The notes beneath the pieces were generated by a model. It had not been told where the DNA came from and made no database searches. It worked only from the letters and a program-made list of their open reading frames with translations. This document shows positions 1-35,387 of a stretch of DNA of 35,387 bases, in pieces. A program made the translations under genes and the position numbers. Source of the stretch: Promethearchaeota archaeon. GTDB lineage: Archaea; Asgardarchaeota; Lokiarchaeia; Sigyniarchaeales; SOKP01. The DNA is taken from contig SHMU01000021.1 of assembly GCA_008080765.1 (NCBI GenBank), positions 1 to 35,387 of the forward strand, written 5' to 3'. Each line of letters starts with the position of its first letter. The first letter of the stretch is position 1.

Positions 1-157
1 ATATCAGAGATCGGGCAGTTGTCCCTCGGTATATCCGAAGGACACGGGCTATGTGTCAATTAGCCCCTTAGATGTGGACGATGATGAACCAGAAGCTTTT
101 AGGAGAATTGATGGGGATTTGAGCCACAAGCCCCGCCTTTCAAGGCGGGGTAATTGA
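1..157 (+). mobile_element. Right-end remnant of an IS200/IS605-type (TnpB) element
   Basis: An open frame runs from base 2 to a stop at 155-157 and ends with residues HKPRLSRRGN. It is read through a GC-rich hairpin at 131-150 (CCCCGCCTT arms). In IS605-family elements the tnpB 3' end overlaps the right-end hairpin and the omega-RNA scaffold, and C-termini of the form KPRL-x-RRG are typical. The GC-rich sequence contrasts sharply with the AT-rich DNA after it. No TnpB catalytic region lies in the window, so the element is partial: it may continue to the left, or be a solo end. Family assignment rests on the hairpin and the C-terminal residues only. Confidence 0.5.
131..150 (+). repeat. GC-rich hairpin of an IS605-type right end
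   Basis: Perfect inverted repeat CCCCGCCTT/AAGGCGGGG with a 2-nt centre. The core AAGCCCCG...GGCGGGG is shared with the hairpin at 35334-35353 near the other end of the window. Confidence 0.7.
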
Positions 158-284
158 CAATGGACTTTAATTATTTAGAATTAATCGTACTTGATTTATT
201 CTTTTAGAATCAATTATAACATTTTATCAAATTATTTTCAATGTAATTTGAAATCATCCAAATATGACGTGAAATAGATCTCAC

Positions 285-1358
285 ATGAAAATTATAGCCC
301 AAGATACCAAAAAAAGGGAAATCACAGTAAAAGTAGAGAATTTAAACGATTTATGGACGCTTTACAACGTAATTTCTCAAGGAGACGAGGTCTCCACGCT
401 GACGCAGCGGAGAGTGGTTATGAGAGAAGGCTCTGCGGGAGAGCGAAAGGTCATGAAACTTACTTTATCCGTGGAAGCAGTCTCATTCCATGAATTTACC
501 AACCGTTTACGCATAAAAGGTACCATCTTAGAAGGACCTAAAGAATATGTAAGTTATGGTTCCTATCATACCTTCAATATAGAACTTTATAATGAGCTAA
601 CTATTACGAAAGAACAATGGTTAACACAAGATCTTAAAAGATTAAAGGAATCTTCAATGTTATCCTCTAATTTTGTGATGCTCATTATATCCATCGAATC
701 GGGGCTAGCCACTATTGCATATTCTACCAATTATAGTTATAAAAAACTTGCCTCTGTGTCAAAAAACATTCCCGGAAAGCGCTATGAACAATCTTTTCGG
801 AAGAAATTTTTATACGATTTTTTTGAGGATATTAAACGTATAATTGACACTAAAATGCAAAATAAAGAGGTAAATCTCATCATACTGTGCGGTCCTGGAA
901 CGGTAAAGAACAAATTTCAAAATTATCTTAGAGAAAACACTCACCTCGATTATTTGAATAAGATAAAAGTAATTCAAGCCAGTTCGGGTACCGAAAGTGC
1001 AATATATGAAGCTTTAAAGTCTGATGAAATGGAGAATCTAAAAGAACGAGCAAAAATCCTCCAAGAGACCCGAAAGATTGAGGAGATAATGGCTCAATTT
1101 GGAAAAGATCCCGATTTAGTGGCGATTGGAACCGAGGAGATACAGCAAGCAGCACAAAGAGGTGCCATCGAACAACTCTTAGTCGCAGATACAATGATTC
1201 GGGGGGCATCTAAAGCTCATAAGTTACAAATAGAAGATATCCTCAAACAAGTCGAATATTCCGGAGGAAAAATTGATATCTTAAATTCAAAACATCCCGC
1301 AGGGGAACGCTTAATTGATCTAGGGTCTATAGTGGGAATATTACGATATAAATTGTGA
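285..1358 (+). CDS. pelA: mRNA surveillance protein pelota (Dom34 family)
   Basis: Pelota/Dom34 is the eRF1-like factor that, with an aEF1A-type GTPase, rescues stalled ribosomes in the cytoplasm. The 357 residues match the usual archaeal length. The N-terminal beta-rich Sm-like domain begins MKIIAQDTKKREITVKVEN. The eRF1_2-like middle contains the conserved LCGPGTVKNKF segment, followed by the ASSGTESAIYEAL stretch. The eRF1_3-like C-terminal domain ends with SKHPAGERLIDLGSIVGILRY. As expected for pelota and unlike aRF1, no GGQ motif is seen. A GTGA sits at 269-272 before the ATG. The gene lies just after an IS605-type end and ahead of a radical SAM gene with an 88-bp gap. Identification is secure. 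Confidence 0.96.
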   Translation: MKIIAQDTKKREITVKVENLNDLWTLYNVISQGDEVSTLTQRRVVMREGSAGERKVMKLTLSVEAVSFHEFTNRLRIKGTILEGPKEYVSYGSYHTFNIELYNELTITKEQWLTQDLKRLKESSMLSSNFVMLIISIESGLATIAYSTNYSYKKLASVSKNIPGKRYEQSFRKKFLYDFFEDIKRIIDTKMQNKEVNLIILCGPGTVKNKFQNYLRENTHLDYLNKIKVIQASSGTESAIYEALKSDEMENLKERAKILQETRKIEEIMAQFGKDPDLVAIGTEEIQQAAQRGAIEQLLVADTMIRGASKAHKLQIEDILKQVEYSGGKIDILNSKHPAGERLIDLGSIVGILRYKL

Positions 1359-1446
1359 TTACTCCAAATAAATCATATAGTAATTTTCTGAGGAAGTATT
1401 TCCCATTTAATATTAAATTTCAACCTTTAAAATTTAAACCTTATCT

Positions 1447-2487
1447 ATGAATGAAATAATACATGTCAAAAAAGATTCGGCAATGGCAATCCCCCTCTTT
1501 GGGTCAGATTTTTTAGGAATCATAGACCGAGGCACCAATATCATCGAGTTAAAACCGCTTACTCGTTGCAATCTAAAATGTAAATATTGTTTTGTGAGTG
1601 CGGGAGCCTATGATACGGACTTTATCCTCGATTCCCAGTATCTTCTCGAGCAGACTCAGAAGATGGTTGATTTTAAAGACCCGCATGACCTCGAAATTCA
1701 CTTAGCTCCTTATGGTGAAATCTTATTATATCGAGAACTATTTGAATTACTCAAAGGCTTATGGAATGTAGAAGGTATTGAAATAATCTCAATGCAAACA
1801 AATGGAGTGCTTTTAAATCCACCCATTATTGAGAAACTGGCAGCATGTAATTTAACAAGAATCAATATAAGTATTAATACTTTAAATCCACAGTTAGCAA
1901 GATCTCTTTCAGCATGTTCCTCTTACAATATTTCCAAGTTATTAGAACATATTGAACTCCTCTTACATACAGATATTGATGTTTTACTTGCCCCAGTATG
2001 GTTTCCCGGTGAAAACGACAAGGACATTATAGATATCATACAATATGTACTCACTTTGAGAGAAAAATATCAATCAGACACAAGCATAGAGCTCATATTG
2101 GGAATTCAAAAATATTTAGTCTATAAAACAGGGAGAAAATTAAAGAAGATACGCCCTAAGTCGTGGGGATATTTTTATCAGCAATTAAAGGAATTAGAAG
2201 AACGATTTCACCTCAAATTAAAATTGGGACCAAAAGATTTTGGTATACATCCTCGCCCCCTCCTCCAGTATCCTTTACAAGAGGGAGAGATAATTACCGT
2301 TCAAATTGTATCAAAAGGAAGATGGAAAAATGAATGTATAGGTAAAATAAATGAAAATTTCTGCTCAAAAGTTCTTCTAAATCATCCCCTCGAATATGAT
2401 GAAGCTCTACTGGGAAAGCAAGTAAAAGTTAAGGTTATCAGTTCAAATCAGTTTAATAATCTTATTACGTCATACTTACCCTTTTAA
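1447..2487 (+). CDS. Radical SAM protein with C-terminal TRAM-like domain
   Basis: Radical SAM enzyme of unknown substrate. The [4Fe-4S]/AdoMet motif CNLKCKYC gives C41, C45 and C48, right after a short beta segment (IIELKPLTR), and APYGEILLY is the likely glycine-rich AdoMet-contact strand. After the partial TIM barrel, roughly residues 275-346 are beta-rich (EGEIITVQIVSKGRWKNE...VKVKVISS). They resemble a TRAM or OB-type RNA-binding domain, as in MiaB-like methylthiotransferases. There is no N-terminal MTTase domain here, so it is not a standard MiaB. Archaea have conserved uncharacterised radical SAM-TRAM proteins of about this size, and RNA modification is an inference. The start is ATG; no clear Shine-Dalgarno site precedes it. 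Confidence 0.85.
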   Translation: MNEIIHVKKDSAMAIPLFGSDFLGIIDRGTNIIELKPLTRCNLKCKYCFVSAGAYDTDFILDSQYLLEQTQKMVDFKDPHDLEIHLAPYGEILLYRELFELLKGLWNVEGIEIISMQTNGVLLNPPIIEKLAACNLTRINISINTLNPQLARSLSACSSYNISKLLEHIELLLHTDIDVLLAPVWFPGENDKDIIDIIQYVLTLREKYQSDTSIELILGIQKYLVYKTGRKLKKIRPKSWGYFYQQLKELEERFHLKLKLGPKDFGIHPRPLLQYPLQEGEIITVQIVSKGRWKNECIGKINENFCSKVLLNHPLEYDEALLGKQVKVKVISSNQFNNLITSYLPF

Positions 2488-2556
2488 CCCATCAATTTGT
2501 TTAACTTCTACTAAAAGATATCCTCCATTATGAAAAAAATAATACATTAAAATATA

Positions 2557-2583
2557 TTTACTAATATATTTTTACTAATATAT
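2557..2583 (+). promoter_or_regulatory. TATA-rich direct repeat upstream of the coiled-coil gene
   Basis: TTTACTAATATAT occurs twice, at 2557-2569 and 2571-2583, with a 14-bp period. It lies about 40 nt before the ATG at 2621, where a TATA box or a regulator site could be. Function is inferred from position. Confidence 0.35.
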
Positions 2584-2620
2584 CTATCAAAGTTAAATGA
2601 AAAACTAAAGGTGAAAAAAA

Positions 2621-3253
2621 ATGACCCCCATATTGACTAGTGAGGATGAATTAGATTTAGCTCGCTTGGAGAAAGAATTAGTAGGTGCCCTTAAAGACCA
2701 TGCTAAATCACAGAGCAAAGTTGTGAAAGCCCGAAAAAAGCTCGCCGAGGCACTCTCAAAAATGTTCATTGATAGATCCTCTCTTAACAGAACGATGAGG
2801 GATGTATTAAAACAGATCCAGATGCTTGCCCGAGAACATAAATCAAACGTAAAGGAAGAGGATGTAAAAAATCTAACAGATTTAATTGAAATAAATGAAT
2901 TGTGCGTAGATGCTAATAAAAAATATGTTGATGTAATAAAAGAGTTAACCCTTCGAAAAGATTATCTTATTGAAAAACAAGTGGAATTCGCCGATGCCTT
3001 AGAAACCGTTTCAGAAAAACGAAATAATGTCATAAAAAAAGCCTTAGAAGTTGAAAAGATCAAAAATAAGATGGTTGAAGGGGATAAACTAAAAGAATTA
3101 GACCAAGAGCAAAAGGATAAACAAAGAGAATTTGATCGCGCACGAGATATTCTTTTAAAGAAAATTGAACAATATAATGAAGTGCGAGAAGAAATTGAAA
3201 AAGATCTCTCCGATAAAAAATCGATTCTCAGCAATCCTCATTCCTATTGTTAA
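2621..3253 (+). CDS. Coiled-coil protein of unknown function
   Basis: 210 residues, not recognised. Almost the whole chain reads as long amphipathic helices rich in K, E, L and A. Two heptad stretches (about 10-50 and 100-200) are separated by a short region around residues 55-75 (IDRSSLNRTMRDVLKQ). There is no signal peptide, membrane segment or cysteine motif. The architecture could form a helical bundle or a BAR-like dimer, but no family signature supports a specific role. The ATG is preceded by GGTGA at 2611-2615, so the start is well supported. The gene has its own upstream AT-rich region and is followed by about 350 bp without a gene, so it is probably monocistronic. Confidence 0.8.
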   Translation: MTPILTSEDELDLARLEKELVGALKDHAKSQSKVVKARKKLAEALSKMFIDRSSLNRTMRDVLKQIQMLAREHKSNVKEEDVKNLTDLIEINELCVDANKKYVDVIKELTLRKDYLIEKQVEFADALETVSEKRNNVIKKALEVEKIKNKMVEGDKLKELDQEQKDKQREFDRARDILLKKIEQYNEVREEIEKDLSDKKSILSNPHSYC

Positions 3254-3600
3254 AATGATTTTATTATTTTCCTATTTGCCTTCTTACTTTATTTTATTTA
3301 GGTTTTCACTGATATATCCTATAAGAATATAGATTCTTTAAGAAATCAGCTACTTTTTTTAATTCTTAATTTTCCTATTACAAACTTGAATTTTGAAGTT
3401 ATGGCATAAAACCTTCAAATCTCGGCTTAAATATCTCTACTTGAGTTATAGATATTAAAATCATAGTGATTTATAAGAATAATGCAAAAGCCTTAATTAA
3501 ATATAAATATTTAAATTAATATAAAATACTAGAAGTAGATAGGAATATTGAAAATAGTATTAATAATAAATTAAATTAAAAACATAAAAGGAGTAAGATA
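3254..3600. other. Gene-free AT-rich stretch with possible terminator and promoter
   Basis: No credible ORF or RNA gene. A run of seven T at 3354-3360 on the plus strand could end transcription of the preceding gene. The part from about 3500 to 3560 is almost pure A/T, with TATA-like words (TATAAATATTTAAA) that could form the promoter of the gene at 3601. Confidence 0.4.
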
Positions 3601-4083
3601 ATGGCGGAAGAATTTACACGCTTTCTTGAACAAGCAAGAAAAGAACCTTTAGAACAAAAAGTTAATGATTTTGGAGAAATTGTGGAAAAAATAATGCGCA
3701 TCGTCCTTAAAATCCCTGATTTAGTTGATCAGTCGCTTGGGAGGATGAATCAGAAGATAAATAATCTGGATACTCAAATTAATCAATTAAATAATCGAAT
3801 CTCGAGTTTGGGCTCATCAGCGGGCCCCTCTCCCCAAAAAGGAGAAGCCTCGGCATCTGGACCTGCTTCTGCACCAGGGGGTCCACCGGGATCACCTCCT
3901 CCGTCAGGAGGCCCACCGGGGTCGCCCCCTCCATCAGGAGGTCCGCCAGGGGGTCCGCCAGGGGGTCCACCGGGATCACCCCCTTCACCCTCTCCACGAC
4001 CCGCGGGTCCCGTTTCATTACGAGGTGCCATTATGGGGGAACTTAAAGAGCTCTTTGCAAAACGGAGACAATCCCAAGGGTAG
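3601..4083 (+). CDS. Coiled-coil protein with Pro/Gly-rich tract
   Basis: 160 residues in three parts. Residues 1-72 are helical, ending in a heptad coiled coil (LGRMNQKINNLDTQINQLNN). Residues about 87-138 are almost only P, G and S, built from repeats of PPSGGPPGS and GGPP. Residues 138-156 form a short amphipathic basic helix (LRGAIMGELKELFAKRR). A GGAG Shine-Dalgarno site (3590-3593) precedes the ATG. The layout of short coiled coil, polyproline and terminal amphipathic helix recalls eukaryotic actin-nucleation subunits (CCDC53/WASH or WH2-type proteins), and Asgard archaea have profilins that can bind polyproline. That link is an inference from architecture only. The Pro/Gly tract is much richer in GC than its surroundings and generates spurious antisense ORFs. 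Confidence 0.8.
   Translation: MAEEFTRFLEQARKEPLEQKVNDFGEIVEKIMRIVLKIPDLVDQSLGRMNQKINNLDTQINQLNNRISSLGSSAGPSPQKGEASASGPASAPGGPPGSPPPSGGPPGSPPPSGGPPGGPPGGPPGSPPSPSPRPAGPVSLRGAIMGELKELFAKRRQSQG
3880..4000 (+). repeat. Tandem Pro/Gly-coding repeat inside the gene
   Basis: Imperfect repeated units of the type GGTCCACCGGGATCACC and CCAGGGGGTCCG encode GGPPGSPPPS and GGPP copies. Unit number is likely to vary between strains. Confidence 0.75.
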
Positions 4084-4620
4084 ATTTCATTTAGGAATTA
4101 TTCCTTTTCATTCTATAAATTCTCAAATTTTATTAACTCTTTCTCTCTCTTTTATTCATGAAGCAGTAAATAAATGTTTGCTCTGCTTAGTATATGTGGG
4201 ATACTTTTTCTCATATTTTCATAATTTTTTACCCTTAGTATGCGAGAAGTCATTGTCTCTTTAGGGAAGTGACGAATCTCCTCCTCACAATTATACTAAC
4301 TCATCACACTTTATAGATTTTTAAAATAAGGCTCTGCTGCTATAGATAATGAGGATTGCTTAGAGAATCATTACGTATTCCTCATTCTACCATAAAGATT
4401 ACGGGATCTAAATCATTTGGAGAGAATGTAAGAAGTATGCTCTACTATAAGCAATTCTAGACGAATCACCAATCTATACCTTTTAAGGAGTCATAATTCA
4501 AATACGATTGGTATTGTTTTAATAACAAAAAAATAAAAATAATTTATATCTCAAAACATTATAGATAAATGATAAATAAATTAACAGAAAGTTGTATTTA
4601 ATCCTTTGTCAGATTTCAGA
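4084..4620. other. Gene-free intergenic region
   Basis: About 540 bp without a convincing gene. A 79-codon frame (4025-4264) starts inside the preceding gene and has no conserved look. An inverted pair ACCAATC (4468-4474) and GATTGGT (4506-4512) is separated by 31 nt. AT-rich sequence at 4520-4580 (for example AATTTATATCTC) may hold the promoter of the next gene. Nothing else was recognised. Confidence 0.4.
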
Positions 4621-6363
4621 ATGATTTTCGATTCCAATAAAGTTGTAAAGGTTCACCACGATCTGAAACGTCGAGTACTCGAAATTCTATCATTAATTCG
4701 GGTTATGAACAATTATTATGATAAAAAGAGGGCAATTCAAGAGAAAATCAAGCCCAAACTTTCTTCATTTATCAACGAATTAAAGGTCTTAGATACTCAC
4801 AATAAGGATTGGTTATTCAATATTCCCACACTTCTAAGTACCATCAATCAAGAATTTATTGATAAAAATGATTCGTTTCGATTTCCGGACAGTATAATTC
4901 TCTTTGAAGTTTGGATGCAATTGGGATGGGAATGTTTATTTCCTCAAGTGGGGTTTTGCTTCAAATTTCCGGGAATTTTACGAGGAGAGAAGACGAGGTA
5001 TGTCTATCAGTTTGTATTCTCTACATCTCGGGGGATAGGATTTCCTCTTTATTTTTCTCCCCAATTTTACGAGTATCAGCCTCCGATGTTAAGATTTCTA
5101 GCACCCTTATTTAAATGGGTGTATAAAATTTCGCACGCACTTAACATCCTAATTAAATGGATAGTTGATGGGCGATTGAATTCAAAAAGACATCATCCCG
5201 GAGAATTTGAATCGGTAATCATCTCAGAATTTGAAGAGAATCTCTATAAAGGGATTAACACTTTATTTCATGGATATTTTACTCATAATCCCGCAATGTT
5301 AGGACAGTTTACCTCGATTGAGGAGGTTGTGGAAAAAGTGCTTTTTTCATATCGGATAGGAGATCACGCAATGAGCGTGCGGAAGGGCTCTAAAAGAGAT
5401 ATCGCTACCCTCAATGTGCCATTAATAGATTATAAATTGATTAAAAAAAGATATGAAATTGATTTCTATTCATATCTTAAAAAACTACTCAAGGTGTACA
5501 CTCTGCTGTCTCTCAAGTCAAAATTCTATCGCACTAAACGAAGAAAGTCCCTTGCAAAGCTTTCTCCTTCTGAGAAGGTTGGATTTTTAGGTTCTCTTTT
5601 GAGACAAAAGATATTTTCTTCACCCCAATTTCCTGAATGGTTTAAAAAAATCGAAACTTTACGCAAAACTAGACATTTAATTGAACAGTTAAAAGAGTTA
5701 TTGTGGAATACTCCTCTTTATTCTCATACGGTTCATGAACCTTCAAGAACTAAAACTTATCAGAATATCTCTTCCAAAATCATGGAACTTGAGGAGCTCG
5801 AATATGACATCTCCTCCAGAGAATCTATTTTCTTTTCTACAATAAAGAAATATGAACAAGAAAGAAATTTTATATTTGATGATAAAGATATAAAAGGAGC
5901 ACTGCGAGAATTGCGGGATGATATGGCAAAAATGTGGCTCTATTTTAAGGAACGTCATTTTAAATCCGCACTTCGAAAACTTGAGGCACTCACACAGATC
6001 TCCATAGATTCTCGAATGCCTAAAGACTATAAAAACAGTTTAAGGAAAATTATTGCACAATTAATCCCAATTATGGCCATTTATGAAATGTTTGTTAGGT
6101 CTCTTTCCAATTCCGTTTATCCTGAATCGGTCCCTCAAACTAAACGTATCGGGGGGTATTTAGCGAAATTTCTGACCTCTAAATATAATCCGTTGGGGTT
6201 AAATTTAATCAACTTATTTAATAGATTAGCCTTTCAAAATTGGGCTCATCTCATAATGAAAGAGAAGTTAAATATGCAACAATTTTTTAATTTGATTGTG
6301 AAATTACCGACTTGGAAATATATTCCCGATTACATCAAGCAACTTCTTCTTGAGACCCATTAA
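4621..6363 (+). CDS. Large uncharacterised protein
   Basis: 580 residues from the ATG at 4621; a TTG at 4606 would add five residues. Not recognised. The chain is predominantly helical and basic, with aromatic-rich segments in the first third (for example WMQLGWECLFPQVGFCFKFPGILRG). The middle is charged and possibly coiled (about 380-460), and the C-terminus is helical (WAHLIMKEKLNMQQFFNLIV). No nucleotide-binding motif, zinc site, signal peptide or clear membrane helix is visible. It is convergent with elf1, with an octamer repeat between the two stop codons. It might belong with the block of unknown genes starting at 7252, but elf1 separates them. Confidence 0.8.
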   Translation: MIFDSNKVVKVHHDLKRRVLEILSLIRVMNNYYDKKRAIQEKIKPKLSSFINELKVLDTHNKDWLFNIPTLLSTINQEFIDKNDSFRFPDSIILFEVWMQLGWECLFPQVGFCFKFPGILRGEKTRYVYQFVFSTSRGIGFPLYFSPQFYEYQPPMLRFLAPLFKWVYKISHALNILIKWIVDGRLNSKRHHPGEFESVIISEFEENLYKGINTLFHGYFTHNPAMLGQFTSIEEVVEKVLFSYRIGDHAMSVRKGSKRDIATLNVPLIDYKLIKKRYEIDFYSYLKKLLKVYTLLSLKSKFYRTKRRKSLAKLSPSEKVGFLGSLLRQKIFSSPQFPEWFKKIETLRKTRHLIEQLKELLWNTPLYSHTVHEPSRTKTYQNISSKIMELEELEYDISSRESIFFSTIKKYEQERNFIFDDKDIKGALRELRDDMAKMWLYFKERHFKSALRKLEALTQISIDSRMPKDYKNSLRKIIAQLIPIMAIYEMFVRSLSNSVYPESVPQTKRIGGYLAKFLTSKYNPLGLNLINLFNRLAFQNWAHLIMKEKLNMQQFFNLIVKLPTWKYIPDYIKQLLLETH

Positions 6364-6410
6364 CTTCTAAACTTCTAAACATCTAAACTTCTAAACTTCT
6401 AAAATTCTAA
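6363..6410. repeat. Octamer tandem repeat at a convergent gene junction
   Basis: Six tandem copies of ACTTCTAA (copies 3 and 6 each have one change) cover 48 bp. They run from the last base of the upstream gene's stop codon into the last codons of elf1 on the other strand. Confidence 0.85.
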
Positions 6411-6980
6411 AAATCCAGGGTCGTCAAAAATATCATCAATATCTTTCTTTTTCTTAATACCCGTTTCATCATGCTCAGAAAAAAGACTGTCCTCATCAGT
6501 TCTAATCCCCGACTCTAATTCACTCGCTTCCAACTCAAGGAGCGCACTTTGCTCCAGCCGCTTATATTTTTGTGACTTTTCCTTCCAATCTTGTACCTCT
6601 TCCATACTAAAATCTTCTTCATCTAACAGTTGGGCAGCCTTTACTTTACAAAGATCCGATAATATGGAATATGCAAACGCTAATTCTCCCCATTCTTCTT
6701 CTTGTTTTAATTTGTTAATTCGCTTTTTAAGTCTTTGTATTTCCTGTTCTGCATAATAAATATCGATGAAATCTCCAAATGCGTCAACAGGTTCCGAAAT
6801 TGAATTAATCAAGACCTCTTTTTCTAATCCACAATTACCGCATTTAACAGTGGCAAAACCCCCTTTCTCTTTTATATTTTCGGTCTTTACTGCCTTTTCA
6901 CCGCATTGTGGGCATGTAAAAATCTTGGGAAGTCTTTTCACTCGTCGGTATGTTGTTTGTTTTCGTTTACGCCTTCCTAT
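6399..6980 (-). CDS. elf1: Transcription elongation factor Elf1 homologue with acidic C-terminal extension
   Basis: Elf1/ELOF1 is a small zinc protein that binds RNA polymerase during elongation. The zinc ribbon is CPQC...CGNC, followed by the diagnostic SEPVDAFGDFIDIYY segment. Counting from the only classical start (GTG at 6941) the protein has 180 residues. The frame is open further upstream, and the extra codons give GRRKRKQTTYRRVKRLPKIF, the basic tail expected at an Elf1 N-terminus. The likely start is therefore the ATA codon at 6980-6978, six nt after GGTGA (6991-6987), giving 193 residues. Typical Elf1 has about 80-110 residues. Here a helical coiled region and an acidic tail (DIDDIFDDPGFLEF) add about 110. 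Convergent with the previous gene, divergent from the next. Confidence 0.88.
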   Translation of the reverse strand: MGRRKRKQTTYRRVKRLPKIFTCPQCGEKAVKTENIKEKGGFATVKCGNCGLEKEVLINSISEPVDAFGDFIDIYYAEQEIQRLKKRINKLKQEEEWGELAFAYSILSDLCKVKAAQLLDEEDFSMEEVQDWKEKSQKYKRLEQSALLELEASELESGIRTDEDSLFSEHDETGIKKKKDIDDIFDDPGFLEF

Positions 6981-6986
6981 GATAGT

Positions 6987-6991
6987 TCACC
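6987..6991 (-). promoter_or_regulatory. Ribosome binding site supporting an AUA start of elf1
   Basis: GGTGA on the minus strand, six nt before the ATA codon at 6980. It matches the GGTGA-type sites before other genes of the window and lies too far from the GTG at 6941. Confidence 0.55.
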
Positions 6992-7251
6992 TTAAATTGG
7001 TTTGTAACTATTTAATTTAATATAACTTTATAAAAGCTAAATTAATGAAAGATTTTCTATATAAAAGTAACAATAAAAAGTTATATTGTAATTGCATGGA
7101 TAAAAAAGAAAGCATTGCTAAAAAATTTTTGCGTATTTCTTCATATTTCTTCGCTACGCATTCAATTCCAAAAAATTTTTTAGAGAAGCTTCCTTATCTC
7201 ATTCAGTAATTCTGATTACCCAAATTAAATAACATTTAGTTGATATTAGGT

Positions 7252-8346
7252 ATGGAACATAAGAGTCTCTCACTTGAGTATGATAGAAATTTAATCATTC
7301 GAACTCTTGAGGATATAAATAAAAGATACATTATTCTATTCCTCTATGTAATACGAAATGACTTATTTAATGATTTAAATGATCAACCGAGAGTTGAGGC
7401 CTATAAAAAAGTGATCGGATTAGATGAAATTTTTAAAGGGAATATTTTAACCTTCTGGGATACTGAATTTACGGAGATTGCAATAGATTTGGGATTATTC
7501 AAAAATATTCGGAGTGTGAGAGAATTTGAGCAGAAAGATCAAGATGATTTCATACGGTTAGGAGAGACGACAATCACCATAGAGGGGGATACGATTTCAA
7601 TTCCCGCCGATACCCTTTATGCAATAATTACCAGAAAATTCACGTTTTTGACGAAAAGAAATTTTAATCTCGCCTTAACACAGTTGAAAAGTGTCCGCTG
7701 CGAATATAGTGGCATAATTCACCCTTTTATCTATCAAATTGGAGAGGAAGATTACACCCTTTCCGACGATTTATATTATCTGTTAGAACAATTCGGCAAT
7801 ATCTATCAAGCTATTAAGGTTGAACATACCATTGAAGGATTTTATGAAAGAGTGAAAGAGATCTCAGATAAAGTTATCAAATATCTTGATATTTTTGATT
7901 CGACCTTAACGAATAAAAAAGTATTTAGCAAAATCTCTCAGGCAATTGAAGAAGATAAAGAGATCATTGAATTTCTTAAAAAGGAGAAGATCTCTTTATC
8001 AGAAAAATTTGAATTCGAAAAAATTGATTCTACAGCTACGATCTTTAACAAGTGGTATTCTCAATTGCTCCAATTGCTCCGATTCTTCTATAAGATAGAA
8101 AATATCGAGAAAAACGTGGAACGATTGAGAGGATATTATTCTGGAAAGGAAAAGAAGTATAATTATTTAGAATTTATTGAAAAAGTATCTTTTAATGAAG
8201 ATGATATTGTAACTAATATCAGAAATGAATTACTTAAAAGTAGAAATAAATTAATTGAGATTAATGAATTGCTTAATGAAATAAACGAAAAACAAATTAA
8301 ATTACTGAATTTAGATTATGAGAGATTCTTTATTGAAAATAGTTGA
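7252..8346 (+). CDS. Helical protein of unknown function, first gene of the 7252-16207 block
   Basis: 364 residues from the ATG at 7252 (a TTG at 7240 would add four). Not recognised. The first 200 residues alternate helix and strand (TTITIEGDTISIPADTLYAI). The last 160 form charged coiled-coil helices ending in ELLNEINEKQIKLLNLDYERF. There are no cysteine motifs, P-loop or membrane helices. About 270 bp of AT-rich DNA lies between it and the divergent elf1, so the promoter of the whole block probably sits there. The next gene starts 48 bp later on the same strand. Confidence 0.82.
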   Translation: MEHKSLSLEYDRNLIIRTLEDINKRYIILFLYVIRNDLFNDLNDQPRVEAYKKVIGLDEIFKGNILTFWDTEFTEIAIDLGLFKNIRSVREFEQKDQDDFIRLGETTITIEGDTISIPADTLYAIITRKFTFLTKRNFNLALTQLKSVRCEYSGIIHPFIYQIGEEDYTLSDDLYYLLEQFGNIYQAIKVEHTIEGFYERVKEISDKVIKYLDIFDSTLTNKKVFSKISQAIEEDKEIIEFLKKEKISLSEKFEFEKIDSTATIFNKWYSQLLQLLRFFYKIENIEKNVERLRGYYSGKEKKYNYLEFIEKVSFNEDDIVTNIRNELLKSRNKLIEINELLNEINEKQIKLLNLDYERFFIENS

Positions 8347-8382
8347 TTGTGCTCTGTTAAATCCAAATCAAATAATTGAAAA

Positions 8383-8387
8383 GGTGA
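8383..8387 (+). promoter_or_regulatory. Ribosome binding site for a GTG start
   Basis: GGTGA, seven nt before the GTG at 8395. It decides the start, since the first zinc-ribbon cysteine is already residue 3. Confidence 0.65.
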
Positions 8388-8394
8388 AATATAG

Positions 8395-9372
8395 GTGATA
8401 TGTCCCTCATGTAATATAGAAATGAATCAACTCGTTGAGGGGATTTATGAATGTCCTAGTTGTAAAAAGATTATTAGAGAAAAAAACGAAGAAATAGCTG
8501 TGGAAACGCAGAAAAAGGAAATTATTGGGACTCTTCTTGAAGGTGATTATTTTCACAATAATTTTTCGATTAACCAGCAATATGAGACTGTAGAATCGGG
8601 TATTTTAATTCATAAGACGGATACTCGTGCATTTGGAGCATTGATATGTCATAGCACATTGTTAGAAGCCGAACGATATATTCGTCTTTCATGGTGGAAA
8701 AAATCTTTTTATCGACATGCGGGAATGATTAAAATATACGAGGAGGCAGTATTTAACAACCTTATCCTCGCATTAGAAAAAGTCTATGAGAATTTTGATG
8801 AATTTTGGACGTTTAAGGGAAAATTTCGGGAAAATACCTCCAAAAGTGAAGAAGATCTCTTAAAAGAGAAAAAATTGGACTTGATAAAATTTCGAATAAT
8901 TGAAAATAGGAGCTGTCCTAATTGTCTCAAAAAGATGAATAAAAATAAATCTCATTATGAATGTCCTCATTGCGGCGAAATTGTGATACTTGAGGGATAT
9001 AACCAACCAATATTTAATATTGATCCTAAGGATCTGAAATTGAATTTCCAAGCAAACTTTCCCATCAATTTTTATCTCCCTATAAGCGGAATTACCATAA
9101 AATGGCTCATGGGAGAATGGAAAGCTTTGGCAGTTATTTATTCTAAAGATAATCCTAATAAAAAATGGCTTCGTTTTTATTGGTGGGTTCGAGATTTAAA
9201 GAATATTTTAAAATATGGAACAAGACGCTTTGCCGAAGATAACAAGCTCGGCTGGCAAGCGAAAAAAGGCTCAGGAACCACAAATATCTATAATAAAGAG
9301 CTCTTGAAGCCCTTAATTGATGCTCTCAAAAAACTTGCCAATGAATTAAACTGGGAGCTTACCAACAAATAA
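8395..9372 (+). CDS. Tandem zinc-ribbon protein with duplicated PC4-like module
   Basis: 325 residues made of two similar halves. Each half begins with a zinc ribbon: C3/C6/C20/C23 and C174/C177/C190/C193. Each ribbon is followed by a beta-rich module with a WW-containing strand (YIRLSWWKK near 96, WLRFYWWVR near 258), then a final helix (NNLILALEKVYENF; KELLKPLIDALKKLANEL). In the second half the order strand, strand, KKGSGTTNIYNKE, helix resembles the ssDNA-binding PC4/coactivator p15 fold; that comparison is an inference by eye. A nucleic-acid-binding role is plausible from the zinc ribbons. It ends 13 bp before the next gene and is clearly in the same transcription unit. Confidence 0.85.
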   Translation: MICPSCNIEMNQLVEGIYECPSCKKIIREKNEEIAVETQKKEIIGTLLEGDYFHNNFSINQQYETVESGILIHKTDTRAFGALICHSTLLEAERYIRLSWWKKSFYRHAGMIKIYEEAVFNNLILALEKVYENFDEFWTFKGKFRENTSKSEEDLLKEKKLDLIKFRIIENRSCPNCLKKMNKNKSHYECPHCGEIVILEGYNQPIFNIDPKDLKLNFQANFPINFYLPISGITIKWLMGEWKALAVIYSKDNPNKKWLRFYWWVRDLKNILKYGTRRFAEDNKLGWQAKKGSGTTNIYNKELLKPLIDALKKLANELNWELTNK

Positions 9373-9385
9373 GGAGATCAGAAAA

Positions 9386-10525
9386 ATGTCAAGCGAACAA
9401 GACCCCACTTGGAATATGTTATTAAAAGATTTTATCTCTGGATTGGATCTAGCCATCCAACATTTAGAAGAACGGGACGTTGAAAGAATTCCGGGTGCTC
9501 GGGAGGCGTTAATACGCAGACTGGAAAATATGAGGACGCATTTCCCCAAAAATAACGGGGAAATCTTTGTTAAGGCAATTGACGATAAAATCCAAGAGGC
9601 GTTTTTTCCTAATACCAAAAATTTTGCCGAAGCATTTAAAAAAGTGCTGAAATCGCGCACCCATGAACAAGATTACATTATAAATGAATTGATTAATGGA
9701 TTCGTGACTTCAAAGACAAAAGCTATCGCATCTAATACTCAAACACCAATTATTGATAGAATGGTCGAAGCATTTAGCACTCGAAATGATTTTCATATTG
9801 TAGACCATCAATTTTATGCAATGTTTGGAGATCCTAATAAGCCTCGTAAATTTGTCCAAAATAAATTACAAGAGCTCGTAGATTTGTTCGGGTTGGTATC
9901 GAAGGAACTTGTGGTTGAGAGGGATAAGAGAAGAAGCGAACGGAAAGTCTATACTTTCTACACCTTTCCCGATGAAATTCTCACAATCTTGGAAGAAAAA
10001 TATATCATTATTGATAATGAATTGGGATATGCCTATGTGTCTGAGGAATTTGACAGAAACGTCTTTATATGTTTATTTCTTGCCAATATAGCGATTAAAC
10101 GAGAAAATCTAAAAGAAATTGGGGGAGAATATACGGTGAATGGAATTTCAGCAATCTTTGCACTTATCTTATTGCTTAGTTTTATGCCAAAATTGCGCAT
10201 TGATGAAAATAATCCTATCCTACGGGATCCCACCTTTAATGAGAGCAATATGAGCGTGATTCCCAAATCATGGATGATGCGCCAAATATTGGATAAATTA
10301 TTCGAACCTTTAATTAAAATTATCGCTTATCGGTTGGGGGGAGGGTTGTGGTTGTCCAATATTATCGATTCTGATATTAACAAAAAAATACATAATCAAA
10401 TACGGTTTCTCCTTAAGGATGTCAACAGATGGATATTAGGCGAGCTGGTACGTGTAGAAGTGCCGATATTCGTAGAAATCTCTAATATCTTCCAAGAAAT
10501 TATCATAGGAGCAGAAACCGAATAA
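9386..10525 (+). CDS. Uncharacterised helical protein
   Basis: 379 residues, not recognised. An N-terminal helical region (1-110) precedes a central stretch that may be a winged-helix or small alpha/beta unit (about 125-215: FHIVDHQFYAMFGDP...RKVYTFYTFPDEILTILEEKY). A C-terminal all-helical part has a hydrophobic helix (GISAIFALILLLSFM, about 252-266) that could be a buried core helix rather than a membrane span. A GGAGATC Shine-Dalgarno site (about 9373-9379) precedes the ATG. It follows the zinc-ribbon gene by 13 bp and is followed by another unknown helical gene after 46 bp, so joint function is likely. Confidence 0.83.
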   Translation: MSSEQDPTWNMLLKDFISGLDLAIQHLEERDVERIPGAREALIRRLENMRTHFPKNNGEIFVKAIDDKIQEAFFPNTKNFAEAFKKVLKSRTHEQDYIINELINGFVTSKTKAIASNTQTPIIDRMVEAFSTRNDFHIVDHQFYAMFGDPNKPRKFVQNKLQELVDLFGLVSKELVVERDKRRSERKVYTFYTFPDEILTILEEKYIIIDNELGYAYVSEEFDRNVFICLFLANIAIKRENLKEIGGEYTVNGISAIFALILLLSFMPKLRIDENNPILRDPTFNESNMSVIPKSWMMRQILDKLFEPLIKIIAYRLGGGLWLSNIIDSDINKKIHNQIRFLLKDVNRWILGELVRVEVPIFVEISNIFQEIIIGAETE

Positions 10526-10571
10526 TTATAAAAATACTGATAAAAATACCAACGATCTGGGTGATTATAGA

Positions 10572-11828
10572 ATGGTTCGAGAGAAATGGACGGATATTTT
10601 GCCTCGATATCAAACGTTTATTAGTCATATGAAACCAATACTTCGAGAAACTAGAAGAATTATAGAAGATCTTGATGCGGATTTGTTATATGATACAGAA
10701 GTCTTAGATAAGATTCGAGAAGAAGAAGAAAGGAGAAATGTACGAAAAGTAAGGGCTCTTTCTGAATTTTCTGCAATGTATAGATCCAATGTCTATGAAT
10801 TAATGAAAGATTTTATAATTAAATATCGAGATCGTATTTCTCTTATTGATATTAAGGATTACATCATCGATTTCCTCCAAGAATCCATAGAAGCACTGAC
10901 TATTTTACGAAACATTACCAATCCAGATCAGACCAATTTAGAAAAGACCTATCTCCATATTTTAGTCAAATATCTTGAGAGGATTTTATTTCCTCGTGGA
11001 AGCTCTATAAAAATAATTTATGAGAAATTATTAGAACATGCCCCCGAATATTATGAATCACAGCGACATATCTTAAAAACTCATACTCATTATAGAGAAG
11101 ACTTAGAACATTCGGATTTTTTTATAATTCCCGGCATTTCACCGAAGGTATATCAAATCATTAATAATATAACCTCTTTTTTCAACTTGGATCCAAATTA
11201 TGGTCCATTTCCAGAAAGAAAGAACCAAGAAATCCCTATGATTCTAAAGAATGATGTGTTTCTCCCATATATCGATTCTATTGCGAATCCAGAGGAGGAA
11301 GCAATTACAAGCATTGCAGAAAGAATCGGAATGCGCCTGATTGATGGCATCTTCTTGGCACCTAAAGAAGAGCTTATCGATCTGCTAAAAGATAATAACT
11401 TTTTGAGGACTAAAACTCAAGCTGATGGTATCACTAGGTATATTCCTCAATTTAGTAATGAAACATTAATACTATATTACTTAGCATTTGCCTCCAGAAG
11501 GAGAGGCTTTTTATCTAAAGAACTTATTAATTGGATTACTATTAATTTTGCATTTTTAATCTATATGGGGATTTTAAAGTGGAAACTCACCGATGAAAAT
11601 ATATTCTATTCCATTTTTAAAGATCTTCAAACAAATGAGAAGGTTCTTCCTTACTTAATGAAATTAATCTGTTTCCCTTATTATTTAGGACTGGATAAAA
11701 CAAAAATACGAGATAGCCCCCAGTACAGAAAAGAAATCTTTAATTTCATTGGAGCACAAATCGATAACTTAACATATTTAATTGAGCAAGTTGGAAAATT
11801 TTGTTATGATAAATTTGAAAAAAGTTAA
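10572..11828 (+). CDS. Uncharacterised helical protein
   Basis: 418 residues, not recognised. The N-terminal 140 residues are charged helices (RRIIEDLDADLLYDTEVLDKIREEE is the start of one). The rest is mostly helical, with a hydrophobic segment near 310-345 (LINWITINFAFLIYMGILKW) at a position comparable to that in the preceding protein. The two may be distant relatives, but I cannot show this. No catalytic motif, zinc site or signal peptide is seen. GGTGATTATAG directly precedes the ATG, a good Shine-Dalgarno site. The AAA+ ATPase gene follows after 68 bp, so this protein could be its partner or substrate adaptor. Confidence 0.83.
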   Translation: MVREKWTDILPRYQTFISHMKPILRETRRIIEDLDADLLYDTEVLDKIREEEERRNVRKVRALSEFSAMYRSNVYELMKDFIIKYRDRISLIDIKDYIIDFLQESIEALTILRNITNPDQTNLEKTYLHILVKYLERILFPRGSSIKIIYEKLLEHAPEYYESQRHILKTHTHYREDLEHSDFFIIPGISPKVYQIINNITSFFNLDPNYGPFPERKNQEIPMILKNDVFLPYIDSIANPEEEAITSIAERIGMRLIDGIFLAPKEELIDLLKDNNFLRTKTQADGITRYIPQFSNETLILYYLAFASRRRGFLSKELINWITINFAFLIYMGILKWKLTDENIFYSIFKDLQTNEKVLPYLMKLICFPYYLGLDKTKIRDSPQYRKEIFNFIGAQIDNLTYLIEQVGKFCYDKFEKS

Positions 11829-11896
11829 CATTAAGAGTTTAAAGTATAAAGAGTTGAGATAAGATTACATATACAGATGAAGAAATCAAAGAAAGG

Positions 11897-12943
11897 TTGG
11901 GCAAATATGGAACAGTCTATTTGCCAGAGGATATTAAAGAAAATGTGGAGGATATAAAAGGGAATGAATTTAAAAAGGAGCGATTAAACGATTTTTTTAA
12001 GGCTCTGACTAAATATAAGGAACTTTCGGAACAATTAAAAAAAACTAAGCTTTCTCCAAGCCTTACAGTTCTTTTATTCGGACCTCCTGGTACGGGAAAA
12101 ACATCATTAACACGAGCTTTTTCAAAAAAATATAATATTCCTATGTGTGTGGTAGAATCAGATAGATTAGTTTCTCCTTTACTTGGAGATACTATAAAAA
12201 ACATACGAAATGTGGTAGAATTATCTGCAGATATTGCTAAAGAAAACAATTCATTTGTATTATTCTTTGATGAAATAGATGCTATTGGCTCTGAACGCTC
12301 CAATATACATGAAGTCGGAGAAATAAAGAGAGCAGTAATCTCTTTTTTACAAGTAATTGACAAAGTGAATTACGAGGGAATTCCGCTTGCGATTTTTGGA
12401 GCTACAAATCATCAGCATCAACTTGATAGCGCAATTTGGAGAAGATTTACCTTTCATCTGCATTTTGACTTTCCAAATTATGAATTACGCAAAGAAATAA
12501 TGGAATCCTTTTTAGAAAAGATCGAGAATGCAAATATTGGTGTAGATAAGGGCATTTATGAGCACTTAAATAATGAATATTCCCTCATAAAAGAGGTCCA
12601 CGAGAATTTGGAAACAAAACTGGGACGAAGTATTTCTGAATTTGAAAACAATCTTCTATGGAATGAAATAGAAAAGAAGCAAGATATCAATGGCTTATTA
12701 AAATTAACCATTGGATATTCAGGCTCTGATATTGAACGAGGTACACGGGTGGCTTTATTTAAGGTAATCCAGACAGGGATCCTAACCTATAATATTTTTT
12801 ATCAATCATTAGAATTGGTTGGGGGGACTGCGGTACATGTGGATAGACAAGATGTGTTAAGCAGTACCCGATCCTTAAAGCGAACTGCCACTAAGTATGC
12901 TAGTAATAAGACTCCTCCAAGGGAGACCCCTCCAGAGGTATAA
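11897..12943 (+). CDS. AAA+ ATPase of the 7252-16207 block
   Basis: Classical AAA-type ATPase, 348 residues from TTG. Walker A is GPPGTGKTS (62-70), Walker B is VLFFDEID (121-128), sensor 1 is the Asn of FGATN (171), and the arginine-finger pair is R182/R183 in WRRF. A helical small domain ends with GYSGSDIERGTR. It resembles the single-ring AAA proteins found in prokaryotic defence or remodelling loci more than Cdc48 or proteasomal ATPases, as it has a short N-terminus without an N-domain. The TTG start is uncertain: the open frame continues upstream to a stop at 11855-11857, and residues TYTDEEIKERLGKYG look like real protein, which would need an ATT start at 11864. It is the only recognisable ATPase in the block and presumably its motor. 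Confidence 0.93.
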   Translation: MGKYGTVYLPEDIKENVEDIKGNEFKKERLNDFFKALTKYKELSEQLKKTKLSPSLTVLLFGPPGTGKTSLTRAFSKKYNIPMCVVESDRLVSPLLGDTIKNIRNVVELSADIAKENNSFVLFFDEIDAIGSERSNIHEVGEIKRAVISFLQVIDKVNYEGIPLAIFGATNHQHQLDSAIWRRFTFHLHFDFPNYELRKEIMESFLEKIENANIGVDKGIYEHLNNEYSLIKEVHENLETKLGRSISEFENNLLWNEIEKKQDINGLLKLTIGYSGSDIERGTRVALFKVIQTGILTYNIFYQSLELVGGTAVHVDRQDVLSSTRSLKRTATKYASNKTPPRETPPEV

Positions 12944-13029
12944 TATACTATAATATAATGATTTAAAATTAAAATGATTGAATAGAAAACAACTATAAAA
13001 TTTATGCAAAAGGGTATTGTCGGATTAAA

Positions 13030-14088
13030 ATGGATATTGAATTTTTAGATTTTAAGAAAATTAAAAACACATTTAGCGATTCGGAACAGTTACAAGGAAA
13101 ATTTGTCCAAGCTCAGTTAAAATATCAGAAATTTGAGGCTTTGAGAGATAAGACCATCGGGTCCCGCTCCATTGAGGATAATAAATTTATTCTCAGCATC
13201 AAAGATGAGACTAAAAAACTGGAGGCTCTTCATGGAGATCTTATGGAAGAACTACAAAATGATTTACAATATTTAATTACTTTTCAAGATAAACTTACAA
13301 AAAATTATAAACAATTCTTTATTGATAAATTAAAAAAGATTGCACTCTCTACAGAAACGACCAAAAATATAGGTTTATCCTATATTAATGATAAAAAAAT
13401 CTCTAAAATCGTCAACTCCATCACATTTATCCCTTCTTTGAGTATTAATAACTGGTCTAATCTGCTTGATACTTTACAAATGAATAATTCATTTCTAAAT
13501 TGTATGAATAAGGTTGAAGCATTTTATCGAAATCTTTTAGAAAAACACTTTAACAGAAGGTTAGCTGAAATACCCGAGAATACTGAAAAAATATTGATTG
13601 AGGAGTATAAAGAAGCCTTTTTCAAAGATCCAACTCTTACCTTTAATACATTTATTCGCAACCTTAAGACAAAACTGACTGAGGAGGAATTTGAAAAAAG
13701 AAGGACTCTTATTGAAAACACCAAAAAAACTAAAGAACTTGAAAAGCTAAAACAACAACAAAAAGAACAGACGAGTACTCTTAATGATTATTTTAAGTAT
13801 TCAGATAAGGAATTTCAAAGAAGACGCAGAAAAAAACAGAGAAAAAGTCTTTCAGAAATTGCCCAAGAACCGCTCAAAGAGCAAGAAATAGATGACAAAA
13901 AGAAAGAAAAAATAGAAAAGTTCAAATCTAAGTTTGAAGACTCCTTTGAGAAGAAATATCTCCTCCAAGAAGAAGATTTGGAAGACCCCTTGGACTTAAT
14001 CAGGAAAAGGAAAAAAGAAAAGGATAAAGAATATAAGAATTTTATAGACAAATTCAAAAAAGAAAGAAGTGATGAAGATTTCAACTAA
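13030..14088 (+). CDS. Charged coiled-coil protein next to the SMC-like gene
   Basis: 352 residues, not recognised. Helical throughout: residues 10-100 and 215-350 are coiled and extremely rich in K, E, Q and R (for example RRRRKKQRKSL near 264-274). The middle (100-215) is a more globular helical domain. A PIP-box-like STLNDYFK occurs near 249-256 but lacks the usual glutamine. The 3' end overlaps the next gene by 17-20 bp, which implies translational coupling and a shared complex. By position and charge it could act as a kleisin-type linker between the SMC-like and winged-helix proteins. That is only a hypothesis. Confidence 0.82.
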   Translation: MDIEFLDFKKIKNTFSDSEQLQGKFVQAQLKYQKFEALRDKTIGSRSIEDNKFILSIKDETKKLEALHGDLMEELQNDLQYLITFQDKLTKNYKQFFIDKLKKIALSTETTKNIGLSYINDKKISKIVNSITFIPSLSINNWSNLLDTLQMNNSFLNCMNKVEAFYRNLLEKHFNRRLAEIPENTEKILIEEYKEAFFKDPTLTFNTFIRNLKTKLTEEEFEKRRTLIENTKKTKELEKLKQQQKEQTSTLNDYFKYSDKEFQRRRRKKQRKSLSEIAQEPLKEQEIDDKKKEKIEKFKSKFEDSFEKKYLLQEEDLEDPLDLIRKRKKEKDKEYKNFIDKFKKERSDEDFN

Positions 14089-15676
14089 TTTTGAAGATAT
14101 AGTCATAGAAGGGAAAACAATATCCTTAAAAGAGAGATTTACTCTTATTTTAGGAGATATTTCACTTGAACAACTTGGGAATGAAAAAATAAATACTCTC
14201 TTTAGATCATTTAATGATTTTCATGCAATTAAGCTATCCCAATTTTTAGACGTACTTCAACACATAAATAAGGACTACTCTCCTCTTATGCATGCTAATG
14301 CTTTTTTAGAGCATTTGATCTCTTTCAAAACAATTTATAACAGTGATCTTCAGTTATTAAATTATCATATTACCACACTAGAGTCTTTTACATCAATGTT
14401 ACGGTACCTTTCTCTTAAACAGAAAAAAGAGCGATTAAGTGATGAATTACATATTTCAGAAGTTAAGTATAAGTCAGGTAAATTATCGGCAAATAGAGAT
14501 CTTTTAGCCAAATTAAATCGCACAATAGAACAAAATGAAAAAGAATTAAATACTATCAAAGAGCCATACTATAACTTAAAAAATCAAAGAAATCAAATTA
14601 TTGAGATGATTAATCAATTTCAAGATACAATTAACAAATTAAACCAAGAGAAAAAAGAAAAATTTAGTGAAATTAATAAGCATCTCAGAGACAATGAACC
14701 CCCCTCTCCTAAAGATAAAGAGGAGCCTCTTACCGTTCCAGAAATATCCGACAATATTAAAGTGAAAAACTTAAGGAAAGAAGCAAAAGATCTCCATACA
14801 CAAATTAAAGAATACAGCTCAAAATTAAAAAAGAAAAAAGAAAAACTTGAAAAAATAGAACCCCAATTTCAAACATACAATAAAAAATTTACTTCTTTAA
14901 CAGACCAGATTGACTCTGCAAAAGAAAAAAGGATTGAGATCGAGAAGAATATGGAACAATTTATGCATGAGAAGTACCACGATTTATCGACGGAGTTTGA
15001 TACTATTCATTTTAATACTGTTAAGGCACCCGAAACTCTTAAAAATGAACTTTCAAATGTTGAAAACCAATTGAAGACTTTGAAAAATTCTTATAACACA
15101 CTTGAGAAGGATCCAAATAAAATGATTTCCTTAATTGAGAAGAGGATCGCGGAACTCAGCGCGAAAGTGAGCGATAAGAAAAATAATTCTTATCTTTCAG
15201 AAAATAGAGAAGAGATCTTGTTATCGATTGAACAATTTCAAAAAGTAGAATTACTATTAAATAATATAGAACACCTCACAAACTCTCTGCTTTCAGAGAT
15301 TAATTTGAAGGCTTCTCTTAACATAGCGCTTTCCGCAGAAGAAAGGGTTCTCTGGCTCTCTCCAATCTTTAAAAGAAATGATCGCGAACATATCATTTTT
15401 CATGAATTAACCACTCCCGAAAAAGTCTACTATGCAATGGTATTCTTTCTTGCTTTCAAGATAATACTCACTAATAATAAGGTAATCAAATTTTCAAATT
15501 TATTTTTACATCAAAATTTCAATAAAAGGGGTTCCATATTCAGAACTCTTCGAAAAATTATTCCCATCCTAAAAAATAAGAAAAAACTAGCCTCCGCTCA
15601 GTTTGTTTTTATTATATCAAATCTGGAAATGAAAAAACCAATTAAAAATATTAATATCATTCAAATATCAAAATAA
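14072..15676 (+). CDS. SMC/RecN-shaped coiled-coil protein with degenerate ATPase ends
   Basis: 534 residues from the ATG at 14072 (a GTG directly before it is possible). The N-terminal strand pattern RFTLILGDISLEQLGNEKI (22-40) sits where an SMC/Rad50 Walker A would be but lacks GxxGxGKS/T. Residues about 115-320 are two coiled-coil arms with a break near 208-225 (NEPPSPKDKEEP). The C-terminal segment LTTPEKVYYAMVFFLAFK (446 on) looks like an eroded LSGGE signature. The stretch LFLHQNFNKRG (from about 476) replaces the Walker B LDE, and AQFVFIISN (about 509-517) resembles the Q-F-I-x-T-H/N strand. I infer a pseudo-ATPase of SMC/RecN ancestry; an unrelated coiled-coil protein is the alternative. 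It overlaps the gene before it and lies 24 bp before the next start. Confidence 0.8.
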   Translation: MKISTNFEDIVIEGKTISLKERFTLILGDISLEQLGNEKINTLFRSFNDFHAIKLSQFLDVLQHINKDYSPLMHANAFLEHLISFKTIYNSDLQLLNYHITTLESFTSMLRYLSLKQKKERLSDELHISEVKYKSGKLSANRDLLAKLNRTIEQNEKELNTIKEPYYNLKNQRNQIIEMINQFQDTINKLNQEKKEKFSEINKHLRDNEPPSPKDKEEPLTVPEISDNIKVKNLRKEAKDLHTQIKEYSSKLKKKKEKLEKIEPQFQTYNKKFTSLTDQIDSAKEKRIEIEKNMEQFMHEKYHDLSTEFDTIHFNTVKAPETLKNELSNVENQLKTLKNSYNTLEKDPNKMISLIEKRIAELSAKVSDKKNNSYLSENREEILLSIEQFQKVELLLNNIEHLTNSLLSEINLKASLNIALSAEERVLWLSPIFKRNDREHIIFHELTTPEKVYYAMVFFLAFKIILTNNKVIKFSNLFLHQNFNKRGSIFRTLRKIIPILKNKKKLASAQFVFIISNLEMKKPIKNINIIQISK

Positions 15677-15689
15677 TTACATTTGAAAA

Positions 15690-15693
15690 GTGA
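15690..15693 (+). promoter_or_regulatory. Ribosome binding site deciding the winged-helix start
   Basis: GTGA followed by AATAGTT and the ATG. The same word AAAGTGAAATAGTT stands before the TTG at 22246. Confidence 0.55.
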
Positions 15694-15700
15694 AATAGTT

Positions 15701-16207
15701 ATGGCTGTAAATGAAGATGTATATAATAGAACGGTAAGAGAAATCACCAGGTTAATCCTGACCAATGAAAAAAAAATGATAAGAGAAGAAGATTTAATTA
15801 ATTTGTGTGATGAATCATTGGACTTTGAACAAATTATAAGCGAAATTTATGCCAATTTAAAAAAAGTGGGATTGGATTTAATTGTGTCAACCTTTCTTGA
15901 ACAAAGATATTATGTCTTAACCTCGGAAGGAAAAGATGATACCATCACACCCAGTCAGTATGGGGCTCTTGCGTTTATTCTTGCGTTAAGTAAAGAAGTT
16001 GATGATAATTTAAACTTAGAGGATGCTAAGCAGCTGTTCTCTAATATTTGGAAAGATGTTGAATTTCTCCTCAAACACGACTACTTAAGAAAACTCACCA
16101 TAAAAAACCTTGAAATCCTAAAAGTGACACCCCTTGGTAAGGCATTACTGAAGAATGTAATCCCTGATCTAAAATTAAAACATTTACTCGAGTTATTCAA
16201 AAAATAA
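15701..16207 (+). CDS. Small double winged-helix protein, KITE/MAGE-like
   Basis: 168 residues from the ATG at 15701, chosen because GTGA at 15690-15693 stands seven nt before it; a TTG at 15683 would add six. Two successive winged-helix-like units can be read: about 10-75, ending in the wing RYYVLTSEG, and about 84-146 (PSQYGALAFILALSK, then LEDAKQLF, then a wing ILKVTPLGKALL). The size and tandem arrangement match KITE proteins (ScpB, MukE, Nse1/Nse3-MAGE), which bind kleisins in SMC complexes. It is the last gene of the block, right after the SMC-shaped gene, as in SMC operons. Assignment is by pattern; a plain DNA-binding wHTH regulator is the alternative. Confidence 0.8.
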   Translation: MAVNEDVYNRTVREITRLILTNEKKMIREEDLINLCDESLDFEQIISEIYANLKKVGLDLIVSTFLEQRYYVLTSEGKDDTITPSQYGALAFILALSKEVDDNLNLEDAKQLFSNIWKDVEFLLKHDYLRKLTIKNLEILKVTPLGKALLKNVIPDLKLKHLLELFKK

Positions 16208-16251
16208 GGGAAAAATGAAAAATTAAAAATTAAAAAAAAAGAAAACTCTAA

Positions 16252-16668
16252 CTATTCTAAATCCATTTTAAATTGCTCGTAAATCTTTTTAACTCTTTCT
16301 GCGGAAGGACCAGACCCCCTCACGCCACTTTCGTCAACCACTATTTTTCCATTTAAAATAGAAATAATCCCTTGCTCCTCATTGTATTTCACATGACCCT
16401 TAGAGAAGATAGTAGCAATTCTATCGGATAACGCCTGCATCGGAAAGGGCTCCTCTTCCAGAGTCACATATTGATAATATTTCTGGCTGATTAATACTTT
16501 TGGATATGCCTGTCCTTTCTCATTCTTGGCATCTGAAAGAATTAAATTAGAGTTTTTTGAGACTCCTTTTAGCTGCCCCACAAAAAATCTCTTTTCATCC
16601 ACATAGACTTTGACGATTTGGTCAATAAATTTAGCAATCTCTGTATTATATTCTCTCTCAATGCTCAT
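16252..16668 (-). CDS. Sm-like (LSm) protein with C-terminal extra domain
   Basis: 138 residues. Residues 12-72 have the Sm fold pattern: IVKVYVDEKRFFVGQLKGV (Sm1-type strands), NLILSDAKNE, and a final strand PKVLISQKYYQYVTLEE. Sm proteins form RNA-binding rings. Here a second domain (about 74-138) ends with GKIVVDESGVRGSGPSAERV and a helix. This two-domain layout is like archaeal SmAP3 proteins, where the C-terminal domain has no settled function. GTGA precedes the ATG on the minus strand. It lies downstream of hypB, separated by a 70-bp heptamer repeat. Confidence 0.75.
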   Translation of the reverse strand: MSIEREYNTEIAKFIDQIVKVYVDEKRFFVGQLKGVSKNSNLILSDAKNEKGQAYPKVLISQKYYQYVTLEEEPFPMQALSDRIATIFSKGHVKYNEEQGIISILNGKIVVDESGVRGSGPSAERVKKIYEQFKMDLE

Positions 16669-16695
16669 TTCTCTTCACATTCGTATTTTTTTGGT

Positions 16696-16765
16696 TTAAC
16701 TCTTAACTGTTAACTCTTAACTGTTAACTCTTAACTGTTAACTCTTAACTCTTAACTGTTAACTC
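16696..16765. repeat. Heptamer tandem array between hypB and the Sm-like gene
   Basis: Ten tandem heptamers TTAACTC or TTAACTG (70 bp), strictly alternating C/G in the first seven copies. The array fills most of the 111-bp space between the two minus-strand genes. Confidence 0.92.
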
Positions 16766-16779
16766 TATTACAATTTCAG

Positions 16780-17451
16780 TTATGATAATAAATAATCCGT
16801 TAACTCCTCCATATTCTCTCCTGTTTCTGCGCTTGTTGTAAAGATTTTAATGGTGGGATTAATCTCCTTTGCATCCCGAATCATATCCTCTATATCAATA
16901 TCGATAACATCCAAAAGATCAATCTTATTTATTATTGCAATATCAGACATTTTAAACAATAAGGGATGTTTTTTAATTACCCATTCCCCCTCAGTAATAG
17001 AGACCACCACTACGCGGGTTTCAACTCCCAATATGAAATCTGAAGGACAGATTAAATTTCCCACATTCTCGATAAAAACAAATTTATAGTCTTTTAAATC
17101 AATATTTTTAATCACTTGCGAAATATGATATGAATTTAGCGCACACTCTCTTGCAGTATTTATTTGTATTGTTTTTGCCCCGCACTTTTCAATCCTATCG
17201 GCATCTACTCGTGTTGCAACATCCCCGTTAATTACAAGGATTTCACCTTCTTTGTGTTTTTTTTGTGATAGTATTTTAATTATATATTCTAATATGGAGG
17301 TCTTTCCGGCACCAATTGCGCCTACAATATCAAATGACTTGATATTATGCTTTATAAATGTTTTTTTATTTTTTTCTGCGACTAAATCATTGTTTTCGAT
17401 TAAATCTTCATTCAATTCTATAATTCTTGAAAATCCTTCTTTTTTCGACAT
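16780..17451 (-). CDS. hypB: HypB-family nickel-incorporation GTPase, metal site altered
   Basis: HypB delivers nickel to hydrogenase precursors with HypA, using GTP. 223 residues: P-loop GAIGAGKTS (44-52), then INGDVATRVDADRIEKCG and ENVGNLICPS (128-137), the NKID guanine motif (175-178) and TSAETGENMEE, all typical of HypB. No histidine-rich N-terminus is present. The inter-subunit metal site is normally the CH pair of the GxxCHLDA segment plus the Cys of NLxCP. Here C103 and C135 remain, but the segment reads RECALNSYH, so His is replaced by Ala. Metal handling may differ. No hydrogenase gene or other hyp gene is nearby. Confidence 0.9.
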   Translation of the reverse strand: MSKKEGFSRIIELNEDLIENNDLVAEKNKKTFIKHNIKSFDIVGAIGAGKTSILEYIIKILSQKKHKEGEILVINGDVATRVDADRIEKCGAKTIQINTARECALNSYHISQVIKNIDLKDYKFVFIENVGNLICPSDFILGVETRVVVVSITEGEWVIKKHPLLFKMSDIAIINKIDLLDVIDIDIEDMIRDAKEINPTIKIFTTSAETGENMEELTDYLLS

Positions 17452-17635
17452 ATTAAGGTAGTAAAATTGTATTGATTGTAAATCTTACTATAATAGAGTA
17501 TTGAGTATTCAAGTAATCTAATACTGATAATTTTTTCCATTTTCTTGGAAGTAGATTGTAAAAATCAAATTCTTTATCTTTAAAATGGTTTAAACAACAT
17601 CTAGTAGAATAATCCAAAAAAGATTGAGCATTAAT

Positions 17636-18559
17636 TTAAAAAATTAGATCTTGATATCTAACCTTGTATTTGAATACAATGTAGGAACCAAGGATTCCCC
17701 CAAGGTCTGGTAAGTAAATAAGGAAATATATAAAGTCTTGATATAGTGCCCAATAGAGTAATGCTGGAAGGAGTCTGAATAATATGAGTAAAATAAGAAG
17801 AATCCTCCCTTTTGCACGAATCGAAATAAAAAATAAAAGAAAGGTCATTTCTTGATTTAAAGAAGAGAAGATCATGAAACTAATAACGCCCATAAGCCCT
17901 CCATATGCCATACCGCCGAAAATAAAGGTGATCTTAATCGGATCATAATAAAAGAGCTGAAGGGGAAGGAATAATAGGGTAAAAAAGATAGCGGACATAA
18001 ATGCTGAAAAAAGATATAATCCAAGTAAAAAACGACTGCCAAATCGTAATTCGATTATTTTAATTATGTTATAAAAGAGTAATATGAGAATAAGAAGGAA
18101 AAAAATCCCGAAATACGAATCTGAATAATTTACAAAAAGTGAAGTGAAAAATGTCCATAGATAATAATCGAAATAACTGTAGTAGCTCAGACATAAATAT
18201 TGTGGGACAATAAGCGCTATAATTGACATAATAAATATGCCAAAAATTAAGAAGGTCGATATGGATCCACTGGGGCGGTTTCCCATCGTTCTCTGAAAAA
18301 TATCTTCTGCCCGCTTCTGCTGCCGCTCTTGCCGCCGTAAATATTTCTTAATGTCTCTAGAGTCTTCTGTGGATACAAATTCTCTGGGGCGATAATCTGG
18401 TTTTGTTGGCCCTCGGGGAACTATGGGGATATGTTTCTTTTCAAAAGTGCATTCATGATTTTCAGGAAGCCTATGCTTCTTGCAATACACACCTCCGCAG
18501 TACTTACATCTAAAGGGCAGATATCCAATCTCCTCGCCACAAAACTCGCAATGAGCCAC
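17636..18559 (-). CDS. AN1 zinc finger fused to a rhomboid-like membrane protein, probably inactive
   Basis: 307 residues. The N-terminus is a textbook AN1 finger: C4, C7, C18, C21, C26, H29, H35, C37. A basic linker (70-92) leads to about six membrane helices from residue 100 on. Rhomboid landmarks are seen: LWTFFTSLF (134-142, the WR/T-S loop region), GGMAYGGLMGV (215-225) in place of GxSGxxxG, and PDLGGILGSY (284-293) in place of the H-x-G-G helix. The serine and histidine of the catalytic dyad are therefore missing, so it is probably a pseudoprotease of the iRhom/Derlin kind. It lies downstream of a second AN1-fused intramembrane protease on the same strand (146-bp gap), suggesting a shared pathway. 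AN1 fingers often occur in ubiquitin-related proteins. Confidence 0.85.
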   Translation of the reverse strand: MAHCEFCGEEIGYLPFRCKYCGGVYCKKHRLPENHECTFEKKHIPIVPRGPTKPDYRPREFVSTEDSRDIKKYLRRQERQQKRAEDIFQRTMGNRPSGSISTFLIFGIFIMSIIALIVPQYLCLSYYSYFDYYLWTFFTSLFVNYSDSYFGIFFLLILILLFYNIIKIIELRFGSRFLLGLYLFSAFMSAIFFTLLFLPLQLFYYDPIKITFIFGGMAYGGLMGVISFMIFSSLNQEMTFLLFFISIRAKGRILLILLILFRLLPALLYWALYQDFIYFLIYLPDLGGILGSYIVFKYKVRYQDLIF

Positions 18560-18705
18560 TATTTTTTACCCGAATAATTTTTGATAAAAGTATAAATGAA
18601 ATTTTTATATATAGTAAATAAATCTTCCTAATATTATCAATCTTACTACTATTTTTTATTATTAATCTTTCGATTTAAATGAATTCAATTGAGAAAAAAG
18701 GGATT

Positions 18706-19725
18706 TTATTGTAGACCTTGTATATAAGGATTTATATCTTGAGGTAAGTATATTAGGACATAGGTTCCAATGAGTAATAAAACCATAAACAAAGCGAGAG
18801 GAATATAGACCTTTTTATTCCATTTCAAAATAGCTTGTCCATCCAGAATTCCCAATGGAATGAGATTAAATGCTCCAAGCATAAAATTTATCGAAGCCGA
18901 AATGCCAATAAAGTAATTAATAGGATAGGTAGGGATGATCAATGAACTTATTAAAAGCCCTGTACCGTAAATCAAATTAATTGTTGGTCCTGCTGCTTTA
19001 CATAAACCCGTCTTTCTATCGATCTTATCCAACCCTAAAACCACAACCGCTCCAGGCAGCGCAAATGCGGGTAACGCACGTGAAGAGGTTATTAATGTAA
19101 TCAACCCTAAAACGAGTCCCATTACGGTAATCATCATTCCATATTTTAATAATCTGAATTTACTTTGCAGACCAAAATGGATTGCAGTCTGTCGGTGCCC
19201 TAATTCATGGAAGAGAAATGCGGTCGTATAAATCCCGGCGACCATAAAAATTATCCATCCATAGCCCATTTTACTTAATTGTGCTTGTGCGGAAGGGCTA
19301 TAGAACCCCAGTAATCCTATAGAATAAATCAATATAGCTCCAATAAGAAAATGAAACCATTCAGCCCTATAGGGGAACAAAATTCCTTTAAATTCAATAC
19401 CAGAACCCTCCTCAAAAGCATTTTCTGGGATGTGTCTCTGTTCTCTGTACCAAATAAAACTACCGTCCGTTCTTGCTCCAGATCCTGTTCCTGATTCCGC
19501 TCCCGAACTTATTTCTCTCTCCTCCGCTATTTGAGGGGCTCTAGCTGCTTGAAATGGTATGGAGGAGTGGGCTCCCATTGCCAATTCTTCTTGCTTTATA
19601 TTACACTCATGATCAATTGGTTCCTTATGAAGAAAACAATAGTATTGACCGCAATCCTCACAATAGTAGGGCTCCTCAGTTTTTTCCCCACAATGATAAC
19701 AATAATAAGAATTTCTAAGCGACAT
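18706..19725 (-). CDS. AN1 zinc finger fused to a site-2 protease (M50 family)
   Basis: 339 residues from the ATG at 19725. An AN1 finger (C9, C12, C22, C25, C30, H33, H39, C41) has the same core spacing as the neighbour gene. A low-complexity linker (50-120, with EISSGAESGTGSGARTDG) precedes at least five membrane helices. The intramembrane zinc metalloprotease motifs are complete: FHELGH (H173, E174, H177) and NLIPLGILDG (287-296, with the metal-binding D295). The frame continues upstream to 19878, but that part would run across the start of the divergent gene at 19818. A TATA-like stretch at 19750-19765 fits a leaderless start at 19725. Substrates are unknown; regulated intramembrane proteolysis is the family role. 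Confidence 0.9.
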   Translation of the reverse strand: MSLRNSYYCYHCGEKTEEPYYCEDCGQYYCFLHKEPIDHECNIKQEELAMGAHSSIPFQAARAPQIAEEREISSGAESGTGSGARTDGSFIWYREQRHIPENAFEEGSGIEFKGILFPYRAEWFHFLIGAILIYSIGLLGFYSPSAQAQLSKMGYGWIIFMVAGIYTTAFLFHELGHRQTAIHFGLQSKFRLLKYGMMITVMGLVLGLITLITSSRALPAFALPGAVVVLGLDKIDRKTGLCKAAGPTINLIYGTGLLISSLIIPTYPINYFIGISASINFMLGAFNLIPLGILDGQAILKWNKKVYIPLALFMVLLLIGTYVLIYLPQDINPYIQGLQ

Positions 19726-19749
19726 CAAAAAAAGAAAAGTAAAAAAAAT

Positions 19750-19765
19750 ATAAATAATTATATAT
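19750..19765 (-). promoter_or_regulatory. TATA-like element for the AN1-S2P gene
   Basis: On the minus strand TATATAATTATTTATA lies about 25-40 nt before the ATG at 19725, the usual distance for a leaderless archaeal transcript. Confidence 0.4.
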
Positions 19766-19817
19766 TTTTTCGAAATTTTTATTAAATAGCGAAAAAACCT
19801 CATTTTATTTAAATACG

Positions 19818-21422
19818 ATGACTTCAATCCCAACATCGGTAAGGGACGGACCATATTCAAGCAATGCGCTCGCCTCAAAATGGTTTTTAATGATTTATTT
19901 TATTAATATATGGATTAGCATCTTATTAGGGGTTACTCATATGCTTTTTTACTGGGAAATAACCCACCAAAATGCTCTTATTCGAATTATATTATTACCT
20001 GTCCAAATCATAGTATGCTATTTCCTACTGTTGACTGCTTCATTATTATTATCTAAATTAGGTTTAGTACTCGTTGATTTAGTTCATAAACCAAAAGAAG
20101 GCATCTTTAAAAGAGATAAATCCGATAAGGATTTTTATTTTTGGAGTCTGAGGGCTGTGATAAAGAAATGGCCATTATGGCTTTCAGGAATTTTCCCCTC
20201 ATCGGTTTTAACCAATATTATTTTGAGACTTTTTGGCGTGAAGACCTCCTTAAGAAATAATGTAAATAATGCAAACATTGAGACGGAATTTGTGGAGCTA
20301 GGAAAGAATATTGTTGTCGGAAAAGGATCATTCATTAAATCTTGTATGATTTTTGACAAATTTCTGATAATTAAAAAGGTTATAATAGAAGATGGGGTTA
20401 TTTTGGGCCCCTACTCATTTGTCTCTCCGGGAACAGTTATCCAGGAAAATACCGCCTTAAACTCCCTTGCTGTAACGAAGATGAATTCTGTATTGAAAAG
20501 TGATTCTATTTATTTCGGATATTTTGCGTCAGAATTTCAAGATCTTCCCGAAGAAGATGCTTTGGAGGAATTTTACATACAAATGTTTGAACAAACCACG
20601 AATTTTTCCAGTAAAGACACCACCTATCAAGACGAAAAATCTACGGAAACTAAATTTATCGTAAATAGTGCCAGTTATATCAGTATTTTCATCATAATCT
20701 ACTTTTTTTCATATTCCATTCCTCTTTTTGGACTGTATCTCTATTTTACCAATCTTTTCTATCCTTATGTGGTATTAGTCAATCCTCTTTTGTCTAATAT
20801 ACTTCCATTTACTTACTTTTTGGTAATTTTCCTCACTCCCCTTATCTTTCTCCTCTTTCACTTTTTAAACATACTTATTGTAGTGCTCATTACAAAACTG
20901 TATTATGAAATCTTATGCCGAATTAGCGAGCCTGAAGAAGGCACTTATCATTGGTCTAATAAAACAAAACAATATATTCATTATTTTACGAGATCTTTTA
21001 TCTTGCGTTATGTCAAGTGGAAGGTTCAGCGAAGCCCGTATCCTTGGCTTATTACACCGGTGTTCAATTTTATCGGAAATTGTATCATCTCTCCGGGAGC
21101 CATCATTGAAGATTTACATTTAGCCAAAGAATTTATAGAAATTGGTGAAAATGCGTATCTTGGAAAAATACTCCTTGCGAATCAACTATGGGATGCGCAA
21201 CTAACTGTAAAAGGAGTAAAGATAGATAAGAATGTGGTGATTTCTGATGGCTGCTGCATAGCACCCGGAACATCTATAAAAAATAACACTACCATACTTC
21301 CTTTTTCTATTACTTCCAAGGATGATATGCTATCTCCAAATTCCTATTATTTTGGTGCTCCCATTCAGAAAATTACAAAAAAAGAACTCTTTCAACTATT
21401 TGATTTACAATTAGATGTATAA
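19818..21422 (+). CDS. Membrane protein with two left-handed beta-helix (hexapeptide) modules
   Basis: 534 residues formed by two copies of one unit. Copy one has two or three membrane helices (25-85), the motif VHKPKEGIF (89-97), an amphipathic stretch, then hexapeptide-type turns (IETEFVELGKNIVVGKGSFI, then VIIEDGVILGPYSFVSPGTVI, about 154-208). Copy two has membrane helices (about 290-365), SEPEEGTYHW, then IEIGENAYLGKILL and VVISDGCCIAPGTSI, ending SYYFGAPIQKI. Similar membrane-LbH modules form the C-terminal part of some peptide synthetases such as epsilon-polylysine synthetase, and LbH domains are common in acyltransferases. No adenylation domain is present. An envelope acyl- or aminoacyl-transfer role is inferred. 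It is followed by a one-module paralogue. Confidence 0.85.
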   Translation: MTSIPTSVRDGPYSSNALASKWFLMIYFINIWISILLGVTHMLFYWEITHQNALIRIILLPVQIIVCYFLLLTASLLLSKLGLVLVDLVHKPKEGIFKRDKSDKDFYFWSLRAVIKKWPLWLSGIFPSSVLTNIILRLFGVKTSLRNNVNNANIETEFVELGKNIVVGKGSFIKSCMIFDKFLIIKKVIIEDGVILGPYSFVSPGTVIQENTALNSLAVTKMNSVLKSDSIYFGYFASEFQDLPEEDALEEFYIQMFEQTTNFSSKDTTYQDEKSTETKFIVNSASYISIFIIIYFFSYSIPLFGLYLYFTNLFYPYVVLVNPLLSNILPFTYFLVIFLTPLIFLLFHFLNILIVVLITKLYYEILCRISEPEEGTYHWSNKTKQYIHYFTRSFILRYVKWKVQRSPYPWLITPVFNFIGNCIISPGAIIEDLHLAKEFIEIGENAYLGKILLANQLWDAQLTVKGVKIDKNVVISDGCCIAPGTSIKNNTTILPFSITSKDDMLSPNSYYFGAPIQKITKKELFQLFDLQLDV

Positions 21423-21443
21423 AAACAACCAAAAGTGATTATT

Positions 21444-22175
21444 ATGGATTATTATGATTTGATAAAAGGCAGCAACTTAAAGCCACCCCGTTTTTTGATA
21501 ATGAAATTCTTGATTATCTATCCTGCTTTAAACTTAACTATTATCTTTCCAATTAATTTTCTTGAGTTTTTTTCGCCCAATTTCGGATTACTCTCCCTTT
21601 TTCTAATCTTTCCTTGGTTCCTTCTCTATTATTGGAGTATATTCCTTTTCTCACTTCTTTTTTTCGCAAAATTATATCTTATTTTAATAGATTTACTTCA
21701 TAAACCAAAGGAAGGGCTTTTTTCTATATCTTTACGAGATAAAGATTATTTGTTTTATGTGCTTAGAAAAGTAATAAAAAAACTGATTCTTCAATTATAC
21801 AATTATTATCCCCTCCCTTGGTTAAAAATATTAGCTCTTAAGGTGTTTAATATTAAAATACCGGCAAATGTGGGCATACTTGATAGCTACATTGATTCTG
21901 ATTTTATTGAATTCGGTAGCGAAACTATACTCGGCGAAGGTGCAATTATTTTAAGCTCAATCATCATCGGAGATAAATTAATGGTAAAAAAAACGGTGAT
22001 TGGCGAAAGAACGACAATTGGAGCATATTCGGTCATATCTCCGGGAACTGTTGTTGAAAAAGGAGCGATCTTGGGGATGGGAAGTTCCACGAAAATTAAT
22101 CAACATCTCGAAACGGGATGGATATATGTGGGACGACCAGCGCAAAAATTGAAGAAACAAGATGATCAATCTTAA
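21444..22175 (+). CDS. Single-module membrane/left-handed beta-helix paralogue
   Basis: 243 residues from the ATG at 21444, which has GTGAT at 21435-21439 five nt before it. A GTG within that site is the alternative start. Two membrane helices (about 20-75) precede LIDLLHKPKEGLF, the same motif as in the upstream gene. LbH coils follow (SDFIEFGSETILGEGAIILS; TVIGERTTIGAYSVISPGTVVEKGAI), then the ending GWIYVGRPAQKL, which is typical of hexapeptide acyltransferases. It begins 21 bp after its two-module paralogue, so the pair arose by tandem duplication and is co-transcribed. The substrate is unknown. Confidence 0.86.
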   Translation: MDYYDLIKGSNLKPPRFLIMKFLIIYPALNLTIIFPINFLEFFSPNFGLLSLFLIFPWFLLYYWSIFLFSLLFFAKLYLILIDLLHKPKEGLFSISLRDKDYLFYVLRKVIKKLILQLYNYYPLPWLKILALKVFNIKIPANVGILDSYIDSDFIEFGSETILGEGAIILSSIIIGDKLMVKKTVIGERTTIGAYSVISPGTVVEKGAILGMGSSTKINQHLETGWIYVGRPAQKLKKQDDQS

Positions 22176-22245
22176 TATTGTCTAATTGGTTAGCTAAGAC
22201 ATATTTATATGATTAGGGTTTTATCGTTTAAAAGTGAAATAGTTC

Positions 22246-22527
22246 TTGAATATCTTAAAACATTTAAAAAGGGTTAAAACTTATATTAAATATAATATGA
22301 AATACAAGAAAATTTATTGTCCAACATGTGAACGCTACGTTAATCTGCAAAAGAAGAGTATGCCTCATGTATACCACGAGCTCTGGGTGTTTTTCATCAT
22401 TCTCACAGCGGGGATTGGTTATATTTTTTATCTTATTATACGTAAACATCAAAAGAAAAACACATGCCCTCATTGTGAACGTACCTTTGACTTAACAAAA
22501 CCATTACCGGAAGGTCCTCGAGGATAA
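22246..22527 (+). CDS. Small zinc-ribbon protein with one membrane helix
   Basis: 93 residues from TTG, supported by GTGAAATAGTTC directly before it; an ATG at 22297 would give 76. One zinc ribbon is split around a membrane segment: CPTC (about 25-28) and CPHC (about 76-79). The hydrophobic helix ELWVFFIILTAGIGYIFYLI lies between them. The two cysteine pairs would sit on opposite ends of a single helix or meet through a hairpin. Not recognised as a named family. Confidence 0.65.
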   Translation: MNILKHLKRVKTYIKYNMKYKKIYCPTCERYVNLQKKSMPHVYHELWVFFIILTAGIGYIFYLIIRKHQKKNTCPHCERTFDLTKPLPEGPRG

Positions 22528-22551
22528 TAATCATTTTCTAATATTTTTCAC

Positions 22552-22872
22552 TTAAGAAGATTTCATAATCTTCATTTTTCCTTTACAACGAGGGCATATG
22601 GTGTCTTGATCGGTAAGAACTCGTTTTAATAAAATTCTCTGATAATTACATTTAGATTTACCACATTTTAACAGAAATTTTTGGGGTTTTAATTGTTTTG
22701 GTTTTGTTTTAATCTTAGTAGACGCTTCAGACGCTTTTTTTGAAGCTTCTAAGACCGTATTTTGTTTGTTAGTGACCGAATCCTTTTTTTGCTCTTTTAT
22801 TTCTTCCTTTTCTTCCTTTTCTTCCTTTTCTTCTCTTTCTGGTTCTTTAATCCATTTATCCAGTCCAGGCAT
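22552..22872 (-). CDS. Small protein with charged N-terminus and C-terminal zinc ribbon
   Basis: 106 residues. It begins MPGLDKWIKEPE, then an EKEEKEEKEE repeat, a linker rich in K, S and T, and a zinc ribbon CGKSKCNYQ...CPRCKGKMK (about 70-101). The first cysteine pair has an unusual C-x4-C spacing. The LDKW near the N-terminus resembles part of a PCNA-binding motif but lacks the glutamine. A nucleic-acid-associated role is plausible, not shown. It is convergent with the preceding zinc-ribbon gene (24-bp gap). Confidence 0.7.
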   Translation of the reverse strand: MPGLDKWIKEPEREEKEEKEEKEEIKEQKKDSVTNKQNTVLEASKKASEASTKIKTKPKQLKPQKFLLKCGKSKCNYQRILLKRVLTDQDTICPRCKGKMKIMKSS

Positions 22873-23030
22873 TTTTTTTCATAAGTACTAATTATTCTAT
22901 TTCTTTACTTAATAATCAAAAATCTCCTTTAAATAATATGCATGTGAACTATTTTAAACTTCATGATTTAATTAAAAAGAAAAATAAAGAAAAATTATTC
23001 TTGAGAAAATCTGATTTACGAAATCTGATT

Positions 23031-24260
23031 TTAGAACACTTGTTCCTTGCCGGCGATTAAGCGTTCTCTAAGATCGATGATATTTTCTTTTGATAATTTT
23101 TCCTCAACAACTTCTTTTGCGATTGCTTCAGTTGCGGAAAAATTAACATTATCTGCTGGAATAATGGATACACTAGTGACCCAGGGATCATTGATGGGAC
23201 GACCGATTTGAGATAATAATTTTACATGCGCTTCTTGGATATCTCCTTGCCCACGCTTATAGATCTCTCGAGCGATGTTATTTGCAAGCACGTTGTAAAT
23301 TTTCCCGACATGGTTAATCGGATTTTTTCCACATACCGCTTCAAGAGACATGGTTCTACAGGGGGTTATCAATCCATTCGATCTATTTCCTCGTCCTACT
23401 TCCCCATCATCTCCTGCCTCCGCACTGGTGCCTGTAATGGTAAGATATAAAATATTTTGTTCGATACTATCGCCGACATTGACATTCACATTGACTTCTC
23501 GTTCAGGAATCAATTTATTGGCTAAATCTAAGGTTGCCTCTTTAATTTGCTCACAATACTTAATATATTCACTAGTATCGTGAATATATTTACTTACCAT
23601 CGCATTTGCTATTGTGATATCAACGTTATTTCCGAGTCTTTGGGTCATTACCTTGATATCCTCCCCCGAGCCAGGGCATTTCTCTTTGAAGGTATCGGAG
23701 TTAAGCATTCTTTCGGTCTCTAAGGTGATTTTTTCGCAATCAGATAAGGGAGCAAACCCTACTCCAAATGAAGTATCGTTTGCTAAGGGCACATACTCCA
23801 TTGCATCTGATTCTTCGAATACACCCGTCAAATCTATGCTACCTGGTTTTACGGCATAGTCAAATTGAATATCTCTTGTAAGATCGAGATTTCTAAACAC
23901 ATCTGAAACTACTATTCTACAAGCATCTAATACAATAGGCGCTACTGGAATATATTCTAATTTATTCTCTCTAAAGATATGATTGATTGCTCTTCCAACA
24001 ATTAGAAAATATTGAGGCTCTAAAATCTTGCCGCCGCCGAATTCTGGACGAGCAATTCCCCCTACTAACGCTGCTTTATCTACGTTATGATGGTAATAAC
24101 GACCAAAATTTTCAAAATAATACTTGCAGAGCATCCGTGAACTGAGATCCGCAGCGGCATCACATACAGAATCGGGATGTCCGACTCCTTTCCGCTCACA
24201 TAATTCTGGAAAATCACTTTCCTCAATCGCACCAAACTTAGCTTCGTCTATTTTCAGCAT
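23031..24260 (-). CDS. mat: S-adenosylmethionine synthetase, archaeal type
   Basis: Makes S-adenosylmethionine from methionine and ATP in the cytoplasm. 409 residues, the usual length of archaeal MAT, which is very divergent from bacterial MetK. Conserved segments include ERKGVGHPDSVCDAAAD (22-38), ALVGGIARPEFGGGK, a central TGTSAEAGDDGEVGRGNRSNG (about 277-297), and a C-terminal GRPINDPWVTSVSI. The gene stands alone on the minus strand. It is divergent from the CARF regulator with 154 bp between, and no riboswitch-like structure is evident. It supplies the methyl donor for fibrillarin and the radical SAM enzymes in the window. Confidence 0.96.
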   Translation of the reverse strand: MLKIDEAKFGAIEESDFPELCERKGVGHPDSVCDAAADLSSRMLCKYYFENFGRYYHHNVDKAALVGGIARPEFGGGKILEPQYFLIVGRAINHIFRENKLEYIPVAPIVLDACRIVVSDVFRNLDLTRDIQFDYAVKPGSIDLTGVFEESDAMEYVPLANDTSFGVGFAPLSDCEKITLETERMLNSDTFKEKCPGSGEDIKVMTQRLGNNVDITIANAMVSKYIHDTSEYIKYCEQIKEATLDLANKLIPEREVNVNVNVGDSIEQNILYLTITGTSAEAGDDGEVGRGNRSNGLITPCRTMSLEAVCGKNPINHVGKIYNVLANNIAREIYKRGQGDIQEAHVKLLSQIGRPINDPWVTSVSIIPADNVNFSATEAIAKEVVEEKLSKENIIDLRERLIAGKEQVF

Positions 24261-24414
24261 TTCATTTCAATTTTTACTTGCATTTTAAATTAATTAACTA
24301 TCAAAATGTGAGATCGTTTTTTAAATTATTAATACTCATAACCTAATGGTGTGGGGTAACCAAAAGTTATTAATTATATTAAGTATTTTTTCTTAACAAC
24401 AATAATATACAATT

Positions 24415-25227
24415 ATGACCTTATTTGAAAAGCAAATACACATAATCTTTAATTTTAAGGAGAGACTCAGGGTAATGGGACCTCTCCTACAACATCAACC
24501 TCACAAACTATATTATTTTACAGCAATTATAAAGGATCCGAATCAAAAGGAAATTCATCTCTCCTATTTTAATCAAAATTGTAGCGAATTGGAGCAGAAA
24601 TTACCAAATCTTGAAATCTTCTCGAAGGAGATAGATTACACAGATTATTTTAAAATCATCCAAGAACTTTCAAAAATTATTAAACGAGAACGACAAGAAA
24701 ATTCAAATTCAAAAATCTTTATCAATATAAGCACGGGGTCTCATATCACGACCTTAGCTTCAATAGAAGCTTCTAAATTATGGAACTGTAATATTTATTA
24801 TGCATCTTCTACGGAATATCGTCCTTATGATGAGGAATTCGATCATAACGGAGAAATAAGAGTTCAAACACCTCTAATTTTTCCAATTCAAAAACCGAAA
24901 GAAAAATATATCAGAATCTTACAACTCATTGAAAAGATGATTGAAGAACGCGATATACAAAAAGATTATAATTCCTCTGACCACAAATTCGTCTATAAAA
25001 AAGAATTGATCTTAAAATTATTTGAAACTAGCCTTTTGGCGTTACAAAAAAATAATAAAAACACTCGTAAGCGACTGGCAAGCCAATATATGAAAAGTCA
25101 AAAATATTTACAGCCTATGGATAAAGAGTTAAAGGTTATAAAGATTTCAAAGGAAAAACGAAATAAGAAAATTAGGCTTACCGATAAAGGAAAAAACCTG
25201 CTGGAAATCTTTAGATATCATTTTTAA
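24415..25227 (+). CDS. CARF-domain transcriptional regulator with C-terminal wHTH
   Basis: 270 residues. The N-terminal half is a Rossmann-like CARF domain with the diagnostic loop NISTGSHI (104-111) followed by TTLASIEASKLW and YYASSTEYRP. The C-terminal part is a winged helix (ILKLFETSLLALQ..., KVIKISKEKRNKKIRLTDKG). CARF-wHTH proteins (Csa3, and the HFX_2341/DUF6293 group) sense nucleotide signals, often cyclic oligoadenylate, and regulate transcription. There is no CRISPR array or cas gene here, and the layout fits the HFX_2341-like group outside CRISPR loci. It is followed by another regulator on the same strand. Confidence 0.85.
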   Translation: MTLFEKQIHIIFNFKERLRVMGPLLQHQPHKLYYFTAIIKDPNQKEIHLSYFNQNCSELEQKLPNLEIFSKEIDYTDYFKIIQELSKIIKRERQENSNSKIFINISTGSHITTLASIEASKLWNCNIYYASSTEYRPYDEEFDHNGEIRVQTPLIFPIQKPKEKYIRILQLIEKMIEERDIQKDYNSSDHKFVYKKELILKLFETSLLALQKNNKNTRKRLASQYMKSQKYLQPMDKELKVIKISKEKRNKKIRLTDKGKNLLEIFRYHF

Positions 25228-25315
25228 AGCATATACGATATGCACAATGATTTTACACTTAAAATATAAAATTTCGATTGATAAAAAAAAAGTTTATTTA
25301 ACATATCCAATATAA

Positions 25316-25328
25316 ATACTAGTAGTAT
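25316..25328. promoter_or_regulatory. Possible operator: 13-bp inverted repeat overlapping a TATA box
   Basis: ATACTA-G-TAGTAT, a perfect inverted repeat, overlaps TATAAATA (25311-25318) and ends two bases before the ATG of the HTH regulator. The position fits autoregulation. The TATA box would put the transcript start near the second ATG (25337). Confidence 0.4.
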
Positions 25329-25330
25329 AC

Positions 25331-26368
25331 ATGGATATGCAAAAAGTAATTACTGAAGTTGATCAATTACTAAAATCGGTGGGATTTTCGACCTTTTCAT
25401 TTGATTTTGCCTCAATTCAAGATAGATCTTCTTATTGTTATGACCTTCTTGTTAAAAATGCTAATTTGAACCTGGTCTTTATCGTAAAAATCTTTATGAA
25501 TATAGACAATATTAATACCGATATTATAGATGGAATTAAAACCTTATCCAAACTGTTTAAATCTAAACCGCTATTAATTGGAATGAGAAATAGATATCAA
25601 AAGCTTGAGGATAATACCATCTATTTACGAGAAGACTTGCCTATTATCTCCCTTAAAACCTTGGAAAATATTCTTAAAAAAGATCTCTTTCCTTATGTAT
25701 TTAAAAAGCGAGGGGGAGGGGTCATCTTTTTTAATGGTGATTTAGTAAAGAAGATACGAGAAGAAAAAAGATTTTCCCGAAAAGAATTATCAGAAAAGAT
25801 TGGAGTTACCAAGCGGACTATATGCTCTTATGAAAGCGAAAATATGAGACCCTCAAAAGAAATTGCTGAAAAAGTAAAAACGGTGTTAGGAGCAGATTCC
25901 CGCATTTTTAGGAATATTAATGTATTTGATTGGCATTTCGAATTTAACATTACAGAAGTAAGCGCAAAAGAAGAGGAGGAACTGAGTGATTTTGAGAGTC
26001 ATATTAAAAATGTAATTGAAGATATTGGGATCTCCTCCTATTGGTTCAAAAAGGGACAATTTCCCTTTGAAATGCTCATCTCTTCAAACAAATGGGATGT
26101 CGACGATTTTTATCCTCTCCTTTCAGATACCTCAGAATTTAAAAAAAAGGTGAAGGAACTCAATCTCACTTATTTAAAAAATCTCATGGAATTATTTGCA
26201 AAAAAGGCACTCTTTATTGTAAATAATGATATTAAAATTAATAAAATCCTCCCAAAGAGCAAAATACCTGTCATTAAGATCAAAAGCTTAGAAAAGATTG
26301 ATGATGAGGATCAGTTTAAACGATTAATTCAGAATTCTGAGTCAAAAAACTCCCAAATGATTAATTGA
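25331..26368 (+). CDS. Archaeal HTH regulator, Cro/C1-type with N-terminal nuclease-like domain
   Basis: 345 residues. Residues 1-120 form an alpha/beta domain (LNLVFIVKIFMNIDN..., KPLLIGMRNR..., YLREDLPIISLKTLENIL) like the restriction-endonuclease-like fold of a conserved archaeal regulator family (COG1395 type). A Cro/C1 helix-turn-helix occupies 138-187 (RKELSEKIGVTKRTICSYE), and a C-terminal alpha/beta domain follows. In this family the nuclease-like domain is thought to be inactive or sensory; that is known by family, not seen here. ATGs at 25331 and 25337 are both possible. It lies between the CARF regulator (103-bp gap) and rnhB. Confidence 0.9.
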   Translation: MDMQKVITEVDQLLKSVGFSTFSFDFASIQDRSSYCYDLLVKNANLNLVFIVKIFMNIDNINTDIIDGIKTLSKLFKSKPLLIGMRNRYQKLEDNTIYLREDLPIISLKTLENILKKDLFPYVFKKRGGGVIFFNGDLVKKIREEKRFSRKELSEKIGVTKRTICSYESENMRPSKEIAEKVKTVLGADSRIFRNINVFDWHFEFNITEVSAKEEEELSDFESHIKNVIEDIGISSYWFKKGQFPFEMLISSNKWDVDDFYPLLSDTSEFKKKVKELNLTYLKNLMELFAKKALFIVNNDIKINKILPKSKIPVIKIKSLEKIDDEDQFKRLIQNSESKNSQMIN

Positions 26369-26430
26369 AAACTTAAAAACTCTCTCTTAGCACCATCACT
26401 TAACTTACAATTAATTTGTTTTACTTTCCT

Positions 26431-27120
26431 ATGAAGAATCCTTTAATATGTGGACTTGATGAAGCAGGAAGAGGACCCGTATTGGGTCCGCTTGTTTTAT
26501 GCGGCGTATGTTTCCTTGAGGAAGATCTAGGCTATTTGCAGCAAATTGGTGTAAAGGATTCGAAAAAAGTATCTGCCCAAAAAAGAGAGACCTTAGCAAG
26601 GCAAATTAAGGCCAATTGCTCTTCTTATAAAGTGCTCCAATTGACTCCTCAAGATATAGATAATAGAGAAAAAACCAGAACATCTCTCAATACGCTCGAA
26701 GTTATAAAATTCGCCGAAATTTTGAATGAATTACAACCCGCAATTATATATATTGATGCTGCTGATACTGACGAAAAAAGATTTGGTCGCATTCTTAAAA
26801 AACAATTGAATTTCTCTCCGCATCATATTATATCGAAACATAAAGCAGATACATTATATCCTGTTGTAGGAGCCGCATCTATTATTGCCAAGACTTATCG
26901 GGATAAAATAATTGATGAATTAAAATTATTTTATCAAGACTATGGATATATAGACATCGGATCGGGATATCCTTCAGATGAAAAGACCATTAATTTTCTG
27001 CGTAATTGGATACAAACGAATAAAAAACCACCTAGTTGCGCCAGAAAAACTTGGGCAACAACCAAAACCATTCTAAATGAGGAAGTATCCCAAGAAAAAA
27101 TTACAAAATATTTCAAATAA
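26431..27120 (+). CDS. rnhB: Ribonuclease HII with C-terminal PIP box
   Basis: Removes RNA from RNA-DNA hybrids and single ribonucleotides from DNA. 229 residues from the ATG at 26431; a TTG at 26416 only adds the unlikely FYFP. Catalytic acidic residues are in GLDEAGRGPVLGPL (D10, E11), IYIDAADT and SKHKADTLYPVVGAASIIAK. The last residues QEKITKYFK (221-229) match the PCNA-interacting consensus Q-x-x-I-x-x-Y-F, so the enzyme is probably recruited to the sliding clamp, as for other archaeal RNase HII. The 3' end overlaps the flpA 3' end on the opposite strand by 8 bp. Confidence 0.96.
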   Translation: MKNPLICGLDEAGRGPVLGPLVLCGVCFLEEDLGYLQQIGVKDSKKVSAQKRETLARQIKANCSSYKVLQLTPQDIDNREKTRTSLNTLEVIKFAEILNELQPAIIYIDAADTDEKRFGRILKKQLNFSPHHIISKHKADTLYPVVGAASIIAKTYRDKIIDELKLFYQDYGYIDIGSGYPSDEKTINFLRNWIQTNKKPPSCARKTWATTKTILNEEVSQEKITKYFK

Positions 27121-27811
27121 CCTCATTTTTTGCCACTAATACAATGTGATTGGCTGCATATCTATGAATATTTACACTTTCTACTACTTCTAAGCCTGAA
27201 TCTTCCAATATTTTTTGTTCCTTTTTATAGACTTCACTTGATTTAGACACCGAATCTATAGATTGTGATTTAATAGCAAGTATTAGCAAACCCTCTTCTT
27301 TTAAATAATATTCGCAGTTCTTTACGGCAATCTCTGCTTGATTGGGCTGAGCGACATCTTGATAGATAAGATCAATTTCTGTGAAAAAATTTCTTGCATA
27401 CTCAACGGGAAAGCGGGCATCACCCAAAATAGGTATTATATTTCTTCTTTCAGAAGTATTTTGAATAAGCTGCCGTATACTTCTTTCAGCAAATTCCACC
27501 GCATAAATAATACCCTCTTCCAACACATCCGATAGATGAGAGACTGTTGTTCCTGATGCCGCTCCTAAATAAAGACAATTCTTATTCTTTGTAAGAAAAT
27601 TGGTAGTTGGATTTTTTGTAAGAATAGCAGCAAGTTTACTATGATAGGGATTCCATTTTCGATATTCCCTCCCTTCCCTCATAATGAGTTTTTCTCCATA
27701 AATTTGCTTGCCCGGAACTACATTTTTAGTATATAATGAGGCATTTTCTAAAGATCCGCTTATAAAAACATTATTAAATCGTGGATGCTCTCTAATATTA
27801 ACTTTACTCAT
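27113..27811 (-). CDS. flpA: Fibrillarin-like rRNA/tRNA 2'-O-methyltransferase
   Basis: Catalytic subunit of the C/D-box sRNP, using AdoMet to methylate RNA riboses at guided sites. 232 residues, usual archaeal length. N-terminal beta domain (FNNVFISGS, SLYTKNVVPGKQIYGEK), the segment REYRKWNPYHSKLAA, AdoMet motif YLGAASGTTVSHLSD (81-95), acidic loop YAVEFAERS, GDARFP, and DLIYQDVAQPNQAEI are all present. GGGTGA stands about ten nt before the ATG on the minus strand. It follows nop5 by 10 bp, the standard archaeal nop5-flpA pair. Confidence 0.97.
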   Translation of the reverse strand: MSKVNIREHPRFNNVFISGSLENASLYTKNVVPGKQIYGEKLIMREGREYRKWNPYHSKLAAILTKNPTTNFLTKNKNCLYLGAASGTTVSHLSDVLEEGIIYAVEFAERSIRQLIQNTSERRNIIPILGDARFPVEYARNFFTEIDLIYQDVAQPNQAEIAVKNCEYYLKEEGLLILAIKSQSIDSVSKSSEVYKKEQKILEDSGLEVVESVNIHRYAANHIVLVAKNEVI

Positions 27812-27821
27812 TTTACATAGT

Positions 27822-29009
27822 TCACCCTTTCCTTTTTTTTATTTTTTCTTTAGTTTTTGGGGGGTTGGGGTATTTTTTTTTGATCTCTTCGATTTTTTCT
27901 TGGATTTCTTGAGCATATTGATCTCCCAAATAATCTCCTGAAAAATAATCCAATTTTGCTGCAATTCCCAGCTTTCCTGCTATGAGGCGCGCAATGTTAC
28001 CTCTAATCCAGGAGGGATTGCCTCGTATTTGCTGCCATTGAAAGATAATTCCATGTTTCGGCAATTTTTCACCGGTCTTCAAATAGCGATAGAGAGCCGT
28101 TTCTGCTCCTAGTAATTGTATTCGAGAAGAGGGCATAAAGGCGAGCTTTCGAAGACCTCCTGCTTCGGCAATTAACTTGGCACCCACTAACGATCCCACG
28201 ATGGCTTGGATATTGGGTGCTGTCTTTTGCATTAGTGACTCTAAATGCTCTTCTAATGTTATTCTATATTCATCTAAGGAGATAATTTGGCTGGCAAATT
28301 TACGAACAATTTCCAAGTCAACCTCAGCACCCATTGATTCTGAGGCTAATTCAAGTATCTTCGTTATCTGGTTCTCGCTCATATTAAATTCTAATTCCAT
28401 GATATCTCTCTTATAATTCTTTCTATTCCCAATTTTATAAATTAATTCTGCCAACATAATATCATCTTCAATAAATTGATCGACTAACTCTGGAAAATGA
28501 ATTCCATACCATTCTTTTATTTTATTAGAGAATTTACTAATTGTGGGCTTTATGAATTCTAAGGTTTCAATAGTTTGAATGATTTGAACGTCTAATTTCT
28601 CTCCCGCTTGCTTTATCTTTTTTTTTATTAATTCTTCACTAATCGATTTATATTTTCCTGACAATTCTTCTTGAGTAAATGAAAACCCAATCTCTTTTAA
28701 TTTGTAATGCAAATTAAAACGAAAATTTTGAAATTCCAATGAACGGGGCTCAAACTCAGTTTTAAATTGAAGGAGATCCGAAGTTAATGAAGATAATTCT
28801 TCATTATCAAACACAAATGTGTGAAACCCTGAATTCGTTAATTCCCGTAATAAATTTGTATACTCTATTACCAACTCATTTTCTTCTATCTTGGAATAGA
28901 ATTCAATAATTTTCTCTTCTTGCCCCTCAAAATTTCTAAAATTTAATAGATTTCCCATCTCATCTAACGCATATAATCCGATTAATGTGTCAATAATAAA
29001 AGATTTCAT
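27822..29009 (-). CDS. nop5: Nop5 (Nop56/58 family) C/D-box sRNP scaffold protein
   Basis: Bridges L7Ae-bound C/D RNA and fibrillarin. 395 residues: an N-terminal fibrillarin-binding domain (MKSFIIDTLIGLYALDEMG...), a long coiled coil about 130-230, and the RNA-binding NOP domain. The NOP domain has GSLVGAKLIAEAGGLRKLA (about 266-284), MPSSRIQLLGAETALYRYL, and HGIIFQWQQIRG...RGNIARLIAGKLGIAAKLD. A lysine-rich tail follows (KEKIKKRKG). First gene of the nop5-flpA unit and divergent from pyrD. The L7Ae and guide RNA genes are not in the window. Confidence 0.97.
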   Translation of the reverse strand: MKSFIIDTLIGLYALDEMGNLLNFRNFEGQEEKIIEFYSKIEENELVIEYTNLLRELTNSGFHTFVFDNEELSSLTSDLLQFKTEFEPRSLEFQNFRFNLHYKLKEIGFSFTQEELSGKYKSISEELIKKKIKQAGEKLDVQIIQTIETLEFIKPTISKFSNKIKEWYGIHFPELVDQFIEDDIMLAELIYKIGNRKNYKRDIMELEFNMSENQITKILELASESMGAEVDLEIVRKFASQIISLDEYRITLEEHLESLMQKTAPNIQAIVGSLVGAKLIAEAGGLRKLAFMPSSRIQLLGAETALYRYLKTGEKLPKHGIIFQWQQIRGNPSWIRGNIARLIAGKLGIAAKLDYFSGDYLGDQYAQEIQEKIEEIKKKYPNPPKTKEKIKKRKG

Positions 29010-29076
29010 ATATTTATACCTTCTCTAAATGTTGAACTATAGATAAGTCAAATAATTAAAATAATTTAAATAGCTT

Positions 29077-29104
29077 TAATATTTGAAATTTAATATTTGA
29101 AATT
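29077..29104 (+). promoter_or_regulatory. 14-bp tandem repeat in the nop5-pyrD promoter region
   Basis: TTTAATATTTGAAA occurs twice back to back, ending 22 nt before the pyrD ATG. TATA-like content and position suggest a promoter element or regulator site. Confidence 0.4.
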
Positions 29105-29126
29105 AAAGATAATATAAAAATGAACA

Positions 29127-30050
29127 ATGCTCAATATTAAGATCTCCAAGTTAACCTTACAATCTCCATTAATTTTAGCTTCGGGCATTCTGGGGGTATC
29201 CTTTCATACGATGAAGAGGGTAATGAAGGCAGGTGCGGGAGCAGTTACCAGTAAATCAATAGGTCCACAACCCAGAAAAGGATATAAAAATCCGTCTATC
29301 GTAGAAATAAGTCCGGGAACATTTATCAATAGTGTGGGACTTGCCAATCCCGGAATAGAGCAATTTTGTGAGGAAATACAAACGCTAGAAAAAATAGACT
29401 TTCCTCTAATAGCAAGCATTTTTGGCGATACTGAAGATACCTATTGCCAAATCGCAACCAAAATGGAAGAGTTAGGGTGTGCCGCAGTGGAACTCAATAT
29501 TTCCTGCCCTCATGCTGAAGTATCCTCCATTGGGATCCGTGCAGATCTTACTTACTCGTTGGTAAAAGCATTAAGAGGCGATATTTCCATCCCTATCTTT
29601 GTAAAATTAAATCCCAATGTTACAGATATTGTTGACATTGCTCTTGCTGCAGAAAAGGCGGGCGCAGATGCGGTTGTTGCAATTAATACAGTTGCTGCTA
29701 TGCAAATTGATATAAATACCAAGAGACCCGTTCTCTCTCATGGAAGTGGAGGACTTTCTGGAAAAGCCATTCATCCCATCGCAATCAAAAAAGTATATGA
29801 TCTCTATAAAGTTCTCAAAATTCCTATAATTGGATGCGGGGGAATATTCGATTATAAAGATGTTCTTGAGTTCTTCTTAGCGGGAGCATCTTCTGTCCAA
29901 ATTGGTACCGCGCTCTCTCAAGGAATCGATATCATTACAAAAATAAGAAATGACCTCCTCATTTACTTAAAAGAAAATAATTATACCTCCATTACGGAGC
30001 TAAAAGGGCTTGCGCATGAATACCAAACTCAGGAGGTGCCAGATTATTGA
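29127..30050 (+). CDS. pyrD: Dihydroorotate dehydrogenase, class 1B catalytic subunit
   Basis: Oxidises dihydroorotate to orotate in pyrimidine synthesis; FMN enzyme, cytoplasmic. 307 residues. Key segments are SGILGVS, GAGAVTSKSIGPQPR, ELNISCPHAE (the catalytic Cys of class 1), VKLNPNVTDI, INTVAAMQID, HGSGGLSGKAIHP, and GCGGIFDYKDVLEFFLAGAS with QIGTAL at the FMN phosphate site. The partner gene pyrK overlaps its stop codon, as expected for the class 1B heterotetramer that passes electrons to NAD+. Confidence 0.97.
   Translation: MLNIKISKLTLQSPLILASGILGVSFHTMKRVMKAGAGAVTSKSIGPQPRKGYKNPSIVEISPGTFINSVGLANPGIEQFCEEIQTLEKIDFPLIASIFGDTEDTYCQIATKMEELGCAAVELNISCPHAEVSSIGIRADLTYSLVKALRGDISIPIFVKLNPNVTDIVDIALAAEKAGADAVVAINTVAAMQIDINTKRPVLSHGSGGLSGKAIHPIAIKKVYDLYKVLKIPIIGCGGIFDYKDVLEFFLAGASSVQIGTALSQGIDIITKIRNDLLIYLKENNYTSITELKGLAHEYQTQEVPDY
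30032..30038 (+). promoter_or_regulatory. Strong Shine-Dalgarno site for the TTG start of pyrK
   Basis: GGAGGTG inside the pyrD 3' end, eight nt before the TTG at 30047. It supports the TTG over the ATG at 30062. Confidence 0.7.
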
Positions 30051-30961
30051 ATAAAAATCAAATGAAAACGGTAAAAATTCACAGAATTGAAGAGGAATGT
30101 AAAGATATTAAAACATTTACTTTTAATCTTTCAAATTTACAATCGAATAATTCACAATCAAATAATTCACAATCAAATAATTCACAATCAAATAATTCAC
30201 AATCAAATCAAGAGCATATTCATCCTCTCCCGGGACAATTTGTTATGGTATGGATTCCCGGAGTAGATGAGATACCAATGTCCGTTTCTGATTATGATGA
30301 GAAGGGAAATTGGAGTATTACCGTCAAAAAGGTTGGGAACGCTACGGAAGCCCTTCATAATCTTGCTGTAGGTGATTATATTGGAGTAAGAGGTCCTTTT
30401 GGAAATTCCTTTTCAATCCCTACTCATCATAAAAAAGCCCTCTTTCTTATAGGAGGGGGTATTGGAATGGCTCCATTAAAACTTCTTGCAAAAGAATTCC
30501 TTAAGCATGAACTAAGCTTCAGTATTATTGAAGGTGCGAAAGAAAATGCTGAAATCTTATATGAAAAAGATTTTGAATCCCTCTCCCATCATTCTTCCAC
30601 CATTTTTTATTGTACAGATGATGGGAGTTACGGAAAGAAGGGATTTGCCTCAGATATATTTATTGAGCACTTAAAAAATTATTCCAAAGAGGACCTTTCA
30701 GATGCTTATGTCTATACCTGTGGTCCTGAAAAAATGATGTTTGAGATATTTAAGATTTGCGAGCAGCGTTTAATACCTCTAGAGGCGAGTCTCGAACGAA
30801 TGATGAGATGTGGATGCGGTTTATGCGGTTTATGTGCCTTAGATCCTTTAGGATTGTTGGTATGCAAGGATGGACCGGTATTTACCTCTGAAACACTAAG
30901 AAAATTAGAAGATTTTGGGAGCTATAAAAGGGACTTTACCGGCAATAAATTGAAGATTTGA
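30047..30961 (+). CDS. pyrK: Dihydroorotate dehydrogenase electron transfer subunit
   Basis: FAD and [2Fe-2S] subunit that transfers electrons from PyrD to NAD+. 304 residues from TTG. FAD-binding IPMSVS, NAD-binding IGGGIGMAPLK and YTCGPEKMM, and the cluster motif RCGCGLCGLC...LVCKDGPVF are all present. The extra cysteine in CGCG is an unusual detail. Between residues about 32 and 54 there is an SNNSQ repeat encoded by a 15-bp tandem repeat, inserted before PLPGQFVMVW in what should be a surface loop of the beta barrel. Overlaps the pyrD stop by four bases, so translation is coupled. Confidence 0.96.
   Translation: MNKNQMKTVKIHRIEEECKDIKTFTFNLSNLQSNNSQSNNSQSNNSQSNNSQSNQEHIHPLPGQFVMVWIPGVDEIPMSVSDYDEKGNWSITVKKVGNATEALHNLAVGDYIGVRGPFGNSFSIPTHHKKALFLIGGGIGMAPLKLLAKEFLKHELSFSIIEGAKENAEILYEKDFESLSHHSSTIFYCTDDGSYGKKGFASDIFIEHLKNYSKEDLSDAYVYTCGPEKMMFEIFKICEQRLIPLEASLERMMRCGCGLCGLCALDPLGLLVCKDGPVFTSETLRKLEDFGSYKRDFTGNKLKI
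30140..30208 (+). repeat. 15-bp in-frame tandem repeat inside pyrK
   Basis: Four units of CAATCAAATAATTCA (the first has one base changed) at 30140-30199, plus a partial fifth. It encodes repeated QSNNS and keeps the frame whatever the copy number. Confidence 0.95.
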
Positions 30962-31123
30962 GAAATATTTTACTCCTATTCAGCGTTTTCCCATAATCTG
31001 CTTTTCAAAGATGATATATCGGGTTCCCTTCTAAAAAGAAATTAATTAATATAATCATAAAATATTTCTTCTATTATTGCCTACTAACTAGTGAACTCGA
31101 ATCTATAAGGTAAATTATAGTAT

Positions 31124-32752
31124 ATGAATTCTCAAATAGAAAAAATATCTCAGGAAGTCATTAAGCATCTCCTTGATCATCCTAATATTAAACGTTCAAA
31201 AATCACAAATCTCAAGGGAAAATTTGCAAAACAACTAAATTATGATAGGGTCATTAAGAATGCTACTATTCTAGAATATGCTGAAACGCTCGACTTGACA
31301 GAAAAAGAACTAATGCTCATTAATAAAAAATTGAGAAGAAGAACTACCAGAAGTATAAGCGGAGTCTCAATTATCGCGATAATGACGGAGCCTCTGGAAT
31401 GTCCGGGAACGTGTATTTATTGTCCCGGAAAAGATTCCCAACCTGGAGCAAAAGTTGCCCAATCTTACACAGGAAGAGAACCCGCTGCAATGAGATCTAT
31501 CCATTACAACTACAATCCTTTTAAGCAAGTAAGAAGCCGAATAGAGGACCTTGAAGCTATTGGACATAAAGTTGATAAAATCGAATTAATTATTATGGGC
31601 GGTACCTTTTTGTCAAGTCCTCCCTCATATCAAGAAACCTTTGTACAAGGAGCTTTAGAGGCAATTATTAACAAAAGAGTACATACTCTAAAGGAAGTTA
31701 AAAAGTGTGCTGAGACTTCCACCAAACGTTTAATTGGACTAACTGTCGAAACACGACCTGATTACTGTAAAAAAGAGCACGTTGATTTGATGTTAAAGTA
31801 TGGTACTACTCGGGTTGAGATAGGAATTCAAACTATTTTTGATGAAATTTATCAGTTAGTAAAGAGAGGGCATACGACGAAAGAGAGTATTGATGCCATA
31901 CGAATAGCAAAAGATGCGGGCCTTAAAATCAATGCACATATGATGCCTAATTTGCCAGGTATTTCTTTTCAAGAAGACCTTCACACCTTCACAACATTGT
32001 ATACCAATCCCGATTACCGACCAGATATGCTGAAGATATATCCGTGCTTAGTTATTAAAGGAACGGAATTATACGAGTGGTGGCGCTCCGGTAAATATCA
32101 ACCTTATTCTCTGGAAAGGTTAGTGAATCTTATTGCCGCAATAAAACAAACTCTCCCTCCTTATGTGAGAATTCAAAGAATTATGCGTGACATTCCCGCA
32201 ACATTAATTGAGGCGGGTTGTAAGAAAAGCAATTTACGCCAACTAGTACAAAATAGATTAGAGGAACTCAATTCACGATGTAATTGTATTCGCTGCCGTG
32301 AATATGGTATTAAGCAACGAGAAGATGATACATTTTTTAATTCTTTGGAAGATTGTAAGTTGTATCGATTAGATTATGAGGCTTCTAAAGGAAAGGAAAT
32401 CTTTTTATCATACGAAAATAAGGAGGATAAGTATCTAGTGGGATATTTAAGGCTCCGCAAACCATCTCTTCTCGCTCATAGACCGGAATTAAATAATGGA
32501 AGCACATTAATCGTAAGAGAGATTAAAGTTGTTGGAGAACTCGTTCCCAAAACCTCTAAACCCTATAAAAAAATTCAACTTCAGCATCGCGGATTTGGCG
32601 CTTCCTTACTTGAAAAAGCAGAAGAGATTGCTTATGATGAATTTGATGCTAAAAAACTTTCCATCATAAGCGGTATTGGTGTAAGAACCTATTTTAAGAA
32701 TAGGGGCTATACATTGGATGGCCCTTATATGTCCAAAATTTTTAAAGCATAA
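31124..32752 (+). CDS. elp3: Elp3 tRNA uridine(34) acetyltransferase (radical SAM + GNAT)
   Basis: Installs the carboxymethyl group at wobble uridine from acetyl-CoA. 542 residues. A helical N-terminal region (1-75) is followed by the radical SAM domain, with cysteines C93, C97 and C100 in CPGTCIYC, then QSYTGREPAAMRS, IIMGGTF, GLTVETRPD and VEIGIQT. The lysine-rich linker contains NSRCNCIRCRE. The C-terminal GNAT domain has REIKVVG, HRGFGASLLEKAEEIA and FKNRGYTLDGPYM. In archaea Elp3 works without the other Elongator subunits. The C-x3-C-x2-C spacing seems one residue shorter than in many Elp3 proteins. Confidence 0.96.
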   Translation: MNSQIEKISQEVIKHLLDHPNIKRSKITNLKGKFAKQLNYDRVIKNATILEYAETLDLTEKELMLINKKLRRRTTRSISGVSIIAIMTEPLECPGTCIYCPGKDSQPGAKVAQSYTGREPAAMRSIHYNYNPFKQVRSRIEDLEAIGHKVDKIELIIMGGTFLSSPPSYQETFVQGALEAIINKRVHTLKEVKKCAETSTKRLIGLTVETRPDYCKKEHVDLMLKYGTTRVEIGIQTIFDEIYQLVKRGHTTKESIDAIRIAKDAGLKINAHMMPNLPGISFQEDLHTFTTLYTNPDYRPDMLKIYPCLVIKGTELYEWWRSGKYQPYSLERLVNLIAAIKQTLPPYVRIQRIMRDIPATLIEAGCKKSNLRQLVQNRLEELNSRCNCIRCREYGIKQREDDTFFNSLEDCKLYRLDYEASKGKEIFLSYENKEDKYLVGYLRLRKPSLLAHRPELNNGSTLIVREIKVVGELVPKTSKPYKKIQLQHRGFGASLLEKAEEIAYDEFDAKKLSIISGIGVRTYFKNRGYTLDGPYMSKIFKA

Positions 32753-32806
32753 TTTCTAAGAATACATATTTAAAGAAGAAAATATAAGAAAACATTGTCT
32801 CTTGTC

Positions 32807-32821
32807 TTTTTTAATTTTTTT
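32807..32821 (+). terminator. T-rich terminator after elp3
   Basis: T6-AA-T7 on the plus strand, 54 nt after the elp3 stop. Archaeal terminators are commonly oligo-T runs without hairpins. Confidence 0.45.
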
Positions 32822-32865
32822 ATTATACGAAATCGCATTAAATTAAACAATTGAATTATCGCAAT

Positions 32866-32967
32866 ATGGAGATCCTTAATATCACCATTACAGCTTACCT
32901 ATATTATGGTAAATTATGCGAAGCTGAGGAATTAAAAAACTTATTTGCGGGTGGTCAATATCGTTGA
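32866..32967 (+). CDS. Possible small protein of 33 residues
   Basis: ATG to TGA, beginning MEILNITITAYLYYGKLCEA and ending NLFAGGQYR. A TATA-like TTAAATTA is centred about 25 nt before the ATG, the distance for a leaderless transcript, and a T8 run (32974-32981) follows the stop. No family recognised. It could equally be the remnant of a larger gene, part of a non-coding RNA, or chance. Confidence 0.3.
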   Translation: MEILNITITAYLYYGKLCEAEELKNLFAGGQYR

Positions 32968-32973
32968 TTAGGA

Positions 32974-32981
32974 TTTTTTTT
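32974..32981 (+). terminator. T8 run after the possible small gene
   Basis: Eight consecutive T, seven nt after the TGA. Fits an archaeal oligo-T terminator. Confidence 0.35.
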
Positions 32982-33016
32982 CTACTTCTCCCTTAGTTAT
33001 TAGCTGTAAGAACACC

Positions 33017-33037
33017 TATATAAGTGAACACTTCACT
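33017..33037 (+). promoter_or_regulatory. TATA box overlapping a 15-bp inverted repeat
   Basis: TATATAA (33017-33023) abuts AGTGAA-CAC-TTCACT (33023-33037), a perfect inverted repeat. It could be a repressor site; the nearest downstream gene starts at 33291, so a long leader would be needed. Confidence 0.4.
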
Positions 33038-33290
33038 CATTATTCCGTATATAATTATAAGAATTAAGTTCTTCTTTTTAAATATTGATGTTAGACTAAT
33101 TTTTCTCTCAAATCACTATAGACTATGCTTTAAATCTATGTAATCCTAAGTATAGAGTCGATATAAGCAAAAATGTTGGAAATGTATCTTTTAATTATAA
33201 GTTATAGAAATTATCTCAACAGAAAACATATAAAATTAAATAAGATTCATTATTCTATATATTAAGATATGTTGAAAACTTTGATTGATA

Positions 33291-34388
33291 ATGACTAAAA
33301 AGAAATTTTTGTCACGAAAAAAAACGGTGCAACAATCACTTTCCATCCCTTTTCCCCTAAAATCTGAAATTATTAAATTTATAAAAGAAAATCGAGAAAA
33401 AAATCCCGATGACAAGAGATTTAGGAGCGTCTCAGCGTTCTACACTCATGTTATGCATAAGGCTATGGAAATATTTGAAAAAGGAAAAACATTAAAGACT
33501 TTTAAAGCTTTTGCCGATGAAGAAATATTAAAGTTTTATGAATCCTTTTCGTTTAGCGCAATTAAGTCTCTTTTTGAAATGATTACAGAAGTTAATCGCT
33601 ATACGAAATTTAATTATCAAAGAACTTTAGGATTCTATACTAAAACACGTCAATTCATATTAGACAATCTTGAAAGACATGAATTAAACACCTATGAAAC
33701 ATTTCTTCAAAGAATTGAAACTTATTTTTTGAGTAATGGAATTGTGAAAGAACTTACAATAAAACCTCTGTTGGATGAATCAATGGAATATCCCGTGATT
33801 CAAATAGAAGCAGTAAGTGAATATGAAAATATTTCTTTTGAAAATGCCAAATTTTTTGCGGGAATATGTGCCCTTTTGGGAATAGAAGTGATTGATTTTG
33901 AATATTCAAGAGGAAAACCCTCCTCTTTCAGATTACAGGTGGTCCTTACCGCATTATTTTTTAAAGTCAATTATTTAAAACCTCAGATATATCATTTGTA
34001 TAATATCAATATGGCGCATCTCATTAATTATGATGCAATTCTTCGGGATGAAGAGTATTATTTATGGATGAGAATGGCCGAGGATAAGAGTGTATACCTC
34101 GATTTTCATAGTACATCAACGAAAAAACAATGGCTCAACAGAATTGAATCTGATATCAAAAAAACTACTTCTGGTGAAGAGTTTTTCAAAAACAAAATAA
34201 AACTTAAAGAAATATTAAAATATCTTGAGAGCATTCATTGGATATCCCTCATTAATGAAGATGATCTGCTTTTTAAATTTTCCCTTCCAAAACACACTCA
34301 TGAAACACAAAAGGACTTTATATTGCAGTATTTATCTCATTATTCACATATTAAAAAAATGGATAACAAATATCTCTTAACCGCCTAG
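33291..34388 (+). CDS. Ribbon-helix-helix-like protein, first of two tandem paralogues
   Basis: 365 residues from the ATG at 33291; a TTG at 33285 would add two. The N-terminus has a strand QQSLSIPFP (14-22), a helix LKSEIIKFIKEN (23-34), a short insert DDKRF, and a helix SVSAFYTHVMHKAMEIFE (46-63). This is the order of an RHH/Arc-type DNA-binding fold. The remaining 300 residues are an unrecognised alpha/beta domain, with FEMITEVNRYTKFN, YENISFENAKFFAGICALLGIEVIDFEYS and EEYYLWMRMAEDKSVYLDFH shared with the next gene. The stop lies three bp before the next ATG. Family-specific function unknown; a ligand-responsive regulator is plausible. Confidence 0.78.
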   Translation: MTKKKFLSRKKTVQQSLSIPFPLKSEIIKFIKENREKNPDDKRFRSVSAFYTHVMHKAMEIFEKGKTLKTFKAFADEEILKFYESFSFSAIKSLFEMITEVNRYTKFNYQRTLGFYTKTRQFILDNLERHELNTYETFLQRIETYFLSNGIVKELTIKPLLDESMEYPVIQIEAVSEYENISFENAKFFAGICALLGIEVIDFEYSRGKPSSFRLQVVLTALFFKVNYLKPQIYHLYNINMAHLINYDAILRDEEYYLWMRMAEDKSVYLDFHSTSTKKQWLNRIESDIKKTTSGEEFFKNKIKLKEILKYLESIHWISLINEDDLLFKFSLPKHTHETQKDFILQYLSHYSHIKKMDNKYLLTA

Positions 34389-34391
34389 AAA

Positions 34392-35372
34392 ATGGGACAA
34401 AACTTCATAGTAAGTAAAAAAAGTGAAACACAATCAATCTCTCTCTCCAAGGATCTTAAAATAGAGATTGCAACCTATATTGAGCAAGGAAAAGAAGAAT
34501 TTCCTTCTGATTCGAGATTCAAAAGTATTTCCTCATTTATAACATACCTAATGAAGAAGGCAATGAACATCTTTGAAGAAGGTAAAGAATTAAAGGATTT
34601 CGAAAATTTTGTTGACGAAAAGATTGTTTCTTTTTACGAACCCTATTCATTTAAAGCGCTCAAACCACTTTATGAAATGATAACCGAACCAAACAGATAT
34701 CAGAGCTATGATTTTGAGGAAATAATCGCCTTTCTTTTAAATGTAAGAGAAATTGCTACTAAATCCCTTAGAGATAGAAATTTCAATCGATATAAAGCCT
34801 TTCTTAAGCGATTTGAGCTCTATTTTGCCAAAAACAAGATTGCTTCAAGTCTTAGCTTTGAACCTCTTACTAGCAAGGAGAGCGAATATATGGGCATTAG
34901 AATAAGTGCTCTTAGCAATTATATCAATATTTCTTACGAAAGTGCTAAAATATTTGCAGCTGAGTTTGCAATATTAGGATTGAGAGTAGTTGCCTTTAAT
35001 TATTCTCCGGAGGAGAATTATTTTCGTATTGATTCTCTTCCAACACCCCTATTATTTGAAGATAGATTACTAAAGGATCAAAGAAAGCAACTATATGAAG
35101 AGAATATATCCTTTATTATTAATTCCAATAACGTTCTAAATGATAAAGACTACTATTTATGGATGAGATTGGCCGTGGATAAATCTCTCTATCTTAAGTT
35201 TCATAATCCTTCTGCAAGAGAAAGGTGGTTCGATTTAATCACATCAGATATTAAAGAATATCCCTCTAAAAATAAGTATGTATTAAATCTTCTAAAAATT
35301 TTTGAAAAACTTCACATAGGATCGGCACGGAAGCCCCGTCCTTTAGGGCGGGGAGGAAGTGCCGTTAGATAG
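34392..35372 (+). pseudogene. Second RHH-like paralogue, C-terminus replaced by an IS605-type end
   Basis: 326 residues, alignable along its length with the preceding protein: SLSKDLKIEIATYIEQ, RFKSISSFITYLMKKAMNIFEEGK, YEMITEPNRYQ, YINISYESAKIFAAEFAILGLRVVAFNYS, DKDYYLWMRLAVDKSLYLKFH. The match stops after LLKIFEKLH. The paralogue continues for about 50 more residues, but here the frame runs into GSARKPRPLGRGGSAVR, which is the usual C-terminal reading of an IS605/TnpB right end. The gene was therefore cut by a mobile-element end and fused to it. The chimeric product may still fold in its N-terminal 300 residues, so it may not be functionally dead. Confidence 0.72.
35323..35364 (+). mobile_element. 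Solo IS605-type right end (hairpin within a hairpin)
   Basis: Outer arms CGGCAC (35323-35328) and GTGCCG (35359-35364) enclose an inner stem CCCCGTCC/GGGCGGGG (35334-35353, with one G-T pair and a TTTA loop). The sequence is GC-rich against an AT-rich gene. Read as protein it gives KPRPLGRGG, characteristic of TnpB C-termini. No transposase gene precedes it, so it is a remnant or a non-autonomous copy. Confidence 0.7.
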
Positions 35373-35387
35373 TATTAAGTGACAAGA

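Follow-up and report, generated by a model that had tools for sequence, protein, structure and literature searches.

A conserved eight-gene block in Lokiarchaeia encoding a classical AAA+ ATPase and a predicted pseudo-SMC protein

Organization of the eight-gene block

Asgard archaea, which include the Lokiarchaeia, are the closest known microbial relatives of eukaryotes. The window, by which we mean the whole stretch of 35,387 nucleotides of Lokiarchaeial DNA analysed here, carries eight plus-strand open reading frames between positions 7252 and 16207 (genes A to H), all confirmed in the window's list of open reading frames and bordered on each side by a minus-strand gene:

6399..6941, minus strand: Elf1-like zinc-ribbon gene, divergent and upstream; left border (Pfam Elf1 1.7e-15, and synteny)
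7252..8346, plus strand: gene A, helical protein of 364 aa, no known family
8395..9372, plus strand: gene B, 325 aa, two zinc ribbons; probable nucleic-acid binder
9386..10525, plus strand: gene C, 379 aa, mostly helical; by profile, distant paralog of D
10572..11828, plus strand: gene D, 418 aa; by profile, distant paralog of C
11897..12943, plus strand: gene E, classical Cdc48-type AAA+ ATPase; ATT start at 11864 probable
13030..14088, plus strand: gene F, 352 aa, fast-evolving and helical, with a charged, basic tail
14069..15676, plus strand: gene G, 535 aa, predicted pseudo-SMC
15683..16207, plus strand: gene H, 174 aa, winged-helix-like; putatively related to the KITE-like subunit found in Asgard SMC operons
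16252..16668, minus strand: Lsm-domain gene, convergent and downstream; right border (Pfam Lsm_C 7e-12, and synteny)

The genes are closely packed, with gaps of 48 (A-B), 13 (B-C), 46 (C-D), 68 (D-E) and 86 bp (E-F), a 20 bp overlap of F and G, and a 6 bp gap between G and H. An earlier, sequence-only reading of this DNA had described eight same-strand genes with gaps of 13-86 bp and one overlap; genes, strand and overlap stand, but the 6 bp gap had been missed. Since orthologs of E begin like MTFSDDEIKERLGKYG, the true start of this gene is probably the ATT codon at 11864, upstream of the called start, which would reduce the D-E gap to 35 bp. Scans of the eight proteins against Pfam, PADLOC, NCBIfam and PHROGs gave a confident name to E only, its AAA match (2.4e-25) being the sole one above the Pfam cut-off, in agreement with the earlier claim that only the ATPase was recognisable at family level. 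A sigma-70 promoter scan was uninformative.

Elsewhere in the window, positions 3601-4083 encode a 160-aa protein with a coiled-coil-like N-terminus, a proline/glycine-rich (polyproline) middle and a near-invariant C-terminus, SLRGAIMGELKELFAKR. The gene is kept upstream of the operon in Lokiarchaeia, and, as a guess, its product might bind profilin or actin.

Conservation and distribution

Searches with gene D found it in 60 of the 79 genomes of the window's order, at a single locus per genome (fragments aside), and in 17 of 17 high-quality genomes. When a profile of C was compared with 84,980 species, 58 loci were recovered, all titled Lokiarchaeota, Lokiarchaeia or Prometheoarchaeum, and a scan of viral contigs found no C homologues. 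All 58 contigs with C were colinear for the genes detected, and 36 carried all eight; those short of eight ended early, had F or G too diverged for tblastn, or contained an island of other genes after E. The minus-strand Elf1 and Lsm genes lay upstream and downstream in most C contigs of sufficient length, and gene order was kept between families whose D genes share only 45-51% identity. This arrangement is far beyond chance. The proposal that the eight genes form one unit was borne out, as was its survival of the neighbourhood search that had been named as a possible refutation, since homologues were not scattered singly but kept their order in every contig recovered with C.

Marginal matches aside, C and D profile matches were confined to families f1 and f3 and to one genome of family f16 (G133; f1, f2, f3, f4 and f16 are working labels). 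Because six genomes of the sister families f2 and f4, in the same order, had no C or D by profile search, core status is limited to f1 and f3, and the block is core in these two families of Lokiarchaeia. Median identity to the window was highest for C (74%), D (74%) and E (69%), intermediate for B (61%), A (57%) and H (57%), and lowest for F (37%) and G (30%). In three genomes (G027, G029 and G068) E is followed by an island of other genes, with F on its far side in G029. The islands at L042, L043 and L079 each carry an SMC/ABC-like ATPase of 644-669 aa; by eye, the L042 island also includes a PAPS-reductase/QueC-like gene, among others, and at L079 gene E is split into two ORFs.

The AAA+ ATPase and its conserved neighbors

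Gene E belongs to the classical AAA, Cdc48-type ATPases. Walker A, Walker B and an arginine finger are present (GPPGTGKT at residue 62, DEID at 125 and RRF at 182) and invariant in orthologs, except for the second letter of DEID, which varies to DEL, and the best matches in a PDB profile search were p97/Cdc48 (∼1e-49). IetA, the best PADLOC and NCBIfam match of E (4e-60 and 3e-52), was considered as a name and rejected at 178 bits against the NCBIfam cut-off of 510, with no IetS protease recognised among the eight genes.

Both zinc ribbons of B scored below the Pfam cut-off, and each is followed by a similar WW-containing stretch (a repeat seen by eye). The second Cys4 set (C174, C177, C190, C193) is invariant in 17 orthologs, and B is probably a nucleic-acid binder. 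PDB profile searches with B, C and D returned nothing informative, and no solved relative was found for A, C or D. The AF2 model of C (pLDDT 80) gave nothing significant in a Foldseek search of the PDB (best E 0.47); its winged-helix stretch is faintly like TFIIE-alpha, at a non-significant Foldseek E of 0.76 (prob 0.87). In whole genomes the D profile also picks up C genes (best E 1e-8), and on this profile evidence C and D are taken to be distant paralogs.

Gene G is predicted to have an SMC-type head that has lost its ATPase motifs

An AF2 model of G built with 33 orthologs (pLDDT 84, pTM 0.56) places strand/helix lobes at the N- and C-termini, joined by long helices without a hinge; a loop of ∼17 residues (210-226), modelled at low confidence, forms the coiled-coil tip and leaves no space for one, and G is also without a Zn hook. 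Foldseek comparison of the model with the PDB returned Rad50, Smc, Smc6 and JetC at 5e-8 to 1e-3, and 25 of the 26 matches at E<=1e-3 were members of the SMC superfamily by title (Rad50, Smc, Smc5/6, LmuB, JetC, MukB), the other, 9a6c, not being placeable by title. The coiled coil could account for some of these matches, but there were also alignments of head size, to the Smc heads of 4i99, 1xex and 5h68 (132-147 columns). In profile comparison, the C-terminal ∼140 residues of G matched the C-head of Asgard SMC at 4.6e-6; none of 60 column-shuffled targets scored better than 0.12, and none of 19 other profiles better than 0.026. The N-terminal half aligned with SMC in the expected place at a non-significant 0.031, and the sequence profile of G found only coiled coils in the PDB. 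The SMC assignment therefore relies on the structural model, on the match to the C-head and on where the gene lies. An NCBIfam ASRP match to G (5e-5) was confined to the coiled coil.

Walker A was absent from all 18 G orthologs scanned by script, and no Walker B was recognisable in G. When the 33-row ortholog alignment was assessed as consensus and invariant columns, the only invariant residues at expected SMC motif sites were G29, which ends the strand where the SMC P-loop begins, and the pair E451-K452 at the SMC signature site. A nearly full-length open G frame was found in 37 contigs, a count that leaves out an uncounted number of contigs with a stop in frame. Thus, by model and C-head profile, G shows the hallmark of the SMC superfamily, a split ABC-type head with its halves at either end of a coiled coil; the Walker A, signature and Walker B set and the hinge of strict SMCs were not found in it. 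We therefore describe G as a predicted pseudo-SMC, a long coiled coil with an SMC-type head that lacks Walker A and, judging by its sequence, appears to have lost catalysis.

Gene H is linked to KITE-like subunits

KITE proteins are tandem winged-helix proteins that partner SMC-kleisin complexes. H matched a KITE-like family from Asgard SMC operons at 9.1e-7 by hhalign, the best of 60 shuffles reaching 0.0065, and this family has weak Pfam matches to Nse1, MksE, MAGE and ScpB, as well as to MarR/HTH families. H had no direct match to the Pfam KITE families, and a PDB profile search with it gave nothing informative. Since the KITE-like profile found little in whole Loki genomes, H would be a strongly diverged descendant or else a distant relative, and the family match suggests that it is a KITE-like winged-helix subunit. 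The descriptions of G as SMC-shaped and of H as a winged-helix protein, made from the letters alone, have thus both gained support. F, encoded beside the SMC-like G, is among the least conserved of the eight genes, and its profile showed no similarity to kleisin-like genes.

Relatives of A, C, D and E lie beside full-length SMC genes

Two genomes of family f3, G004 (one contig) and G007, carry A-like, C-like, D-like and AAA genes followed by a full SMC (1057 and 1071 aa) with an intact P-loop, which occupies the place of G. Homology to this operon was found for A (hhalign 8e-12), C (1e-25), D (3e-16) and E (phmmer 6e-62), the values for C and D being from profile comparison. The SMC is followed by a gene of 322/325 aa and then by one of 313 aa (truncated in G007, where the contig ends). 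G004 continues with a 176-aa gene, has B close by on the opposite strand, and shares with other Lokis the Lsm gene near the block. The best PDB matches of the G004 SMC (L051) were Smc5 (5e-9) and Smc6 (3e-8), ahead of other SMCs, and the 313-aa gene, two places after it, has a weak Nse4_C match (0.0013, below the Pfam cut-off).

In family f16, which belongs to another class, G133 has a D-like gene (4e-8), an AAA gene and the start of an SMC gene on one contig and a C-like gene (9e-10) on another, and G132 has AAA and SMC genes. Both genomes have a further SMC adjoining a KITE-like gene, and the two SMCs of each (L083 and L101 in G132; L102 and L103 in G133) are sister paralogs, one by AAA and the other by KITE-like genes, which could be a Smc5/Smc6-style heterodimer. 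A 149-aa gene near the C-like gene of G133 (L073:2750-3199) looks JAB/MPN-like by eye. In the loci opened from other Asgard families, SMC is accompanied by a gene of ∼250 aa and a KITE-like gene of ∼200 aa (with or without a zinc protein) and no AAA adjoins it; the ∼250-aa gene, at first a candidate kleisin, has Nse1 (0.039) as its best PDB match. The block had been described as built around one AAA+ ATPase; E is indeed intact, but the AAA+ is not the only center, given the full SMCs of these relatives and the KITE-like relatives of H.

In a tree of SMC head domains that contained no eukaryotic sequences, the AAA-linked SMCs of G004, G007 and G132 (L051, L072 and L083) formed one clade (99/97), adjoining the KITE-linked SMCs and apart from both canonical SMCs and a third Asgard group. 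The AAA-linked SMC of G177 is a long branch of unsure place, and its locus (L109) includes a KITE-like gene, with no homologue of A, C or D detected there. A divergent SMC (1056-1071 aa) at L112 and L116 forms its own clade; after it come two small genes and one of ∼455 aa that, by eye, looks like a primase large subunit.

The window's own genome (G000:C54) has a second operon (L178:2850-11780) with a degenerate 434-aa AAA-like gene, a 1147-aa SMC, a 217-aa gene and, close by, a KITE-like gene. In G000 and related genomes the P-loop of this SMC is intact, and the 434-aa protein can be aligned both to a degenerate AAA from another family (4e-10) and to AAA-linked relatives of E (1.5e-7). In the window's block the AAA is live and the SMC dead; the second operon has it the other way round. 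Cooperation between the two is a guess, and it is an unlikely extension that a single AAA-SMC machine was split into two half-dead operons whose products assemble into one complex, with ATP work moved from the SMC head to the AAA+ ring.

A candidate chromosome-associated machine

We favor, with a probability of roughly 0.55, the reading that the operon encodes a core chromosome-associated machine, derived from or sister to the Asgard SMC/KITE complex, in which E performs the ATP step. For it we count an order kept in all 58 contigs, the presence of D in all 17 high-quality genomes, the full SMC beside homologues of A, C, D and E, and the matches of G and H; against it, the 0.031 of the G N-terminal half, the coiled coils alone found in the PDB by the G profile, the lack of kleisin similarity in F and of a direct Pfam KITE match in H, and the failure to find a solved relative for A, C or D. 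G would be what was once the SMC subunit, reduced to a pseudo-ATPase but still with its head fold and coiled-coil arm, with H as the KITE-like winged-helix subunit and F encoded beside them where a kleisin might be. We infer that G, F and H would form a non-hydrolysing clamp or scaffold on DNA, and that a second module would consist of E together with A, the zinc-ribbon protein B and the conserved paralogs C and D. Nucleic acid would be contacted by B and the winged helices, and a hexamer of E, taking over the ATP work, would drive loading, opening or unloading of the clamp or a client through C/D. By analogy with what was proposed for Arcadin-4 (PMC9389158), the lost ATP binding of G could also mean a structural role away from DNA.

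The operon lies among information-processing genes (Elf1, Lsm, aRF1), which, with the zinc ribbons of B and the TFIIE resemblance of C, would fit a complex for transcription or RNA handling. We consider this quite improbable, since the TFIIE match is not significant, G and H match parts of SMC complexes, and in G004 and G007 a full SMC shares its locus with homologues of A, C, D and E. A cytoskeletal or membrane-remodelling machine, with the pseudo-SMC, on the pattern of Arcadin-4, as a structural coiled coil and the AAA+ remodelling filaments as Vps4 does, would suit the lost P-loop of G, the Cdc48/Vps4-type AAA of E and the conserved polyproline protein encoded nearby; KITE-like H and zinc-ribbon B point to DNA instead, and the full-SMC relatives look chromosomal, so that this alternative too appears rather unlikely.

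The sequence-only reading had offered a chromosome-handling, defence or remodelling machine, of which chromosome handling is the best reading and defence is disfavored. Anti-plasmid or anti-virus defence of the Wadjet, Lamassu or IetAS type draws on the IetA matches of E and on the LmuB and JetC matches of the G model, and is made very improbable by the low IetA score, by the failure to recognise a protease, nuclease or other effector among the eight genes, and by a block that is core, single-copy and syntenic, not patchy, and whose C gene found no homologue in viral contigs. That G is a decaying remnant in an old co-directional neighbourhood without shared function would account for the low conservation of G and F and the islands after E in three genomes, but is highly unlikely in view of the 37 open G frames (contigs with a stop excluded), the invariance of G29, E451 and K452, and the order kept between distant families.

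On the preferred chromosome-associated reading, an AAA+ motor would be linked genetically to an SMC-type complex in the closest archaeal relatives of eukaryotes, and the machine would have remained core although its SMC head appears to have lost catalysis. If true, this reading offers a natural test of SMC complex function without head ATPase activity and bears on the origin of Smc5/6-like complexes.

Comparison with known systems

No described system was found that covers the eight-gene set, as the absence of a match to any named operon had already suggested. IetAS consists of the AAA ATPase IetA, the nearest named AAA to E, and the protease IetS; E falls well below the IetA cut-off (178 of 510 bits), no IetS homologue was recognised, and the operon does not have the patchy distribution of a defence locus. 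Wadjet, MukBEF and Lamassu have SMC-like heads, to whose JetC, MukB and LmuB the G model was matched by Foldseek, and Wadjet and MukBEF have KITE partners. The SMCs of all three are active ATPases. No JetD/LmuA-type nuclease was recognised in the operon, which has an AAA+ instead, and PADLOC gave no JetA, JetB or JetD match, its JetC matches being weak and in the coiled coil.

Arcadin-4, an SMC-superfamily protein that associates with the cytoskeleton, and ASRP/coalescin (PMC9389158) resemble G in belonging to the SMC superfamily and have specialised archaeal roles. ASRP candidates kept in that study had to carry ATPase motifs, whereas G matches ASRP in its coiled coil only.

Archaeal "SMC5/6-related" SMCs are known (Yoshinaga and Inagaki, 2021, as cited in PMC9389158). 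In the literature searched, which excluded preprints and most subscription journals, nothing was found on an AAA/C/D module, operon partners or a pseudo-SMC derivative of such SMCs. The eukaryotic Smc5/6 complex comprises Smc5, Smc6, the kleisin Nse4, the KITE proteins Nse1 and Nse3, and Nse5/6. The window's operon differs from it in its short SMC without Walker A, in having an AAA+, in A, C and D, which have no recognisable counterpart, and in that no kleisin was recognised. Its links to Smc5/6 are weak and run through the relative operon, whose SMC (L051) has Smc5 and Smc6 as best PDB matches and whose neighbor weakly matches Nse4_C, and through the KITE-like family with its weak Nse1 and MAGE matches. 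The full SMCs found here, placed in a tree without eukaryotic sequences, may belong to or near the archaeal "SMC5/6-related" group.
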